Source of the DNA: Streptomyces sclerotialus
GTDB lineage: Bacteria; Actinomycetota; Actinomycetes; Streptomycetales; Streptomycetaceae
Assembly (NCBI RefSeq): GCF_040907265.1
Contig: NZ_JBFOHP010000002.1
Location: forward strand, 4,836,001 to 4,900,000
Reading direction: 5' to 3'
Length of the DNA stretch: 64,000 nucleotides
Below, piece by piece: positions 1 to 64,000 of this stretch (position 1 is its first letter; the number at the start of each line of letters is the position of its first letter). A model generated the notes under the pieces. That model saw only the letters and a list, made by a program, of their open reading frames with translations. It searched no databases and was not told the origin of the DNA. The translations under genes were made by a program, and so were the position numbers.

Positions 1-207
1 GTACGGGCTTCGGAGCACCGCTCGCAGTGGCGGAACCGGGAGACCGCGGCGGTCCGGCTCGCCTCCTTGCTGGCGGAGGCGTCCGCGCCACCGCCGAAGC
101 CGCGCCGTAAGACGCGGATTCCGCGGGGTATCAATGAGCGCAGGCTGCGGGAGAAGAAGCAGCGCGGCGAGACCAAGCGGGGGCGCTCGGGCCGCGACTG
201 GCACTGA
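1..207 (+). CDS. arfB: Peptidyl-tRNA hydrolase ArfB-like protein, 3' end only
   Basis: The frame is open from base 1 and ends in TGA at 205-207, giving the last 68 residues of a protein whose start lies outside the window. The tail is strongly basic, with a K/R-rich stretch (KPRRKTRIPR, then RRLREKKQRG and ETKRGRSGRDWH). This matches the C-terminal helix of the ArfB/YaeJ family, which enters the mRNA tunnel of stalled ribosomes so that an N-terminal GGQ domain can release the peptide. The catalytic domain is not visible, so the family call rests on the tail alone. Class-I release factor-like hydrolases are the only alternative I consider likely. Confidence 0.72.
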   Translation, partial: VRASEHRSQWRNRETAAVRLASLLAEASAPPPKPRRKTRIPRGINERRLREKKQRGETKRGRSGRDWH

Positions 208-225
208 GTCCCGACCGCGGTCTCG

Positions 226-522
226 CCCGAGACAGGCGGCCGGTGCCGGGGCCTCGCCAACGCCCGAGACAGGCCGGTGTCCGTCTGAGACAGGCGGCCG
301 GGCCTGGGGCCTCGCCAGCGCCCGAGACAGGCCGGTGTCCGTCCGAGACAGGAGGCCGGTGCCTGGGGCCTCGCCAGCGCCCGAGACAGGCCGGCGCCTG
401 CCCGAGACAGGAGGCCGGTACCTGGGGCCTCATCAACGCCTGAGCCAGGCCGGTGCCCGGGAGCCCACCGGTGCCTGAGGAGCCAGACCGGTGCACGGGA
501 GTCCACCGGTGCCTGAGGAGCC
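226..522. repeat. Minisatellite-like tandem repeat region
   Basis: This 387-base gap between the arfB-like gene and the flavin reductase holds no convincing gene. The octamer GAGACAGG starts at 229, 266, 287, 324, 345, 383 and 404, with alternating spacings of 37-38 and 21, so the composite unit is 58-59 bp in about 3.5 copies. A degenerate copy (GAGCCAGG) follows at 442. A second 19-bp unit, starting CACCGGTGCC, occurs at 466-484 and 504-522. The short open frames here only reflect the repeat. Confidence 0.85.
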
Positions 523-594
523 GGGCTGGTTGTCGGGCTGGTTGGCGGGCCGCTTGGCGGGACGCGGTGGTCGTCTCTCGGGCGGTCGGTCGCC

Positions 595-1425
595 TCAGCC
601 CAGCTTTCGGTAGCGGCCGCGGAAGTACGTCAGGGGATTGCTCTCGACGTGCGGGGTGTGGGCGGTCAGGACACGGCCGATGGTGAGGGTGTGGTCGCCG
701 GCCACGACGCGCTGTTCCGTGCGGCACTCCATCGTGGCGAGCGCGCCCTCCACGAGTGCGGCGCCCGTCTTCTCGCCCCGTACGTGCGGGACGCTCGCGA
801 AGAGGAGCCGGTCGCTGAGACGGCCCTTCATGGAGAACTGGCCGGCGATGTTGCGCTGGCCCTCCGTCAGGACCGAGACGGCCCACAGGGGCTGCCGCTC
901 CAGGATGTCGTCCATCCGGGATTCGTTGCGGACGCTGACCATGACCAGCGGGGGGTCGAGCGAGACGGACATGAACGCGGTGGCGGTCATTCCCGCGTCC
1001 TCCCCGGCAGGGATGCCGCCGTCGCCGGGGCCGTCCCCGTCGCCGGGGCCGTCGCCCTCGGCCGGGTCGTCCTCCGGGTCGAGGGCGGTGATCAGTACGA
1101 CCCCGGCAGCGAGCCGGGACAGGGCAGCACGGAACTCGTCGGCACTCACCCCATCAGCATGCGGGATCACCTCCGAGCGAGGGCCGATCGCCTCCGGGCG
1201 CGGGTCGGTCGCCTCCGGGTGCGAGTCGATCGCCTCCGGGCGAGCATCGGTCTCCCTTGAGGGGCTCGCCCCCGCCTCCGGGCCCGGCCCCGCGTCCGTA
1301 CGCGATCCAGGGCCAGGAGCGGAGCCAGGGCCAGGAGCGGAGCCAGGGCCGGGAGCGGGGTCAGGGGCAGGCATGGAGCCGGCAGGCTGGGTGGTGACGG
1401 CGGCGGCGGGGTTGTTCGTGAACAC
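595..1425 (-). CDS. Flavin reductase family FMN-binding protein with repeat-rich N-terminus
   Basis: Probable NAD(P)H:flavin oxidoreductase or flavin-binding partner of a two-component monooxygenase, cytoplasmic. The C-terminal part (about residues 105-276) is the split-barrel flavin reductase domain: it starts FRAALSRLAAGVVLITA, contains TATAFMSVSLDPPLVMVSV and NIAGQFSMKGRLSDR, and ends TYFRGRYRKLG. Family members are usually 160-190 residues. The extra N-terminal 100 residues are low complexity, built from a 6-residue (GPGSAP) repeat and a 7-residue (EAIxxRP) repeat encoded by 18-bp and 21-bp tandem DNA repeats. The listed ATG is the first in frame; the true start could be internal. It is transcribed away from cdgB. 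The substrate flavin partner cannot be told from the context. Confidence 0.8.
   Translation of the reverse strand: MFTNNPAAAVTTQPAGSMPAPDPAPGPGSAPGPGSAPGPGSRTDAGPGPEAGASPSRETDARPEAIDSHPEATDPRPEAIGPRSEVIPHADGVSADEFRAALSRLAAGVVLITALDPEDDPAEGDGPGDGDGPGDGGIPAGEDAGMTATAFMSVSLDPPLVMVSVRNESRMDDILERQPLWAVSVLTEGQRNIAGQFSMKGRLSDRLLFASVPHVRGEKTGAALVEGALATMECRTEQRVVAGDHTLTIGRVLTAHTPHVESNPLTYFRGRYRKLG
1170..1366. repeat. Two in-frame coding tandem repeats (21 bp x4, 18 bp x3)
   Basis: Inside the N-terminal part of the flavin reductase gene, a 21-bp unit with the core CCTCCGGGCG begins at 1170, 1191, 1212 and 1233. An 18-bp unit with the core CCAGGAGCGG begins at 1313, 1331 and 1349. Both lengths are multiples of three, so copy-number changes would keep the frame. 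Confidence 0.85.
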
Positions 1426-1590
1426 GTCATGAACGCTAATCGGGGCCGCGGGCGGGCCGCATCGGGCCCTGGGACGAGCCGCGTCCTAGGTCTGTCGACC
1501 GAGGCCCCCGGGTGGCGGAATTTGCTTTCAGGAAGTTTATGGAGGCGTGAGAGGGGTCCTCTTGAGAGGGCGGTAACTTCTTGGCGTGTC

Positions 1591-1608
1591 CTGTGACTTG
1601 AGTCACAG
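1591..1608. promoter_or_regulatory. Perfect 18-bp palindrome, Crp-type site upstream of cdgB
   Basis: CTGTGACT-TG-AGTCACAG is a perfect inverted repeat 129 bp before the cdgB ATG. It contains TGTGA-N6-TCACA and also fits GTG-N6-GNCAC, the motif described for Streptomyces Crp. Binding by Crp is inference. A second, weaker dyad (TGTAC-N5-GTACA) lies at 1631-1645. The surrounding 311-base gap (1426-1736) contains no gene. Confidence 0.6.
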
Positions 1609-1736
1609 CAGGGGGTAATTGTTGACCCTGTGTACCGGGTGTACAGCTCACTGTGATTCAGTGGCCGTGGCAATCGGACGACTAGAGGACGACAAGAAGC
1701 CTGGAGTTGCTGTCGAGGTCTCGGGGAGAGCGAGCG

Positions 1737-3401
1737 ATGGAGACCGAGTCGGAGCCATACGTCCGTCTTGCGACCCTGCGGCAGCTGCACCAAGTGGTCG
1801 CCGACCTGAACACCGCACGCAGCCTTGCAGACACGCTGCAGGCCGTCGCCGACGGCGCGATCACCGGGCTGGGCTACGAGCTCGCCGCGGTCAATCTCGT
1901 ACGCCCCGACGGCGACCTCGTGGTGGCCGCGGTCGCAGGTAGCGCGGGCGCCGAGGCGCTGCTGGCCGGCCGGATCGGCTCCCGGGAGTCCTGGGAGCGC
2001 CGGCTGAGCATGGGTGAGCGCTGGGGCGACCTGTGCTTCATCCCGCACACCGAGGGCTGGGTGCTGGACGACGACGACGTCCCGCAGTGGCACGCCTCCG
2101 GGCCCACGCCGCGCTTCCCCGACGAGTGGCACCCCATGGACCGCCTCTTCGCGCCCATGTACTCGGCCTCCTCGGGCGGCGGCGAGCTGCTCGGCGTGAT
2201 TTCCGTCGACCGGCCGCGTAACGGGCGCCGTCCGGGCGCCTGGGGCCGCGAGGCGTTGCAGATGTTCGCCTTCCAGGCCGCGATTGCGATCAGTAATGCC
2301 CGGTTGCGGGCAAACATGCAGCGAGCGCTGGTCCGTCTGGAGCGGGAGCAGCAGGCGATGCGGGCGAGCGAGGAAAGCTTCCGGCAGGCCTTCGAGTACG
2401 CGCCGAGCGGCATGGCCATCGCCGAGATGGGCGGCGACCAGCACGGGCGGCTGCTGCGCACGAACGACGCGCTGTGCCGGCTGCTGGGGCGCCCGGCCTC
2501 CGTGATGCGCCGCTACTCCTTCTCCGACCTGGTGCATCCCGAGGACGTCGGGACGCTGCTGCGTACCTCCGCCGAGGGCGGGCGGGCCGAGCTGCGGCTG
2601 GCCCGCCGGGACGGCTCGTACGTCTGGGTGAGCCTGCGCAACAGCGTCGTGGCCGACACCGCCGACGGGCCGCGCTTCCTGCTCACGCACGTCGAGGACA
2701 TCGAGGAGCGCAAGCGGCACGAGCTGCAGCTCGCGCACCGGGCCAGCCACGACTCGCTGACCGGCCTGCCCAACGCGGCCGAGCTGCGGGCCCGGCTCAG
2801 CGCCCGGCTGTGCTCCCGGCCGCCCGGCGCTGACGAGGCGGACGCGTTCGCCTCGGCGGCCGCCGGGGAGGACGACGGGCACGACTTCCTGCCGGACGGC
2901 GGGGCCGAGGCGTTCGAGGGCTTCCACCTGGCCCGTCCGGGCCCGGTCTACGACAGCCATGTGCACGCGGTCGCGCCGTCGGACGGGCCCGAGGACGACG
3001 GGGCCAAGGGGCTGGCCGTGCTCTTCTGCGACCTGGACGGCTTCAAGTCGATCAACGACCGGTTCGGGCACCACACGGGTGACGCGGTGCTGATCGAGGT
3101 GGCCCGGCGGCTGACCAACGGGGTGCGGGACGGCGACACGGTCGCCCGGCTCGGCGGTGACGAGTTCGTCGTGCTCGCGGACGGGCTGGGCAAGGCGGAC
3201 GCGGAGGACCTGGCCGTACGGCTGCGGAACGCGATCATTCCGCCGATCCGGGTGGACGGCCGGGCCGTGCGGGTCGGTGCCAGCTTCGGGATCGGCTGGG
3301 CCGGCTGCGGCATGTCGGCCGAGGAGGTCCTGCAATCCGCCGATCAGCGGATGTACGTCGAGAAGCGGTCCCGCTCGAAGGCGAACCGGCGGGTGAGCTG
3401 A
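1737..3401 (+). CDS. cdgB: GAF-PAS-GGDEF diguanylate cyclase, CdgB type
   Basis: Makes cyclic di-GMP from two GTP; in Streptomyces this nucleotide sets the timing of development through BldD and WhiG/RsiG. Residues 1-190 form a GAF-like domain, 215-335 a PAS/PAC domain, and 345-554 a GGDEF domain. The active-site GGDEF motif is intact at residues 473-477, and an RDGD inhibitory I-site sits exactly five residues before it (464-467), so product feedback is expected. About 60 residues rich in Asp and Glu are inserted between HDSLTGLPN and the metal-binding CDLDGF. I chose ATG 1737 (METESEPY) because GGGGAGAG precedes it by about 7 nt; an upstream GTG/ATG-type extension lacks this. The N-terminal sequence matches my memory of S. 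coelicolor CdgB (SCO4281). It has no membrane segment, so it is a soluble enzyme. Confidence 0.93.
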   Translation: METESEPYVRLATLRQLHQVVADLNTARSLADTLQAVADGAITGLGYELAAVNLVRPDGDLVVAAVAGSAGAEALLAGRIGSRESWERRLSMGERWGDLCFIPHTEGWVLDDDDVPQWHASGPTPRFPDEWHPMDRLFAPMYSASSGGGELLGVISVDRPRNGRRPGAWGREALQMFAFQAAIAISNARLRANMQRALVRLEREQQAMRASEESFRQAFEYAPSGMAIAEMGGDQHGRLLRTNDALCRLLGRPASVMRRYSFSDLVHPEDVGTLLRTSAEGGRAELRLARRDGSYVWVSLRNSVVADTADGPRFLLTHVEDIEERKRHELQLAHRASHDSLTGLPNAAELRARLSARLCSRPPGADEADAFASAAAGEDDGHDFLPDGGAEAFEGFHLARPGPVYDSHVHAVAPSDGPEDDGAKGLAVLFCDLDGFKSINDRFGHHTGDAVLIEVARRLTNGVRDGDTVARLGGDEFVVLADGLGKADAEDLAVRLRNAIIPPIRVDGRAVRVGASFGIGWAGCGMSAEEVLQSADQRMYVEKRSRSKANRRVS

Positions 3402-3770
3402 GGGCCGCCCGGCCGGACGGGGGCGGGCCACCGCCCCGCCGGCCCGTCCGGCGGCCTGGCCCGGCCCCCGCCCCTCGGCCCCGCCCCGCCCCTCTCGGCC
3501 ATGTGTCGGAAGACACCTCTCGGGCGCCGGACGCCGGGCGCAGCGCGCTGACCGCCGATGACCCCGGTGAACGCCCGGTGTTCACCGTGCTGTAGTGATC
3601 TTGTGGCCGTACGGAACCGGCGTACGCGGCTCCGCACCGGGTAGGCTGCGCCGATGCGGCGCTGGCCGCCGGGGGCCTCACAAGCAGGTGGACCGCAGCA
3701 TGTGGACCACAGCATGCAGACATCAGCCACGTAGACATCAGTTTGCAAGACCGCTGGGGAGTGACGCGGA
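3402..3770. other. Gene-free gap with a dyad and short tandem repeats
   Basis: No gene is supported here. GGTGAAC-N7-GTTCACC (3566-3586) is a perfect 7-bp inverted repeat that may be an operator. A 14-bp tandem pair, TGGACCRCAGCATG, lies at 3689-3702 and 3703-3716. It is followed by two copies of AGACATCAG (3718-3726 and 3733-3741) just before the next gene. Confidence 0.6.
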
Positions 3771-4727
3771 ATGACGGCCGGTAGTAACGGCACGGACACG
3801 CCGGAGAACGACGATCCGTTCGGCTACCTCTACCGCTCGGAGGGCGGCGAGGCAGGCGCGCAGGGTACGTCGGGCGCCGGCGCGGCGGTGCGGCAGCCGG
3901 GCGTTCCCAGAAGGTCCTACAACCAGGTGCGTGCCGTCGGCGAGCGGCAGTACGGGCAGCAGCAGCACGGGCAGCAGCCGTACGGCCAGCAGGGGCAGCA
4001 GCAGGCGTACGGCCGGCAGAACGCGCACTACGCGGCGCCCGAGACGCTGCCGGGCGGCGAGCGCGCACGGGGTGCGGGGCACGGTGCCGCCGGCGCCGGC
4101 CAGGCCCCGCGCCGCAACCGCAACGGTCTGCTCATCGGTGCCATCGCCGTGGTCGCCGTGGTCTGCGTCGGCATCGGCGTCGCGATGGTCTCCAACAGCG
4201 GCGAGGACAAGGACGCCCAGGCCGGCGGGACCGGCGCGGCCGCGAGCGAGAGCGCTGAGCCGAGCAGCAAGCCGTCCGACAAGCCGGCCGAGGTCGAACT
4301 GCCGAAGGCCGACGCGGGCAGCCTGCGGCTGGACGGCTCGGCGACCACCGCCAAGGACATCCCGGGTGCCCGCTCGGCCGGCGGCCTGTACGTCACCGGC
4401 ATGAACACGCAGGGTGCCGCGGCGACGTGGAAGCTGGACGTGCCCAAGGACGGCCAGTACACCGTCTTCGTGGGATACGGCGTGCCCGGCAAGGACGCCG
4501 ACGCGACGCTGTCGATCAACGGCAAGGCGCGTGACTCGGCGCTGAACATGAAGAACTTCGCCGGTGCGCAGGAAGGCGACTGGGAGAAGGGCTGGACCCG
4601 GACCTACGCCTACGTGCAGCTGAACAAGGGCACCAACACGGTCAAGATCTCCTGCGAGCAGGGGAACCAGTGCGATTTCAACCTCGACCAGGTGTGGCTG
4701 AAGGCGGGCCAGGTCACCACGCCGTAG
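3771..4727 (+). CDS. Membrane-anchored protein with C-terminal carbohydrate-binding (CBM35/CBM6-like) domain
   Basis: Likely a surface protein that binds polysaccharide, possibly cell-wall glycan; no catalytic motif is visible. The cytoplasmic N-terminus (residues 1-115) is Gln/Gly/Tyr-rich, with QYGQQQHGQQPYGQQGQQQ. One transmembrane helix follows (about 120-140, LLIGAIAVVAVVCVGIGVAM), then a Ser/Pro/Lys linker and a beta-sandwich domain (about 180-318). That domain has TYVQLNKGTNTVKI-type strands, Trp-rich loops (WEKGWTRTYAY) and the DFNLDQVWL ending typical of CBM35/CBM6 modules. It sits alone, 369 bp downstream of cdgB on the same strand. ATG 3771 follows GGGGAGTGACGCGGA. A ligand cannot be assigned from sequence. 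Confidence 0.75.
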   Translation: MTAGSNGTDTPENDDPFGYLYRSEGGEAGAQGTSGAGAAVRQPGVPRRSYNQVRAVGERQYGQQQHGQQPYGQQGQQQAYGRQNAHYAAPETLPGGERARGAGHGAAGAGQAPRRNRNGLLIGAIAVVAVVCVGIGVAMVSNSGEDKDAQAGGTGAAASESAEPSSKPSDKPAEVELPKADAGSLRLDGSATTAKDIPGARSAGGLYVTGMNTQGAAATWKLDVPKDGQYTVFVGYGVPGKDADATLSINGKARDSALNMKNFAGAQEGDWEKGWTRTYAYVQLNKGTNTVKISCEQGNQCDFNLDQVWLKAGQVTTP

Positions 4728-4797
4728 CGGGCAGCCGGTAGCCGGCCACCGGCCGGGGCCGCTGCGGTCATCGGCCGGTGCCCCGGCCGGCGCCGCC

Positions 4798-5727
4798 TCA
4801 GGCCGCGGCCGGTCCGTCCGTCACGGTGACCTCGCCCAGCAGTTCCTCGTACGTGGCCCGGTCGAACTCGCCGGCCCCCTCGGCCCGTACCGTCGCGGCC
4901 GACAGGGCCACGGCGCGGGCCAGCCGGTCCGGCCAGGAGGCCCCTTCCACCAGGGCGGACAGCAGCCCGGCCACCGCCGAGTCGCCCGCGCCCGTGGGGT
5001 TGCCGGCGATCCGGCGCGGGGGTGCCGCCTGCCAGGAGCCGTCCGCGGTGACCGCGAGCATGCCGTCGGCGCCGAGCGAGGCCACGACCGTGTGCGCGCC
5101 CCGGCGGCGTGCGTCCCGGGCCGCGCGCAGCGGCTCGTTGTGGCCGGTCAGCGACGCCAGCTCGGCGGCGTTGGGCTTGGCGAGGTCGGGCCGGGCCGCG
5201 AGGCCGCGGCGCAGCGGTTCGCCGCTGGTGTCGAGGAGGACGGGCACGCCGGCGGCGCGGGCCGTACGGGTGAGGCGCGCGTACACGTCCACGGGGACGC
5301 CGGGCGGCAGGCTGCCGCACAGGGCCACCGCCTGCGCGCCGTCGAGGAGTTCGCGGTAGCGGGTGAGGAAGGCGTCCCATTCGGCGGGGGTGACGGTGGG
5401 GCCGGGCTCGTTGAGCTGGGTGGTGTCGCCGCCGGCGGTGTCCACGACGGCGACGGTGCGCCGGGTGGCGGCGCCGATGGGCACCAGCGCGTCGGTGACG
5501 CCGGTGTCCTGGGCGAGCATGGCGCGCAGCGCTTCGCCGGTGCCGCCGCCGGCGAAACCGGTGGCGACGGTGGCGTGCCCCAGGGCGGCGAGCACCCGGG
5601 AGACGTTCAGGCCCTTGCCGCCGGGACGTTCGCTCACCTCGGTGACGCGGTGGGTGCCGCGCGGGCGGAGCCGCGGTACCCGGTAGGTGAGGTCGAGTGC
5701 GGCGTTCAGCGTGACCGTGAGGATCAT
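4798..5727 (-). CDS. PfkB-family hexose(-phosphate) kinase, 1-phosphofructokinase type
   Basis: ATP-dependent sugar kinase of the ribokinase/PfkB fold, closest to the 1-phosphofructokinase/tagatose-6-phosphate kinase group. Visible signs are the N-terminal LTVTLNAALDLTY, the first PfkB signature GGKGLNVSRVLAALG, and the second signature NPTGAGDSAVAG, whose Asp is the catalytic base. Length (309 residues) is normal. ATG 5727 is preceded by a strong GGAGGGGG. It lies 186 bp downstream of nagA on the same strand, so it may act on hexose phosphates formed from glucosamine-6-phosphate, but no PTS fructose genes adjoin it. Half of a DasR-like site (AGTGGTC, 5745-5751) precedes it, which is too little to claim regulation. 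Confidence 0.85.
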   Translation of the reverse strand: MILTVTLNAALDLTYRVPRLRPRGTHRVTEVSERPGGKGLNVSRVLAALGHATVATGFAGGGTGEALRAMLAQDTGVTDALVPIGAATRRTVAVVDTAGGDTTQLNEPGPTVTPAEWDAFLTRYRELLDGAQAVALCGSLPPGVPVDVYARLTRTARAAGVPVLLDTSGEPLRRGLAARPDLAKPNAAELASLTGHNEPLRAARDARRRGAHTVVASLGADGMLAVTADGSWQAAPPRRIAGNPTGAGDSAVAGLLSALVEGASWPDRLARAVALSAATVRAEGAGEFDRATYEELLGEVTVTDGPAAA

Positions 5728-5913
5728 GGTTCCCCCTCCCGCGCAGTGGTCGGACGGCCGTGGTGAACGGCCGGGTACGGACGAGTGCGCGAGCGATCAT
5801 GCCATCGCTTACGGCAGTTGGCACAGAGCGCGGTGGCCGCCGACGCCGCGGATACGGATCAATCGGCCCAGCCCGGGCGGGGTGCCGCCCGGACCGCGTC
5901 CGCACCTGGGTGT

Positions 5914-7071
5914 TTACCCCGCCTGCGGCGGCCGTACCACCCACTCACCCCGGCGCATGACGCCCACCAGGTCGTACGCCGCGTCCAGGACGACCAGGTC
6001 GGCGTCCTTGCCCGGCTCGATGGATCCGGTGCGGTCGTCGATGCCCAGCAGCCGGGCCGGGTTCGCCGACAGGGCCTGGACGGCCTGTTCGATGCCGAGG
6101 CCGTCGATCGTGACGGCGCGCTGGAAGGCGAGGTCCAGGGTGAGCGTGGAGCCCGCGATCGATCCGGCGGTGGGGCCGTCGGCGATGCGTGCCACGCCGT
6201 CCTTGACCTCGACCTGCATCGGGCCGAGCGGGTACCTGCCGTCGCTCATGCCGGCCGCGCCCATCGCGTCGGTGATGAACGCGACGCGGTCCGCGCCCGC
6301 GTGACGGAACGCCAGCTCCAGCACGGAGGGGTGCAGGTGGGTGCCGTCGTTGATCAGCTCGACGGTGATCCGCTCGTCCTCCAGGAGCGCCGCGATCGGT
6401 CCGGGGGTGCGGTGGTTCAGGCCCGGCATGGCGTTGAAGAGGTGGGTGGCGACGGTGGCACCCGCGTCGATGGCCTCGACGGTCGCTTCGTACGAGGAGT
6501 CGGTGTGGCCGATCGCCGCGATGACGCCGGAGTCGGCCAGCAGGCGTACCGAGTCCAGGCCGCCGGGCAGTTCGGGCGCGAGGGTCATCATCTTCGCGGT
6601 GCCGCGGGCCGCGTCGACCAGCTTGCGGACGTCCGCCGGCTCCGGGTCGCGGAGCAGTTCGGGCTGGTGGGCGCCGCAGCGGTGGGCCGAGATGAACGGG
6701 CCCTCGAAGTGGATGCCGGCCAGTTCGCCCTGTTCGACCAGCTCGGACAGGACGGCCGCCTGCCGGGCCAGGTCGGCGAGGTCGCCGGTGACGGTGGAGG
6801 CGGCCATGGAGGTGGTGCCGTGGCTGCGGTGGGTGGCGGCGACCTTCAGGCACTCCTCGGGGTCGGCGGAGGAGAAGGAGCCGCCGCCTCCGCCGTGCAC
6901 GTGCATGTCCACGAAGCCGGGGACGATCAGGTGGCCGGACAGGTCGACGGTGGTGCCGCCCGACGCGGGGCCCACGGCGAGCTGCCGCCCGTCGACCGTG
7001 AGGGCGAGGTCGTCGACGACACCGGCGGGCAGCGCCACCCGGGCGCCGCTGAGGATGGTTCGGTCCGCCAT
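5914..7071 (-). CDS. nagA: N-acetylglucosamine-6-phosphate deacetylase
   Basis: Removes acetate from GlcNAc-6-phosphate to give glucosamine-6-phosphate, the key step of chitin and cell-wall amino-sugar use and the source of the DasR effector. The 385-residue protein shows the amidohydrolase metal motif VDMHVHGGGGG, the substrate loop HFEGPFIS, the metal His region ATHLFNAMPG, and the catalytic Asp in FITDAMGAAG. ATG 7071 was chosen because it overlaps the nagK stop by one base (TGATG), a translational-coupling arrangement; a longer in-frame reading would run deep into nagK. It is the second gene of the DasR-box-controlled nagK-nagA operon. Confidence 0.95.
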   Translation of the reverse strand: MADRTILSGARVALPAGVVDDLALTVDGRQLAVGPASGGTTVDLSGHLIVPGFVDMHVHGGGGGSFSSADPEECLKVAATHRSHGTTSMAASTVTGDLADLARQAAVLSELVEQGELAGIHFEGPFISAHRCGAHQPELLRDPEPADVRKLVDAARGTAKMMTLAPELPGGLDSVRLLADSGVIAAIGHTDSSYEATVEAIDAGATVATHLFNAMPGLNHRTPGPIAALLEDERITVELINDGTHLHPSVLELAFRHAGADRVAFITDAMGAAGMSDGRYPLGPMQVEVKDGVARIADGPTAGSIAGSTLTLDLAFQRAVTIDGLGIEQAVQALSANPARLLGIDDRTGSIEPGKDADLVVLDAAYDLVGVMRRGEWVVRPPQAG

Positions 7072-8060
7072 CAGGCAGTTACCTCCGTGGAGAGAAGATC
7101 CCAGGCCAGCAGTCCTGCGCCCAGGCAGCCGGCGGCGTCCCCGAGCGCCGCCGGAACGATCGAGGGGAGCGGCTGGAACGTAACCCGCCGCCGGACCGCC
7201 TCCCGCAGAGGCGCGAACAGCGTGTCGCCCGCCTCGGCGAGCCCGCCGCCGATGATCAGGGTGCGCGGGTCGAGCAGGGTGAGGCAGGTGACCAGGCCGT
7301 CGGCGAGCGCGTCGACGGCCTCCTGCCATACGGCGACGGCCCGCGGGTCGCCGGACTCGACGGCCTTGGCGGCATCCGCGGCCGTGGCGTCCGGGTCACC
7401 GCAGGCAGCGGCCCAGGCCCGGCCGACGGCCGCGGCGGAGGCCAGCGTCTCCAGGCAGCCGCGCCGGCCGCAGCCGCACGGCGCGCCCTGGGGGCGTACG
7501 ACGATGTGTCCGATCTCGCCCGCGCTGCCGTGCGCCCCGGCCTCGATCCGGCCGCCGATGCCGATGGCGGCCGCGATGCCGGTGCCCAGCGGCAGGAAGA
7601 CGAACCGGTCGGCGCCCTTGCCCGCGCCGATCCGGCCCTCGGCGAGTCCGCCGGTGCGGACGTCGTGGCCGAGCGCCACGGGGACGCCGCCGAGCCGCTC
7701 CGAGAGCAGGCGGCGCAGCGGGACGTCCCGCCAGCCGAGGTTCGCGGCGTACACGGCGGTGCCGGTGGCCTCGTCGATGATGCCGGGCACGGCGACGCCG
7801 GCCGCCGCGGCGGGTACGCCGTACCGCCGGGCACCGAGCTCGCGCAGCTCGGCGGCGAAACCGAGGATCGTCTCGATCACCGCCTCGGGGCCGCGCTCGC
7901 GCTCCGTGGGGCGGCGGGCCTCGTGCAGCAGTACGGGGGGCCGGGCGTGCGCGCCTCCTGAAGGCTGCGCGGGCGCGCCTCCGGAGGGCGCCGTCTCCGT
8001 ACCGACGAGCGCGGCCTTGATCCCGGTGCCGCCCACATCGAGGGCGATGACATGTCTCAC
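7071..8060 (-). CDS. nagK: ROK-family N-acetylglucosamine kinase
   Basis: Phosphorylates GlcNAc (or a related hexose) with ATP, feeding nagA directly downstream. The ROK signatures are intact: DVGGTGIKAA phosphate loop at the N-terminus, GHDVRTGGLAEGRIGAG with the catalytic Asp, and the zinc motif GEIGHIVVRP followed by CGCGRRGCLE. Length (329 residues) fits glucokinase/NagK proteins rather than ROK repressors, since there is no N-terminal helix-turn-helix. The GlcNAc assignment rests on its one-base overlap with nagA and on the DasR box 29 bp upstream. ManNAc or glucose kinase activity is the alternative. Confidence 0.88.
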   Translation of the reverse strand: MRHVIALDVGGTGIKAALVGTETAPSGGAPAQPSGGAHARPPVLLHEARRPTERERGPEAVIETILGFAAELRELGARRYGVPAAAAGVAVPGIIDEATGTAVYAANLGWRDVPLRRLLSERLGGVPVALGHDVRTGGLAEGRIGAGKGADRFVFLPLGTGIAAAIGIGGRIEAGAHGSAGEIGHIVVRPQGAPCGCGRRGCLETLASAAAVGRAWAAACGDPDATAADAAKAVESGDPRAVAVWQEAVDALADGLVTCLTLLDPRTLIIGGGLAEAGDTLFAPLREAVRRRVTFQPLPSIVPAALGDAAGCLGAGLLAWDLLSTEVTA

Positions 8061-8088
8061 GCGGGCCAGTCTCCCGCGAGAAGCGCCG

Positions 8089-8104
8089 AGAGGTCTAGTC
8101 CACT
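8089..8104. promoter_or_regulatory. DasR-responsive element (dre) for nagK-nagA
   Basis: AGAGGTCTAGTCCACT matches the dre palindrome AGTGGTCTAGACCACT at 14 of 16 positions. It lies 29 bp upstream of nagK. DasR is the GntR-family repressor released by glucosamine-6-phosphate, so this gives product-mediated induction. The divergent lipoprotein gene may share it. Confidence 0.85.
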
Positions 8105-8286
8105 TGCGGTCCTCGTGGGTACGTGCCGCGCCGGGGCGCCGTTCGGGCGTGGTGAACGGGGAGTTGGACGGCGGTTCGCCGGGGCGCCACCGGGTGGTCG
8201 GCGGGCGGCGGGGTTACCGACCGGTCATGCCGAGCCCCGGAGGAGGCTTCCCTTCCGGTTCACCGATGCGGAACGGAGACCTTGTG

Positions 8287-8298
8287 TGGTGTAGACCT
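8287..8298. promoter_or_regulatory. Weak second dre-like site
   Basis: TGGTGTAGACCT matches the dre core TGGTCTAGACCA at 10 of 12 positions and lies 123 bp before the sugar-binding lipoprotein gene. The flanks do not extend the palindrome, so it is only a candidate. The rest of the 8061-8420 gap shows no gene. Confidence 0.4.
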
Positions 8299-8420
8299 TG
8301 TGAGGGTATGCGGGGCAGACTCGCAGCTCATGCGCCCGGCGGGGGTGATCCTCGCTGCCGCGGCGCGTCCCGGACGTACGGCACACCAAGACGGCACACG
8401 AAGGCGGAAAAGGGTACGTA

Positions 8421-9698
8421 ATGGCAGTTCAGCGACGCTACAGGAGCCTGGCGGCGGCGGGTGTCGCGGCGGCCATGACGTTGACCCTGGCGTCCTGCTC
8501 CGGCGGACCCGGCGGCAGCGACGACGTCACCCTGAAGCTGGTCGCCGCCGACTACGGCGGCAGCGAGGCCAACTCCAGCAAGCACTACTGGAACGACGTG
8601 GTGCAGGCCTTCGAGGCGAAGCACCCGCACATCAAGGTGGACGTCGACGTCTACAGCTGGAAGGACGTCGACAAGGAGGTCGAGAAGCGGGTCAAGGCCG
8701 GGAACGCCCCGGACATGGCACAGATCGGCGCCTACGCCGACTACGCCGCCGAGGGCAAGCTCTACAGCGCCGACGACCTGCTCTCCATCAGCACCCAGGC
8801 CGACTTCACGCCCGGCCTCGCCGAGGCGGGGGAGTACCACCGCGTCCAGTACGGCCTGCCCTTCGGGGCCAGCACCCGCCGCCTCTTCTACAACAAGAAG
8901 CTCTTCGCCGAGGCCGGCATCACCAGCCCGCCCAAGACCTGGTCCGACATCAAGCAGGACGCGCAGCTCCTGAAGGACGCGGGCGTGAAGACGCCGTTCG
9001 CGCTGCCGCTCGGCCCCGAGGAGACCCAGGCCGAGACCATGATCTGGATGCTGAGCGGGGGCGGCGGCTACACCGACTCCATCGGCAAGTACACGATCGA
9101 CTCGCGGCAGAACGTCCGCACGTTCAAGTGGATCAAGGACAACCTCGTCGCTCCGGGCCTGACCGGCGGCGACCCCGCGGACCTCAACCGGCAGGCCGGC
9201 TTCGACGCCTTCGCCGACGGCAAGGTGGGCATGCTCAACGGCCACCCCACCCTGATGCAGCAGGCCAAGGCCAAGGGCGTGGACTACGGCACCGTCGCGC
9301 TCCCCGGCATCAACGGCCCCGCCAAGTCCACCATGGGCGTCGCCGACTGGATGATGGGCTTCAAGCAGCACGGGCACCGCGCCGAGATCGGGAAGTTCCT
9401 CGACTTCGTCTACGAGAAGGACAACGTCCTGAAGTTCTCCGGCGACTACGGCCTGCTGCCGGTCACCGTCTCCGCCTCCCAGGACATGCTCGCCGAGGAC
9501 AAGTACAAGAAGCTGCACGGCTTCCTGCAGCAGCTGCCGGACGCGGAGTTCTACCCCGCCGACAAGACCTCCTGGCCGCTCGTCAGCAAGACGATCAAGG
9601 CGAAGATGGGCGGTGCGGTCGGCAGCGACGGCGACCCGCAGCAGGTCCTCACCGACATCGAGAACACCGCCAACGAAGCGGACAGCGCGACACGCTGA
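8421..9698 (+). CDS. ABC-type sugar-binding lipoprotein, no permease adjacent
   Basis: Extracellular solute-binding protein (family 1) that should hand a sugar to an ABC permease. It has a type II signal peptide with lipobox LASC (residues 23-26), then the usual VTLKLVAADYGG start, INPxDLL-like region YSADDLLSI, and the conserved W and Y pairs near VADWMMGFKQ and FYPADKTSW. Length (425 residues) is standard. ATG 8421 follows AAAAGGG. No permease or ATPase gene is adjacent: the next gene downstream is a DUF3263 gene, so it must work with a transporter encoded elsewhere. Position opposite nagKA with dre sites in the shared spacer suggests an amino sugar or chitooligosaccharide ligand, which is inference. 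Confidence 0.87.
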   Translation: MAVQRRYRSLAAAGVAAAMTLTLASCSGGPGGSDDVTLKLVAADYGGSEANSSKHYWNDVVQAFEAKHPHIKVDVDVYSWKDVDKEVEKRVKAGNAPDMAQIGAYADYAAEGKLYSADDLLSISTQADFTPGLAEAGEYHRVQYGLPFGASTRRLFYNKKLFAEAGITSPPKTWSDIKQDAQLLKDAGVKTPFALPLGPEETQAETMIWMLSGGGGYTDSIGKYTIDSRQNVRTFKWIKDNLVAPGLTGGDPADLNRQAGFDAFADGKVGMLNGHPTLMQQAKAKGVDYGTVALPGINGPAKSTMGVADWMMGFKQHGHRAEIGKFLDFVYEKDNVLKFSGDYGLLPVTVSASQDMLAEDKYKKLHGFLQQLPDAEFYPADKTSWPLVSKTIKAKMGGAVGSDGDPQQVLTDIENTANEADSATR

Positions 9699-9709
9699 CG
9701 CCCGCCGGG

Positions 9710-9756
9710 GCGGCCGCCCGCCCGGGTGATCAGCGGCCGCCCGCCCGGGTGATCAG
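9710..9756. repeat. 23-bp tandem duplication
   Basis: The unit starting CGGCCGCCCGCCCGGGTGAT occurs twice head to tail, beginning at 9711 and 9734. It lies between the lipoprotein stop and the DUF3263 gene, each copy ending in TGATCAG. Confidence 0.85.
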
Positions 9757-9790
9757 TAGGGATGTCGTACCGCGGGGCTATCGTGGGCGT

Positions 9791-10036
9791 GTGGTGTCCG
9801 AATCGCCGTCCGAGCGGCTGTCAGCGCGTGACGAGGCCGTGCTCGCCGTGGAGCGCCGCTCCTGGGCCGGGCCCGGCGCCAAGGAGCGCGCCGTACGCGA
9901 GCGGCTCGGCATCTCGCCGACCCGCTACTACCAGCTGCTCAACGCCCTCCTGGACGATCCCCGCGCGCTCGCCCACGACCCTGTGACGGTGAACCGGCTG
10001 CGCCGGGTGCGGGAGGAGCGGCGGGCCCGTCGCTGA
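9791..10036 (+). CDS. DUF3263 small helix-turn-helix protein
   Basis: An 81-residue actinobacterial protein of the DUF3263 family, function not established. Its centre, GAKERAVRERLGISPTRYYQ, reads as a helix-turn-helix, and the C-terminus (LRRVREERRARR) is very basic, so DNA binding is plausible. GTG 9791 and GTG 9794 are both possible starts; neither has a clear Shine-Dalgarno sequence, so the mRNA may have a very short leader. It lies 68 bp before otsB on the same strand and may be co-transcribed with it. Confidence 0.78.
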   Translation: MVSESPSERLSARDEAVLAVERRSWAGPGAKERAVRERLGISPTRYYQLLNALLDDPRALAHDPVTVNRLRRVREERRARR

Positions 10037-10104
10037 GCCGGTGCCGCGCGCGGCCTGCCGGATCTCCCCTCCGCACACCCTGCCTCACCGATAGGCTCGG
10101 CCCC

Positions 10105-10980
10105 ATGGGCAGCCCTGAGAACCTCCTCGCGCAGCCGGTGTCCGAAGCGGGCCGCGCGGGCCTGGCCACCCTCCTCGCCCGGCCCGCCGAAGCCGTCGTC
10201 GCGCTCGACTTCGACGGCACCCTCGCCGACATCGTCCCCGACCCCGAACAGGCCCGCGCGCACCCAGGAGTCGTCCGGGCGCTCGCCCGGCTCGCCCCCC
10301 TGCTGCGCGCCGTCGTCGTGATCACCGGCCGCCCGGCGGAGACGGCCGTACGGCTCGGCGGCTTCGCCGAAGCGGACGGCCTGGACCACCTCGTGGTCCT
10401 CGGGCACTACGGCGCGGAGCGCTGGGAGGCGGCCACCGGCCGCGTCGAGGCGCCCGAGCCGCCGCCCGGCGTCGCCGCCGCGACCGCCGAGCTGCCCGCG
10501 CTGCTGGAGCGCTCCGGCGCCTGGCGCGGCGAGCCGGTCGAGGCCGCCATCGAGACCAAGGGCGGCCGGGCCGTCGCCGTGCACACCCGGCGCACCGCCG
10601 ACCCGCAGGGCACCTTCGAAGGGCTGCGCGCGCCGCTGGCCGAGCTCGCCGAGCGGCACGGCCTGATCGTCGAGCCGGGCCGCTTCGTCCTGGAGCTGCG
10701 CCCGCCCGGCGTCGACAAGGGCGTCGCGCTCACGTCGTACCTCCGCGAGGTCGGTGCCGGCGCGGTCCTCTACGCCGGTGACGACCTCGGGGACCTGGCC
10801 GCGTACGCAGCCGTCGACGCGCTCCGCGCCGAGGGGACGGCCGGGGTGCTGGTGTGCAGCTCGGCGACGGTCGGCGAGGGCGCCGAGGAACTGGCGGACC
10901 GCGCCGACCTGGTCGTACCGGGCCCGGCGGGGGTCGTCGAACTGCTGACGAGCCTGGCAGAGGCGCTGGCGCGCGCCTGA
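10105..10980 (+). CDS. otsB: Trehalose-6-phosphate phosphatase
   Basis: Dephosphorylates trehalose-6-phosphate to trehalose, a stress and spore solute. A HAD-fold enzyme of 291 residues with all four motifs: nucleophile Asp in ALDFDGTLADI, Thr in VVITGRPAET, Lys in PPGVDKGVAL, and the acidic pair in YAGDDLGDLAAY. The cap domain lies at about residues 110-210. It converges with otsA, its pathway partner, 147 bp away on the other strand, so the pair is not one operon. A stem-loop begins at its stop codon. Confidence 0.92.
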   Translation: MGSPENLLAQPVSEAGRAGLATLLARPAEAVVALDFDGTLADIVPDPEQARAHPGVVRALARLAPLLRAVVVITGRPAETAVRLGGFAEADGLDHLVVLGHYGAERWEAATGRVEAPEPPPGVAAATAELPALLERSGAWRGEPVEAAIETKGGRAVAVHTRRTADPQGTFEGLRAPLAELAERHGLIVEPGRFVLELRPPGVDKGVALTSYLREVGAGAVLYAGDDLGDLAAYAAVDALRAEGTAGVLVCSSATVGEGAEELADRADLVVPGPAGVVELLTSLAEALARA

Positions 10981-11009
10981 GGCAACGCCCCGCAGGGGCG
11001 CAGCCTCAG
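10977..11009 (+). terminator. Stem-loop after otsB
   Basis: CTGAGGC and GCCTCAG form an outer stem around an inner GCCCC-GCA-GGGGC stem. The hairpin overlaps the otsB stop codon. No T-run follows, as is common in high-GC actinobacteria. Confidence 0.5.
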
Positions 11010-11127
11010 GCGCGGGGAACCGCGCGAGCGACCGCGACGGCGGGTCAGCCGGCGAAGCACCGCCCGGGGCACCCGGAACCGGGGGCCGGCCACAGACCGT
11101 GGCGCCCGCGCGCCCGGAGAACCGGCC

Positions 11128-12609
11128 TCAGGCCGAGAGCGCGCGGAGCTGGTCCAGGAACCACTGCGTGGGCGGCAGCGCCGTCGCCGCCATGGCCAGC
11201 CGCTTCGAGCGGTCGGCGCGCTCGTCCTGGGGCATCGTCAGGGCTTCGTGCAGCGCCCCGGCCGTGGCCTCGACGTCGTACGGATTGATCACCAGCGCGT
11301 CGTCCGCCAGCTCCGCGCAGGCCCCGGCCTCCCGGGACAGCACCAGCGCGCAGCCCGCCTCCGACACCACCGGCACCTCCTTCGCGACCAGGTTCATGCC
11401 GTCGCGGATGGGGTTGACCAGCGCGACGTCGGCGAGCCGGTAGGCGGCCAGGGAGCGCGCGAAGTCGTCCTTCACGTGCAGCACGACCGGCAGCCAGCCG
11501 TCCGTGCCGAACTCGTCGTTGATCTCCCCGGCCAGCCGCGAGACCTCCTCGGTGTACTCCCGGTACACCGCCAGGTCCTGCCGCGACGGATAGGCGAACG
11601 CTATGTGGACCACCCGGCCGCGCCACTCCGGCCGGTCGGTCAGCAGCCGCCGGTACGCCAGCAGCCCGCGCACGATGTTCTTCGACAGCTCCGTGCGGTC
11701 CACCCGCACGATCGTCTTCCGCGGCGCATCGTCCTCGTCGGTGCCGATCTGCGCGCGCAGGTCCGCCAGCCGGTCGTCGACGTCCGGCTGCCGGGACCGG
11801 TCGCGCAGGAAGTCCGCGTCGGCACCCAGGCCGTGCACGCCGAGCCGGGTGGTCCGGCCCTCGTACGTGACGCGCAGGCCCGCGTCCCCGTCCCGCGCCA
11901 CCTCGGCACCCAGCACCGCCGCGCAGCACTCGGCGAACGCCTCGGCCCAGCGGCGGGTCAGGAACGCCGCCCGGTCGCCGCCCAGGACGCCGCGCAGCAC
12001 CTGCGCCGCGACGTCGTCCGGCAGCAGCCGGAAGTAGTCCGGCGGCGCCCACGGGGTGTGCGAGAAGTGGCCGATGCGCAGGTCCGGGCGGCGCTCGCGG
12101 AGCAGCCCCGGGACCAGCGTGAGGTGGTAGTCCTGCACGAGGACGGCGGCGCCCGGCGCGGCGGACTCGGCGAGCGCGTCGGCGAAGGCGGCGTTGTACG
12201 CCTCGTACGCCGCCCACTGGCCGCGGAAGTCCGCGTCGAACGCCGGCTCCAGCGGCGTCTGGTACAGCAGGTGGTGGACGAACCACAGCACGGAGTTGGC
12301 GATGCCGTTGTACGCGTCGGCGAACACCCCGGGCGGGATGTCCAGCATCCGGACGGACTGCCCGCCGGTGTCGGCGGGGTCCAGCAGCCCGTCACCGGCG
12401 GCGGCCCGCCGGGCCGCCTCCCGGTCGCCGTCGCCGAGGGCGGCACACACCCAGACGGCTCCGGCGTCGGAGCCGATCGCGGACAGGCCGGAGACCAGTC
12501 CGCCGCCGCCGCGCCGGGAGGTGAGCGTGCCGTCCTCGCCCAGGGCGTAGGAGACCGGGCCGCGGTTGGACGCGACGAGAACCTGGGCACCTGAGCTGGA
12601 GGAGACCAT
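11128..12609 (-). CDS. otsA: Alpha,alpha-trehalose-6-phosphate synthase (GT20)
   Basis: Transfers glucose from UDP-glucose (or GDP/ADP-glucose) to glucose-6-phosphate. The 493-residue protein has the GT20 landmarks: N-terminal SNRGPVSY and GGGGLVSGL donor loop, LVQDYHLTLVP, GHFSHTPWAPP, RVDRTELSKNI with the donor-binding Arg, LVNPIRDGMNLVAKE and LSREAGACAEL near the end. ATG 12609 directly precedes VSSSSGAQVLVASNRGPVS. It is downstream of gpgS on the same strand, separated by a strong stem-loop, and converges with otsB. Confidence 0.95.
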   Translation of the reverse strand: MVSSSSGAQVLVASNRGPVSYALGEDGTLTSRRGGGGLVSGLSAIGSDAGAVWVCAALGDGDREAARRAAAGDGLLDPADTGGQSVRMLDIPPGVFADAYNGIANSVLWFVHHLLYQTPLEPAFDADFRGQWAAYEAYNAAFADALAESAAPGAAVLVQDYHLTLVPGLLRERRPDLRIGHFSHTPWAPPDYFRLLPDDVAAQVLRGVLGGDRAAFLTRRWAEAFAECCAAVLGAEVARDGDAGLRVTYEGRTTRLGVHGLGADADFLRDRSRQPDVDDRLADLRAQIGTDEDDAPRKTIVRVDRTELSKNIVRGLLAYRRLLTDRPEWRGRVVHIAFAYPSRQDLAVYREYTEEVSRLAGEINDEFGTDGWLPVVLHVKDDFARSLAAYRLADVALVNPIRDGMNLVAKEVPVVSEAGCALVLSREAGACAELADDALVINPYDVEATAGALHEALTMPQDERADRSKRLAMAATALPPTQWFLDQLRALSA

Positions 12610-12693
12610 GCCGATGACCTAACCCGCCACAGATCCGCTCAAACGTACGGCCCGCAGCGCGTCGCGGGCGCAGCCGCACGTCGGGCGCCGCGC

Positions 12694-12738
12694 GCGGCCC
12701 GTGGCCAGGACCGGAGAGCCGGACCGCTCACGGGCCGC
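12694..12738 (-). terminator. Stem-loop after gpgS
   Basis: Ten-base arms GCGGCCCGTG and CACGGGCCGC enclose a loop that itself holds ACCGG-AGAG-CCGG. It lies just past the gpgS stop, between gpgS and otsA, so the two genes are probably transcribed separately. Confidence 0.6.
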
Positions 12739-12743
12739 GGGCC

Positions 12744-13709
12744 TCAGGCCGCCCGCCGCGCCTCGTACTCCGGTACGCCGCGCATCGGCGGCCGCTCCTC
12801 GGTGTCCACGTCGGTCGTACGCGGGACGAAGCCGCCCGACTCGCCCCGGTCGAACTGGGTGAGCCGGGGCCGTACGAGGTGCCCGCGCGCCAGCCGCAGC
12901 TGGGCGGTGCGGTAGATCGCCGCGGCCATCCTGCCCAAGGCCTGCCCGTCCTGGTGCCGGTGCTTGCGCACCCCCACGTCCACCTGCGCCAGCGCGTCCA
13001 GGCCGACCGTGTGCAGCGCGTCGACCAGCAGTCCCAGCTCGACGCCGTACCCGACGGGGAAGGGCAGCCGCTCCAGCAGCGAGCGGCGCGCCGCGTACTC
13101 GCCGCCCAGCGGCTGGACGAAGCCGGCCAGCTGCGGCCAGTGCAGATTGAGCAGCGGGCGGGCCACCAGCTCGGTGACCCGGCCGCCCTGGCCCGCCCTG
13201 GGACCGCCGGCCTCGCCGCCCAGCGGCCGGTCGTACATGGCCTTCACGAACTGCACGTCCGGGTCGGTCAGCAGCGGCCCGACGATCCCGGACACGAAGT
13301 CCGCGGAGAACTCGCGCAGGTCGGCGTCGACGAAACAGACGATGTCGCCGCTGGTCACCAGCAGCGAGCGCCACAGCACCTCGCCCTTGCCGGGCACCGT
13401 CGCCAGCCGGGGCAGGATCGCGTCGCGGTGCACGACCCGGGCGCCGGCCGCGGCCGCGACCTCGGAGGTGCGGTCGGTGGAGCCGGAGTCCACCACGACC
13501 AGCTCATCGACCAGCGGCACCGCGTCGGACATCAGGTCACGGCGGATGATCTCCACGATCGTGCCGACCGTGGCTTCCTCGTCGAGCGCGGGCAGCACGA
13601 CGCTGACCGTCCGCCCCGTACGGCTCTTCGCGGCCAACAGCTGGTCGAGCGGTCGGTCGGCGGCGGACCAGGAGCGTCCGGCCAGCCAGCGCTCCACCTC
13701 TTCCAGCAC
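12744..13709 (-). CDS. gpgS: Glucosyl-3-phosphoglycerate synthase (GT81)
   Basis: Transfers glucose from an NDP-glucose to 3-phosphoglycerate, the first step toward glucosylglycerate, which is used as a compatible solute or as primer for methylglucose polysaccharides. The 321-residue GT-A protein has VVLPALDEEATVG, the VDELVVVDSGSTDRT nucleotide site, PGKGEVLWRSL, the metal motif FVDADLREF, and the acceptor loop VGYGVELGLLVD. GTG 13709 has AAGGAG 8 nt upstream. No gpgP phosphatase is adjacent. Placement beside otsA/otsB groups the two glucose-based solutes. Confidence 0.9.
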   Translation of the reverse strand: MLEEVERWLAGRSWSAADRPLDQLLAAKSRTGRTVSVVLPALDEEATVGTIVEIIRRDLMSDAVPLVDELVVVDSGSTDRTSEVAAAAGARVVHRDAILPRLATVPGKGEVLWRSLLVTSGDIVCFVDADLREFSADFVSGIVGPLLTDPDVQFVKAMYDRPLGGEAGGPRAGQGGRVTELVARPLLNLHWPQLAGFVQPLGGEYAARRSLLERLPFPVGYGVELGLLVDALHTVGLDALAQVDVGVRKHRHQDGQALGRMAAAIYRTAQLRLARGHLVRPRLTQFDRGESGGFVPRTTDVDTEERPPMRGVPEYEARRAA

Positions 13710-13725
13710 GTATCCGTCTCCTTTT

Positions 13726-13766
13726 GCTACGCGTCTGAGCCATCCGGCTACGCGATGTGAGCCATC
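13726..13766. repeat. Direct repeats in the gpgS leader
   Basis: GCTACGCG followed by GAGCCATC occurs twice (13726-13744 and 13747-13766), with a period of 21-22 bp, immediately upstream of the gpgS ribosome-binding site. Two helical turns of spacing is typical of cooperative regulator binding; no known motif fits. Confidence 0.5.
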
Positions 13767-13890
13767 TCGCGGTTCGGACGGCTATCTCAACCGTCCACCC
13801 CTTCGGTTACAGTCTTGAACAACGCGGATGACCACCGCATGCCGGGGTCACCGCTGAACAAATGCCTGCCTTTCGCACGCAGGCCATACC

Positions 13891-14047
13891 GCTCATCCAG
13901 AGGGGCAGAGGGATACGGCCCGTTGAAGCCCCGGCAACCCTCCAGCCGGTCTTGCCGCCAGGACGCTGATGTCCGCCGCGCGAGGCTCCCGGCTAGGGAA
14001 GGTGCCAAATCCGTCTCACGGCGAGATGCGTCGTGAGGAAGATGAGG
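13891..14047 (+). promoter_or_regulatory. SAM-I (S-box) riboswitch controlling the threonine-synthase-like gene
   Basis: The S-box core is plain: GAAGCCCCGGCAACC (13925-13939) and GGTGCCAAATCC (14001-14012). P1 is closed by CTCATC (13892-13897) with GATGAG (14041-14046). P4 is CTCACG (14015-14020) with CGTGAG (14032-14037), completing the four-way junction. P3 is long and GC-rich. The 3' strand of P1 runs into the GAGGAG sequence (14044-14049) that serves as ribosome-binding site, so SAM binding should block translation directly. I see no separate terminator hairpin. Confidence 0.92.
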
Positions 14048-14065
14048 AGAAAGGGCCTCGCCTCC

Positions 14066-15349
14066 ATGGCTGTGCAAGCTGCTGAGAACACCGCTACCTC
14101 CGTCTCCCTCGGTCCCGCCGCGGCGCTGTCCTGCCGCGAGTGCGGCACCCGCTTCCCGCTCGGCCCGATCTTCGCGTGCCAGGAATGTTTCGGGCCGCTC
14201 GAAGTGGCCTACGACCTGCCGAGCGGCGACCCCGAGGGCCTCCGGAAGCAGATCGAGGCCGGTCCGGACAACATCTGGCGGTACGCGCCGCTGCTGCCCG
14301 TCCCCGCGGACGTGGCCGACAAGCCCAACCTGAACCCCGGCTTCACCAAGCTGGTCAAGGCCGACCGCCTCGCCGCCGAGCTCGGCGTCACCGGCGGCCT
14401 GTACGTGAAGGACGACTCCGGCAACCCGACGCACTCCTTCAAGGACCGCGTCGTGGCCATCGCCGTCGAGGCGGCCCGCGCCTTCGGCTTCACCACCCTC
14501 TCCTGCTCCTCCACCGGCAACCTCGCCGGCGCCGTCGGCGCCGCAGCGCGCCGGGCCGGCTTCCGCTCCTGCGTGTTCATCCCGCACGACCTGGAGGCGG
14601 GCAAGGTCGTCATGGCCGCGGTGTACGGCGGCGACCTGGTCGGCATCGAGGGCAACTACGACGACGTCAACCGCTTCTGCTCCGAGCTCATCGGCGACCC
14701 GCTGGGCGAGGGCTGGGGCTTCGTGAACGTCAACCTCCGCCCGTACTACGGCGAGGGTTCCAAGACGCTCGCGTACGAGATCTGCGAGCAGCTGGGCTGG
14801 GAGCTGCCGGACCAGCTCGTCATCCCGATCGCTTCGGGCTCGCAGCTCACCAAGATCGACAAGGGGCTCAAGGAGCTGATCAAGCTCGGCCTGGTCGAGG
14901 ACAAGCCGTACAAGATCTTCGGCGCCCAGGCCGAGGGCTGCTCGCCGGTGTCCACCGCCTTCAAGGCCGGCCACGACGTGGTCCGCCCGCAGAAGCCGAA
15001 CACCATCGCCAAGTCGCTGGCCATCGGCAACCCGGCGGACGGCCCGTACGTGCTCGACATCGCCCGCCGCACCGGCGGCGCGGTCGAGGACGTCGACGAC
15101 GAGCAGGTCGTGGACGCGATCAAGCTGCTGGCCCGCACCGAGGGCATCTTCGCGGAGACCGCGGGCGGCGTGACCGTCGGCGTCACCAAGAAGCTGATCG
15201 AGAACGGGCAGATCGACCCGGCGAAGTCGCTGGTCGTCCTGAACACCGGCGACGGCCTGAAGACGCTGGACGCAGTGGCGCCGACGACCGGCCCGACCGC
15301 GACCATCCGCCCGAGCCTGGACTCCTTCCGCGAGGCCGGCCTCGGCTGA
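14066..15349 (+). CDS. thrC: Threonine-synthase-family PLP enzyme under SAM riboswitch; possible O-phosphohomoserine-dependent homocysteine synthase
   Basis: Fold-type II PLP enzyme of 427 residues. By family it converts O-phosphohomoserine to threonine. An N-terminal zinc-ribbon-like Cys set (C23, C26, C38, C41 in CRECGTRFPL and ACQECF) precedes the PLP domain. The Schiff-base Lys is K126 in NPTHSFKDR, and the PLP-phosphate loop is SSTGNLAGA. ATG 14066 (MAVQAAEN) is the only sensible start: GTG 14033 and ATG 14042 lie inside P4 and P1 of the riboswitch. The spacing from GAGGAG is long (16 nt). A SAM switch upstream and a ThiS-like sulfur-carrier gene 68 bp downstream point to homocysteine/methionine synthesis rather than threonine. 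That is inference; plain threonine synthase remains possible. Confidence 0.88.
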   Translation: MAVQAAENTATSVSLGPAAALSCRECGTRFPLGPIFACQECFGPLEVAYDLPSGDPEGLRKQIEAGPDNIWRYAPLLPVPADVADKPNLNPGFTKLVKADRLAAELGVTGGLYVKDDSGNPTHSFKDRVVAIAVEAARAFGFTTLSCSSTGNLAGAVGAAARRAGFRSCVFIPHDLEAGKVVMAAVYGGDLVGIEGNYDDVNRFCSELIGDPLGEGWGFVNVNLRPYYGEGSKTLAYEICEQLGWELPDQLVIPIASGSQLTKIDKGLKELIKLGLVEDKPYKIFGAQAEGCSPVSTAFKAGHDVVRPQKPNTIAKSLAIGNPADGPYVLDIARRTGGAVEDVDDEQVVDAIKLLARTEGIFAETAGGVTVGVTKKLIENGQIDPAKSLVVLNTGDGLKTLDAVAPTTGPTATIRPSLDSFREAGLG

Positions 15350-15417
15350 GCCCCGGCCCCCGGCCGGAACGCTGCCCCGCACTCGTTGCCACTGAACCCG
15401 GAAGGCAGAGAAACACC

Positions 15418-15696
15418 ATGAGCGTGAACGTCCGCATCCCCACCATCCTGCGCACCTACACCGGCGGCCGGGCCGAGGTGCCCGCCGAGGGCGCGAAGCT
15501 CTCCGAGGTCATCGCCGACCTGGAGAAGAACCACACCGGCATCGCGGCCCGCGTCCTGGACGACCAGGGCAAGCTGCGCCGCTTCGTGAACGTCTACGTC
15601 AACGACGACGACGTGCGTTTCGAGGGCGGTCTGGAGGCGGCGACGCCCGACGGCGCCAGCGTCTCGATCATCCCCGCGGTGGCGGGCGGCTGCTGA
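15418..15696 (+). CDS. ThiS/MoaD-family sulfur-carrier protein ending in Gly-Gly-Cys
   Basis: A 92-residue ubiquitin-fold protein of the MoaD/ThiS/CysO group. It starts MSVNVRIPTILRTYTGG, has FVNVYVNDDDVRF and ends VSIIPAVAGGC. Such proteins carry sulfide as a C-terminal Gly-Gly thiocarboxylate after adenylation by an E1-like enzyme (MoeZ/ThiF type). Here a Cys follows the diglycine, so a protease must expose Gly-Gly first, as a metalloprotease does for HcyS-Ala in Wolinella. It is second in the riboswitch-controlled unit and is closed by a perfect 17-bp terminator, so its natural partner is the PLP enzyme upstream. No E1 or JAMM protease gene is in the window. Confidence 0.9.
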   Translation: MSVNVRIPTILRTYTGGRAEVPAEGAKLSEVIADLEKNHTGIAARVLDDQGKLRRFVNVYVNDDDVRFEGGLEAATPDGASVSIIPAVAGGC

Positions 15697-15774
15697 AAAG
15701 CTTCCGTACGCCCCTTTGCGCGCCCTGTGTGCGCCCCTTGTGCACCGTCCGGTGAATGACGGCACGCACTCCCC

Positions 15775-15815
15775 GGAATCGCCCCGTCCGCAGCAGAAGC
15801 GGACGGGGCGATTCC
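15775..15815 (+). terminator. Perfect 17-bp hairpin ending the thrC-like/sulfur-carrier operon
   Basis: The left arm 15775-15791 begins GGAATCGCCCC, the loop is AGCAGAA, and the right arm 15799-15815 is the exact complement. It lies 79 bp after the sulfur-carrier stop. T-rich sequence follows (ATGTCGTTAAAG). Confidence 0.85.
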
Positions 15816-16152
15816 ATGTCGTTAAAGGCGATACAGTTGAGGTGAATCCTCTTCGCGCGCGTGCCTGACGCATATGAGAACGCGACAAGATGTGCCCAAA
15901 GTGTGTGCGCAATTTGTCGCGTTGATGAGCTATGCCCGGCCCGGCTTGCCCAGAATTATCGCGACTTCGGCCGTTATCGGCGAATGGTCGTGGGCAGAAT
16001 TCTCGTCCGATTGACCTGTTGCGCTGGGCATCGGTGCAGATACATTCAGCGGCGGTCGACGCGTTCCGGCGCACACCCTCCTTGGGGGTGAGGTCTGACC
16101 CGGGTCCGCGGAGTGCGGTCCTGCGCAAGGGCCAGCAATAGGGGAGTTAGGA
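15816..16152 (+). other. Long AT-richer leader/promoter region of the cold-shock gene
   Basis: This gene-free stretch is noticeably less GC-rich than its surroundings and probably carries the promoter and long 5' untranslated region usual for cspA-type genes. TTGACC at 16011-16016 is a possible -35 element, but I find no well-spaced -10. The ribosome-binding site GGGGAG stands just before the ATG. Confidence 0.4.
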
Positions 16153-16356
16153 ATGGCTCAGGGCACCGTCAAGTGGTTCAACGCGGAGAAGGGGTACGGC
16201 TTCATCGCGGTCGACGGTGGTGCGGATGTTTTCGTCCACTACAGCGCGATTCAGATGGACGGCTACCGCACCCTTGAGGAAGGTCAGCGGGTCGAGTTCG
16301 AGATCTCGCAGGGCCAGAAGGGGCCGCAGGCGGACATGGTTCGCGTGGCCGGCTGA
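16153..16356 (+). CDS. CspA-family cold-shock protein
   Basis: A 67-residue single cold-shock domain that binds single-stranded RNA/DNA and melts mRNA structure. Both RNP motifs are present: KGYGFIAV (RNP1) and DVFVHYSAI (RNP2), after the opening [17 protein letters not shown] 16153 follows GGGGAGTTAGGA. A terminator lies directly downstream, so it is monocistronic. The long leader suggests post-transcriptional cold control, which I infer from the family. Confidence 0.95.
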
Positions 16357-16381
16357 AGCGCCGACCGACTGCAGCGTACGG

Positions 16382-16413
16382 AGGCCCGTGCCCCCTTGAG
16401 GGGGTGCGGGCCT
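16382..16413 (+). terminator. Terminator of the cold-shock gene
   Basis: AGGCCCGTGCCCCC-TTGA-GGGGGTGCGGGCCT forms a hairpin with a two-base internal mismatch, followed by CTTGTTGT. It lies 26 bp after the csp stop. Confidence 0.8.
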
Positions 16414-16473
16414 CTTGTTGTGAACGCGGTCGAGCCGCGAGCCCGTCGCCGCGGCAGCTCGCACCCCGAGCCG

Positions 16474-16500
16474 CTTGCACTCGAGGGGGTCGAGTGCTAA
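16474..16500. promoter_or_regulatory. CIRCE element 1 of groEL
   Basis: CTTGCACTC-N9-GAGTGCTAA matches the CIRCE consensus (TTAGCACTC-N9-GAGTGCTAA) with a perfect right arm and 7 of 9 bases in the left arm. It is the binding site of the HrcA heat-shock repressor. Confidence 0.92.
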
Positions 16501-16508
16501 TCATTGCG

Positions 16509-16535
16509 TTAGCACTCTGAAGGTGAGAGTGACAG
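16509..16535. promoter_or_regulatory. CIRCE element 2 of groEL
   Basis: TTAGCACTC-N9-GAGTGACAG has a perfect left arm and 5 of 9 bases in the right arm. It starts 35 bp after the start of element 1. Two CIRCE copies in tandem imply strong HrcA repression. Confidence 0.88.
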
Positions 16536-16552
16536 AAGGACCGGGTCGGTGA

Positions 16553-18277
<1,725 letters not shown>

Positions 18278-18320
18278 TCCACCCCTTCCGGGAACGGATC
18301 AGCTGTTCAGCTGCACGGAC

Positions 18321-18357
18321 CGAGGGCGGCACTCCCACCATGGGGGTGCCGCCCTCG
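18321..18357 (+). terminator. Terminator of groEL
   Basis: A 16-bp stem (left arm starting GAGGGCGGCAC, one G-T wobble, loop CCA) closes 44 bp after the groEL stop. It may also serve the converging PTS gene. Confidence 0.85.
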
Positions 18358-18396
18358 GGCGTTCGCACGGCTGTCGTGGCTGTCGTGGCCGCCGGG

Positions 18397-20079
18397 TCAG
18401 ACGGACGCGGGCTCCTTCGCGGTGGAGGGCCCGCCGGCGGGGGCCGCGCCGGTCCCCGTGCCGCCGGCCACCGGGGACCGCGAAGCGTCGGAGTCGGCGT
18501 TCAGGTCGGTGAGCATCTGCTTGCTGAAGCCGAAGAAGTAGGTGGCCAGAAAGCCGACGACATAGCCGGCGAGCAGGCCGACGGCGTAGATCACGGCCGT
18601 CGCGCCCAGGTCGTGGTTGCCCTTGAGGAGCGGGAAGAGGGCCCAGCCGGAGGGGCCGATGGCGGTGGAGCCGACGGCCGTGCCGAGCTGGTTGAAGAGG
18701 CCGACGAACGCGCCGCCGAACGCCCCGCCGACGCAGGCCGTGACGAACGGCCGCCCGAGGGGGAGCGAGACGCCGTAGATCAGCGGCTCGCCGACGCCCA
18801 GGAAGCCGGCCGGGAGGGCGGACTTGATGGTCGTACGGATCGAGCCGTTGCGGGGGAGGCGGAGGTGGACGGCGATGGCGGCGCCGACCTGGCCCGCGCC
18901 CGCCATCGCGAGGATCGGCAGCAGGACGGTGTAGCTCTGCTGCTCGATGAGGGTGGTGTGGATCGGGATGAGGGCCTGGTGCAGGCCGAGCATCACCAGC
19001 GGGAGGAAGAGCCCGCCGAGGACGAAGCCGGCGAGCGCGCCGCCGTGGCCCAGCAGCCAGTTGGCGGCCGTACCGATCGCGGTGGACACCTCACCCGCGG
19101 CGTACATAAGGCCGAAGACCGTCACCAGGCCCGTGACGAGGACGGTGAGGGTCGGGGTGACCAGGACGTCGAGTGATTCGGGGACCCACTTACGGCACCA
19201 CTTCTCGATGTGGGCCGCCAGTACGGCGGCGCCGAGCGCGCCGAGGACGCCGCCCTGGCCGGGGGAGAGCTGCTGGCCGAAGGCGGTGATGTGCGCGACG
19301 CCCGGGAAGACGATGATCGCCGCGACCGCGCCGCCGAGGATGGGCGTGCCGCCGAACTCCTTGGCGGTGTTGAAGCCGACGAAGACCGCGATCAGCGCCA
19401 TGAAGCCGGAGGCGATGGCGGTCAGCGCGGGGACGAGGGCGGGCAGCCAGCCGAGGTTGGTCAGCAGGCCGTTGAAGCCCGCGATGATGCCGCAGCCGAT
19501 GAGGGCGGGGATCAGCGGGACGAAGATGTTCGCGATCTTGCGGAGGAACAGCTTGAAGGGGGTGGCGTTGGCCGCCTTCCGCCGCGCCTTGATCGCGGCG
19601 CCCTGGGCGGCCAGCTCGTCGGCGGTGGTGGGAGCGGGGGCGCCGGGCGCGCCCTGACCGTCGGACGCACCAGGCATACCGGATGTACTAGATGTGCCGG
19701 ACGTACCGGACGGGCCGGTGGCAGCAGCCGGGCCGGCGGTGGCGGCGGCCGGCTCGGGGGCGGCCGCCGCGGGCTCGGGGGCGGCCGCGCGCTCCTCCTC
19801 GACCAGCTCTTCGAAGAGAGGCGTGACGCGGGCGACCGTACCGGGGCCCAGCACGATCTGGTACGTGTCGTCCTCGACCACCCCCATGACGGCCGGCAGC
19901 GCCTTCAGCGCTTCGTCCTGGACCAGTGCACGGTCCTCGATGCCGAGGCGGAGCCGGGTCATGCAGTGCGCGACGGACGTGATGTTGGCAGCACCGCCCA
20001 CGAGGGGCAGGAGCGCGGCGGCGGTGGCGCGGTTCTTGTCCGGGGAGCCGGAGTTCCCCTGAGGAGATGCAGAGGTCAT
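18397..20079 (-). CDS. PTS EIIBC permease, probable N-acetylmuramic acid transporter (MurP-like)
   Basis: Membrane permease that imports and phosphorylates a sugar using phosphate from HPr/EIIA. The N-terminal EIIB domain (residues 15-95) carries the phospho-Cys in VAHCMTRLRL (C39). A long Ala/Pro/Ser/Gly linker (about 95-170) follows, then the glucose-superfamily EIIC domain with about ten membrane segments and the substrate Glu in FLGVGEPLIYG (E431). No EIIA domain is attached, so it must use EIIA-Crr in trans. ATG 20079 (MTSASPQG) was chosen over an upstream in-frame ATG because GAGGAGA-like spacing and domain start agree. MurNAc specificity is inferred from murQ just upstream and a MurR-type regulator. 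The linker DNA around 19680-19720 has unusually AT-rich codons. Confidence 0.87.
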   Translation of the reverse strand: MTSASPQGNSGSPDKNRATAAALLPLVGGAANITSVAHCMTRLRLGIEDRALVQDEALKALPAVMGVVEDDTYQIVLGPGTVARVTPLFEELVEEERAAAPEPAAAAPEPAAATAGPAAATGPSGTSGTSSTSGMPGASDGQGAPGAPAPTTADELAAQGAAIKARRKAANATPFKLFLRKIANIFVPLIPALIGCGIIAGFNGLLTNLGWLPALVPALTAIASGFMALIAVFVGFNTAKEFGGTPILGGAVAAIIVFPGVAHITAFGQQLSPGQGGVLGALGAAVLAAHIEKWCRKWVPESLDVLVTPTLTVLVTGLVTVFGLMYAAGEVSTAIGTAANWLLGHGGALAGFVLGGLFLPLVMLGLHQALIPIHTTLIEQQSYTVLLPILAMAGAGQVGAAIAVHLRLPRNGSIRTTIKSALPAGFLGVGEPLIYGVSLPLGRPFVTACVGGAFGGAFVGLFNQLGTAVGSTAIGPSGWALFPLLKGNHDLGATAVIYAVGLLAGYVVGFLATYFFGFSKQMLTDLNADSDASRSPVAGGTGTGAAPAGGPSTAKEPASV

Positions 20080-20200
20080 GTGCAGGCGCTGTTCTGTCGG
20101 AGGGCTGCGCGTCGTTGCGCGGGGAGGATCGGGCGCCACTCCCGGAGGGAGGGCGCGGGCGGTCAGGCGTGGGCGGGGCGGTCAGTCCTGGGCGGGGCGG

Positions 20201-21142
20201 TCAGCCTTCCTGGGCGGCGGCCCGGAGGGCGGCGCGCAGATGGCCTCGGGAGTCGGCGAGCAGGCGGGCCGCGGTCGGGCCGTCCACGGAACCGAGGATG
20301 GTCAGGATGGCGTTCTTCACCTCCCCGTCGGTGGCGGCGAGCGCGTCCTCGATCTCCGCGTCGGACGCGCCGGTGGCCAGCGCGACGATGCGCCGGGAAC
20401 GGGCCCGCAGCTTGTCGTTGGACGCCCGGACGTCGACCATCAGGTTTCCGTAGGTCTTGCCCAGCCGGATCATCGTGATGGTCGAGAGCATGTTGAGGAC
20501 CAGCTTCTGGGCCGTACCGGCCTTCAGGCGGGTCGAGCCGGTCAGCAGCTCGGGGCCGACGACGACCTCGATGCCGTGGTCGGCGGCGGCCGCGAGCGCG
20601 GAGCCGGCGTTGCAGGACAGGCCGACGGTCAGCGCGCCCTGTGCGCGGGCGTGCTCGACGGCGCCGATGGCGTACGGCGTGCGCCCCGAGGCGGAGATGC
20701 CGACCACCGTGTCGTCGGCGGTCAGGCCGAGCGCGTCCAGCTCGGCGGCGGCCAGGTCCTTGCTGTCCTCGGCGCCCTCCACCGCGGTGACCATGGCAGG
20801 CGGACCACCCGCGATCAGGCCGATCACCTCTTCTGGGGTGGTGTTGAAGGTGGGCGGGCACTCGCTGGCGTCCAGGATGCCCAGCCGGCCCGCCGTGCCG
20901 GCGCCGGCGTAGATCAGCCGGCCGCCGCGGGCCATACGGGCCGCCGCGCCGTCGATGGCCGCGGCGATCCGCGGCAGCTGCTCCGCGACGGCGGCCGGGA
21001 CGGTGGCGTCCTCGCCGTTCATCGTGCGGGCGATCTCCAGGGTGGACAGCTGGTCGATCTCGGCGAGCTCCGGCCGGAACGCCTCGGTGGTGAGGGTTTC
21101 CAGCTGGGCCCGCAGCGCGGCGTGATCAGCGGTGGAAGTCAT
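20201..21142 (-). CDS. murQ: N-acetylmuramic acid-6-phosphate etherase
   Basis: Cleaves the lactyl ether of MurNAc-6-phosphate to GlcNAc-6-phosphate plus D-lactate, in cell-wall recycling. The product is the substrate of NagA, encoded 13 kb away. The 313-residue SIS-domain protein has GGRLIYAGAGTAGRLGILD, the catalytic Glu in ASECPPTFN, the EGAEDSK loop, VGISASGRTPY and the second acid region GPELLTGSTRLKAGTAQK. It lies between the MurR/RpiR gene and the PTS gene on the same strand (gaps of 52 and 121 bp), so the three probably form one operon. Confidence 0.95.
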   Translation of the reverse strand: MTSTADHAALRAQLETLTTEAFRPELAEIDQLSTLEIARTMNGEDATVPAAVAEQLPRIAAAIDGAAARMARGGRLIYAGAGTAGRLGILDASECPPTFNTTPEEVIGLIAGGPPAMVTAVEGAEDSKDLAAAELDALGLTADDTVVGISASGRTPYAIGAVEHARAQGALTVGLSCNAGSALAAAADHGIEVVVGPELLTGSTRLKAGTAQKLVLNMLSTITMIRLGKTYGNLMVDVRASNDKLRARSRRIVALATGASDAEIEDALAATDGEVKNAILTILGSVDGPTAARLLADSRGHLRAALRAAAQEG

Positions 21143-21194
21143 GGCGTGGGGGTCTCTCCGGTACGGCTCGGGGTGGGGGGCGCGTGCGGGCGGG

Positions 21195-22181
21195 TCAGCG
21201 GGGGCGGGGGGAGTGGCGGTGCGCCAGGGCCTCGTAGGAGGCGGAGAGGGCGGGCGCCGCCGTCTCGTACGTGCGCTGGGCGACGCCGACGAAGAGGCAG
21301 TCGACGACGAGCAGCTGGCTCGTGCGTGACGACATGGCCGCCGGGCGCAGCTCGCTCTCCCTGGCCGTGGACGTGGTGAGTATGTGGTCGGCGTAGGACG
21401 CGATCTCGCCGTCCGGGCGGCCGGTGATCGCGATCGTCGTCGCGCCGTGGTCGAAGGCGACCCGCAGCGGCTCTATGACGTCGGTGGTGCGACCGGAGTG
21501 GGTGATCGCGACGGCGACGTCACCGGTCCGCATCTGCACGGCGTTGGTCACCGCGAGGTGCGGGTCGGCGTGCGCGTGCGCGATGAGGCCGATGCGCAGC
21601 AGCTTCTGGGCCAGGTCCTGGCCGACGAGGCTGGAGGCGCCGATGCCGTACACATCGATCCTGCGGGCGCCGGCGAGCGCGGCCACGGCCGCCTCCAGCT
21701 GGGTGGTGTCCAGCGCGGCAGCGGTGTCGGCGAGGCACTGCTGCTCCTCCTGCGCGAGCTTGGCGACCACGTCGGTGAGGGAGTCGTCGACCGCTATGTC
21801 GGCCGTGACGGCGGGCGCCCGGCCGGCGGCCTGCTGTGCGGCGAGCGCGGCGAGCGCCAGCCGGAGGTCGCGGTAGCCCGGGTAGCCCAGCAGGCGGGAG
21901 GTGCGGACGACGGTGGCCTCGCTGGTGCCCGTGCGTTCGGCGAGGCCGGTGACGGTGAGCGCGGCACAGCCTGCCGGGTCGCCGGCGACGGTCTCCGCGA
22001 CCCGCTGCATGGAGCGGGTCATGGACGGCGCCAGCGTCCGCACCTTGGCGGCGAGGGCCGCCGGGGCGGGCGGGGTCCGGTCCGGCTGGGCGCGTCGGGC
22101 GGCGCCGGGGCCGGTCCGGGGAGGAGCCGGAGCGCCGGGTGCCGTGCCGTTGAAAGTTTCCTTCAGGTTGGAGCTCACCAC
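21195..22181 (-). CDS. MurR/RpiR-family transcriptional regulator
   Basis: DNA-binding sugar-phosphate sensor of 328 residues. The helix-turn-helix is at about residues 75-100 (LAERTGTSEATVVRTSRLLG), and the SIS domain is at about 150-300 (VYGIGASSLVGQD, VAITHSGRTTDVIE). A disordered Pro/Ala-rich stretch precedes the HTH. Two GTG codons (22179-22181 and 22176-22178) compete as start; neither has a clear Shine-Dalgarno. A palindrome, CTGAAA-N5-TTTCAG, begins at the start codon, so autorepression is likely. First gene of the murR-murQ-PTS unit; the expected effector is MurNAc-6-phosphate, by analogy with E. coli MurR. Confidence 0.88.
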   Translation of the reverse strand: MVSSNLKETFNGTAPGAPAPPRTGPGAARRAQPDRTPPAPAALAAKVRTLAPSMTRSMQRVAETVAGDPAGCAALTVTGLAERTGTSEATVVRTSRLLGYPGYRDLRLALAALAAQQAAGRAPAVTADIAVDDSLTDVVAKLAQEEQQCLADTAAALDTTQLEAAVAALAGARRIDVYGIGASSLVGQDLAQKLLRIGLIAHAHADPHLAVTNAVQMRTGDVAVAITHSGRTTDVIEPLRVAFDHGATTIAITGRPDGEIASYADHILTTSTARESELRPAAMSSRTSQLLVVDCLFVGVAQRTYETAAPALSASYEALAHRHSPRPR

Positions 22182-22197
22182 TGAAAAGTAATTTCAG
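22181..22197. promoter_or_regulatory. Operator-like palindrome at the murR start
   Basis: CTGAAA-AGTAA-TTTCAG is a perfect dyad touching the murR GTG. A related half-matching dyad (TGAA-N7-TTCA) lies 16 bp inside the gene at 22151-22165. Together they suggest self-regulation by the RpiR-type protein. Confidence 0.6.
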
Positions 22198-22228
22198 CCG
22201 CCTGCGGCGTCAATACCTCTCCGTGGCC

Positions 22229-22237
22229 TGTGGACAA
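22229..22237 (-). other. Single DnaA box
   Basis: TGTGGACAA is the exact complement of the preferred Streptomyces DnaA box TTGTCCACA. It lies alone in the gap between the murR gene and the next gene. A chance match is possible. Confidence 0.4.
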
Positions 22238-22302
22238 CTTGAGTCCCGGAGGAGAAAGGGAACGCGTGTGGGGCTCCGGCGCGTACGCGCGACAATGGGC
22301 AC

Positions 22303-22665
22303 ATGGAGTTGGAACAGGCGCTGCATGCCGCACGGGCCCTGGTGATCGCGGACCTGGTGGCGGGCGATGTCGCCGACGCGGACATCGTCTCGCTGGTGGA
22401 GGACGCCGTCGCGCACCGGCGCTGGTGGGTCGAGCAGTGGCCGGAGGGCGTCGAATTCGTCGCCGGGCTCGTCGCGCAGGACGTCCAGGACTCCCTGCTG
22501 GAGCGGTACGGCCGCTGGCCGCTGTGCCCGGTGTGCACGGAGGGCGGCGACCCGCACGCGCTGGACGTGGAGCCGGAGCTCGGGCCCGACCCGCACTGGG
22601 TCTGCCCGAAGACGGCGGTCGCGGTGGCCCCCGTCGGGTCGCTCGGCACGTCCCTGGGACGCTGA
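22303..22665 (+). CDS. Conserved hypothetical protein with Cys-rich C-terminus
   Basis: I do not recognise a named family. The 120-residue acidic protein starts MELEQALHAARALVIADLVAG and is mostly helical in its first 80 residues. It then has WPLCPVCTEGGDPH and HWVCPKTAVAV, a CxxC plus a later Cys and His residues that could bind zinc. High third-position GC and tight spacing (10 bp) to the following DUF4031 gene support it as a real gene, probably in the same transcript. Confidence 0.7.
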   Translation: MELEQALHAARALVIADLVAGDVADADIVSLVEDAVAHRRWWVEQWPEGVEFVAGLVAQDVQDSLLERYGRWPLCPVCTEGGDPHALDVEPELGPDPHWVCPKTAVAVAPVGSLGTSLGR

Positions 22666-22675
22666 GGCGCCCGGC

Positions 22676-22945
22676 GTGGCCGTCTACATCGATCCGCCGA
22701 CCTGGCCGGGGCACGGCCGGCTGTGGTCGCACCTGGTGAGTGACGTGTCGTTCGAGGAGCTGCACGCCTTCGCCGCGGGGATCGGCGCGCCGCGACGGGC
22801 CTTCGAACGCGACCACTACGACCTGCCGGCGGAACGGTACGCCGACGCCGTACGCGCCGGCGCGGTCGAGGTCGGCAGCAAGGAACTGGTGCGCCGCCTC
22901 ACGGCAGCGGGCCTGCGCCGCCCGAAACACCGCCCGCCCGCGTAA
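22676..22945 (+). CDS. DUF4031 protein
   Basis: An 89-residue protein of the actinobacterial DUF4031 family, function unknown. It opens with the family hallmark VAVYIDPPTWPGHGRLWSHL, contains ELHAFA and FERDHYDLPAERY, and ends in a basic helix (LVRRLTAAGLRRPKHR). GTG 22676 was chosen because the conserved region starts there. The Asp/His-rich conserved blocks suggest a small hydrolase or nucleotide-binding fold, but this is a guess. It is downstream of and close to the hypothetical gene at 22303. Confidence 0.82.
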   Translation: MAVYIDPPTWPGHGRLWSHLVSDVSFEELHAFAAGIGAPRRAFERDHYDLPAERYADAVRAGAVEVGSKELVRRLTAAGLRRPKHRPPA

Positions 22946-22991
22946 GGCCACGTTCGGGGCGGGCGCCGCCTCAGGGAGGCGGCGCCTGTCC

Positions 22992-24278
22992 TCAGAGGTG
23001 CTTCGTGACCGCCGGCGCGTCGCGGTCGTCCGCAGCGGCCTCATGGGCGTGCGGCGCGTCCGAGGAGGCGACCAGCCGGGAGGCCGCGCCCGTCGAGCGC
23101 TGCAGCCGGTAGGAGAGGGCGGTCGCGACGACGGCGGCGGCTGCCAGCGCGGCGCCGGTCCATGCCACGGCCGGGTAGCCCCAGTGCGCGCTGATGACCA
23201 GGCCGCCGAGCCAGGGGCCGAGCGTGTTGCCGATGTTGAAGGCGGCCGTCGTGGTGGCGCCGGCCAGCGTCGGCGCGGCGTTGGCCACGTTGAACATCCG
23301 GGCGTTGAGGGCCGGTGCCGTGGTGAACGCCGTGACGCCCAGCATCAGCGAAAGCGCGACCGCGGCAACGGAGTTGTGCGCGGTGAGCGCGAGGACCGCC
23401 AGGACGACGGTGGAGGCGGCGATGCCGCCGAAGAGGGTCGGGAAGAGGTGCGCGTCGGCGATCCGGCCGCCTATGTACGTACCGATGAGCGCGCCGACGC
23501 CGAAGAGCGCCAGGACCGTGGGCACCCAGCTCTCGGCGAGCCCCGCGGTACGCGTGAGCAGGGGGGAGAGGTACGAGAAGAGGGCGAAGACCGCGGCGCC
23601 GTTCAGCGCGGTGGCGCTGAGCGAGAGCCAGACCTGCTTGTCCCGGTAGATCTTCAGCTCGCGGCGGAGCTGCGGGCGGTCCTCACCCGTGGGCACCTCC
23701 GTGCGCGGGACGAGGGCGATCACGCCGACGAGGCCGATCGCGGAGAGGACCGCCACACCCCAGAACGCGGCGCGCCACCCGGCGGTCTGGCCGAGCAGCG
23801 CACCGGCCGGCACGCCCGCGATGTTGGCGATGCTGAGACCGCCGACCATCACGGCCATCGCGCGGGCACGCGCGGTGAACGGTACGAGCGAGACGGCCAC
23901 CGCGGCGCCGACCGCCCAGAAGCCCGCGCAGGCCAGCGCGCTCACCACTCGGGAGACGAACAGCACGCCGTACGACGGCGCGAGCGCGCCCGCGACCTGG
24001 CCGAGGCCGAAGACCGCGAGCAGCGCGATCAGTGTCGTACGGCGCGGCAGGCGGAGCGTGGCGGCGGCCAGCGTCGGAGCGCCGACCACCATGCCGATCG
24101 CGAACGCGGAGACGAGCAGGCCGGCCTGCGGGATGGAGACGTCCATGTCCCGGGCCAGTGGCTGGAGGATCCCGGAGAGCATGAACTCGCTCGTGCCGAG
24201 AGCGAAGACGGACAGGCCGAGGATGTAGACGGCGATGGGCATTCGGGCGCGTTCGGCGCGATCGGTAGGGACAGGCAT
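22992..24278 (-). CDS. MFS exporter, Cmx/CmlR-like (DHA1 drug efflux)
   Basis: Proton-driven efflux protein of 428 residues with twelve predicted membrane helices. It starts PIAVYILGLSVFALGTSEF and has the DHA1 pattern LSGILQPLARDMDVSIPQAG and motif A-like region APTLAAATLRLPRR; RVVSALACAGFWAVG is the motif B/C region. This is the signature of the AraJ/Cmx group that exports chloramphenicol or sugars. The C-terminus carries a His/Ala/Asp-rich tail. ATG 24278 (MPVPTDRA) is my choice; ATG 24287 and 24242 are alternatives and none has a strong ribosome-binding site. Substrate unknown. Confidence 0.85.
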   Translation of the reverse strand: MPVPTDRAERARMPIAVYILGLSVFALGTSEFMLSGILQPLARDMDVSIPQAGLLVSAFAIGMVVGAPTLAAATLRLPRRTTLIALLAVFGLGQVAGALAPSYGVLFVSRVVSALACAGFWAVGAAVAVSLVPFTARARAMAVMVGGLSIANIAGVPAGALLGQTAGWRAAFWGVAVLSAIGLVGVIALVPRTEVPTGEDRPQLRRELKIYRDKQVWLSLSATALNGAAVFALFSYLSPLLTRTAGLAESWVPTVLALFGVGALIGTYIGGRIADAHLFPTLFGGIAASTVVLAVLALTAHNSVAAVALSLMLGVTAFTTAPALNARMFNVANAAPTLAGATTTAAFNIGNTLGPWLGGLVISAHWGYPAVAWTGAALAAAAVVATALSYRLQRSTGAASRLVASSDAPHAHEAAADDRDAPAVTKHL

Positions 24279-24409
24279 GACACGCATGAACAGTGTGAAC
24301 GCGCCTGTCATTCCCGGTTTCTTCGCGCCGAGACGACCTTCATGTGCCGGTACGGCCGCCGTCACCGGCAGGTGGCACGGCCGTTACCGCCGCCCTGGTC
24401 CGGCGGCTG

Positions 24410-24721
24410 TCAGGCGCCGGTGACCTGGTCCAGCGCGCCGTCGCGTACCGCCGTGACGAACGCCGACCAGGCGGCCGGCGGCACGACGATCGCCGGCCCC
24501 CAGGGGATCTTGCTGTCCCGCACGGGGACCGCGCCGGGCGCTCCGTGGCCCATCTCGACGCAGTCGCCGCCGCTCCCGCCGCTGTAGCTGCTCTTGCGCC
24601 AGCGGATGCCGGAGAGGTCGAGCGCGTGGCTCGCCGGGGGGCGGGCCGCGGTGCTGTGCGCACCGTGGCCCGCGCCGTGAACGGCGCCGTACCGCGCCGG
24701 GTGGAACGTGTGGTTATCCAT
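24410..24721 (-). CDS. DUF397 protein of Scr1 cassette 1
   Basis: A 103-residue protein whose C-terminal 60 residues are a DUF397 domain: IRWRKSSYSGGSGGDCVEM, then VPVRDSKIPWGPAIVV and WSAFVTAV. The N-terminal 40 residues (HTFHPARYGAVHGAGHGAH) are His/Gly-rich and unusual. DUF397 proteins are small partners of Scr1/WhiJ-type regulators. The pairs have been described as toxin-antitoxin-like or developmental modules. ATG 24721 is preceded by AGGA at a spacing of five and overlaps the end of the regulator gene by 8 nt, so translation is coupled. Confidence 0.88.
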   Translation of the reverse strand: MDNHTFHPARYGAVHGAGHGAHSTAARPPASHALDLSGIRWRKSSYSGGSGGDCVEMGHGAPGAVPVRDSKIPWGPAIVVPPAAWSAFVTAVRDGALDQVTGA

Positions 24722-25550
24722 GATCATCCTGAAAATCCTTCGCCGCCGACTCGATGAGAACGAGGGACGCTTCGGGTGACAGTGCAGCGGCCCGGACGAG
24801 ATCGTAAGCCAGGCCGTACCGTTCCACACGCAAAGGCTCATCCAACATCTGACCTGTTTCAAGGCCTTGTAGGTAAGCGACGGGCGGTGCATCTGCGAAT
24901 GTCATCAACTTCAGCGAACCTTCGAGCGCGGCGTGGGCACCCTCCGAGTACGGCAGGACCTGCACGATGACGCGATTGCGGCGCATGAGTGCCGCGATAT
25001 GGGCGAGCTGGGTGTGCATCGCGCCCGGACCGCCCACGGGGCGGCGCAGCACGTTCTCGTCCAGCACCGCCCAGAACATCGGCTTTGTTGGATCGTCGAG
25101 GATGCGGGCCCGGTCCAGGCGCGCGGACAGCAGGCCCTCGATCAAGCTCTCCGGTGCGACCGGATGCACCGCGCGGAACACGGCGCGCGCGTACTCCTCC
25201 GTTTGCAGCAGTCCCGGGACGAGCAGGGGTGCGTACTCCCTGATCGACACGGCTAACGCCTCGAACTCGGCGGCGTCCGCGAAGTGTTCCGGATAGCGGG
25301 AGCGCTGGGCGGCGTCGGCGTTGCGCTCGAAGAATCCGTCCGTGTCGAGGATCTCGTCGATCCGTCGTGCGTACTCCGTCTGCATCCGCCGCGCGCCCGA
25401 TTCGAGCTGGCCGATGAACGACCCGCTCACGAACATCGGCGCTCCGAGCTCGGCCTGCGTCAGCCCTGCCCTCTCCCGCTTGAACCGCAGTTCAGCGCCG
25501 TACAGCGCCCTCGGTGAAAGCGATGCGTCCAGTTGCTTCGGCTTCGGCAT
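24714..25550 (-). CDS. Scr1/WhiJ-type XRE regulator, cassette 1
   Basis: A 278-residue regulator with an N-terminal XRE helix-turn-helix (about 18-75: LRFKRERAGLTQAELGAPMF and SGSFIGQLESGARR) and a DUF5753 (Scr1) effector domain (about 90-275). The latter contains PLLVPGLLQTEEYARAVF and a late LVLIESAAKDF. ATG 25550 follows GGGAGTGGGCC. Codons near the 3' third (24830-24890) are markedly AT-rich for this genome, a common trait of these patchily distributed cassettes and a hint of lateral movement. It is paired with DUF397 downstream and a divergent small gene upstream. Confidence 0.92.
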   Translation of the reverse strand: MPKPKQLDASLSPRALYGAELRFKRERAGLTQAELGAPMFVSGSFIGQLESGARRMQTEYARRIDEILDTDGFFERNADAAQRSRYPEHFADAAEFEALAVSIREYAPLLVPGLLQTEEYARAVFRAVHPVAPESLIEGLLSARLDRARILDDPTKPMFWAVLDENVLRRPVGGPGAMHTQLAHIAALMRRNRVIVQVLPYSEGAHAALEGSLKLMTFADAPPVAYLQGLETGQMLDEPLRVERYGLAYDLVRAAALSPEASLVLIESAAKDFQDDHG

Positions 25551-25636
25551 GGCCCACTCCCTGTCGTGCACCTGGTGTTGTTGGATGTCACCCTCTGTCA
25601 AGCTTAACCCCGCACCGTCACCATATAGACACAACC

Positions 25637-25694
25637 AGTGAGGCGTGACGGAGCGCGGTGAGGGCGCAGTGAGGCGCGGTGAGGCGCAGTGAGG
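25637..25694. repeat. Helically phased RGTGAGG repeats in a divergent promoter
   Basis: The heptamer RGTGAGG starts at 25637, 25657, 25668, 25678 and 25688, i.e. at 20, 11, 10 and 10 bp. A degenerate member (CGTGACG) stands near 25646. All copies face the same side of the helix, between the Scr1 regulator and the divergent small gene. The Scr1 protein is the obvious candidate ligand. Confidence 0.7.
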
Positions 25695-25709
25695 TCAGCG
25701 ACCGGAGAG

Positions 25710-25940
25710 ATGAGGTACCCGGTGACGCTCCCGGCGAAGGGGTCGTACGTGGTCGACACCAGGTTCGGCAGGATCGGAGAGGTGATGGGGCACGAAGGGC
25801 CCTACGTGCAGCTGCGCCCGCCGGGGGGCGGGCGCGAGTGGGACTGTCCGCCGGGCGACGCCCGGGAGGCCACCCCGCGGGAACGCCTGGCGGCCAGGAC
25901 CGCGCTGGCCAACGCGCGCAGCCGGGGGGAGCGCCGCTGA
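25710..25940 (+). CDS. Small conserved protein of Scr1 cassette 1
   Basis: A 76-residue protein, MRYPVTLPAKGSYVVDT onward, with FGRIGEVMGHEGPYVQLRPP and REWDCPPGD. It reads as a small beta-barrel (SH3/KOW-like) followed by a basic helix (RLAARTALANARSRGERR). I recall similar small genes beside Scr1/DUF397 pairs in other Streptomyces but know no function. ATG 25710 has GGAG very close (2 nt); GTG 25689 is an alternative start with GAGG before it. Divergent from the regulator across the phased repeats, so co-regulation is likely. Confidence 0.65.
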   Translation: MRYPVTLPAKGSYVVDTRFGRIGEVMGHEGPYVQLRPPGGGREWDCPPGDAREATPRERLAARTALANARSRGERR

Positions 25941-26014
25941 GCGGCGCCGGCGGGGAGAGCTGAACGTGCGAGCCGTGCGCCCCGGACCCTGGCGCTCCCG
26001 GCCCTCCCCGGTCG

Positions 26015-26728
26015 TCACGACGTCAGCAGGTCGAGCTCCGTGCTGATGTTCCGCCGGGCCAGCCGCTCCCATCTGTCGTGGCCCGCCGGCGTACGGAACA
26101 GCCGGGGCAGCGCCAGCAGTTGACGCAGGACATCGGCCCGCCCCGCCCGGAAGGCCGGGTCCGGCACGAACCCGAACTCCTCCCGGACCGCGGCGGCGTA
26201 CGCGGCGTACTGCTCGGGCGCGCCGGCCAGTACCGCAAGGTCGGCGTCGCACAGCACCTCGCCGTTGCTGTCCCCCTCGGCCGGATCGTGCGTGACCGTG
26301 AGCCGCACGAGCCGCGCGACCTCCGCCGTGTACCGGTCGGCGATCCCCAGCTCGGGCAGTGCCCGTTCGGCGAGCGCCGCGCTGCGCTCCTCGTTCTCCG
26401 AACGGTCGGGGCGGTAGACGGCGTCGTGGAACCACGCGGCGAGCCGTACCGCATCGGGCTCCGCGGCGTGCGCGGCGAGCTCGTCGATCCGGTCCAGTAC
26501 CGCGGTCAGGTGGTCGGTCGTGTGGTACCGGCGCTGCGGCTCGGCCCAGCGCGCGAGCAGGTTGTCGGCGTACGGAGCGGGATCCGGTGCTGTGGCGGGT
26601 GCGGTGCCCGACGCGGTGGCGCCGGCGTCCCGGAGTGCCAGGACGGCGTCGTGCCAGCGGCGGCGCAGGTGCCCGCCCGGGTCCGCGCCGTCCGTACGGT
26701 CCGTCGGGTCCGTCGGAGAGGAAGCCAT
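26015..26728 (-). CDS. HD-domain metal-dependent phosphohydrolase-like protein
   Basis: A 237-residue protein with HD-superfamily features: RRYHTTDHLTAVLDRIDEL supplies the first His, AAWFHDAVYRP the HD pair, and DADLAVLAGAPEQY a later Asp. The arrangement resembles the family of predicted metal-dependent HD phosphohydrolases found near nucleotide genes in many bacteria. ATG 26728 is followed by a Thr/Asp/Pro-rich lead of about 20 residues. Substrate unknown. Divergent from cutC across 150 bp. Confidence 0.82.
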   Translation of the reverse strand: MASSPTDPTDRTDGADPGGHLRRRWHDAVLALRDAGATASGTAPATAPDPAPYADNLLARWAEPQRRYHTTDHLTAVLDRIDELAAHAAEPDAVRLAAWFHDAVYRPDRSENEERSAALAERALPELGIADRYTAEVARLVRLTVTHDPAEGDSNGEVLCDADLAVLAGAPEQYAAYAAAVREEFGFVPDPAFRAGRADVLRQLLALPRLFRTPAGHDRWERLARRNISTELDLLTS

Positions 26729-26878
26729 ACGCCCATTGTGCGCATCCGGACCGGTGGCCTCACCACAGTGATCCGCGCCGATCGGTGGCGTGTCCCGAGC
26801 GGAACTTCCGGGCCGCTTTCGCGCCGTATCGGTGTCGCTCCGTAGCGGTGGCCTGTCGGCTGTGGCACTCTTGAGCAC

Positions 26879-27580
26879 ATGTCTAGACCAATTCTCGAGG
26901 TGATCGCGCTCGATGCCGCGGACGCCGCCGCGGCCGAGGCCGGAGGGGCGGACCGCCTCGAACTGGTCACGGACATGGCGTCCGACGGACTGACCCCGCC
27001 GCGCGAGACCGTCGCCGCCGTACGGGCCGCCGTCGGCATCCCGCTGCGCGTCATGCTGCGCGCGGCGGACGGCTTCGCCGCGGGCGACGCCCGTACGCTC
27101 GACGCGCTGTGCGCGGAGGCGGCGGCGCTCCGGGCCGAAGGCGCCGAGGAGTTCGTCCTCGGCTTTCTGGCCGAGGACGGCGGCCCCGACCTCGCCGCGC
27201 TGGACGCGCTGACCGAAGTGATCGACGGCTGCCGCTGGACCTTCCACCGGGCCATCGACCGCGCCGCCGACCGCGACGGCCTGCGCAAGCGCCTGGACGG
27301 CCGGCCCGGCCTGGACACCTACCTCACCGCCGGCTCGGCCGCCGGCGTCGACGACGGACTGCCGGTCCTGCTGGCCGAGGCCGCCCGCGCCGCGACCGGC
27401 GAACCGGGGTACGGCCCGCAGATCATGGCCGGCGGCGGCCTCACCCTCGCCCACGTCCCCCGCCTCCGCGCCGCCGGCGTCACCGCCTTCCACATCGGCG
27501 GCGCGGCGCGCCCGGCAGGCTGGTCGGCGCCGGTCGCCCCGGCCGCCGTCGAGACCTGGCGGACGGCGCTGGACGCCTGA
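26879..27580 (+). CDS. cutC: CutC-family protein
   Basis: A 233-residue TIM-barrel protein of the CutC family, historically linked to copper homeostasis although the enzymatic role is unproven. Conserved blocks: LEVIALDAADA, GGADRLELVTDMASDGLTPP, PLRVMLR, GFLAEDGG, WTFHRAIDRA and IMAGGGLTLAHVP. ATG 26879 is the first in frame after TTGAGCAC. No copper-transport gene is nearby. It converges with helD, 28 bp apart. Confidence 0.9.
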   Translation: MSRPILEVIALDAADAAAAEAGGADRLELVTDMASDGLTPPRETVAAVRAAVGIPLRVMLRAADGFAAGDARTLDALCAEAAALRAEGAEEFVLGFLAEDGGPDLAALDALTEVIDGCRWTFHRAIDRAADRDGLRKRLDGRPGLDTYLTAGSAAGVDDGLPVLLAEAARAATGEPGYGPQIMAGGGLTLAHVPRLRAAGVTAFHIGGAARPAGWSAPVAPAAVETWRTALDA

Positions 27581-27608
27581 GCGACCGTCCCGCCCGTCCC
27601 GGGCCGGG

Positions 27609-29696
27609 TCAGTCCGCCAGTTCCTCCGGCAACGGCGCCGCGTGCACGATGGTCAGCCCCGAGACGGCACGGGTGAGGCAGACGTACAGGCGGCGCAGGC
27701 CGGTCCGGTGGTCGGGCTCCGCGTCCACCAGCGCCGCCGGTTCGTCCAGGACCACGTAGTCGTACTCCAGGCCCTTGGCGAGCGTGGCCGGCACGAGCGT
27801 GAGCCGGGCGTCCGCCGACGTCTCCTCGCCGGGCGCGAGCGTGGCCAGCCCTGCGGCCTCCAGCGCCTCGCGCAGCGCGGGGATCCGCGGCTCGGCGGCG
27901 ATCAGGCCGATGGAGCCCTCCTCGGCCAGCGCGTCACGGCAGGCGCCGACCACCGCCGCGTCCAGCGCCTCCGGCGCCGTCGGACGGACCGCGAAGTCGC
28001 CCGGCGACTCACGGATCGAGGTCGCCTCGGAGAGGTCCGGCGCGATCGCCGGGAGCAGCCGCGAGGCGTACGCGATGACCTCGCGCGGCACACGGAAGCC
28101 CTGGGTCAGCTCCTCGACGGTGGCGTCCGGCTTGCCCATGTGGGCCAGCGCCTCCTCCCAGGTGTCCGTCGACCACGGGGTCGTCCCCTGGGCGATGTCG
28201 CCCAGCACGGTCGCCGAACCGGTCGAACAGCGACGGCCCACGGCCCGGTACTGCATGGGGGAGAGGTCCTGCGCCTCGTCCAGGACCACGTGGCCGAGCG
28301 AGTGCGTGCGCTCCACCAGGTCGTGCGCCTCGTCGATGAGGACGGCGTCGGCGGCGGACCACTTCGCGCTGCGCACGCTGCGAGCCGGCCGGGTCCACAG
28401 GATCGTCTTCTGCTCCTCCTCGGTGAGGACGCCGTCGGCGTGCTCGGCAAGGAAGTCCGCGTCGCTCAGCAGCCGCAGCACCAGCTTGGCCGGGTCGACC
28501 GGCGGCCAGACCGCCTTGACCGTGGCCTTCACCGCGGCGTTCCGGGCGACCGCGTCCTGCACCCGGTCGTCCGGCGCCTCGCCGGCCCGCTCCATCTGGA
28601 CGAGCACGGCGTGCGCGATGCGCTGCGGCAGCGCCTCACGTGCCGCGCCGTACCGGATGCCGCGGTCCAGCAACTGCGTGACGATCTCCTCCAGTTCGTA
28701 CGCCGGTACGCGCCAGCGGCGGGAGCCGCGGACCACCACGCACGCCTCGGTGGGGAGCGTGACGTGCGAGCGGACGGCGCGGCGCAGCACCTCCGCCATC
28801 CGCGCGTCGCCCTTCACGGTCGCGGCCGCGGCGTCGTCCGTACCGCGCACCTCCACGTGCGCCACGAGGTCGTCCACCGTGGCCTGCTTGACCTCCAGCT
28901 CGCCCAGCGCGGGCAGCACCTGCTCGATGTAGTGCAGGAAGGACTTGTTGGGCCCGATGACGAGGGTGCCGGCGCGGGCCAGCCGCTCGCGGTGGGCGTA
29001 GAGGAGGTACGCGACCCGGTGCAGGCCGACGGCGGTCTTGCCCGTACCGGGCGCACCCTGGACACAGACCGTGCCGCCGATCCCGGCCCGGACGATCTCG
29101 TCCTGCTCGGGCTGGATGGTCGCCACGATGTCGCGCATCGGGCCCACGCGCGGCCGCTCGATCTCGGTCTGGAGGAGCTTGGACGTCTGCTCCGCCTCGG
29201 CCGGATCGGTGAGGTGCTCGTCCTCGTACGCGGTCAGCTCGCCGCCGGTGTACCCGAAGCGGCGGCGCAGCCGCAGGTCCATCGGGTCCTTCTTGGAAGC
29301 CCGGTAGAACGGCTGGGAGACCGGCGCGCGCCAGTCGATGACCATGGGGTCGCCGTCGGCGTCGTGGACGTGCCGCCGCCCGATGTAGAAGTTCTCTCCT
29401 TCCGCGCCCTCCGCCAGGTCGATGCCCGGTGCGTGGAGGTAGTCCAGCCGCCCGAAGAAGAGCGGGGTGTGGGAGAGGTCGGCGAGCGCCTTGATGCGGG
29501 CGTCGATCTCGCCCTGGAGCACCTCGGCGTTGACCCAGTTCGCGGTGACGTCCTTGATGTTCAGTGCCTCGGCGTCCGCGCGCATGGCGCGGAGCGCGGC
29601 ACGGGAGGCGGCGAGGTGCCGGCGCTCCCGCTCCAGGGGGTCGTTCTCGTGGTGCTCGGTCTTCTCGGCTTTCTCTTCCTGGGCGTGCGAGGGCAC
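27609..29696 (-). CDS. helD: HelD-like RNA-polymerase-recycling ATPase (superfamily 1)
   Basis: A 695-residue UvrD/Rep-related ATPase. HelD proteins pry RNA polymerase off DNA and nascent RNA; in actinobacteria class II members include rifampicin-resistance factors. An N-terminal coiled coil (about 20-75) matches the secondary-channel arm. Walker A is GAPGTGKT (214-221), Walker B/II VVLDEAQDLSPMQY, motif IV GFRVP, and the C-terminus has TLAKGLEYDYVVLDEP and LYVCLTRA. Just before motif II an extra IDEAHDLVERTHSLGH forms a near-duplicate of the DEAxDL element. I found no rifamycin-associated element upstream. The gene is monocistronic. Confidence 0.88.
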   Translation of the reverse strand: MPSHAQEEKAEKTEHHENDPLERERRHLAASRAALRAMRADAEALNIKDVTANWVNAEVLQGEIDARIKALADLSHTPLFFGRLDYLHAPGIDLAEGAEGENFYIGRRHVHDADGDPMVIDWRAPVSQPFYRASKKDPMDLRLRRRFGYTGGELTAYEDEHLTDPAEAEQTSKLLQTEIERPRVGPMRDIVATIQPEQDEIVRAGIGGTVCVQGAPGTGKTAVGLHRVAYLLYAHRERLARAGTLVIGPNKSFLHYIEQVLPALGELEVKQATVDDLVAHVEVRGTDDAAAATVKGDARMAEVLRRAVRSHVTLPTEACVVVRGSRRWRVPAYELEEIVTQLLDRGIRYGAAREALPQRIAHAVLVQMERAGEAPDDRVQDAVARNAAVKATVKAVWPPVDPAKLVLRLLSDADFLAEHADGVLTEEEQKTILWTRPARSVRSAKWSAADAVLIDEAHDLVERTHSLGHVVLDEAQDLSPMQYRAVGRRCSTGSATVLGDIAQGTTPWSTDTWEEALAHMGKPDATVEELTQGFRVPREVIAYASRLLPAIAPDLSEATSIRESPGDFAVRPTAPEALDAAVVGACRDALAEEGSIGLIAAEPRIPALREALEAAGLATLAPGEETSADARLTLVPATLAKGLEYDYVVLDEPAALVDAEPDHRTGLRRLYVCLTRAVSGLTIVHAAPLPEELAD

Positions 29697-29957
29697 GGCT
29701 TCGCCTCCGGGCAGCTGCGGTGGTCTGGGGCCGACCGGTTTCCGACCGGGCGGCGGCGCCCCTCGGCGAGAGCCGTCGGGAGGCGGGCAGACGCGCGATT
29801 GTAGTCAGCACCTAGTGCGGGCGCGACCGAATTAACGGGGCCACGCGGCCCCTAGGGGTGGGCCGCGACGCGGTGCTTCCGGAGCCGTACACCGGGCGAC
29901 ACGCGAATCGGCCGATGGTCGGATGTGCGGCGTCCGGGTGAATCCCATCATGGAGAC

Positions 29958-30170
29958 ATGAACAGTCACCTGAATCCGCCACCCGATCCCAAGGCGGCCG
30001 GCCGTGCCAGACACGGCGCCAGTGCCGCCGTCCGTGACACGGAGCACCGGCACCCCGTGGGCAGCGCCCTGCGTGCCGTGAAGGTGTTCGCGGGTACCGC
30101 CTTCAGCGTCGCCGTACTGGGGGAGTACGCCGACGACCGGTCCCCCGGCACCTCCCGGCCCGAGGAATGA
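29958..30170 (+). CDS. Small hypothetical protein
   Basis: A 70-residue product (MNSHLNPPPDPKAAG onward) with a short hydrophobic stretch, KVFAGTAFSVAVLG, flanked by polar ends. It could be a peripheral membrane peptide. GGAG stands only two bases before ATG 29958. Coding GC bias is present, and I have a weak memory of similar Streptomyces proteins with FAGTAFSVAVLGEY. Sits alone between helD and the GT87 gene. Confidence 0.5.
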   Translation: MNSHLNPPPDPKAAGRARHGASAAVRDTEHRHPVGSALRAVKVFAGTAFSVAVLGEYADDRSPGTSRPEE

Positions 30171-30273
30171 CATCCGGACGTCTGGAAAGCGTCACGAAAG
30201 TTCGTGTGTGATCGATTAACGTCGCTGTAAACAGTGCGCAATCAGCATATGGCGACAAGGAGGGGTCACCCGC

Positions 30274-31626
30274 GTGTCTGCCGCCGACGGGAAGCCGATC
30301 CAGCGGACAACGCCCCTCGTGGGCAGGCCACGCACCACCCGGGAAACGCCGGACCCCCCGGCGGGCCGTACGGTCTCCACCCGGTCCCCTCGAACGCGCC
30401 GCACCCTCCCGCGCCACACGCTCCCCGCAGCGGTCCTCCTCGCGGCATCCCTGGCAGCGCTCGGCGCGGTGCACTTGATAGTGCCGATGCCCAACTCCGA
30501 CATCCTCGTCTACCGGGCGATGGGCGACTCCGTCCTCACCGGCGGCGACCTCTACGGCTTCCGGGTCACGAAGTGGCACCTCCCCGCCACCTACCCGCCC
30601 TTCGCCGCCCTGCTGTTCGTACCGCTGGCGTGGTTCCCGCCCGGCGCCCTCCAGGTCGCCTCGGTACTGGGCAACGTCGCGCTGCTCGCCCTGCTGATCC
30701 ACCTCTCCGCGCGCCTCGCCGGGCTGCACACCACGCACCGCGTCCCGTCGCTGCTCGCCGCCACCGCGCTCGCCGTCTGGCTGGAGCCGGTGTACCAGAC
30801 GCTCGTCTTCGGGCAGATCAACCTCGCGCTGACCTGCCTCGTCCTGTGGGACCTCACCCGTCCCGACGGCGCACGCGGCAAGGGCCTTGCCATCGGCATC
30901 GCGGCCGGCATCAAGCTCACCCCCGCGCTCTTCGCGGTGTACCTGCTGCTCACCGGGCGGGTACGGGCAGCGCTGGTCTCGCTCGCCGGCTTCGCCGGCA
31001 CGGTCCTGCTCGGCGTCGTCGCGATGCCCGGCGCCAGCGTGGAGTTCTGGACCCAGCGGCTCTACGAGACCGGGCGGGTCGGCGAGGCCTGGATCGTCGA
31101 CAACCAGTCGCTCCAGGGCCTCGTCGCGCGCCTGCTGCACACCACGCACCCCGGCCTCGTCTGGGCGGCCGCCGCCGGGCTCACGGCCGTGGTGGGGATG
31201 GCGGCGGCCCGCCGGACGGGGCTGGTCGCGGGCCGGGAGGCGTGGGGCGTGCTGTGCACGGCGCTCACGGCGCTGCTCGTCTCGCCGATCAGCTGGTCCC
31301 ACCACTGGGTGTGGTGCGTGCCGCTGCTGGCGGTGCTCGCCACGCACGTACGAGGCGACGCGTGGCGGCGTACGGCCTGGTGGGCGCTGGCCGTGCTGTT
31401 CACCGCCCGCACGATGTGGCTGACGCCGCACAAGGGCGACCTGGACCTCGCGCTCCCGTGGTGGCAGCAGCCGCTGGCCGCCCCGTACCCGCTGCTCGGC
31501 ACGGCCGTACTGCTCGCCGCGGTGTTCTGGCGCGGAGGCGTGCTGACGGGGGTGGCGGCGGGGGCGCTGGTCCGGCCCGCCGCGGCGGGCCGGGAGGCCG
31601 TACCTGCGCCCCGGTCACCGCGCTAG
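30274..31626 (+). CDS. GT87-family polyprenyl-phosphate-mannose-dependent mannosyltransferase-like membrane protein
   Basis: A 450-residue membrane glycosyltransferase of the DUF2029/GT87 group, which in mycobacteria adds alpha-1,2-mannose to lipoglycans from polyprenyl-phosphate-mannose. About ten membrane segments are visible, beginning TLPAAVLLAASLAALGAVHL. The GT-C catalytic loop follows the first helix (PMPNSDILVYRAMGDS), and LPATYPPFAALLF and ISWSHHWVWCVP are family blocks. GTG 30274 has AAGGAGG 11 nt upstream. Acceptor and donor cannot be read from the sequence. Confidence 0.87.
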   Translation: MSAADGKPIQRTTPLVGRPRTTRETPDPPAGRTVSTRSPRTRRTLPRHTLPAAVLLAASLAALGAVHLIVPMPNSDILVYRAMGDSVLTGGDLYGFRVTKWHLPATYPPFAALLFVPLAWFPPGALQVASVLGNVALLALLIHLSARLAGLHTTHRVPSLLAATALAVWLEPVYQTLVFGQINLALTCLVLWDLTRPDGARGKGLAIGIAAGIKLTPALFAVYLLLTGRVRAALVSLAGFAGTVLLGVVAMPGASVEFWTQRLYETGRVGEAWIVDNQSLQGLVARLLHTTHPGLVWAAAAGLTAVVGMAAARRTGLVAGREAWGVLCTALTALLVSPISWSHHWVWCVPLLAVLATHVRGDAWRRTAWWALAVLFTARTMWLTPHKGDLDLALPWWQQPLAAPYPLLGTAVLLAAVFWRGGVLTGVAAGALVRPAAAGREAVPAPRSPR

Positions 31627-31665
31627 GTGCGCCTGGGTGCGTCTGGGTGCGTCTGGGTGCGCCCT
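31626..31665. repeat. 10-bp tandem repeat x4 after the GT87 gene
   Basis: GGTGCGYCTG repeats at 31626, 31636, 31646 and 31656 (last copy GGTGCGCCCT), directly overlapping the last base of the GT87 stop codon. The block is flanked by CTAGG and CCTAGG. Confidence 0.8.
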
Positions 31666-31719
31666 AGGCGTACCGTTCCGCCCCGGATTTCCCCCATGGG
31701 GGTGCAACAGGTCCCCTTC

Positions 31720-33474
31720 TCAACACAGTACCGAGGGGCACTGACAACGCGGCCGCCCCCGGCAATGCGGCCGCCTCCGGCAACGCGCCCGCCCCCCCGG
31801 GCCCCCGGTCCCGTCCGTCCCGCCCTCACGCCCCCTCGTCCGCCAGCAGTTCATGCGCGTCCACGATGCGGTACGCGTGCCCTGCTCGGCCAGGAAGCGC
31901 TGGCGGTGGGCCGCGAAGTCCTGGTCGATGGTGTCGCGGGCGACGACCGAGTAGAAGCGCGCCTCGTGGCCGTCCGCCTTCGGGCGGAGCACCCGGCCGA
32001 GGCGCTGCGCCTCCTCCTGGCGCGACCCGAAGGTGCCGGACACCTGGATCGCGACCGTCGCCTCCGGCAGGTCGATCGAGAAGTTCGCGACCTTGGAGAC
32101 GACCAGCACGGACAGCTCGCCCTCGCGGAACGCGTTGAAGAGCTTCTCGCGCTGCGCGTTGCTGGTGTCGCCCTTGATGACGGGCGCGTCCAGATGCTCG
32201 CCGAGCTCGTCCAGCTGGTCGATGTACTGCCCGATCACCAGCGTCTGCTCGCCCGCGTGCCGGCGCACCAGCGCCTCGGTCACCTGCTGCTTGGACGCGG
32301 TGGTCGCGCAGAAGCGGTACTTCTCGTCGCTCTCCGCCGTGGCGTACGCCAGCCGCTCGGAATCCGTCAGGTTGACGCGGACCTCGACGCAGTCGGCAGG
32401 CGCGATGTAGCCCTGCGCCTCGATCTCCTTCCACGGCGCGTCGAACCGCTTCGGGCCGATGAGCGAGAACACGTCGGACTCCCGGCCGTCCTCCCGGACC
32501 AGCGTCGCGGTCAGGCCGAGCCGGCGCCGGGCCTGGAGGTCGGCGGTGAACTTGAAGACCGGCGCGGGCAGCAGGTGCACCTCGTCGTAGACCACCAGGC
32601 CCCAGTCGCGGGAGTCGAACAGCTCCAGATGCGGGTAGACGCCCTTCCGCTTGGTCGTCAGCACCTGGTACGTCGCGATGGTGACCGGCCGGATCTCCTT
32701 CTTCGTACCGCTGTACTCGCCGATCTCGTCCTCGGTCAGCGACGTGCGCTTCACCAGCTCGTGCTTCCACTGGCGCGCGGACACCGTGTTCGTCACCAGG
32801 ATCAGCGTGGTGGCCTTGGCCTCGGCCATCGCACCGGCTCCGACCAGCGTCTTTCCGGCGCCACAGGGCAGCACGACGACGCCCGAGCCGCCGTGCCAGA
32901 AGTTCTCCACCGCCTGCTGCTGGTACGGCCGCAGCGACCAGCCGTCCTGGTCCAGCTCGATCGGATGCGCCTCGCCGTCCACGTAACCGGCCAGGTCCTC
33001 GGCCGGCCAGCCCAGCTTCAGCAGCGTCTGCTTGATCTGCCCGCGCTCGGAGGGGTGCACCACGACGGTGTCCGGGTCGATCCGGGCGCCGACCAGCGGC
33101 TGCACCTTCTTCGACCGCAGGATCTCCTCCAGCACCGGGCGGTCGGTGGTGGTGAGGACGAGGCCGTGCGCCGGGTGCTTGCTGAGCGTGAGGCGGCCGT
33201 ACCGGGACATCGTCTCGGCGATGTCGACGAGCAGCGCGTGCGGGACCGGGTAGCGGGAGTACGCCACCAGCGCGTCCACGACCTGCTCCGCGTCGTGGCC
33301 GGCGGCCCGCGCGTTCCACAGGCCGAGCGGCGTCACCCGGTAGGTGTGGATGTGCTCCGGGGCGCGCTCCAGCTCCGCGAAGGGGGCGATGGCCTGCCGG
33401 CAGGCGTCCGCCTGCTCGTGGTCCACCTCCAGCAGCAGCGTCTTGTCGCTCTGGACGATGAGGGGTCCGTTCAC
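31720..33474 (-). CDS. DNA repair helicase XPB, C-terminus frameshifted
   Basis: Superfamily 2 helicase of the bacterial XPB/RAD25 group, a 3'-5' DNA unwinding enzyme thought to act in nucleotide excision repair. GTG 33474 starts NGPLIVQSDKTLLLEVDHE. Motif I is LPCGAGKTLVGAGA, motif II YDEVHLLPA (DEVH), motif III LGLTATLVREDGR, and motif VI QRLGRVLRPK. The frame breaks after HRQRFLAEQG: from about 31878 the reading gives TRTASWTRMN and an aberrant 50-residue tail ending at 31720. The neighbouring frame gives AYRIVDAHELLADEGA and stops at 31826, the expected family ending. One base appears to be missing. All helicase motifs lie before the break, so activity may survive. It is 206 bp downstream of its likely partner at 33681. 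Confidence 0.9.
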   Translation of the reverse strand: MNGPLIVQSDKTLLLEVDHEQADACRQAIAPFAELERAPEHIHTYRVTPLGLWNARAAGHDAEQVVDALVAYSRYPVPHALLVDIAETMSRYGRLTLSKHPAHGLVLTTTDRPVLEEILRSKKVQPLVGARIDPDTVVVHPSERGQIKQTLLKLGWPAEDLAGYVDGEAHPIELDQDGWSLRPYQQQAVENFWHGGSGVVVLPCGAGKTLVGAGAMAEAKATTLILVTNTVSARQWKHELVKRTSLTEDEIGEYSGTKKEIRPVTIATYQVLTTKRKGVYPHLELFDSRDWGLVVYDEVHLLPAPVFKFTADLQARRRLGLTATLVREDGRESDVFSLIGPKRFDAPWKEIEAQGYIAPADCVEVRVNLTDSERLAYATAESDEKYRFCATTASKQQVTEALVRRHAGEQTLVIGQYIDQLDELGEHLDAPVIKGDTSNAQREKLFNAFREGELSVLVVSKVANFSIDLPEATVAIQVSGTFGSRQEEAQRLGRVLRPKADGHEARFYSVVARDTIDQDFAAHRQRFLAEQGTRTASWTRMNCWRTRGREGGTDGTGGPGGRARCRRRPHCRGRPRCQCPSVLC

Positions 33475-33680
33475 GCGCCTCGCCTTTCGCTTCGCCTGCG
33501 CCCGGCCGCCGTCGCCGTACGGCCCGGCCGTCCGTACGGCCAAACGTCCAGTGTGCCGCATCGGCGCGGTGGCAGGGGCGGGCCCGGAGCGCGGCCCGGA
33601 CGCGCACCGCCGGTGGCGCGCTCCGGCGCGGTCCGAGGACGCCGATCGCAGGATGCCGTCGCGATCCGAGGACGCCGGTC

Positions 33681-36227
33681 TCAGGAAGCCGCGTCGTCGG
33701 CGAGTTCGGCGACGCCCGTGATGCGGTGCAGCGCGTACGTGCGGACCTCGTCGGCGGTGTGGTCGTACGCGGTCACGAAGCCTCCCTCGACCCGGACCGG
33801 CGCGATGACGCGCTGACTCGCGGCGCCGTCGGCGTTGACGTAGCCGATCCACAGGGCCGAACTGGTCAGCGCCGCCGCCTGCACCGTGGCCAGCGTCTCG
33901 GCCGATGTCGTGCGCGGCAGCCGGCCCGGTGCGGGCGCCGCGGCGGCCGGGCCCGGCTTCCGCTCGGCGGTGGCCGCGAGGTCGCCCGCGCGGATGGCCC
34001 GTACGGCGGCCTCCAGCAGCGTGCTGTCCGGGGGCGGCGGGCCGTCGGGGACCGGGGCCGGGGCGGCGCGTGGCGGGGTGCGGTAGGCGTCGGCGCGGGC
34101 GATCACCACATCGCCCTCGGCGGACTCGGCGGCCGGCGCGTACCCCATCGCGCGCAGCCCTTCGAGGAGCGCGTCCGGCGCGGCCTGCGCGGCCAGCACG
34201 GTCGGCGCGAGGCGGCGCAGCCGGAGCCCGTCGGCGCGCCGGTCGGCCAGGATCTCGTTCAGCAGCGCGTCGTCGTCGCAGCGCACGTAGGCGGAGGCGG
34301 CGCCGACCCGCAGCTGTCCGTGTCTGCGTGCCACGTCGTCGATCAGGTACGCCAGCGGCTGCGGCACCGGCGTACGGGAGTGGGCCGCGAGGAAGGCCTG
34401 GATGTCGGCGGCGGACCGGCCGGCGTCCAGGGCGCGGCGTACGGAGCCGGGCGTGAAGCGGTAGACCGTCGCGCCGCCCTTGGACTCCACCTCGGCCAGG
34501 ACGTCGAGCGCGTCGGCGAGCGGGCGCTCCAGGGGGCCCGGCGCGACGGCGGTCAGGTCGGCCTGGAGGAGGACGTGGTCCAGGGGGGTGGGCAGCAGCG
34601 GGGCGAGGGCAGCGGCGGCGGCCCGGCCGGCCTGCGCGGGGTCGGCGTCCGGTGCCGTCTCCAGGAGGGCGCGGGTGTGGCCCGCCAGGGCGCCGCGGCC
34701 GGTGAGGCCCAGGAGTTCGGCCTCGTGGAGGGACCACAGGGCGATGCGGGAGCGGAGGTCCTGGGGGGCGGCGTGCGCCGCGTTCTGGGCGGCGTTCCGA
34801 TCGGCGGCGTGGCCGTTGTCCTCGGCGGTGCCGGGGGCTGCCTGCGCCGCGCCGCGGAGCGGCCGTTCCCAGCGCAGCCGGGCCAGGACGGCGTCCTGCG
34901 GGACGGCGGTGCCCGGCGGGACGCTGCCGAGCAGGGTGAGGACGCGGCGGCGTACGTCCGGGGCCGGGGAGCGGTCCAGGTGCGGGCCGAGCGCGGCGAG
35001 GGTGCGGCCCTTGGCGTCGGCGGTGCCGACCAGTCCTGCCGTGCGGGTCGCGGCGAGCCAGGCGGTGGCCAGCCGGACCCAGCGTTCCTCGGCGGGCAGC
35101 TGCCGCCAGTCCTCGGCGGCGGGGGTGGGCGCGTACCGCTCGTCGGCCTCGCCGTCCGAGGCCACCAGCCCGGCCGCGTACGCCAGTTCCAGCCAGAAAG
35201 CGGCGGTGTGCACGCCGGTGTCCAGCGCGGTCGCGGTCCGCTTGAGGTCGCGGACGCTCAGGCCGCCGGCGCGCAGTACGGCCGGGCCGCCGAGGTCCCA
35301 CTCCTTGAGCAGCTCCTCGACCGTGGCGAGCGCGGTGAACGCCTGGCCGGCCGCCGTACGGTCCACCATGTCCGGGTCGCGTGCGGTGGCCGGCGCGAGG
35401 GCGGGCGGCTGCGGCTCCGGTGCCCGGTGCGCGCGCCCGGCGCGCAGATGCAGGGCGGCCTCGCGGGGGAGCACGACGTTGCGCGCCCCGACCGGGAGCA
35501 GGACGCCGCGGTCCAGCAGCCAGCGGAGGTGCGGCGCGGGGTGCGCGGTCACCGCGCCGTACGGCGGGCCCCAGACCAGCCGGTCCAGGACGGCGAGCGA
35601 CTCGGCGGGCGCGTCGTCCAGCAGCGCCGACATGGCGGCGCGGTCCTCGAAGAGCGAGGTCAGCGCGGCGACGGCGGTCACCGGGTCGGGGGTGGTGGGC
35701 AGTCCGGCGGTGGCCAGGATCTCCTGGAGGCGGCCGGGGGACATGCCGGCGGTCGCCTCGGCGACGGTGGGGCCGAGGCCGGTGGGGGAGGGGTGGGTGG
35801 CGCTGGGGGTGAGCAGTTCGCGTGCGGTACGGACGAGCCGGAGGCGGTCGTCCGGGCCCCAGACCAGGGCCTGGGCGCGGAGGGTGGCCAGCGCCTCGGG
35901 GAGGCGGTCGGCGACGGCCTTCCGCAGCCCGGGGTCGGTGTCGGGAGCGTCCTCGTCGCCCGTCATCAGCCCGGCGAGCGTGGCGTACGGGCAGGGGTCG
36001 GGGGCGACGGCGAGCGCCTCGGCCGTCTGGAGCGCGAAGCTGTCCAGCCGTTCCACGGCGCGGACCACGGAGGCGCGGGTGCCGGCCCGGGTGGCCAGCT
36101 GGGTGAGGTCACCGGGGACCGGGTTGAGCAGGTCGGGGCGGGCGCGCAGCAGAGCGGACAGGTCGTCGTCCGGCCGGTTGCGCAACTCCTCGGCCAGCGT
36201 GCGGGGGGACGGATTGCTGCCGCTCAT
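33681..36227 (-). CDS. Helicase-associated (XPB/Ssl2-like) C-terminal domain protein
   Basis: An 848-residue actinobacterial protein without helicase motifs that usually sits next to xpb. The N-terminus (RTLAEELRNRPDDDLSALLR and LDSFALQTAEALAV) is helical. The middle contains winged-helix-like blocks. About residues 560-700 form the helicase C-terminal XPB/Ssl2 N-terminal domain, with LDHVLLQADLTAVAPGPLE, TVYRFTPGSVRRALDAG and PLAYLIDDVARRHG. The last 80 residues are WYL-like (LWIGYVNADG, VTAYDHTADEVRTY). ATG 36227 was chosen because conservation begins there. Probably a regulatory or DNA-loading partner of XPB, which is inference from adjacency. Confidence 0.85.
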   Translation of the reverse strand: MSGSNPSPRTLAEELRNRPDDDLSALLRARPDLLNPVPGDLTQLATRAGTRASVVRAVERLDSFALQTAEALAVAPDPCPYATLAGLMTGDEDAPDTDPGLRKAVADRLPEALATLRAQALVWGPDDRLRLVRTARELLTPSATHPSPTGLGPTVAEATAGMSPGRLQEILATAGLPTTPDPVTAVAALTSLFEDRAAMSALLDDAPAESLAVLDRLVWGPPYGAVTAHPAPHLRWLLDRGVLLPVGARNVVLPREAALHLRAGRAHRAPEPQPPALAPATARDPDMVDRTAAGQAFTALATVEELLKEWDLGGPAVLRAGGLSVRDLKRTATALDTGVHTAAFWLELAYAAGLVASDGEADERYAPTPAAEDWRQLPAEERWVRLATAWLAATRTAGLVGTADAKGRTLAALGPHLDRSPAPDVRRRVLTLLGSVPPGTAVPQDAVLARLRWERPLRGAAQAAPGTAEDNGHAADRNAAQNAAHAAPQDLRSRIALWSLHEAELLGLTGRGALAGHTRALLETAPDADPAQAGRAAAAALAPLLPTPLDHVLLQADLTAVAPGPLERPLADALDVLAEVESKGGATVYRFTPGSVRRALDAGRSAADIQAFLAAHSRTPVPQPLAYLIDDVARRHGQLRVGAASAYVRCDDDALLNEILADRRADGLRLRRLAPTVLAAQAAPDALLEGLRAMGYAPAAESAEGDVVIARADAYRTPPRAAPAPVPDGPPPPDSTLLEAAVRAIRAGDLAATAERKPGPAAAAPAPGRLPRTTSAETLATVQAAALTSSALWIGYVNADGAASQRVIAPVRVEGGFVTAYDHTADEVRTYALHRITGVAELADDAAS

Positions 36228-36292
36228 TCGCCCCACGTTACCGCCTGGTGGCGGATGATCCGATGGTTGCGGTGGGGAGCCGGTGTCCGCCG

Positions 36293-36350
36293 CTGTGGAC
36301 AGCCGGTGCCGGCGCCCTGTGGACAACCGTTGCCGGAGCCCTGTGGAAAA
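36293..36350 (-). repeat. Three DnaA boxes on a 24-bp tandem repeat
   Basis: A 24-bp unit begins at 36293, 36317 and 36341. Each carries a DnaA-box-like nonamer in the same orientation: TGTGGACAG (36294-36302), TGTGGACAA (36318-36326) and TGTGGAAAA (36342-36350). The middle one is the exact complement of TTGTCCACA and the first fits the (T/C)TGTCCACA consensus. The block lies between the divergent helicase-associated and membrane-protein genes. Confidence 0.75.
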
Positions 36351-36420
36351 ACGCTGCACGGGGCGGCCGGAGGGGTACCGTCGGAGCGGTGGGAATCGGC
36401 CTGGCGCAGAGGTGTTTTCG

Positions 36421-37518
36421 GTGGGGATCGAGAGTGATCAGCAGGTCTTCGACTACCTGAGCCGGGTCGGCGACCTGGCGCAGGGGCGGGGGCTGACGGC
36501 CAGGCAGCGCATGGAGCTCGTCGCGCGGCTGCGGACGCGGATAGACGCCGGGCGGGCCGCCGGCGGCGGCGACGTCAAGCGCCTCCTCGCGAAGCTCGGC
36601 ACGCCGGAGAAGGTGGTCGCGGCGGCGGCCGGCGGCGAGGAGCCGGTGCCCGAGGAGCCGGCCGGCGGCGCGGCGGAGCGTCGGCCGGGCGGGCTGCCCT
36701 CGCTGCTCAAGCGGCAGCCGAAGCAGGGCGGCACGGTGCCGGCGCCCCGCAGCGGCGCGCGGCCCGCGGTCCCTCAGCAGGGCGCCCCGCCGCCGCATCT
36801 CGCGAGCCTGGACCAGCTCGGCGACCGGGACGCGACGGCCGAGGAGGAGCCGGACTGGTGGCGGGTGGCGGCCGAGCCGTACGGCCCCACGGAGACCACG
36901 CCGTTCGGGCCCGGGGAGACGGTGCCGGGGTTCGTCGGCGGCATCGAGATCGAGGAGATACGCCGGCCGCCGAAGACCGACGAGGAGGAGGCGGAGGAGC
37001 CGGCGGCGGTCGGCACGGAGGCCGCGGAATCCGGTCGGCGCGGGCTGCCCGGCGTGCTGAAGAAGGCCTCGGGCAAGGTGCTGCCCTGGCGGCGCTGGGC
37101 GTCCGCCGCGCCTCCTGCTGCGCCGGCCGCCGCGCCCGCGGCCGAGGGGGCCGGCGAGGCGGTGGCGGCGGCGCCGCGGCCGAAGCCGAGCCCGGTGCTG
37201 CTGCTCGCGGTGGTGCTGCTCGCCGCGGGCGCCGCGGTCGGCAGCTGGCTCGCCGCCGCGCTCGGCTGGATCGTGGCGTACTCCTCGCGCAAGCTGTCGC
37301 GGCCCGAGGCGAAGTTCGCGGCGCTGGGCGTGCCGGGGCTGGTGTGCGCCGGGGTGCTGGTCTGGCTGTGGGGCCGGTTCGCCGGCAAGTGGGGCGACCC
37401 CCTCGGCCAGGACCGCCTCGGCCCGGTGCTGACCGATGCCTTCCCGGTCGTCGTCCGCGTCGCGGCCGTCGCCTCCGCTCTGTTCCTCCTGTGGCGGATG
37501 CGGCGACGGCCGCAGTGA
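36421..37518 (+). CDS. Hypothetical membrane protein with acidic N-terminal region
   Basis: A 365-residue protein I cannot place in a named family. Residues 1-60 (ESDQQVFDYLSRVGDLAQG, MELVARLRTRID) are helical and resemble short HAAS-like signalling helices with LLAKLGTPEKVV. A long Pro/Ala/Glu-rich region follows, then three or four membrane helices near the C-terminus (PVLLLAVVLLAAGAAVGSWL and FPVVVRVAAVASALFLLW). GTG 36421 has AGAGG at a good distance; an upstream in-frame ATG (36283) would translate the DnaA-box repeat into an 8-residue repeat and is less likely. Confidence 0.7.
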   Translation: MGIESDQQVFDYLSRVGDLAQGRGLTARQRMELVARLRTRIDAGRAAGGGDVKRLLAKLGTPEKVVAAAAGGEEPVPEEPAGGAAERRPGGLPSLLKRQPKQGGTVPAPRSGARPAVPQQGAPPPHLASLDQLGDRDATAEEEPDWWRVAAEPYGPTETTPFGPGETVPGFVGGIEIEEIRRPPKTDEEEAEEPAAVGTEAAESGRRGLPGVLKKASGKVLPWRRWASAAPPAAPAAAPAAEGAGEAVAAAPRPKPSPVLLLAVVLLAAGAAVGSWLAAALGWIVAYSSRKLSRPEAKFAALGVPGLVCAGVLVWLWGRFAGKWGDPLGQDRLGPVLTDAFPVVVRVAAVASALFLLWRMRRRPQ

Positions 37519-37559
37519 GCCGCGGTGACGGGCCGCCGGGACCGGCCCCCGGGTACGGC

Positions 37560-37620
37560 ACCGGTCGTCACGCCGACCGGTCGTCACGCCGACCGGTCGT
37601 CACGCCGACCGGTCGTCACT
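37560..37620. repeat. 16-bp tandem repeat x4
   Basis: The unit CCGGTCGTCACGCCGA repeats at 37561, 37577, 37593 and 37609 (last copy shortened), each copy carrying the palindrome GACCGGTC. The block fills the space between two converging genes and its last copy runs into the stop codon of the siderophore-binding protein. Confidence 0.88.
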
Positions 37621-38641
37621 TCGTGAGGTCCTTCTCCAGCTCGTCGAGGATCCTGTCGGCGGCGGTGTAGCCGATGCCCTGGATCCAGAGCTGGTCGGAG
37701 ACGCGGAAGGCCTTGCCGTTCTTGACGGCCTTCATGTTCTTCCACAGCGCCCCGCCGGTGACCTGGCTCTCCTGGGACTTCTCGGGGCTGCCGTACGCCG
37801 AGTAGAAGACCGTGTCGGCGTCGGCGCGGGTGATCTGCTCGGGGCCGACCTCGGTCATCAGGCCGTCCTTGGCGTCCTTGACCACGTCGGTGGGGGCGGT
37901 GCCGATGTCGTCCAGGAGGGTGCCGATGTAGCTCTGGCAGCCGTAGACGCGGGTGTCGGCGCCCTCGACGAAGCGGACGACGTTGGTGGTCCTCTTCGCC
38001 GCCGCGTCGGCGCCGCCGAGCGCTTCGGTGACCTCCGCCGCGTGCTTCTCGTACGCGGCAGCCACCTTCTTGCCCTCCTCGACCTTGCCGAGCGCGTCGG
38101 CGTGCGTGGCGAAGTTCTGCTTCCACGGGTAGCCGGTGGTCTCGGTCATCACCGTGGGGGCGATCTTCTTGAGCTGTTCGTAGCGCTGGCCGTCGCGGAC
38201 CTTGCTGGTGAGGATGAGGTCCGGCTTCAGGGCCGCGACCGCCTCCATGTCGGGCGCGCCGATGGTGCCCACGTCCTTGATCCCGGCGACCTTGTCCTTC
38301 GGCAGGTACGCCAGGAAGCCGGAGGCCACGTCGGCGTGGGTGGCGCCGACCGGCTGCACGCCGAGGGTGAGGGCCGAGTCCAGCTCGGCGGTGTCCAGGA
38401 CGACGACGCGCTTCGGGGCGGCGGGGACCTGCACGTCGCCCATGGCGGTCGGCACGGTGTGCGCGCCGGTGGCCGGCTTCGCCCAGGTCGTCTTCGGCTG
38501 GGCGGGGCAGTCGGCGGCCTTGAAGGAGCCGCCGGAGCCGTTCTTGCCGCCGGTGGCGCCGATGGCGCCGCACGCGGTCAGCGTGACGGCGGCAGCCGCC
38601 AGCGCGGTGGCGGCACGGAGGGTGCGGGTGAAGGGGACCAT
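37616..38641 (-). CDS. Ferric-siderophore-binding lipoprotein
   Basis: Extracellular substrate-binding protein (FepB/FecB type) of 341 residues. It has a signal peptide with lipobox LTAC (residues 21-24), then PKRVVVLDTAELDSALTLG, the classic start of the TroA-like fold, and GTIGAPDMEAVAALKPDLIL. It is the last gene of the four-gene uptake operon (permease, permease, ATPase, binder), 70 bp after the ATPase. Ligand is probably a hydroxamate or catecholate siderophore; no biosynthetic genes adjoin. Confidence 0.92.
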   Translation of the reverse strand: MVPFTRTLRAATALAAAAVTLTACGAIGATGGKNGSGGSFKAADCPAQPKTTWAKPATGAHTVPTAMGDVQVPAAPKRVVVLDTAELDSALTLGVQPVGATHADVASGFLAYLPKDKVAGIKDVGTIGAPDMEAVAALKPDLILTSKVRDGQRYEQLKKIAPTVMTETTGYPWKQNFATHADALGKVEEGKKVAAAYEKHAAEVTEALGGADAAAKRTTNVVRFVEGADTRVYGCQSYIGTLLDDIGTAPTDVVKDAKDGLMTEVGPEQITRADADTVFYSAYGSPEKSQESQVTGGALWKNMKAVKNGKAFRVSDQLWIQGIGYTAADRILDELEKDLTK

Positions 38642-38711
38642 GAGCGGGCCTTTCGGAGGGTGAGCGGAGAGGAGGCTCCGAGGCGGAGGGGACGGCCCGG
38701 AGCGGGGACGG

Positions 38712-39536
38712 TCAGCCGCCGGCGGGGGACTGCCAGGGGCGGCCGGGTACGACCAGCGGGGAGCCGGTCACGGGGTCGGGGACGACGACCGAGTCGAGGC
38801 CGAAGACATCGCGTACCAGGTCGGCGGTGACGGTCTCGGCGGGCGGGCCCTGGGCGATGATCCGCCCGGCCTTCATCGCCACCAGGTGGTCGGCGTAGCG
38901 CGCGGCCTGGTTGAGGTCGTGCAGGACGGCGACGACGGTGCGGCCGCGCTCGTGGTTCAGCTGGCGTACCAGGTCCAGCACCTCGACCTGGTGGGAGATG
39001 TCCAGGTAGGTGGTGGGCTCGTCGAGGAGGAGCAGGTCGGTCTCCTGGGCGAGCGCCATCGCGATCCAGACGCGCTGCCGCTGGCCGCCGGAGAGCTCGT
39101 CGACGGGCCGGTCGGCGAGGTCGGCGACGTCGGTACGGGCCATCGCCTCGGTGACCGCCCGCTCGTCGGCCTCCGACCACTGCTGCCACCAGTGCTGGTG
39201 CGGCTGGCGGCCGCGCGCGACCAGGTCGGCGACGGTGATCGCCTCGGGCGCGACCGGCGTCTGCGGCAGCAGGCCGACGGACTGGGCGATCTTCTTGGTG
39301 GGGATGCGCGCGAGGTCCGTCCCGTCGAGCAGTACCGCGCCCGCGCGCGGCTTCAGCAGCCGCCCCAGCGCCCGCAGCAGCGTGGACTTGCCGCAGGCGT
39401 TCGGGCCGACGATGATGGTGACGGCACCGTGCGGGACGTCCAGGTGCAGGCCGTCGACGACGGTGCGGTCCTCGTAGGCGAGGGTCAGTCCGCGTGCGGT
39501 GAGCCTGCTCGCGGTGCGGTCGCCGGTGGTGGTCAC
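38712..39536 (-). CDS. Ferric-siderophore ABC transporter ATP-binding protein
   Basis: FepC/FhuC-type ATPase, 274 residues. Walker A is GPNACGKST, signature motif [12 protein letters not shown], Walker [13 protein letters not shown], and the switch His lies in [14 protein letters not shown] 39536 overlaps the upstream permease stop in a GTGA arrangement, showing translational coupling. Works with the two FecCD permeases and the lipoprotein. Confidence 0.94.
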
Positions 39537-40633
39537 GCTCTTCCTCCCGCGGCACGGCGCCGGACGCTGTGCCCTCTCACGAGCAGACGGATCAGGTACG
39601 GGGCGCCGATGGCCGCGGTCAGCACGCCGACCGGCAGCTCGGTCGGCGCGAACAGCATGCGGGCCGGCAGGTCGCCGATGACCACGACGCAGGCGCCCAG
39701 CAGCGCCGAGCAGAGCAGCGGTATCTGCGCGGTACGGGTCAGCCGGCGGGCGATCTGCGGCGCCAGCAGCGCCACGAAGTCGACCGGACCGGCCGCGCCG
39801 GTGGCGAGCGCGGCCAGCAGGACGCCGAGGGTCGCGAGGCCCAGCCGGGTGCGGCCCAGCCGGACGCCGAGCGCGGTCGCGGTGTCGTCGTCCATCGAGA
39901 CGGTGCGCTGCGCGCGGGCCGCCCACAGGACGAAGGGGACCAGGACGAGCAGTGCCCAGGCGAGCGGCACGGCCTCGGCCCAGCCCCGGCCGTTGAGCGA
40001 GCCGACCATCCAGACCTGGGCCTTCTGCGCCACGAGGTAGTCGCCCTTGGTCAGGAACAGCTGGGTGACCGAGCGCAGCGCGACGGCGAAGCCGATGCCG
40101 ATGAGGACGAAGCGGGTGGCGTGCAGTCCGCCGCGCCAGGCGAAGACGTAGACCAGCGCCGCGGCGAGCAGTCCGCCCGCGACGGACAGGTACGGCAGTA
40201 CGGCGTACGAGCTGATCCCGAAGGTCATCGCGCCGACGGTCAGCGCGCTCGCGCCCTGGGTGATGCCGATGATGTCGGGGCTGGCGAGCGGGTTGCGGGC
40301 GAGGGTCTGGATGAGCGCGCCGGCCACGCCGAAGGCGGCTCCGGCCAGCAGTCCGACGCACATCCGGGGCAGCCGCAGCGTGCCGACCACCAGCTCGTCC
40401 GGCGAGGGCTGTCCCAGTACGACCCTGACCACCTCGCCGGGCGCGACGGCGCGCTCGCCGAGGGAGAGGTAGGCGACGCAGGCGGCGGCCAGTACGGCGG
40501 TGAGCACGGTGGCGACGAGCGCGGCCCTGCGGTGGACCAGGAAGGCGGCGCGGCCGGCGCGCAGCAGCGCGTACCCGGCGGGACGGACCGGACGTATCGG
40601 AGCCGGGGCGGCGGACGCCGGGGCCGGGGTCAT
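39533..40633 (-). CDS. FecCD-family iron-siderophore permease (second subunit)
   Basis: A 366-residue integral membrane subunit with about nine to ten helices. FecCD hallmarks are [49 protein letters not shown] and [19 protein letters not shown] 40633 overlaps the stop of the first permease by four bases (ATGA), and its own stop overlaps the ATPase start. An N-terminal Pro/Ala-rich lead precedes the first helix. Confidence 0.93.
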
Positions 40634-41667
40634 GCGGCCACCGCCTTCCGGCGGACCAGTGCGACCAGGAACGGGACGCCGATCAGGGCGGTCATCACCC
40701 CGGCGGGCACTTCGGAGGGCGGGAAGGGGAGGCGGCCCACGGTGTCGGCGACCAGCACCATCACCGGGCCGAGCAGCGCGGCCGTCGGCAGCACCCAGCG
40801 GTGGTCGCTGCCCACGAGGGCGCGGGCCAGGTGCGGCACGGCGAGGCCGACGAAGGCGACCGGGCCTGCCGCCGCGACACCCGCGCCGGTCAGCACGGCG
40901 GCGCCGAGTCCGCCCACGATGCGTACGGTGGCGACTTTCTGGCCCAGCCCCTTGGCGACGTCCTCGCCGAGTGCCAGGGCGTCCAGACCGCGGGCGACGG
41001 CCAGTACCAGCACCGCGCCCACCAGCAGGAACGGCCAGATCTGCGCGGCCACCGCGGCGTCCCGGCCGGTCAGTGAGCCGACCTGCCAGAACCGGAACTC
41101 GTCCAGCGCGGCCGCCCGGGTCGTCAGTACCGCCATGGTCACCGCGACCAGCAGCGCGTTGATCGCGGCGCCGGCCAGCGCGAGCTTGACGGGGGTGGCC
41201 CCGCCGCGGCCGCGCGCGGCGACGGCGTACACGAGGACGGCCGCGAGCGCGGCACCGGCGAAGGCGGCGCCGACGTAGCCGGAGAGCGTGTGGACGCCCG
41301 CGAAGGCGATGGCCAGGACGACGGCGGCCGAGGCGCCCTGGCTGATGCCGAGGACCCCGGGGTCGGCGATCGGATTGCGGGTGATGCCCTGCATCGCCGT
41401 GCCGGCCAGTGCGAGCGCGGCGCCGACCAGCAGCCCGACGAGGGTGCGCGGCAGCCGCAGGAGCAGCACGATCTGGGCCGCCTCGCTGTTGCCGCCGTGG
41501 AAGAGCGCGTCGAGGACCTCGCCGGGCGCGATGGCGCGGCTGCCCACCGCGAGCGAGAGGAGCATCGCGAGCAGCAGCGCGAGTGCCGCTGCGGCAGTCC
41601 AGCAGATGCGGCGCCGCGCCAGAGAGGTTCTGGGGCTGCCGGCCAGGGCGACTGACATCGGTTCCAT
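40630..41667 (-). CDS. FecCD-family iron-siderophore permease (first subunit)
   Basis: A 345-residue membrane permease and first gene of the iron operon. It has [40 protein letters not shown] and [20 protein letters not shown] 41667 and ATG 41658 are both possible starts; the second has a weak GGA before it. An iron box lies about 70 bp upstream, so transcription should be repressed by an iron-loaded DmdR/IdeR-type regulator. Confidence 0.93.
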
Positions 41668-41736
41668 TTCGCGGGAGCGCAGTGTTCAGATGGTGCAGGC
41701 ACACGTACCGGAGGAGCGGCGTCCGCTGCAGAGGAT

Positions 41737-41755
41737 GAAGGTAAGGCTACGCTAA
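41737..41755. promoter_or_regulatory. Iron box (DmdR/IdeR type)
   Basis: GAAGGTAAGGCTACGCTAA matches the consensus TTAGGTTAGGCTAACCTAA at 14 of 19 positions. It stands between the siderophore operon and the divergent HAD gene. Position and match both support iron repression of the operon. Confidence 0.8.
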
Positions 41756-41790
41756 GTGTACGGATCGTGGGCTTGAGGGCCAGAGGCACA

Positions 41791-42429
41791 ATGGGTGCCA
41801 TGGCCACGCATACCTTGACGGTCGGCTTCGACCTCGACATGACCCTGATCGACTCCCGGCCGGGCATCAAGGACGCCTATGCCGCGCTCTCCGCGGCCAC
41901 CGGTACGTACATCGACACCGACCTCGTGACCACCCGGCTCGGGCCGCCGCTGGAGCAGGAGATCCGCAACTGGTTCCCCGAGGAGCGGGTCGCCGAGATC
42001 GCCGACCGTTACCGCGCGCTCTACCCCGAGCACGCCATCACCGGCACGCTCGCCATGGAGGGCGCCCGCGAGGCGATCGAGGGAGTGCAGCGCCTGGGCG
42101 GGCGCGCCATTGTGGTCACCGCGAAGTACGAGCCCAACGCCAAGCTGCATCTCAAGCACCTGGACATCAACGCGGACGCGGTCGTCGGCTCGCTGTGGGC
42201 CGAGGGCAAGGCCGAGGCGCTGCGCGAGTACGGCGCGAGCGTCTACGTCGGCGACCACACCGGGGACGTGCGCGGCGCCCGCGCTGCGGGCGCCCTGTCG
42301 GTCGCGGTGGCCACCGGGCCGTGCTCCGAGGAGGAGCTGCGGGAGGCCGGCGCGGACGTCGTCCTGCCCGGCCTGAGCGCCTTCCCGGCCTGGCTGGAGG
42401 GCTACCTCGCGGACGCCTCGCGCGGCTGA
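41791..42429 (+). CDS. HAD-family phosphatase (phosphoglycolate-phosphatase-like)
   Basis: A 212-residue haloacid dehalogenase-fold hydrolase. Motif I is GFDLDMTLIDS with the nucleophile Asp, motif II lies in AIVVTAKYEP, motif III has a Lys near LWAEGKAEAL, and motif IV is VYVGDHTGDVRGA. The small helical cap (about 20-85) is of the class used by phosphoglycolate and pyrophosphatase-like enzymes. ATG 41791 has AGAGG four bases before; ATG 41800 is the alternative. Its 3' end overlaps the converging membrane-protein gene by 28 bp. Substrate unknown. Confidence 0.88.
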   Translation: MGAMATHTLTVGFDLDMTLIDSRPGIKDAYAALSAATGTYIDTDLVTTRLGPPLEQEIRNWFPEERVAEIADRYRALYPEHAITGTLAMEGAREAIEGVQRLGGRAIVVTAKYEPNAKLHLKHLDINADAVVGSLWAEGKAEALREYGASVYVGDHTGDVRGARAAGALSVAVATGPCSEEELREAGADVVLPGLSAFPAWLEGYLADASRG

Positions 42430-42701
42430 GCCGGCGCCTCGCGCGCCTGACGGCGCTGGGCCGCGACGGAGCGCAGTACTCCGGCGGCGGCGATCAGGAA
42501 GCCCGCGCCCATGAGCATGCAGACCCAGTAGAAGACCCACGGCAAAGGGTCGGAGCCGAGGAAAAGGGGCATCATCGTCGCGAGCGTGGCGAAGGCGCCA
42601 ATAAGGAACACGATCGCGCCGATCCGGACGAGGGCGTCCCCGGCGCGCGGACCTTCGGCGGTCTCCGGGGTCGCACCCCGGACGGGAGGGTTGTCAGACA
42701 C
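42402..42701 (-). CDS. Small two-helix membrane protein
   Basis: A 99-residue protein with two predicted membrane helices (VRIGAIVFLIGAFATLATMM and WVFYWVCMLMGAGFLIAAAG) and a basic, Arg/Ala/Pro-rich C-terminus. GTG 42701 (SDNPPVRG) was preferred over the longer upstream frame because the extra sequence is Arg-rich and unlike coding sequence. No family recognised. It overlaps the end of the HAD gene on the opposite strand. Confidence 0.7.
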   Translation of the reverse strand: MSDNPPVRGATPETAEGPRAGDALVRIGAIVFLIGAFATLATMMPLFLGSDPLPWVFYWVCMLMGAGFLIAAAGVLRSVAAQRRQAREAPAQPREASAR

Positions 42702-42882
42702 ACGACCAGGGTAAGTCCCCGCCCGGAAGCGCTGAGGAACCACCCGGCGACGTCTTGTCACCAGGCCCCGGACCATTAGCCTTGGGTAGCGGCGGGTCCG
42801 AGACCCGCTGCACTGCTATTCCAGAGCTGTTGTGTGCGCAGCTATCCCATTTTTCCCGACGAGTACGAGGACGAGGACAGAC

Positions 42883-43266
42883 GTGCCTACCGGCAAGGTC
42901 AAGTGGTTCAACAGCGAGAAGGGCTTCGGCTTTCTCTCCCGCGACGACGGCGGTGACGTCTTCGTGCACTCTTCGGTGCTGCCCGCCGGCGTGGACGCAC
43001 TCAAGCCGGGCCAGCGCGTCGAATTCGGCGTGGTGGCAGGCCAGCGCGGTGACCAGGCACTTTCGGTGACCCTCCTCGACCCCGCGCCCTCCGTCGCGGC
43101 GGCCCAGCGGCGCAAGCCCGACGAGCTGGCGTCGATCGTGCAGGACCTCACCACGCTCCTGGAAGGCGTCGCGCAGCAGCTGGAGCGCGGCCGCTACCCC
43201 GACAAGGCACACGGCGGCAAGATCGCGGGCATGCTGCGCGCGGTCGCGGACCAGCTGGACGTCTGA
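42883..43266 (+). CDS. Cold-shock-domain protein with C-terminal extension
   Basis: A 127-residue protein. The first 66 residues are a cold-shock domain ([17 protein letters not shown] with RNP1, [10 protein letters not shown] with RNP2). A 60-residue helical extension follows ([20 protein letters not shown] and [16 protein letters not shown]), as in the longer actinobacterial CspB group. GTG 42883 sits directly before PTGKVKW; ACGAGGACAG precedes it. The extension likely mediates protein contacts. A bidirectional terminator follows. Confidence 0.93.
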
Positions 43267-43291
43267 GGAGGGCGCACCGGCCGGCCCGGGA

Positions 43292-43318
43292 CACCCCCGC
43301 GGGATTCCCGCGGGGGTG
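43292..43318. terminator. Bidirectional terminator between csp and mqnD
   Basis: CACCCCCGCGGG-ATT-CCCGCGGGGGTG is a perfect 12-bp stem lying between two converging genes. Confidence 0.88.
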
Positions 43319-43324
43319 CGGACG

Positions 43325-44176
43325 TCATACGAACTTCAGCGCATCCGGGCCGAGGGGCGGTACGAGTCCCTCGGCCGCGGCCCGGGTGAGCAGCCCGCGC
43401 ACCGCCGCGTAGCCGTCCTCGCCCAGGTCCGCGCTGAACTCGTTCACGTACAGCCCGATGTGCTGGTCGGCGACGGCCGGGTCCATCTCCTGCGCGTGCT
43501 CCAGGACCCAGGCGCGGGAGGCCTCGGGGTCCTCCCACGCCATGCGTACGGACGTGGTGATCGTCCGGGCCAGCTCGCGCAGCGTCTCCTCGCCCAGCGA
43601 GCGCTTGGCGATGATCGCGCCGAGCGGGATCGGCAGCCCGGTCGTGGTCTCCCAGTGCTCGCCCATGTCGGCGAGGCAGGTCAGGCCGAAGTTCTGGTAC
43701 GTGAAGCGGGCCTCGTGGATGACCAGCCCCGCGTCGACGAGCCCGTCCCGCACCGCGGGCATGATCTCGTCGAACGGCATGACCCGGACCTCACCCACGC
43801 CGCCGGGCACCTGGTCCGCCGCCCACAGCCGGAACAGCAGGTACGCCGTGGACCGCTCGCTGGGCACGGCGACCGTACGGCCCTTGAGGTCCGCCGGCGT
43901 GGCCGCGTCCTTGGTCAGCACCAGCGGGCCGCAGCCGCGGCCGAGCGCGCCGCCGCAGGGCAGCAGCGCGTACTCGTCCAGTACCCAGGGCAGTTCGGCG
44001 TAGGACACCTTCAGCACGTCCAGCTCGCCGCGCTCGGCCATGCCGTTGGTGAGGTCGATGTCCGCGAAGGTGACCTCCGGCGCCGCGGCGCCGGGGACCT
44101 TGCCGTGCGCCCAGGCGTGGAAGACGAACGTGTCGTTCGGGCAGGGCGAAAACGCGATCTTGAGCGCCTGGCTCAT
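43325..44176 (-). CDS. mqnD: 1,4-dihydroxy-6-naphthoate synthase (futalosine pathway)
   Basis: Acts on cyclic dehypoxanthine futalosine to give 1,4-dihydroxy-6-naphthoate in menaquinone synthesis. The 283-residue periplasmic-binding-like fold starts LKIAFSPCPNDTFVFHAW, has the catalytic His region DAGLVIHEARFTYQ, PSERSTAYLLFRLW and TGLPIPLGAIIAKR. Its ATG overlaps the mqnB stop by four bases (ATGA), so the two are translationally coupled. Streptomyces lack the classical o-succinylbenzoate route, so this pathway should be essential. Confidence 0.94.
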   Translation of the reverse strand: MSQALKIAFSPCPNDTFVFHAWAHGKVPGAAAPEVTFADIDLTNGMAERGELDVLKVSYAELPWVLDEYALLPCGGALGRGCGPLVLTKDAATPADLKGRTVAVPSERSTAYLLFRLWAADQVPGGVGEVRVMPFDEIMPAVRDGLVDAGLVIHEARFTYQNFGLTCLADMGEHWETTTGLPIPLGAIIAKRSLGEETLRELARTITTSVRMAWEDPEASRAWVLEHAQEMDPAVADQHIGLYVNEFSADLGEDGYAAVRGLLTRAAAEGLVPPLGPDALKFV

Positions 44177-44904
44177 GGCGTGCTCCTTGCGGACAGGGCT
44201 CGCGGCAGATCGGCGAAGGCGGCGGTGAGGGCGGCGAGCGCCTCCCCGATCCGCCAGGCGGCGCGGTCCCGCGGGCCGACGGGGTTGGAGATCGTACGGA
44301 GTTCCAGCACGGGCAGGCCGTGCGCGGCGGCGGCCTCGGCGACGCCGAAGCCCTCCATCGCCTCGGCGAGCGCACGCGGGTGGCGGGCCAGCAGCTCCTT
44401 CGCGCGGGCCGCGCTGCCGGTGACGGTGGAGCCGGTGAGGACGGTGCCGGGCAGCGCGCCGGTGGCCGCGGCGACGGCCGCGACCAGGTCCTCGGGCGGG
44501 CGGTGCGCGTCCGTGCCGAAGCCGAGCGCGGTGACCGGCAGGAAGCCGTCGGGGGTCTCGGCGCCGAGATCGGCGGCGGCGATCTCCTCGGCGACGACCA
44601 GCGAGCCGACGGGCGCGCCGGGCGCGAAGCCGCCGCCGATGCCGGCCGAGACGACGAGGTCGTACGAGGTCGCGGGGGACAGCGCGGCGGCCGTGAGGGC
44701 CGTGGCGGTGCCGGCCGCGGCGGCGGCCGGGCCCACGCCGGCGGCGAGGGCGTCGAGGGCGTACGGGCCCTCGGGGGATTCGGGCCGCACAGTGCGGTGC
44801 AGCGCGAAGCCGCCCGGTACGGGGATGCGCTCGGGCCGTCCCGCCGCCGCGGCGGTGACCGCGTCGCGTTCGGCGGGGACGGCGGTGACGACCAGGATGT
44901 GCAT
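44173..44904 (-). CDS. mqnB: Futalosine hydrolase
   Basis: Removes hypoxanthine from futalosine. A 243-residue nucleoside-phosphorylase-fold protein starting MHILVVTAVPAERDAV. It has the conserved LVVSAGIGGGFAPG, the substrate Glu in ALAEAMEGFGVAEAA, and the catalytic Asp-region LRTISNPVGPRDRAAW. It is followed by mqnD with a 4-bp overlap and preceded by the DUF2771 lipoprotein gene at 29 bp. Confidence 0.94.
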   Translation of the reverse strand: MHILVVTAVPAERDAVTAAAAGRPERIPVPGGFALHRTVRPESPEGPYALDALAAGVGPAAAAAGTATALTAAALSPATSYDLVVSAGIGGGFAPGAPVGSLVVAEEIAAADLGAETPDGFLPVTALGFGTDAHRPPEDLVAAVAAATGALPGTVLTGSTVTGSAARAKELLARHPRALAEAMEGFGVAEAAAAHGLPVLELRTISNPVGPRDRAAWRIGEALAALTAAFADLPRALSARSTP

Positions 44905-44933
44905 CAGGTGACCGGGCGGTTCAGCGGCGGCGC

Positions 44934-45449
44934 TCAGGAGTCGGCGCGCTTGAGCTTGATGTTCCAGACGCCGGTGTACTTGCCGCCCTTGGACGTCATG
45001 ATCGAGATCGTCGCGGAGTCCGACATCTGCTGGGTCTGCTGGCTGTAGAAGACGCGGTCGCTCTCCAGCGAGGTGTACGTCTGCTTGCTCAGGCTGGTCA
45101 TCGGCATGCCGTTGGACATCGCGATCCAGCCCTGCTCGGCCATGTCCGGCTCGACGCCGAGGCGCACCTTGTCACCGGGGTGCACGGTGAGCGTCTGCTC
45201 CGGCTCCGCGGTCATGCACTTCTCGAACTTGGCCTGCTCGGCCTTCTTCTTGGAAGTGAGGTCACCGAGGGTCTTGCCGTCCTCGTAGCAGGAGGCTTCG
45301 GCCGTGACGCTGTCCTGGCCGGCGGTCACGGTGGCCCGCGGCGTGGGCTGGTCACAGGCGGAGAGGACGAGCAGTCCCAGGGACACGGCGCCCGCGGCGG
45401 CGACGGCACGGCGGCCCTTGCCCCGGAGCGAGGAGGAGAACGCGGTCAT
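44934..45449 (-). CDS. DUF2771 lipoprotein
   Basis: A 171-residue exported lipoprotein: basic start (SSSLRGKGRRAV), hydrophobic core and lipobox LSAC (residues 29-32). The mature part has two further Cys residues (ASCYEDGK and FEKCMT) that may form a disulfide, and a beta-rich C-terminus (VWNIKLKRADS). DUF2771 has no known role. It precedes mqnB by 29 bp and may share its transcript. Confidence 0.85.
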   Translation of the reverse strand: MTAFSSSLRGKGRRAVAAAGAVSLGLLVLSACDQPTPRATVTAGQDSVTAEASCYEDGKTLGDLTSKKKAEQAKFEKCMTAEPEQTLTVHPGDKVRLGVEPDMAEQGWIAMSNGMPMTSLSKQTYTSLESDRVFYSQQTQQMSDSATISIMTSKGGKYTGVWNIKLKRADS

Positions 45450-45506
45450 GCGGGCAGGCTATCTGGCCGTCCGGCCCGCACGACGCCGGGGTACGGTGCG
45501 CGCTCC

Positions 45507-45553
45507 TTCGTGTGCCGCGGGTTACGCCACTTCGTGTGCGCGGGTTACGCCAC
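45507..45553. repeat. 24-bp tandem duplication spanning an MFS stop codon
   Basis: The unit TTCGTGTGCCGCGGGTTACG...CCAC (45507-45530) is repeated at 45531-45553 with one base fewer. The second copy supplies the MFS stop (TAA at 45545-45547, minus strand). Confidence 0.85.
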
Positions 45554-47056
45554 GCGGGGGCGTGCCGCGCCGTGCCGGCGGGCCGCGGTGAGCAGCCCCC
45601 GTACGGTCGTGGCGGCCGCCACGGCGAGGCCGGCGGAGGCCACCGCGAGGCCCAGTACGCCGTGCAGCGGCAGGGCGATGCCCAGCGCCCCGCCCACCAC
45701 CCACGACAGCTGGAGCAGCGTCTCGGACCGGGCGAAGGCGGACGTACGGAAGGACTCCGGCACGTCCCGCTGGATCAGCGCGTCCAGTGACAGCTTCGCC
45801 AGCGCCTGGCACAGCCCGGCGGCCGCGGCCGTGGCGGTCACCATCACGCTCGCCAGTACGGCGTGGAGCAGGGCGGCGGCGACCGTGACGCCGAGGGCCA
45901 GCGCCAGCACCACCGCGATGATCACTTCCGGGCCGCGCGCCCGCAGCCAGGCCCCGATCGCCGTCCCCAGCGCGTTCCCGGTGCCCGCCGCCACCGCCAC
46001 CAGCCCCAGCGACATCGCCGGACTCAGCCCGCCCAGCGGATGCTCGCGCAGCAGGAACGCCAGGAAGAAGGTGAGGAAGCCGGAGAGCGCGCGCAGCGCG
46101 GCGTTCGCCTGGAGGCCGCGCAGCACGGACCGGCCCACCGTGCGCAGTCCGGGCCGGGGGCGGCCCGCGCGCCGCCCCACCGGGGCCTCCGCCTCGCCGC
46201 GCGCCGAGTCGACCTTGTGCGGCAGTGAGAAGGACAGGAACGTGCCGGCGGCGAACACCGCGCACGCGCCGTACAGCGGCCAGGCCGGGCCGAGCTGGTG
46301 CAGCCCGGCACCCAGCGGGGCCGCCGCGCCGGTGGCCAGCAGCCCCGCGAGGGTGACTCTGGAATTCGCCTTCACGAGGGAGAAGCGGCGCGGCAGCAGT
46401 CTGGGCACCACCGCCGAACGCACCACGCCGTACGCCTTGGACGACACCAGCACGCCGAGCGCGGCCGGGTACAGCTCCAGCCCGCCGGTGGCCACCGCGC
46501 CCGACATGGTGAGCGCCAGTACCGCACGGGCCAGCATCGCCCCGGCCATCGCGGCGCGCCGGCCGTGCGGTATCCGGTCCAGCAGCGGGCCGACGACGGG
46601 CGCGAGGAGCGCGAACGGCGCCATGGTGACCGCGAGATACAGCGCCACCCGGCCGCGCGCCTGGTCCGTGGGGACGGAGAAGAAGACGGTGGAGGCGAGC
46701 GCGACGGTGATCAGTACGTCGCCCGCGGAGTTCACCGCGTGCAGTTCGATCAGCTTGCCGAGGCCCGACTCGCCCGCGCCGTGCGCGTGCGTCGCCCGGC
46801 GGACGGCGCGCCCGGTGGCGGTGAACGGCCGGCGTACCGCGGCCCCCGCGGCCCGGCCCGCGCGGCCCACGGCCCGGCCCGCGCCACGGACCGGGCCGCT
46901 GCCTTCGGTCGATGCCCTGGCGGCGGCCACGTCGTCATACTGCCCGAAACGCCGCCCCAACTCGCCCAGCTGATGCCAGTTTCCATGAGTTTCCATGGGT
47001 TCCTGCCCCGGCGGGCAGGGGGTGGCGGACGGGCCCGTGGCGGCTGCCGGTGACAT
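45545..47056 (-). CDS. MFS transporter with long basic N-terminus
   Basis: A 503-residue major-facilitator protein of the macrolide-efflux-like group. About 110 residues of soluble lead, rich in Gly/Arg/Ala (AGRAVGRAGRAAGAAVRR), precede twelve membrane helices starting ELHAVNSAGDVLITVALAST. GPLLDRIPHGRRAAMAG is motif A, and SLDALIQRDVPESFRTSAFA is a conserved cytoplasmic loop in MFS proteins of this group. ATG 47056 has GGGAG six bases upstream; ATG 46996 (METHGNWHQ) is also possible. Substrate unknown. Divergent from the DUF3027 gene. Confidence 0.85.
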   Translation of the reverse strand: MSPAAATGPSATPCPPGQEPMETHGNWHQLGELGRRFGQYDDVAAARASTEGSGPVRGAGRAVGRAGRAAGAAVRRPFTATGRAVRRATHAHGAGESGLGKLIELHAVNSAGDVLITVALASTVFFSVPTDQARGRVALYLAVTMAPFALLAPVVGPLLDRIPHGRRAAMAGAMLARAVLALTMSGAVATGGLELYPAALGVLVSSKAYGVVRSAVVPRLLPRRFSLVKANSRVTLAGLLATGAAAPLGAGLHQLGPAWPLYGACAVFAAGTFLSFSLPHKVDSARGEAEAPVGRRAGRPRPGLRTVGRSVLRGLQANAALRALSGFLTFFLAFLLREHPLGGLSPAMSLGLVAVAAGTGNALGTAIGAWLRARGPEVIIAVVLALALGVTVAAALLHAVLASVMVTATAAAAGLCQALAKLSLDALIQRDVPESFRTSAFARSETLLQLSWVVGGALGIALPLHGVLGLAVASAGLAVAAATTVRGLLTAARRHGAARPRVA

Positions 47057-47323
47057 TTGCCGCTCCCGCCGGGGGGTCGTACACGATTGAAGGGGTAGCG
47101 TGTGTAGCGCGCCACCGGCGGTCGCTCTTGGCCGCGCGCCTTGCCGCGATCCCGCAGAATGGTTCGTATAGGCGCGCTGCTTCTGGAGGGCTGATCGGGC
47201 GCGGACGTCGACGCGGTCCCCAGGTCCGCTCCGCCCGCCCCGGCCCGTCGGTCGTCCGGACAGGTTCAGGACGGCTCCGGCCGGCGCGCTCGTGAGACGG
47301 CGTGGAAGAGAGAATCGATTCTT

Positions 47324-48388
47324 GTGAGTGCTGCGATGCGAAGCCGTACGCCCGACCGCCTCTGCGCCGAGGCCGTCGAACTCGCCCGTGCGGCGGCCGA
47401 GGAGGCCGCCCTGCCGGGCATGGTCGGTGAGCACGTCGACGCAGTCGCCGACGGGGACCGCGTCGTCACCCATCTGTTCGAGTGCCGGGAGCCGGGTTAC
47501 CGGGGCTGGCGCTGGGCCGTCACCGTCGCCCGTGCCTCCCGCGCCAAGGTCGTCACGCTCGACGAGTCGGTCCTGCTGCCCGGCCCCGACGCCCTGCTGG
47601 CCCCCGAATGGGTTCCGTGGAGCGAGCGGCTGCGCCCCGGCGACATGGGCCCGGGCGACCTGCTGCCGACGGAGGCGGAGGACCTGCGGCTGGAGCCGGG
47701 GTTCATGGCCGACGAGACGTTCGGCGACAACGGCGGCGTGGTCGTCTCGCCCGTCGCCCCCGGCTCGCCGGACGCCGAGGCCACCGGTCCGACGGCGGCG
47801 GACCGCGCCGACGCGGCGCGCGCCGCCCGTTCCGCTTCCGCGCGGGAGGCCGGAGCCGCGGACGCCGCGGAGGCCGCCGAGGCCGCCAGGGGTCCGCTCG
47901 CGGAGCTGGCCGAGGCGGAGGACGCGGACGTCGTCGCCGGGACTCCCGCACACCAGGCCACGGCCCCGGCCCGCGGCAGCATCGCCGCGGTCGCCGAGGA
48001 GCTGGGCATGGCCCGGCACCGGGTGCTCTCCCGGTACGGGCTGCACACCGCGGCTGACCGCTGGGAGGAGGCGTACGGCGCCAAGACCCCGATGGCGCAG
48101 GCCGCCCCCGCCGCCTGCATGAGCTGCGGCTTCCTCGTACCGCTCGCCGGCTCGCTCCGGCAGGCCTTCGGCGTCTGCGCGAACGAGTTCTCCCCGGCGG
48201 ACGGCCGGGTCGTCTCGCTGGCGTACGGCTGCGGTGGCCACTCCGAGGCCGCCGTGATGCCGAAGCCGCCGCGCCCGGCGCCGCCGGTCATCGACGAGAC
48301 GGTCGTCGAGCCGCTGCCGCTCCGTCCGGACCGCACGGGCGGCTCGGTCTCGGAGGGCGAACCGGCCGAGGAGCTCGGCCACAGCTGA
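47324..48388 (+). CDS. DUF3027 protein
   Basis: A 354-residue actinobacterial protein of the DUF3027 family, function unknown. The N-terminal half (about 1-130) has EAVELARAAAEEAALPGMVG, REPGYRGWRWAVTVARA and APEWVPWSERLRPGDMGPGD. An Ala/Glu-rich linker follows, and the C-terminal half has ARHRVLSRYGLHTAADRW and a Cys cluster (CMSCGF, GVCANEFSP, YGCGGHSE) that could bind a metal. GTG 47324 is the first good start. The product is cytoplasmic by appearance. Confidence 0.86.
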   Translation: MSAAMRSRTPDRLCAEAVELARAAAEEAALPGMVGEHVDAVADGDRVVTHLFECREPGYRGWRWAVTVARASRAKVVTLDESVLLPGPDALLAPEWVPWSERLRPGDMGPGDLLPTEAEDLRLEPGFMADETFGDNGGVVVSPVAPGSPDAEATGPTAADRADAARAARSASAREAGAADAAEAAEAARGPLAELAEAEDADVVAGTPAHQATAPARGSIAAVAEELGMARHRVLSRYGLHTAADRWEEAYGAKTPMAQAAPAACMSCGFLVPLAGSLRQAFGVCANEFSPADGRVVSLAYGCGGHSEAAVMPKPPRPAPPVIDETVVEPLPLRPDRTGGSVSEGEPAEELGHS

Positions 48389-48632
48389 GCCGGCCGGCCT
48401 CCCGAACCGCAGCAGTACCGGCCGCCGGCCGCACCGGCCCCCGGCGCGCGACACGCTCCGGGGTGCCGTGGGTCACCTGCCGGCCGCCGCACACCGGGGC
48501 CCCGGGCCCTGGGTCACGTTCGCGCCCCGTTGGTGCGGCATGTCGTACCCCGGCCGTCGGCGGGGCACCCGAGGCGGAAGAATGACACGTGAAGCCGCCG
48601 CGGGGCGGGAAGCTGTGTGCGAGGGAGCAGTC

Positions 48633-51600
48633 GTGAGCCGTAGGGCGACCGTCCGGAATCCCGTCGATGGTGCGGACCCCTTCGGAGCCGCGCGGTTGCG
48701 GCGGGGTGTGCTGGACGCCTGGGCCGGCTCCCCGGCCCGCTTCCGCGAGGACGCCAACGCCGAGGAGGACCTCGCCCTCGGCGGGTACCGCGACCGGCTC
48801 GTGGTCGAGCTGGCCCAGAACGCCGCCGACGCGGCCGCGCGTGCCGGAGTGCCCGGCCGGCTGCGCCTGACGCTGCATCCGGGCGAGGACGGCGCGCACG
48901 CGGTCCTGGTGGCCTCCAACACGGGCGCGCCGCTGGACGCGGCGGGCGTCGAGTCGCTCTCCACCCTGCGCGCCTCCGCCAAGCGGGACAGCGACGCGGC
49001 CTCCGGCGCGGTCGGCCGCTTCGGCGTCGGCTTCGCCGCCGTGCTGGCGGTGACCGACGAGCCGGCGGTGGTCGGCCGGACCGGCGGAGTGCGCTGGTCG
49101 CTGGCCGAGGCCCGGTCGATGGCGCTGGACGTCGCGGCCCACAGTCCGGGCCTGGGCAACGAACTGCGGCGCCGGGACGGCCATGTGCCGCTGCTGCGGC
49201 TGCCGCTGCCGGCCGAGGGGACGGCCCCCGAGGGGTACGACACCGCCGTGGTGCTGCCGCTCCGGGACGGCGCGGCCGAGGACCTGACGCGCCGTCTGCT
49301 GGCCGCCGCCGACGACGCGCTGCTGCTGACCCTGCCGGGGCTGGCCGAGGTGGTCATCGAGACCCCGGAGGGCGTGCGCGAGCTGCGCCGCGGCGCCGAC
49401 GGCCCGTACGTCGTCGTCGAGGACAGCGTGCGCGGCACGGTCCGGTGGCGGGTCGCCTCCGACGGCGGTCCGCTGGACCCCGCACTGCTGAGTGACCGCC
49501 CCGTCGAGGAACGGCTGCGGCCCGCCTGGTCGGTGACGTGGGCGGTCCCGGTGGACGCCGAGGGCGAGCCGGTACGCCCCGCCACCGCGCCCGTGCTGCA
49601 CGCGCCGACCCCCACGGACGAACCGCTGGGGCTGCCCGCGCTGCTCATCGCCTCGCTGCCGCTGGAGCCGACCCGCCGCCACGTCGCGCCGGGCCCGCTC
49701 GCGGACTTCCTGGCCGAGCGCGCCGCCGACACGTACGCCACGCTGCTGCGGGACTGGGAGCCGGCCTCCGTCGGCACCATCGGCCTCGTGCCGGGGCCGC
49801 TCGGCAAGGGCGGCCTGGACGGCGAGCTGCGGCGGCTGGTGCTGGAACGGCTGCCGCGGGTGCCGTTCCTGCCCAGCGCCGCGACGGGCGCCGCGGTGCG
49901 CCGGGAGGCCGGCCACGCGCTCGACACCTGGCCGGAGGCCGGCGAACCGGCCGGCACCGGGACCGACGGGCCGTACGTGCTGCGCCCCGTCGAGGCCGAG
50001 CTGGTCGAGGGCGCGGGCGCCGGGACCGTCGCCGTCCTGGCCGAGCTCTTCCCCAGCCTGCTCCCCGCCGGCCTGGAGCGGCGGCCCGAGCTGCGCGCGC
50101 TGGGCGTGGCCCGGGTGCCGCTGGGCGAGGTGATCGACCGGCTGGCCGGGGTGGAGCGCACGCCGTCCTGGTGGTGGCGGCTGTACGAGTCGCTGGCCGG
50201 CACCGACCCGGACCGGCTGAGCGGGCTCCCCGTACCGCTCGCGGGCGGCCCGTCCCAGGAGGGCGGGGGCGTCCGGACGACGATCGGCCCCCGCCAGGTC
50301 CTGCTGCCCCTTCCGGACACGGGGACGGAAGCGGCGTCCCGGCACCGCACCCTGGCCCGGCTGGGCCTGAAGGTCGCGCACCCGGACGCGGTGCACCCGC
50401 TGCTGGAGAAGCTGGGCGCGGTGTCCGCCACGCCGCGCGCCGTCCTGCGGACCCCCCAGGTACGCGCCGCGGTCGCGCATTCCCTGGAGGCGGCCGAGGA
50501 CGAGTACGACGTCTTCGAGGAGGAGCCGGCGGACGGCCCCGGCGGCGCCCTGAGCGGCGAGGAGCTGGCCGAGGCCGTGCTCGGACTGGTCCGCGACGCG
50601 GGGCTGGCCCCGGGCGACGAGCCGTGGCTGGGCGCGCTCGCGCTGCCCGACGAGGACGGCGAGCCGGCCCCGGCGGGGGAGCTGGTCTACCCGGGCAGCG
50701 CGTTCGAGCGGGTCATCCGGGACGGCGAACTGGCCTGCGTGGACGAGGAGCTGGCGGCCCGCTGGGGCGAGCAGCCGCTGACCGCGGTGGGCGTGCTGGC
50801 GGACTTCGCGCTGGTCCGCGCCCAGGACGTGGTCCTGGACCCGGACGAGCTGGAGCCCCGGGACGGCGACTTCGCCGAGCCGGACGACGTCGGCCTGCTG
50901 GACGCGGTCGACGTCTGGTGCGAGGACGTCCTCGACGGCCTGCCGGAGACTCCCGTGCCGCCGGTCGCCACCGAGATCGTCGCCGTCCGCGACCTGGAAC
51001 TGGTCGACGACGACGCCTGGCCGCAGGTGCTGGCCATGCTGTCGCAGCCGCCGCTGCGGGACGCGCTCACCGCGCCGGTCCGGGTGCTGCTCCCGGACGG
51101 CACGACGGAGACGGTGCGCCCGTACACGGCGTGGTGGCTGCGCGGCCACCCCGTGCTCGACGGCCGGCGCCCCGCCGGTCTGCGCGCGGCGGGCGGCGAT
51201 CCGCTGCTGGCGGGCCTGTACGAGTCGGCGGACGCCGGCGAGGTGGACGCGCAGGTGCTGCGCGCGCTCGGCGTGCGGACCTCGGTGGCGGCGCTGCTGG
51301 ACGAGCCGGGCGGCGCCGCCGAACTGCTCTCCCGGCTGGCCGACGAGGACTCCGAGGTGACGCCCGCTCAGCTGCACGCCCTGTACGGCGCGCTGGCCGG
51401 GCTGGACCCCGAACAGGTGACGCTGCCGGACGAGCTGCGGGCCGTGGTGGGGGACGCGGTACGGGTGGTGGACGCGGCCGACGCGGTGATCGCGGACGCG
51501 CCGGATCTGCTGCCGCTGGCCGGTGACCGGCCGCTGCTGCCGGTCGGTCCGGCCCGCGCCGCGGCCCTGGCCGAGCTGCTCCAGGTACGCCGGCTGAGCG

Positions 51601-51914
51601 AGGAGTGCACCGCCGAGGTGCGGAGCGAGGGCACGGTGCGCGAGGTGCCGGACGCGGTACGCGCCCTGCTGGGCCCCGACACGCCCGCTACGTACGTCGA
51701 GCACGACGAACTGCTGGTGGCGGCGGACGCCGGGGACACCGGGCTGGACTGGCGGCGGGCCGCCGACGGCACGGTGCACGCGGCCACGTTCGAAGGCGTG
51801 GCGGCCGGGCTGGCCTGGGCCACCGGTCAGTGGCCGCGCCGCTTCGAGGTGGCGGCGCTGCTGGAGGACCCGACCCGTACGGAGGAACTGGCGCGGGCCC
51901 GCTGGTTCGACTGA
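48633..51914 (+). CDS. Large GHKL ATPase of the sacsin/Hsp90-like type
   Basis: A 1093-residue protein whose N-terminal 250 residues form a GHKL ATPase domain: YRDRLVVELAQNAADAAAR supplies the catalytic Glu and metal Asn, LVASNTGAPLDAAGVESL the DxGxG-equivalent, and VGRFGVGFAAVLAVTDEP the nucleotide lid. This is the sacsin N-terminal type of Hsp90-like fold. The remaining 800 residues are Leu/Asp/Glu-rich without named domains and end EELARARWFD. GTG 48633 follows GAGGGAG at five bases; an upstream ATG (48582) lacks such a signal. It may be a chaperone-like or quality-control protein; no partner gene is recognisable beside it except DUF3027 upstream. Confidence 0.88.
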   Translation: MSRRATVRNPVDGADPFGAARLRRGVLDAWAGSPARFREDANAEEDLALGGYRDRLVVELAQNAADAAARAGVPGRLRLTLHPGEDGAHAVLVASNTGAPLDAAGVESLSTLRASAKRDSDAASGAVGRFGVGFAAVLAVTDEPAVVGRTGGVRWSLAEARSMALDVAAHSPGLGNELRRRDGHVPLLRLPLPAEGTAPEGYDTAVVLPLRDGAAEDLTRRLLAAADDALLLTLPGLAEVVIETPEGVRELRRGADGPYVVVEDSVRGTVRWRVASDGGPLDPALLSDRPVEERLRPAWSVTWAVPVDAEGEPVRPATAPVLHAPTPTDEPLGLPALLIASLPLEPTRRHVAPGPLADFLAERAADTYATLLRDWEPASVGTIGLVPGPLGKGGLDGELRRLVLERLPRVPFLPSAATGAAVRREAGHALDTWPEAGEPAGTGTDGPYVLRPVEAELVEGAGAGTVAVLAELFPSLLPAGLERRPELRALGVARVPLGEVIDRLAGVERTPSWWWRLYESLAGTDPDRLSGLPVPLAGGPSQEGGGVRTTIGPRQVLLPLPDTGTEAASRHRTLARLGLKVAHPDAVHPLLEKLGAVSATPRAVLRTPQVRAAVAHSLEAAEDEYDVFEEEPADGPGGALSGEELAEAVLGLVRDAGLAPGDEPWLGALALPDEDGEPAPAGELVYPGSAFERVIRDGELACVDEELAARWGEQPLTAVGVLADFALVRAQDVVLDPDELEPRDGDFAEPDDVGLLDAVDVWCEDVLDGLPETPVPPVATEIVAVRDLELVDDDAWPQVLAMLSQPPLRDALTAPVRVLLPDGTTETVRPYTAWWLRGHPVLDGRRPAGLRAAGGDPLLAGLYESADAGEVDAQVLRALGVRTSVAALLDEPGGAAELLSRLADEDSEVTPAQLHALYGALAGLDPEQVTLPDELRAVVGDAVRVVDAADAVIADAPDLLPLAGDRPLLPVGPARAAALAELLQVRRLSEECTAEVRSEGTVREVPDAVRALLGPDTPATYVEHDELLVAADAGDTGLDWRRAADGTVHAATFEGVAAGLAWATGQWPRRFEVAALLEDPTRTEELARARWFD

Positions 51915-51965
51915 CGGACGGAGTCCGGGACCGGACGGCGGGCGGGGGCCCGGATCATCCGAGGG

Positions 51966-52250
51966 TCAGGCGTCGGGAACGGCGGCCTGGCCCTCGGCGC
52001 TTTTCGCCGCCGCGGCGCGCTTTATCGCGGCGTCGCGCTTGCGGACGTACCAGACGCCGAGCAGGCCGAGACCGCCGCCGGCCAGGCAGGTCCAGACCCA
52101 CCAGGTGGTGCCCCGGTCGTCGAACCAGCCGTAGAAGGGGAGCTGGGCCAGGAAGAGCACGAACCAGATGACGGTGCCGCCGGTGATGGTGGCGACGACG
52201 GGCCCTTCCAGTGGGGCGGGCGCCTCGCGCAGTTCGGACTTCTTCCACAT
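51966..52250 (-). CDS. DUF2530 membrane protein
   Basis: A 94-residue actinobacterial protein with two membrane helices (VVATITGGTVIWFVLFLAQL and TWWVWTCLAGGGLGLLGVWY) after the cytosolic lead MWKKSELREAPAPLEGP, and a basic Lys/Ala-rich tail. This arrangement is that of DUF2530. Function unknown. ATG 52250 is the conserved start. It faces the NCS2 permease gene across a 255-bp divergent promoter region. Confidence 0.85.
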   Translation of the reverse strand: MWKKSELREAPAPLEGPVVATITGGTVIWFVLFLAQLPFYGWFDDRGTTWWVWTCLAGGGLGLLGVWYVRKRDAAIKRAAAAKSAEGQAAVPDA

Positions 52251-52406
52251 ACCACCAAGCTTACGGCGGGCGGGGCCGCCGGCTGTCCCCGGCACTCGCC
52301 GAAGCGCCGCGAACCTGGTCCGGCCCTGTCGGCACAGGGGTCTACGCGCGGAGATAGCGATCATTGATTTGTTTATTCATACTGAACCTTTCTGGATCTG
52401 ACCGGT

Positions 52407-52424
52407 TTCTATCGTCTGATAGAA
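52407..52424. promoter_or_regulatory. Operator-like dyad upstream of the purine-type permease
   Basis: TTCTATC-GTCT-GATAGAA is a perfect 7-bp dyad in an unusually AT-rich patch (about 52365-52440), 82 bp before the permease ATG. The patch likely contains the promoter. A purine-responsive repressor is the natural guess. Confidence 0.55.
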
Positions 52425-52505
52425 CAAAACTGATCCGATCGTTGTGTGGTCCGGGCCCCGGACCGCCCGCGCCTCCCCAGGCCCGTACCACTGAGGTCAC
52501 CACCC

Positions 52506-53978
52506 ATGCCCACCCCGGCCACCACCCAGGCCGACGCCGATTCCCCGTCCGGCGCCACGCCCGAGCCCAAGAACGGTCTCGACCGGTTCTTCCAGATCTC
52601 CGCACGCCGCTCCACGGTCTCCCGTGAGCTGCGCGGCGGCCTGGCCACCTTCTTCGCGATGGCCTACATCGTGATCCTGAACCCGATCATCCTGGCCGGC
52701 GGTCAGGACATGAACGGGCACCACCTGGACAACGCCCAGCTGGTCACCGCCACCGCGCTGGTCGCGGGCGTGACCACCGTCCTGATGGGCGTCGTCGGCA
52801 ACGTCCCGATCGCGCTCGCCGCCGGACTGGGCATCAACGCGCTGGTCTCGCTCCAGCTCGCGCCCAAGATGACCTGGCCGGACGCGATGGGCATGGTCGT
52901 CTGGGCCGGCATCGTGCTGATGATCCTGGTCGCCTCGGGCCTGCGGCAGCGCGTCATGGACGCCATCCCCAACGGGCTGCGCCGGGCCATCGCCATCGGC
53001 ATCGGCCTCTTCATCAGCCTGGTCGGCCTGGTCGACTCGGGCTTCGTCAGCCGCAACCCGGACTCCGCGCACACCACCGTGCCGCTCGCCCTGGGCACCG
53101 GCGGCCAGCTCCAGGGCTGGCCGGTGCTGGTGTTCGTGCTCGGCCTGGCGCTGATGTTCGTGCTGACCGTCCGGAAGGTCAAGGGCGCGATCCTCATCGG
53201 GATCGTCGTCATGGCCGTCGTCGCGATCGTCATCAACACCGTCGCGGACCTGCCGGACAGCGCCTGGGGCCTGGCCGTGCCGAAGATCCCGGACGCGCTG
53301 GTGGGCACCCCCGACTTCGGCCTGGTCGGTCAGATCAGCCTCTTCGGCGGCTTCCAGAAGGTCGGCATCCTCACCGGCTGCCTCTTCGTCTTCACCGTGC
53401 TGCTCTCCGGCTTCTTCGACGCGATGGGCACGATCATCGGCGTCGGCGAGGAGTCCGGCCTGGCCGACAAGAACGGCCAGCTGCCGCGCATGGGCCGGAT
53501 CCTGATGATGGACGGCATCGGCGTCGCGGGCGGAGGCCTCGGTTCCTGCTCGGCCAACACGTGCTTTGTTGAATCCACCGCGGGCGTCGGCGAGGGTGCC
53601 CGTACGGGCCTGGCGAACGTCGTGACCGGCGGACTCTTCCTGCTCACGCTGGTCTTCACCCCGCTCGCCACGGTCGTGCCGTCGCAGGCCGCCACGCCCG
53701 CCCTGCTCGTCGTCGGCTTCCTGATCATGGCGTCCAACGTCCGCGAGATCGACTGGAGCGACTTCACCGTCGGCATCCCGGCGTTCCTGACGATCGTCTC
53801 GATGCCGTTCACGTACAGCATCACCACCGGCATCGGCGTCGGTGTCCTGGCCTTCATCCTGCTGCGCGCCGCGACCGGCCGCTTCCGGCAGGTCCCGTGG
53901 CTGCTGAACGTCGTCGGGCTCTGCTTCCTGGTCTACTTCCTGCTCAACCCGATCGAGCAGGCGCTCGGCCTGAAGTAG
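52506..53978 (+). CDS. NCS2-family purine (guanine/hypoxanthine-type) permease
   Basis: A 490-residue proton symporter of the AzgA/PbuG branch of NCS2. It has a cytoplasmic lead to residue 30 (GLDRFFQISARRSTVSREL), then about thirteen membrane segments. Signatures are GLATFFAMAYIVILNP, the substrate motif GLGINALVSLQL, LLSGFFDAMGTIIGVGEESG, and the conserved CSANTCFVESTAGVGEGARTG split over two loops. The family takes up guanine, hypoxanthine or adenine. It is monocistronic, ending in a short gap before the ribbon-helix-helix gene. Confidence 0.93.
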   Translation: MPTPATTQADADSPSGATPEPKNGLDRFFQISARRSTVSRELRGGLATFFAMAYIVILNPIILAGGQDMNGHHLDNAQLVTATALVAGVTTVLMGVVGNVPIALAAGLGINALVSLQLAPKMTWPDAMGMVVWAGIVLMILVASGLRQRVMDAIPNGLRRAIAIGIGLFISLVGLVDSGFVSRNPDSAHTTVPLALGTGGQLQGWPVLVFVLGLALMFVLTVRKVKGAILIGIVVMAVVAIVINTVADLPDSAWGLAVPKIPDALVGTPDFGLVGQISLFGGFQKVGILTGCLFVFTVLLSGFFDAMGTIIGVGEESGLADKNGQLPRMGRILMMDGIGVAGGGLGSCSANTCFVESTAGVGEGARTGLANVVTGGLFLLTLVFTPLATVVPSQAATPALLVVGFLIMASNVREIDWSDFTVGIPAFLTIVSMPFTYSITTGIGVGVLAFILLRAATGRFRQVPWLLNVVGLCFLVYFLLNPIEQALGLK

Positions 53979-54002
53979 TCACCGGTTTCCCCGGCCGTAC
54001 CG

Positions 54003-54021
54003 GCGGAGCCAACAACTCCGC
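54003..54021. terminator. Short stem-loop between converging genes
   Basis: GCGGAG-N7-CTCCGC lies between the permease stop and the stop of the converging ribbon-helix-helix gene. The stem is only six bases, so the terminator call is tentative. Confidence 0.4.
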
Positions 54022-54209
54022 TATATCGGCGGAGCGGCGTAGAACCGTTCCGTCTCCTCGACCGACGTCTTGAAGCGTTCGTCGAAGTCCTCGCGCATGA
54101 GCGTCCGGATCACGTAATCCTGGACGCTCATGCCGCGTTTGGCCGCGTGCTGTCCGATGCGCTCCAGCAGCTCACCGTCGACGCGCAGGCTGAGCACTCT
54201 CGATCCCAT
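54021..54209 (-). CDS. Ribbon-helix-helix (Arc/CopG-like) DNA-binding protein
   Basis: A 62-residue protein: the beta strand RVLSLRVDGELLERIGQHA, then KRGMSVQDYVIRTLMRE forming two helices, i.e. the ribbon-helix-helix fold used by Arc, CopG and many antitoxins. A short acidic C-terminus follows (DERFKTSVEETERFYAAPPI). No toxin gene is next to it, so it may be a stand-alone repressor. Divergent from the MarR gene across 131 bp. Confidence 0.85.
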   Translation of the reverse strand: MGSRVLSLRVDGELLERIGQHAAKRGMSVQDYVIRTLMREDFDERFKTSVEETERFYAAPPI

Positions 54210-54309
54210 GCGGTCAACGTTCCACGTCCGGCCCGTTCTGGCGCGTCACTTTCCGCCACCCTCTCACTCATTTGGGTGATGCATGCAGTCCGGCGTTCTC
54301 CGACTTTCT

Positions 54310-54335
54310 TTAGCGAGAGTAATGAGTTACGCTAA
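54310..54335. promoter_or_regulatory. MarR operator overlapping a leaderless promoter
   Basis: TTAGCG-N14-CGCTAA is a perfect dyad with an inner GTAA-N4-TTAC, ending 5 bp before the MarR ATG. TACGCT (54328-54333) is a good -10 element placed so that transcription would begin at or near the ATG. This fits a leaderless, self-repressed gene. Confidence 0.65.
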
Positions 54336-54340
54336 CAAAC

Positions 54341-54778
54341 ATGCCGGAACTGTCCCTCGGCGACGACGCTGCCGCCGTGAACGCGCTGCGGTCCGCCGTC
54401 ATGCGCCTGTCCCGCCGGATCAAGCACCAGCGGGTCGACGAATCGCTGAGCCCTACCGAGATGTCGGTACTGGGCACCCTCGCGCGCTGCGGCACGGCCA
54501 CCCCCGGTGAGCTGGCCCGCAAGGAGCACGTCCAGCCGCCGTCGATGACCCGCATCGTCGCGATGCTCGAAGCCAAGGGGCTGGTCCGGCTGGAGCCGCA
54601 CCCCGACGACCGGCGCCAGAAGGTCGTCACCCAGACCGAGCAGGCGGAGGAGATGCTCGAGGAGAGCCGCCGCAAGCGCAACGTCTGGCTGGCCGATCTG
54701 GCCTCGGGCCTGGACGAGGAGGAGTGGGAGGCGCTGCGCGCCGCCGCGCCCGTACTGGAGAAGCTCGCGCACCTGTAG
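54341..54778 (+). CDS. MarR-family transcriptional regulator
   Basis: A 145-residue winged-helix regulator. It has LSPTEMSVLGTLARCGTATP, the recognition region HVQPPSMTRIVAMLEAKGL, and the wing EPHPDDRRQKVVTQT with the conserved Asp-Arg pair. No Shine-Dalgarno precedes ATG 54341, and a dyad abuts it, so a leaderless, autoregulated mRNA is likely. The MFS gene follows 97 bp downstream and is its probable target. Confidence 0.93.
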   Translation: MPELSLGDDAAAVNALRSAVMRLSRRIKHQRVDESLSPTEMSVLGTLARCGTATPGELARKEHVQPPSMTRIVAMLEAKGLVRLEPHPDDRRQKVVTQTEQAEEMLEESRRKRNVWLADLASGLDEEEWEALRAAAPVLEKLAHL

Positions 54779-54875
54779 CGCGCGAGCGCCGGGCCGAGCA
54801 GGACGAGTCGCAGCAGCCGGAGCCACCTGTGTAACCGCGATACGAAGCCACCGACCGCCGAGGAGGCGAACCCAC

Positions 54876-56282
54876 TTGAGTACGGGATCCGGAACAGATT
54901 CCGCCCCCGCACCTGACTACGACAACGACCGCGGGACCGGCGCTGCCCCCGCCCCCGCGGAACCCGTCGCGGCTGCCGCCAAGCCGCGCAAGGGCACCTT
55001 CAGCTCACTGCGCAACCGTAACTACCGCCTCTTCGCCACCGGCCAGGTCGTCTCCAACACCGGTACCTGGATGCAGCGCATCGCCCAGGACTGGCTGGTG
55101 CTGAGCCTGACCGGCTCCTCCGCCGCGGTCGGCATCACCACCGCGCTCCAGTTCCTCCCCATGCTGCTCTTCGGGCTGTACGGCGGCGTGATCGCCGACC
55201 GGCTGCCCAAGCGCAAGCTGCTGCTGCTCACCCAGGCCGCGATGGGCCTCACGGGACTTGCCCTCGCGGTGCTCACCCTCACCGGCAGCGTCCAGGTGTG
55301 GCACGTCTACCTCGTCGCCTTCCTGCTCGGCCTGGTCACCGTGGTCGACAACCCGGCCCGGCAGTCGTTCGTCTCCGAGATGGTCGGCCCCGACGACCTG
55401 CGCAACGCCGTCAGCCTGAACTCCGCGAACTTCCAGTCGGCCCGGCTGGTCGGCCCCGCCGTCGCCGGCGTACTGATCACCGCCGTCGGCAGCGGCTGGG
55501 CGTTCATGCTCAACGGCCTGTCCTTCATCGCGCCGATCATCGGCCTGCTGATGATGCGCCCCGCCGAGCTGTACCCGGGCAAGGTCGTGCCGCGCGGCAA
55601 GGGCCAGCTCCGCGAGGGCCTGCGCTACGTCGCCGGCCGCCCGGACCTGATCTGGCCGATCGTCCTGGTCGGCTTCATCGGCACCTTCGGCTTCAACTTC
55701 CCGATCTGGCTGACCGCCTTCGTCGACAAGGTCTACCACTCGGGCGCCGGCACGTACGGCCTGCTCAACACGCTCATGGCGGCCGGTTCGCTGGCCGGTG
55801 CGCTGCTCGCGGCCCGGCGCGGCACGTCCCGCCTCCGCCTGCTGGTGGGCGCAGCGCTCCTCTTCGGCGTCCTGGAGATCGCCGCGTCCCTCGCCCCGAC
55901 CTTCTGGCTGTACGCGGTCCTCCTGGTCCCGATCGGCATGTGCGGCCTGACGATCAACGTCACCGCCAACTCCAGCGTCCAGCTGGCCACCGACCCCGCC
56001 ATGCGCGGCCGCGTGATGAGCCTGTTCATGATGGTCTTCATGGGCGGCACCCCGCTGGGCGCCCCGCTCGTCGGCTGGGTCACGGACGCGTACGGCGCCC
56101 GGATCGGCTTCCTCACCGGCGGCGCGATTTCCGCCTTGGCGGCGGTGGGCGTCGGCCTCTTCCTGGCCCGCGCCGGCGGCCTTCGCCTGAAGATCGACCT
56201 CCGCCGCGGCCACCAGCACGTCGCGCTCGTCCCGCGCGACGGAGCCGGCGCTCGGCGGGACCGGGTGGCTGCCGCGGCCTGA
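54876..56282 (+). CDS. MFS transporter paired with MarR regulator
   Basis: A 468-residue enterobactin-exporter-like (EntS/DHA3) MFS protein. After a disordered lead of 40 residues come NRNYRLFATGQVVSNTGTWM and QRIAQDWLVLSLTGSSAAVG, the motif A-like GGVIADRLPKRKLLL, and DNPARQSFVSEMVGPDDL, all typical of the DHA3 group. The last 40 residues are cytosolic and basic. The start is TTG 54876, with AGGAGG nine bases upstream, a clear case of a rare start codon set by the ribosome-binding site. Likely exports a drug or siderophore under MarR control. Confidence 0.92.
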   Translation: MSTGSGTDSAPAPDYDNDRGTGAAPAPAEPVAAAAKPRKGTFSSLRNRNYRLFATGQVVSNTGTWMQRIAQDWLVLSLTGSSAAVGITTALQFLPMLLFGLYGGVIADRLPKRKLLLLTQAAMGLTGLALAVLTLTGSVQVWHVYLVAFLLGLVTVVDNPARQSFVSEMVGPDDLRNAVSLNSANFQSARLVGPAVAGVLITAVGSGWAFMLNGLSFIAPIIGLLMMRPAELYPGKVVPRGKGQLREGLRYVAGRPDLIWPIVLVGFIGTFGFNFPIWLTAFVDKVYHSGAGTYGLLNTLMAAGSLAGALLAARRGTSRLRLLVGAALLFGVLEIAASLAPTFWLYAVLLVPIGMCGLTINVTANSSVQLATDPAMRGRVMSLFMMVFMGGTPLGAPLVGWVTDAYGARIGFLTGGAISALAAVGVGLFLARAGGLRLKIDLRRGHQHVALVPRDGAGARRDRVAAAA

Positions 56283-56315
56283 GCGTTGCCGTCTGCGGAC
56301 GCGTCGTGGTTGCTC

Positions 56316-56357
56316 GCGCTGTTCCCCGCGCCCCCGAAGGGCCGCGGGGAACAGCGC
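56316..56357 (+). terminator. Strong hairpin after the MFS gene
   Basis: Perfect 15-bp arms (GCGCTGTTCCCCGCG and its complement) enclose an inner CCC-GAA-GGG stem. This GTTCCCCGCG-type hairpin recurs as terminator in many Streptomyces genomes. Confidence 0.88.
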
Positions 56358-56396
56358 GATCGGCTCCAGCGGCGCTGCGCGCGCGAAAATGACCGC

Positions 56397-56969
56397 ATGA
56401 GACTCTTCGCAGCGGTCCTGCCGCCACAGGAGGCGATCGACGAGCTGGCAGCGGAGGTGAAGGTCCTCCGTCGGCTGCCCGGCGCTGAGCGCCTCCGCTG
56501 GACCGGCCATGAGGGCTGGCACTTCACGCTCGCCTTCTACGGGGAGGTGGCCGAGGATCTCCTCCCCGAGCTGCACACCCGGCTGGCCCGCGCGGCCCAC
56601 CGCCACCGCCCGTTCCCGCTGCGGATACGCGGCGGCGGCCGGTTCGACCACAAGGTGCTGTGGGCGGGCGCGGCGGGCGGCCTGGACCCGATGCGGCACC
56701 TGGCCGACTCCGCGGGGGCCGCGGCCCGCCGGACCGGCGTGGACATGGGCGGGCACCGCCGGTACACCCCGCATCTGACCCTCGCCCGCGCCCGGGGCAG
56801 CGAGGCCCGCGTGGACCTCACCGCCTTCGCCGACGCGCTCGCGGAGTACGAGAGCGAGGAGTGGACCGTGACCGACCTGGCCCTCGTCCGCAGCAACCTC
56901 CCCGCCTCCGGCGTCCCCGGCGAACAGCCCCGCTACGAGACGGTGGCGTCCTGGCCGCTGGGCCACTGA
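56397..56969 (+). CDS. thpR: RNA 2',3'-cyclic phosphodiesterase / 2'-5' RNA ligase family
   Basis: A 190-residue LigT-fold protein with both HxTx catalytic motifs: HFTLAF (about residues 42-47) and HLTLAR (about 123-128). It starts MRLFAAVLPPQEAIDELA. It acts on 2',3'-cyclic phosphates or 2'-5' RNA links; the cellular role in bacteria is unclear. ATG 56397 is the family start. It stands between a terminator and the 28-residue peptide gene. Confidence 0.93.
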   Translation: MRLFAAVLPPQEAIDELAAEVKVLRRLPGAERLRWTGHEGWHFTLAFYGEVAEDLLPELHTRLARAAHRHRPFPLRIRGGGRFDHKVLWAGAAGGLDPMRHLADSAGAAARRTGVDMGGHRRYTPHLTLARARGSEARVDLTAFADALAEYESEEWTVTDLALVRSNLPASGVPGEQPRYETVASWPLGH

Positions 56970-57051
56970 GCGCGGCGGGCAGCGGGGCGGACACCGGACG
57001 GACGCCGGTACTGGCTGCGGGCCCGACCGGCCGTCCGGTTACGCTCGAAGG

Positions 57052-57138
57052 GTGGACCCCAAGACCCGTAACCGGATCATGTCCGGCCTGCTCGCCGTGC
57101 TGCTGATCGTCGTCGTCGTGGCGGCCGCCCTCCAGTGA
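57052..57138 (+). CDS. 28-residue single-helix membrane peptide
   Basis: GTG 57052 opens a 29-codon frame: seven polar residues (VDPKTRN), then RIMSGLLAVLLIVVVVAAAL and a final Gln. It has the form of a type-I-like bacterial membrane miniprotein, with one helix of about 20 residues. The ribosome-binding site is weak (GAAGG). I have a vague memory of similar unannotated peptides after thpR in other Streptomyces. Confidence 0.5.
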   Translation: MDPKTRNRIMSGLLAVLLIVVVVAAALQ

Positions 57139-57182
57139 GCCCGCAGTGACCTCACGCCGGGCGGCCGCCGCCTCCTGACCGC

Positions 57183-58181
57183 CTACCAGGCGAAGGCTTC
57201 CGGCGACGGCCCCGGCCCCGGGAAGATCTCGTCCAGCGACCGCAGCAGCTCGTCCGGCAGCGTCAGCTCCACCGCCCGCAGCGCCGACGCGAGCTGGTCC
57301 GTCGTACGCGGCCCCACGATCGGTCCGGTCACGCCGGGCCGTGTCAGCAGCCACGCCAGCGCGACCTCGCCCGGCTCCAGCCCGTACTTGTCCACGACGT
57401 CCTCGTACGCCTGGATCTGCGCCCGCGCGGTGGGGTCGGCGAGTGTGTCGGCGGCCCGCCCGGAGGCGGTGCGGCCACCGCCGCCTTCGCGCTCCTTGCG
57501 GATGGCGCCGCCCAGCAGCCCGCCGTGCAGCGGCGACCACGGGATCACGCCGAGCCCGTAGCCCTCGGCCGCCGGGATGACCTCCATCTCGGCCCGCCGC
57601 TCGGCGAGGTTGTAGAGACACTGCTCGCTGACCAGCCCGTACGAGCCGCGGCGCGCGGCGGTCTCGTTGGCCTGCGCGATGTGCCAGCCCGCGTGGTTCG
57701 AGGACCCCGCGTACAGGATCTTGCCCTGCTGCACGAGGACGTCGATCGCCTGCCAGATCTCATCCCAGGGCGTGTTCCGGTCCACGTGGTGGAACTGGTA
57801 CAGATCGATGTAGTCCGTCCCCAGCCGCTTGAGGCTGGCGTCCACGGCCCGCCGGATGTTCACCGCGGACAGCTTGTCGTGGTTCGGCCAGACGGTGTCG
57901 CCGTCCGGCCCCATGTTCCCGTAGACCTTGGTCGCCAGCACGACCTTGTCGCGCCGGCCCCCGCCCTTGGCGAACCAGGACCCGACGATCTCCTCGGTAC
58001 GGCCCTTGTTCTCACCCCAGCCGTACACATTGGCCGTGTCGAAGAAGTTGACCCCCGCGCCCAGCGCGGCGTCCATGATCGTGTGACTGTCGGCCTCGTC
58101 GGTCTGCGGCCCGAAATTCATCGTCCCGAGCACGAGTCGGCTGACCTTGAGCCCGGTACGTCCTAGCTGCGTGTACTCCAT
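57183..58181 (-). CDS. Aldo/keto reductase
   Basis: A 332-residue NADPH-dependent AKR of the potassium-channel-beta-like/YhdN group. It starts MEYTQLGRTGLKVSRLVLG. Catalytic residues are visible in FFDTANVYGWGENK (Asp, Tyr), VVLATKVYG (Lys) and YQFHHVDR (His). The cofactor site is PIVGPRTTDQLASAL. ATG 58181 lies inside the end of the DUF397 gene (19-bp overlap) with GAGGGG four bases before it, so it is translated with cassette 2. Its metabolic substrate is unknown. Confidence 0.93.
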   Translation of the reverse strand: MEYTQLGRTGLKVSRLVLGTMNFGPQTDEADSHTIMDAALGAGVNFFDTANVYGWGENKGRTEEIVGSWFAKGGGRRDKVVLATKVYGNMGPDGDTVWPNHDKLSAVNIRRAVDASLKRLGTDYIDLYQFHHVDRNTPWDEIWQAIDVLVQQGKILYAGSSNHAGWHIAQANETAARRGSYGLVSEQCLYNLAERRAEMEVIPAAEGYGLGVIPWSPLHGGLLGGAIRKEREGGGGRTASGRAADTLADPTARAQIQAYEDVVDKYGLEPGEVALAWLLTRPGVTGPIVGPRTTDQLASALRAVELTLPDELLRSLDEIFPGPGPSPEAFAW

Positions 58182-58381
58182 GACCCCTCAGCCAACGCCT
58201 TGGAGCGCACTCGAATCAAGGTCGTGAACCTGTTCCAGGTGTCGGCCGACGCGGTGATCGCGGGCCGCGATATGTCTTTCGAGTCCCGGACGTGGACGCA
58301 GGTGGTAGCGACGGCGACCTGCACGCACGCGCCCTGGTCGCCGCTGTAGCTGCTCTTGTGCCAGTTCAGGTCGGTGCTCAT
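58163..58381 (-). CDS. DUF397 protein a, Scr1 cassette 2
   Basis: A 72-residue DUF397 protein: LNWHKSSYSGDQGACVQVAV, then VHVRDSKDISRPAITASADTW and FTTLIRVRSKALAEGSW. It carries Ala where most members have Asp before the conserved Cys (GACVQV). Its start overlaps the stop of the second DUF397 gene by four bases (ATGA), and its end overlaps the reductase gene, forming a tightly coupled four-gene run. Confidence 0.9.
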   Translation of the reverse strand: MSTDLNWHKSSYSGDQGACVQVAVATTCVHVRDSKDISRPAITASADTWNRFTTLIRVRSKALAEGSWSTRS

Positions 58382-58572
58382 GGAGCCTCTGCCACCTGTC
58401 CGGTACGCGTGAGGAACGCGGTCCAGGCGCTGGGGGAGAAGGTGATCGCGGGCCGGGCTATGTCCTTGGAGTCCCGGATGTGGACGAGGACGGGGGTGAC
58501 GGCAACCTCGACGCAGTCGCCGCCTTGGGGGCCGCTGTGGGAGGACTTCGTCCATTGCAGGTCAGACGTCAT
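58378..58572 (-). CDS. DUF397 protein b, Scr1 cassette 2
   Basis: A 64-residue DUF397 protein with the standard pattern LQWTKSSHSGPQGGDCVEVA, VHIRDSKDIARPAITFSPS and WTAFLTRT. Both of its ends overlap neighbours by four bases (ATGA), with the regulator before and the first-listed DUF397 after. Two non-identical DUF397 genes behind one regulator suggest a local duplication. Confidence 0.9.
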   Translation of the reverse strand: MTSDLQWTKSSHSGPQGGDCVEVAVTPVLVHIRDSKDIARPAITFSPSAWTAFLTRTGQVAEAP

Positions 58573-59381
58573 AGTTCCCGTACCACCTGTTCGATGAGGT
58601 CGGTGGACTCTTCGGGGCCGAGAGCCTGTGCCCGCAGAATGCCATACTTGCCGAACAAGTTCCCTAGCTCGGGCTGTTCGGCGACGAAGTAGCTTCCGCT
58701 TTGGCCTTCCACGTACGCCAACTGCCGGTGGTCCGAGGTGTACAGCAGCACCATGGGGCCGTCGAGGCCGGCGTGGGTCTGGCGGTCCGGTGGCATCACC
58801 TGGACCTGGACGTGCCGGAGCTTCGCGACTTCCAGTACGTGTCGCAACTGTTCCTTGAGCACCTGGGGGCCGCCGATGGGGCGGGTGAGCGTGCTCATCT
58901 CCAGGATGAAGGCCAGGTCCGGCGCCGGCTTGCGTTGCAGGAGCCGCTGGCGTGCGAGCCGGGTGGTCACCCGAGCTTCGATCTGCTCGTCGTCCAGTGC
59001 TGGATAGTGGCAGCCGAAGAGCCCCCGGGCGTACGCCTCGGTCTGGAGCAGCCCGGGGATCACCAGTGGCATGTACGAGTGCAGGGCCAGGCATCTCGCC
59101 TCCTCGTCGGCGAACTCCTCGAACCAGTAGGGCATTCGGCTGACGTGCAGCTCCACAGCCGCTGCCAGAAGTGCACCCCGTGCACCCACCGCCTCGTCCG
59201 CCCGGGGGACGAACTTTCCCTTCGGCGGGCGGTCGCCCCGTTCCACCATCGCTACCTGGGACTTGGAGAACTCGATCCGTCTGCCCAGGGCTTCCTGGGT
59301 CAGGCCGGCCTGCTCCCGGTGGAAGCGCAGCATGGCGCCGAACATCCTCGTGTTGCCGGAGCCGTGTCCACTCCTGTTCAC
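58569..59381 (-). CDS. Scr1/WhiJ-type XRE regulator, cassette 2
   Basis: A 270-residue regulator with an XRE helix-turn-helix (LRFHREQAGLTQEALGRRI and SKSQVAMVERGDRPP) and a DUF5753 domain (VIPGLLQTEAYARGLF, EMSTLTRPIGGPQVLKEQ). GTG 59381 was preferred for its GGGGAGG five bases upstream; GTG 59402 has only GAGG. It shares architecture but only moderate sequence with cassette 1, so the two are paralogues, not a recent duplication. Its stop overlaps the DUF397 start by four bases. Confidence 0.92.
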   Translation of the reverse strand: MNRSGHGSGNTRMFGAMLRFHREQAGLTQEALGRRIEFSKSQVAMVERGDRPPKGKFVPRADEAVGARGALLAAAVELHVSRMPYWFEEFADEEARCLALHSYMPLVIPGLLQTEAYARGLFGCHYPALDDEQIEARVTTRLARQRLLQRKPAPDLAFILEMSTLTRPIGGPQVLKEQLRHVLEVAKLRHVQVQVMPPDRQTHAGLDGPMVLLYTSDHRQLAYVEGQSGSYFVAEQPELGNLFGKYGILRAQALGPEESTDLIEQVVREL

Positions 59382-59465
59382 AGCACCCTCCCCTTCGTTC
59401 ACGACGCCTCACGGCCGTCGTGTGGCACTGGTCACAGTCAATCCGCGAGCGCAACGCTTCGGGGC

Positions 59466-59885
59466 ATGAACCTTGGAATCTCACCCGATCTCGTACCGGC
59501 CTGGGTGCCCGCGTCAGGGCATGCGCTGCGGCTCGTCGGGGTGCACTTCGACGCCGTCCGGATCGGCGACTTCTTCGGCGAGCAAGTGGCGTACGAACTG
59601 ATGCAGTTCACGGACTTCCGGGCGGGGCCGATCGTGCGGGACGCGACCCGGGGCCGGAACTCCTACTTCCTGCTGCCGCCGCGCACCGCCGCGGCATACG
59701 CGTGGCCGGTGGGAGCCGAGGTGGTGGGGCGCGGCGGGCGGCACGCGGCGTTCGTCGGGGTGCCTGCGTTGTACGGGGACACCTGGCCGCTCGACTGGCG
59801 GTCCCTGCCGTGCGCCGAAGCGCCCTTCGTGGAGCCTGAGTTGTTGCAGGAGATGGCCGTGCGGGTGGTGGCCGGGTCGGCCTAG
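59466..59885 (+). CDS. Hypothetical protein divergent from cassette 2
   Basis: A 139-residue protein (MNLGISPDLVPAWVPASG onward). HALRLVGVHFDAVRI, GRNSYFLLPPRTAAAYAWP and WPLDWRSLPC stand out. The YFLLPP...W pattern recalls, weakly, the N-terminal part of bifunctional primase/polymerase-like proteins that often neighbour Scr1 genes. I would not assign an activity. ATG 59466 follows GCTTCGGGGC. It is divergent from the regulator and probably belongs to the cassette. Confidence 0.7.
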   Translation: MNLGISPDLVPAWVPASGHALRLVGVHFDAVRIGDFFGEQVAYELMQFTDFRAGPIVRDATRGRNSYFLLPPRTAAAYAWPVGAEVVGRGGRHAAFVGVPALYGDTWPLDWRSLPCAEAPFVEPELLQEMAVRVVAGSA

Positions 59886-59984
59886 GTCGCGTCTCCACGG
59901 ACGTCGGCCTTGATCTCAAGTTGACTTGAGGTCGTAGCGTCGGTGAGGTCAGCACACAGGGGCTCCGAATCGGGGGACGCAATC

Positions 59985-60455
59985 ATGGCCACTATTCCCG
60001 GGCGCTATCGCTACGCCGCAGTACCGCACATCATGATCGACGGGGCCGCCGAGGCGATGGCCTTCTACGAGGCCGCGTTCGGGGCCGAGGAGGTCATGCG
60101 CATCGCTCACCCCGACGGCCGCGTCCTGCACGCCGAGATCAGGATCCAGGATTCGGTGCTCATGGTCGGCGACGGGGGCGGCGGCTTCCTCACCCCGCGG
60201 ACGGCGGGTGGCACGACGGTGGGTCTGCACGTGTACGTCGAGGACGTCGACACGCTGTACCGCCGGGCCGTCGCGGCCGGTGCGGAGTCGCTCCAGCCGC
60301 CCACCGACATGTTCTACGGGGACCGGACCGTCATGCTGAGGGACCCCTTCGGGCACGTGTGGGTCTTCCTGACCCAGGTCGAGGACCTGTCGCCGGAGGA
60401 GGTCGCCCGGCGCGGCAACGAACTGCTCCGGGGGCAGGCGCCCTCGGCCGGGTGA
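59985..60455 (+). CDS. VOC-family (PhnB-like) protein
   Basis: A 156-residue glyoxalase/vicinal-oxygen-chelate protein with two beta-alpha-beta-beta-beta units. It has VPHIMIDGAAEAMAFYEAAF, HAEIRIQDSVLMVGD, GLHVYVEDVDTLYRRAV and MLRDPFGHVWVFLT. The SLQPPTDMFYGDR loop is characteristic of the PhnB/YnaD-like subgroup, whose substrates are mostly unknown. ATG 59985 is the first in frame with this start (MATIPGRYRY). It ends 13 bp before the converging GDSL gene. Confidence 0.9.
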   Translation: MATIPGRYRYAAVPHIMIDGAAEAMAFYEAAFGAEEVMRIAHPDGRVLHAEIRIQDSVLMVGDGGGGFLTPRTAGGTTVGLHVYVEDVDTLYRRAVAAGAESLQPPTDMFYGDRTVMLRDPFGHVWVFLTQVEDLSPEEVARRGNELLRGQAPSAG

Positions 60456-60468
60456 GCGATGCGCCAGG

Positions 60469-61164
60469 TCAGCGGGGGAAGACCGCCGGTTCGTACGGGG
60501 CGCCCACGTCCCAGCCCTGGTGCAGCGCGTCGGCGAAGGCCGCGGCGAGCAGGTGTTCGCCCGACGGTGACGGGTGCGTGCCGTCGTAGGTGTCGCGGTC
60601 GAGGAGGTAGTCCTCGGGTGGGGAGGCGAGGAGCAGAGGGGACGCGGAGGTGGAGAGGTCGGCGACCGTCTTCGCCAGGAGTTCGTTGAAGCGGTCGCAC
60701 TCGGCGGCGAAGGGGGCGTCCGTCGTCGCCCGGATGTTGGGGATGACGGGGAGGAGTACGGCGCGGAGGTGCGGCTGCGCGGAGCGGGCCTCGGTGAGGA
60801 AGCGGCGGACGTTGGCGGCGGTCTGGTCCGCGTCCGTGTAGAAACCGAGGTCGATGAGGCCGAGCGAGATGAGCAGCGTGTCGGCCTTGTGGGTGCGTAC
60901 CGCGTCGGCGATGAGCGGGGCCATGTGCAGCCAGCCCTCGCCCCAGCCGGCGAGGTGGCGGCGGGCGCGCTCGGGGAAGGCGGGGTCGCCGTAGTCGTAC
61001 GAGACGGGCTCGGCGGCGGCGATGTCGTAGAGCGTGTCGCGCGGGCCGACGATGCGGTAGGGGCCGCCGTACGTCCGGTTGAGGTGCTGCCACATGCGGT
61101 AACGCCAGGTGTAGTCGCCGGCGGAGCCGATGGTCATGGAGTCGCCGACGAACATGATCCGCAT
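60469..61164 (-). CDS. SGNH/GDSL hydrolase
   Basis: A 231-residue esterase-fold enzyme. The nucleophile Ser is in MFVGDSMTIG (block I), the oxyanion Gly/Asn region lies near GLIDLGFY, and the catalytic Asp-His pair is in YDGTHPSPSGEHLLA. There is no signal peptide at the ATG 61164 start, so it is intracellular unless the start is wrong. The WRYRMWQHLNRTYGGPYRIVG block is a feature of a Streptomyces subgroup. Natural ester unknown. Confidence 0.88.
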   Translation of the reverse strand: MRIMFVGDSMTIGSAGDYTWRYRMWQHLNRTYGGPYRIVGPRDTLYDIAAAEPVSYDYGDPAFPERARRHLAGWGEGWLHMAPLIADAVRTHKADTLLISLGLIDLGFYTDADQTAANVRRFLTEARSAQPHLRAVLLPVIPNIRATTDAPFAAECDRFNELLAKTVADLSTSASPLLLASPPEDYLLDRDTYDGTHPSPSGEHLLAAAFADALHQGWDVGAPYEPAVFPR

Positions 61165-61254
61165 CCGGCCATTTTCGCCGATCACCGGCGTGGCCGGTAC
61201 GTGACGCCGGCCACGCGCCACCGCGGACCGCCCAGCTGGTGGGAAGCTGGGGGC

Positions 61255-62304
61255 ATGCGTTCGCTTCTGTGCGCGGCAGGTGCCGCGGGAGTACTGCTCT
61301 TCGCGTCGGCCTCCGGAGCCGTGGCCGCGCCCGGCGGCGAGCCGGAGCCGTTCACCGTCAAGGACCCGCGGATCACCGAGTCCAGCGGGCTGGCCGCCAG
61401 CCGTGCGCACCCCGGCGTGTACTGGACGCACAACGACAGCGACGACGGGCCGTACGTCTACGCCGTGGACTCCCGGACGGGCCGGACGGTCGCGACCGTC
61501 ACCATGCGGGGCGTGGGCGATCCGCGCGACGTCGAGGCGATCTCGGTCGGGCCGGACGGCGATCTGTACGTCGGCGACATCGGCGACAACCTGGACGGGT
61601 CCTGGGACCACGTGTGGGTCTACCGGTTCCCCGAGCCGAAGCAGCTGCGCGACCAGACGGTGACCGCCACCCAGTACGACGTGACGTACGCGGACGGGCC
61701 GCGGAACGCCGAGGCGATGATGGTCCACCCGAAGACCGGCCGGGTCTACATCGTGTCGAAGAAGGAGGACGGGGGCGCGGCGCTGTACGCCGGGCCCGAG
61801 CGGCTGAGTACGTCCGGTACGAACGTCTTCCGGCGTGTCTCCGGTATCGACATGTGGGTGACGGACGGTGCTTTCTCGCCGGACGGCTCGCGGCTGATGC
61901 TGCGGAGCTACTTCGGGGGCCGCATGTACCGCTGGGTGGACGGCCGCCCGAAGGACGACATCGGCAGCACCGGCGTACCGTTCCAGGGGCAGGGCGAGTC
62001 GGTCACGTTCACGCCGGACGGGCGGACGCTGATGTTCGGGTCGGAGGGGGCGGACAGTCAGGTCGAGCCGATGGGGCTGAGCGGTGAGCAGCTTCCGGAG
62101 TCGGTGTCCGGTGACGGGTCCGCGACTCCGGGGGACGGCGGCAGGAGCGGCACGGACGGTTCCGGCGGCTCCTCCGACTCCTCCGACTCCTCGGACTCCT
62201 CCGACTCCTCGGAGAAGAGCAGCCCGGCCGTCACCGGCGTCGTCGTCATCGGCATCGCCATCGCCGCCGTCCTGGCCATCCGCCGCCGGGGCCGCCGCGG
62301 CTGA
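61255..62304 (+). CDS. Secreted, C-terminally membrane-anchored beta-propeller-like protein
   Basis: A 349-residue exported protein: Sec signal peptide (RSLLCAAGAAGVLLFASASG, cleavage near AVA-APG), then repeated propeller-like blades (DVEAISVGPDGDLYVGDIGD, AEAMMVHPKTGRVYIVSK, VTDGAFSPDGSRLMLRSY, SVTFTPDGRTLMFGSEG). A low-complexity Ser/Asp stalk follows ((SSD) repeats, 62163-62214). One membrane helix (GVVVIGIAIAAVLAI) and a basic stop-transfer tail close it. It is displayed outside the cell; ligand or enzymatic role is unknown. ATG 61255 is the start giving a proper signal peptide. Confidence 0.85.
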   Translation: MRSLLCAAGAAGVLLFASASGAVAAPGGEPEPFTVKDPRITESSGLAASRAHPGVYWTHNDSDDGPYVYAVDSRTGRTVATVTMRGVGDPRDVEAISVGPDGDLYVGDIGDNLDGSWDHVWVYRFPEPKQLRDQTVTATQYDVTYADGPRNAEAMMVHPKTGRVYIVSKKEDGGAALYAGPERLSTSGTNVFRRVSGIDMWVTDGAFSPDGSRLMLRSYFGGRMYRWVDGRPKDDIGSTGVPFQGQGESVTFTPDGRTLMFGSEGADSQVEPMGLSGEQLPESVSGDGSATPGDGGRSGTDGSGGSSDSSDSSDSSDSSEKSSPAVTGVVVIGIAIAAVLAIRRRGRRG

Positions 62305-62315
62305 GGGCGGGACGC

Positions 62316-63071
62316 CTATCCCTCGCGCCCCTCGATGAACGGCGCGAGGCCGTCCAGGAGGCGGGTGAGGCCCAGTTCGAAGATGTCGTCACCGGCTTCC
62401 TCGAAGGCGTCCTCGGGCAGCGCCGCCAGCTGGGGGTAGCGTCCGCTCTCCATCACGCGCGTGAGCACGGGCTCCTGGGCCTTCCAGAATGCGGCGTCGC
62501 TGATGCCGCTGCGCTTCTCGGCCTGGGCCTGGTTCACCTCGACGCGGGTGACGCCGGTGACGAAGCCGTCGAGGGCGACCAGGACGTGGATCTTCTCGCG
62601 GCCGGTCAGCCGGGTGCCGGACAGTCCCTGGAGGGCGTACTCCATCCCGTCCAGCGCGTTGGGGCCGAGGATCGGACGGGCCTGGTCGACCTGGAGCAGC
62701 CAGGGGTGCTGCTGATAGAGGCGGCGGCTGCCGTGTGCCACGGCGGTCAGTGCGGCGCGCCAGCCCTGGTCGGCCGGAGGGTGGGCGGACAGGTCGAACT
62801 CCACGACCTTGTCGAGCATCAGGTCCAGCAGTTCCGCCTTGCCCGGTACGTACCGGTACAGCGACATCGTGCCGACGCCCAGCTCGGTGGCGACCCGGCG
62901 CATCGAGACGGCAGCGAGGCCGTCGGTGTCGGCGACGGTCACCGCGGTGGTGACGATCGCGTCGAGGGTGAGGCCGGGTTTCGGGCCGCGGGTGGGGCGC
63001 TCGCCGGTGCCCCAGAGCAGCTCCATGCTGCGCGAGACGTCTCCGCTGCCGCTGTGTTCTGTCGTGGTCAT
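62316..63071 (-). CDS. TetR-family regulator of the divergent ABC transporter
   Basis: A 251-residue TetR protein. The helix-turn-helix is at about residues 36-80 ([40 protein letters not shown]) and the C-terminal domain is the TetR_C_1 type found in regulators of drug exporters. ATG 63071 starts TTTEHSGSG. The 119-bp divergent spacer holds three operator-like dyads spaced exactly 21 bp apart, so it surely controls the ABC gene and itself. Confidence 0.93.
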
Positions 63072-63106
63072 CGTGGGGCCATGGTAGGCCGCCGGAAAAA
63101 ATCTGG

Positions 63107-63159
63107 GTACGCCGTACGCGCAATGGAGTACGGTGTACGCGGAAGTGGGTACGGCGTAC
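63107..63159. promoter_or_regulatory. Three phased TetR operators
   Basis: GTAC-N3-GTAC occurs at 63107-63117, 63128-63138 and 63149-63159, with starts exactly 21 bp apart. The third is embedded in GGGTACGGCGTACCC. They lie between the TetR start and the ABC ATPase start, and are the natural binding array for the TetR protein. Confidence 0.85.
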
Positions 63160-63190
63160 CCAGTGGGGTGGGCGGCACGGAGGGGAGCCC

Positions 63191-64000
63191 ATGCGAGCAG
63201 CGGGAACAGCAGGAACAGCGGGAACAGCGCAGACAGCAGGAACAGCGCAGACAGCAGGAACAGCGGAGACAGCCGTCCTCGCGGAGGGGCTGCGCAAGAC
63301 GTACGGGAGCAAGCGCGCGCTCGACGGTCTCGATCTCACGGTCCGGCGGGGGACCGTGCACGGTCTGCTCGGGCCGAACGGGGCGGGCAAGACCACCGCG
63401 GTCCGCATCCTGTCCACCCTGGTGCGGCTCGACGGCGGCCGGGCGCGGGTGGCGGGCCTGGACGTGGCGCGGCAGCCGCGCGAGGTGCGCGGCCGGATCG
63501 GGCTGACCGGCCAGTACGCGGCCGTGGACGAGGTGCTGACCGGCCGGCAGAACCTGGAGATGTTCGGCCGTCTCTTCCACCTGGGCGGCCGCCGGGCCCG
63601 GCAGCGCGCGACCGAGCTGCTGGAGCAGTTCGGCCTGACGGACGCCGCCGGCAAGGGGGTCGGGCAGTACAGCGGCGGCATGCGGCGCCGGCTCGACCTC
63701 GCCGCCTCCATGGTCCTCGCCCCCGCCGTGCTGTTCCTGGACGAGCCGACGACCGGCCTGGACCCGCGCAGCCGCGGCGAGGTCTGGGACGCGGTACGGG
63801 CGCTGGTCGCCGACGGCACCACCGTGCTGCTCACCACGCAGTACCTGGAGGAGGCCGACCGGCTCGCCTCGCACATCACCGTCATCGACCACGGCCGGGC
63901 CATCGCCGACGACACCCCGGACGGGCTGAAGGACCGGGTCGGCGGCGACCGGATCGAGGTCGTGGTCACGGAGCGGGCCGACATCCCGCGCGCGGCGAAG
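63191..64000 (+). CDS. DrrA-like ABC transporter ATP-binding protein, 3' end beyond window
   Basis: Daunorubicin-resistance-type ATPase that powers drug efflux with a separate membrane subunit, expected just outside the window. The frame is open to base 64000 (270 codons). Walker A is [11 protein letters not shown]-loop [14 protein letters not shown], signature [12 protein letters not shown], Walker [13 protein letters not shown], and the usual switch-His position is occupied by Gln ([11 protein letters not shown]), as is normal in this subfamily. ATG 63191 has GGAGG seven bases upstream. Residues 4-27 are an eightfold Ala-x-Thr repeat from 9-bp DNA units. Confidence 0.93.
63200..63271 (+). 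repeat. 9-bp in-frame repeat x8 at the 5' end of the ABC ATPase gene
   Basis: Eight consecutive 9-bp units of the form GCR-GGA-ACA or GCG-CAG-ACA (last GCG-GAG-ACA) encode Ala-Gly-Thr, Ala-Gln-Thr or Ala-Glu-Thr. Codons such as GGA and ACA are rare in this genome. Slippage would change length without breaking the frame. Confidence 0.9.

Follow-up and report, generated by a model that had tools for sequence, protein, structure and literature searches.

Why should a protein resembling threonine synthase be encoded behind a SAM riboswitch and beside a sulfur-carrier protein? The question is raised by a short operon of Streptomyces sclerotialus, metM–metO, which lies in the stretch of 64 000 nucleotides that was analysed (the window; C2:4836001-4900000) in a genome of 8.28 Mb on two contigs. 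The operon very probably makes homocysteine from O-phosphohomoserine and carrier-bound sulfur. The features of the unit, in window positions, are as follows.

13890..14048, + strand: SAM-I (S-box) riboswitch aptamer in the metM leader (RF00162)
14044..14059, + strand: short hairpin GAGG/CCTC with AGAAAGGG in the loop (fold computed without ligand; conserved leader sequence)
14066..15349, + strand: metM, threonine-synthase-like PLP enzyme of 427 aa (TIGR00260, PF00291)
15418..15696, + strand: metO, ubiquitin-fold (ThiS/MoaD-fold) sulfur-carrier protein of 92 aa, ending ...PAVAGGC (PF02597)
15775..15815, + strand: perfect 17 bp hairpin at the end of the unit (folding energy against shuffles)

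The elements from which the original prediction was assembled were all recovered. Its complete SAM-I aptamer matched RF00162 with 75.4 bits (gathering score 44.4, E 7e-16) at 13890-14048 (+); its ThrC-family enzyme with an intact PLP lysine was borne out by TIGR00260, PF00291 and the motif THSFKDR; its ThiS/MoaD-like gene 68 bp further on matched PF02597 (57 bits at 15418-15696), the start of metO being 68 nt past the metM stop; and the perfect 17 bp hairpin closing the unit was found at 15775-15815, though without a T-run. This hairpin comprises 17 perfect pairs and a 7 nt loop (−41.3 kcal/mol, z −5.56), and none of 200 shuffles was equally stable; it is probably a transcription terminator lacking a U-tract.

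The O-phosphohomoserine route was already published in 2024 and the window operon is a same-genus member of the system described. A literature search for earlier reports of the operon or the riboswitch led only to PMC12172450 (2025; Moonlighting activity of threonine synthase in cyanobacterial cell death) and thence to Hasebe et al. 2024 (Appl Environ Microbiol 90:e01247-24). According to PMC12172450, MetM of Streptomyces albulus converts O-phosphohomoserine to homocysteine, its gene has a SAM riboswitch upstream and MetM completely prevents methionine auxotrophy in that species; the original prediction, which mentioned that such a route might already have been proposed for Streptomyces, was correct on this point. 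The same paper reports that a gene beside a metM relative in a cyanobacterium, annotated as a sulfur-carrier protein, resembles S. albulus metO, that this 51.6%-identical relative acted in vitro as a threonine synthase (O-phosphohomoserine to threonine) and as a deaminase, that it did not raise methionine in cells and that an assay with sodium sulfide was meant to mimic MetM. PMC12452182 deals with other riboswitch arrangements and PMC5764234 with a different homocysteine pathway, citing Krishnamoorthy and Begley 2011.

Compared by description, the window operon and S. albulus MetM/MetO share a ThrC-like PLP enzyme, an upstream SAM riboswitch, the genus and metO, and no difference was found in the account given by PMC12172450. 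Hasebe and colleagues reportedly place metO downstream of metM, with thiocarboxylated MetO as the sulfur donor, and are said to describe the pair as conserved in Streptomyces. The absence of MetA and MetX is regarded as typical of MetM hosts, although MetX was found in 7 of the 33 genomes of the genus. The window operon combines the features by which MetM/MetO is recognized, namely a ThrC-like enzyme with an adjacent carrier, a SAM riboswitch and a host without MetA or MetX. Its logic is that of the CysM–CysO–Mec system, which uses O-phosphoserine and thiocarboxylated CysO: a PF00291 PLP enzyme, a ubiquitin-fold carrier and a JAMM protease are common to both, whereas the window unit would have O-phosphohomoserine and homocysteine in place of O-phosphoserine and cysteine, carries a SAM riboswitch and is separate from the mec–cysO–cysM genes of the same genome. 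In the Wolinella succinogenes pathway of Krishnamoorthy and Begley, a thiocarboxylated carrier and a JAMM-type protease reportedly serve to make homocysteine, and the enzyme is said to be of the MetY type (PF01053) and to act on acyl-homoserine; unlike that HcyS-type pathway, the window operon has a PF00291 enzyme without a PF01053 match.

Against the threonine synthase model TIGR00260, MetM scored 271.5 bits and passed the cut-off (167.1); it matched PF00291 (222 bits) only and not PF01053. It belongs to the same superfamily as ThrC, with 35% identity to the ThrC of this genome over 345 aligned columns, and would share its substrate if it acts as reported. The PLP-lysine motif THSFKDR is intact and shared by 129/130 relatives; STGN is found in all 130. 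The two proteins differ in an extra CxxC...CxxC segment in the N-terminal part of MetM, present in 130/130 relatives and absent from the ThrC of the genome, and in an altered loop at the ThrC NSVNPVRIEG site: the ThrC stretch NSVNPVRIEGQKT, which binds the phosphate in Thermus ThrC, corresponds to N-LRPYYGEGSKT in MetM. The form RP[YF][YF][GA]EGSK[TS] was found in 128/130 relatives, the remaining two (L096 and L104) being off by one residue. The genes differ as well, metM being under SAM control, next to a carrier gene and outside the hom–thrB operon.

The closest named relatives among the best 80 of 497 were those of Streptomyces sp. Ru73 and S. violens (both 98%); S. albulus is absent from these 80 named loci. 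Orthology of the window protein to S. albulus MetM is nevertheless very likely, because a single match was found in each of the 33 genomes of the genus, and by analogy the metM product is probably a homocysteine synthase using O-phosphohomoserine. Listed from an upstream GTG, the reading frame would encode 438 aa, and from ATG 14066 it encodes 427 aa. The latter start was preferred and starts at GTG 14033 or ATG 14042 were rejected, since the ATG internal to P1 and the 14066-equivalent ATG are in different reading frames (their spacing is not divisible by three) in 27 of 76 parsable leaders out of the 80 named.

Apart from the aptamer before metM, RF00162 had no match at E up to 1e-3 anywhere in the 8.28 Mb genome (150 of 460 first-look candidates scored). 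A SAM-I riboswitch lies just 5′ of metM on the same strand in 20/20 loci of 19 other families (19 of the 25 other MetM families, one locus each except for two from f14; f7, f8, f10, f11, f28 and f30 lay outside the sample) and in 20/20 same-genus loci scored out of 30 fetched, the 30 including that of the window; with the window counted, it precedes metM in 41/41 loci scored. The ribosome-binding region of metM borders directly on the 3′ strand of P1 (GATGAG, 14041-14046), and GATGAGG followed by CYTC was present in the leaders of 80/80 named relatives, which are the best 80 of 497 confirmed. The start codon follows P1 after 19 nt in the window and after 16–21 nt in the 76 parsed leaders of these 80, with 19 or 20 nt in 68/76.

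The GAGG/CCTC hairpin (14044-14059) overlaps the 3′ strand of P1 and hence excludes full P1 pairing; in the computed ligand-free fold the hairpin was present and P1 absent. It may be a translational expression platform, as judged from the sequence and its fold. The folding of the whole leader was no better than that of shuffles (z −0.12), and a pattern scan of 13700-15900 gave no classical T-run terminator. With the start codon only 19 nt beyond P1, SAM most likely controls metM at translation. Transcription attenuation by the riboswitch was considered unlikely, given the lack of a T-run terminator in 13700-15900 and the short distance (16–21 nt) from P1 to the start.

The original prediction had also asked whether the genome holds another threonine synthase and whether its classical homocysteine pathway is complete. 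A second ThrC-family gene (315.9 bits) is present at C2:5.607 Mb between those for homoserine dehydrogenase and a GHMP kinase, forming a hom–thrC–thrB operon, so that the threonine-operon role is filled there and not by MetM. The classical pathway is incomplete: MetA had no match in the genome and MetX gave only short matches of 20.8–24.5 bits, none above noise, alongside a cystathionine gamma-synthase and a beta-lyase match. No control genome (0/14) and no surveyed genome (0/295) attained the 500 bits set as the curated MetX cut-off, and our own E-value threshold was used instead (E up to 1e-40, at which the model matches 6/14 controls). Six PF01053 proteins exceeded the cut-off, five of them strongly; cystathionine gamma-synthase (PRK07811, 679.8 bits, cut-off 513), cystathionine beta-lyase (TIGR01324, 460.8 bits, cut-off 365.9) and cystathionine gamma-lyase (543.7 bits, cut-off 440) were assigned. 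Among the 25 families shown for each of the five strong proteins, two proteins passed no cut-off and none passed that for a sulfhydrylase. Transsulfuration enzymes thus exist, yet a source of the acylated substrate was not found in the genome. An operon at C2:3.28 Mb encodes a JAMM protease, a CysO-like carrier and a PF00291 enzyme (mec–cysO–cysM); the metM–metO unit is not this JAMM and CysM-type operon. The JAMM family had one match in the genome. For ThiF there was a single full match, in a MoeZ-like protein that also has a rhodanese domain; a weaker split match at C2:5.409 Mb and another below the cut-off were also seen.

The distribution of the system was surveyed in 295 class genomes with a completeness of 95% or more, the same set being searched for MetM, MetX, carrier and JAMM protease. 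MetM (E up to 1e-60) was found in 183/295; two of these matches (G007 and G224) were by far the weakest and are possibly something other than MetM. With E up to 1e-40, MetX was found in 197/295; four of these matches (G016, G041, G106 and G167) were much weaker, and without them the overlap of MetM and MetX is 85 genomes and four genomes have neither. A carrier of the MetO/CysO type (E up to 1e-5) occurred in 233/295, a criterion that also accepts CysO, so that a dedicated MetO cannot be deduced for every genome from this count, and a JAMM protease (E up to 1e-8) in 227/295. All 183 MetM genomes had such a carrier and all 183 a JAMM protease. MetX was missing from 95 of them and present in 88, and it was present in 109 of the 112 genomes without MetM, three of the 295 having neither (Fisher p about 1e-21 for MetM versus MetX, phylogeny ignored). 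MetM is therefore not always the sole route to homocysteine. In the genus, MetM was found in 33/33 genomes and MetX as well in 7/33.

The neighbourhood of metM was judged at 150 listed MetM places, for 129 of which a carrier was listed in the same genome; it lay within 500 bp in 128 of these 129 (2–288 nt, median 38.5), including 33/33 in the genus. Since only the carriers most like MetO were listed, the other 21 places are biased towards genomes without a carrier. Six of these were fetched: an adjacent carrier was present in three (G080, G061 and G042) and not in three (G008, G052 and G044). Among the 150, 131 are adjacent, four (including G214) have none within about 2 kb and 15 are unjudged. 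In the sample of 20 other-family representatives, four (L088–L091) had no carrier within about 2 kb of metM. One genome without an adjacent carrier (G008) has no MetX match either, so that it must depend on a carrier encoded far away, on sulfide or on a different route.

That a ThrC-like enzyme and a thiocarboxylated carrier make homocysteine from O-phosphohomoserine, as originally predicted, is supported by the literature, the riboswitch, the hom–thrC–thrB operon elsewhere and the lack of MetA and MetX. MetM could instead be a second threonine synthase with a fortuitous carrier neighbour: it scores over the TIGR00260 cut-off, the named relatives in its best 120 of 7998 are so called and, according to PMC12172450, the 51.6%-identical cyanobacterial relative makes threonine in vitro. 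We regard this as extremely unlikely in view of the full threonine operon elsewhere, the riboswitch in all 41 loci scored, the adjacent carriers, the complementarity with MetX and the replacement of the ThrC NSVNPVRIEGQKT stretch in 128/130 relatives. The activities of the cyanobacterial relative do suggest by analogy that MetM could be bifunctional.

The source of sulfur was weighed in the same manner. Synthesis from free sulfide in vivo, with MetO auxiliary or serving another use, would agree with the four of 20 representatives that lack an adjacent carrier and with the sodium sulfide assay mentioned in PMC12172450; it is unlikely, as a MetO/CysO-type carrier (CysO counted) and a JAMM protease accompany MetM in 183/183 genomes and the carrier is adjacent in at least 131 of the 150 listed. 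The cystathionine gamma-synthase of this genome could in principle use O-phosphohomoserine with cysteine, and a plant-like main route through this enzyme and then the beta-lyase, leaving metM–metO secondary, would suit a genome with a gamma-synthase and a beta-lyase match in which no acyltransferase was found. Neither gene, however, has a SAM-I riboswitch (the one found genome-wide precedes metM), the presence of cystathionine gamma-lyase means that these enzymes fit reverse transsulfuration, and the complete prevention of methionine auxotrophy by S. albulus MetM, as given in PMC12172450, also speaks against such a route, which is very unlikely.

MetO (57 bits against PF02597) is 54% identical to the CysO of the genome. 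The carriers of this genome end in GG (ThiS and MoaD), GGSR (CysO) and GGC (MetO), the Gly-Gly of MetO thus being present but capped by Cys. Among the 30 same-genus carriers, that of the window included, 11 end in GGC and 19 in GG; in the named loci GGC ends 44/79 and GG 35/79 (79 of 80 had a readable carrier end, L160 being cut by the contig end), and in carriers from other families 4/16 and 12/16. In the 75 loci read as DNA, the two forms differ by a single TGC codon ahead of the stop, present in 44 and absent from 31, and on a quick tree of metM DNA (named loci and window) the tail switches at least ten times. The GG-Cys tail was consequently rejected as a defining mark of MetO, GG being found in 19/30, 35/79 and 12/16 of these sets.

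A Cys-ended carrier would have to be trimmed before thiocarboxylation of its Gly-Gly. Mec is the obvious candidate for trimming MetO because it is the sole JAMM protease detected in the genome and is encoded beside cysO. The mycobacterial CysO–cysteine adduct, which also ends in GG-Cys, is the natural substrate of Mec. The variable tail of MetO suggests that Mec trims it as well as CysO. Mec may thus serve two sulfur-carrier pathways, the gene-encoded GG-Cys of MetO mimicking the CysO–cysteine end so that its trimming costs evolution nothing; we hold this tentatively, at slightly under an even chance. No paper on Mec acting on MetO was found by title in a search that mostly excluded the subscription literature, and absence from print is not claimed.

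The following sequence of events would account for these observations. O-Phosphohomoserine formed by Hom and ThrB would be diverted by MetM away from threonine synthesis; the PLP chemistry of MetM would remove the phosphate and the sulfur of thiocarboxylated MetO would be added, presumably giving a MetO–homocysteine adduct, from which free homocysteine and then methionine and SAM would be derived. The carrier Gly-Gly would be adenylated and sulfurated by MoeZ (ThiF plus rhodanese); mycobacterial MoeZR thiocarboxylates CysO, as stated in PMC3227635. Mec would free the homocysteine and, in carriers ending in GG-Cys, would first remove the Cys. SAM would close the loop through the riboswitch.

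The route explains how methionine can be made without a homoserine acyltransferase in many actinomycetes. It also implies that the label threonine synthase is probably wrong for many database entries: every named protein in the best 120 of 7998 MetM relatives bears it. The class-wide complementarity with MetX and the JAMM protease in 183/183 MetM genomes provide independent genomic support for the published route and point to Mec as a candidate missing player. If Mec is indeed shared, this would explain how the tail can be gained or lost by one codon while all MetM genomes examined retain a JAMM protease, and cysteine and methionine synthesis would be coupled through one protease and one sulfurating enzyme.

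The genes flanking metM, which encodes the probable homocysteine synthase, were named by eye from their sequences as a trehalose-6-phosphate-synthase-like gene and groEL; in the window they occupy the following positions:

11128-12609, minus strand, trehalose-6-phosphate-synthase-like gene on one side of metM
16655-18277, plus strand, groEL on the other side of metM

Among the metM loci fetched from other families and named in the same manner, groEL was also found near metM in L088 and L089 and a trehalose-6-phosphate-synthase-like gene in L088 and L091. A c-di-AMP riboswitch lies close to metM in one other family (L094:4123-4273, minus strand).

A search of the fetched loci L088 (family f9), L089 (f12), L090 (f39) and L091 (f15) revealed no carrier gene within ~2 kb of metM, and the SAM-I riboswitch is kept at metM in all four. 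The S. sclerotialus genome (G000), which encodes four carriers, contains a second, weaker ThiF-like stretch at C2:5408682-5409479 (minus strand), which scores 27 and 34.6 bits (63.5 combined).

At E-value thresholds of 1e-60 for MetM and 1e-40 for MetX, the homoserine acyltransferase of the classical route, a MetX match was obtained beside MetM in seven of the 33 genomes of the genus (G032, G056, G076, G103, G130, G157 and G246); because both proteins were matched there, two homocysteine routes may coexist in these genomes. Neither protein was matched at these thresholds in three of the 295 class genomes (G009, G062 and G236). Two further genomes of the genus of G009 do have MetM, so G009 may owe its missing matches to a gap in the assembly or may use yet another route.

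The C-terminus of MetO, the sulfur carrier encoded beside metM, switches between GG and GGC among named Streptomyces and relatives (window 15684-15696; loci L108-L187), with at least ten changes counted on a metM tree of the window and 80 named relatives, which were the best of 497 confirmed ones. This alternation is relevant to carrier processing, and the metM-metO finding stands without it.
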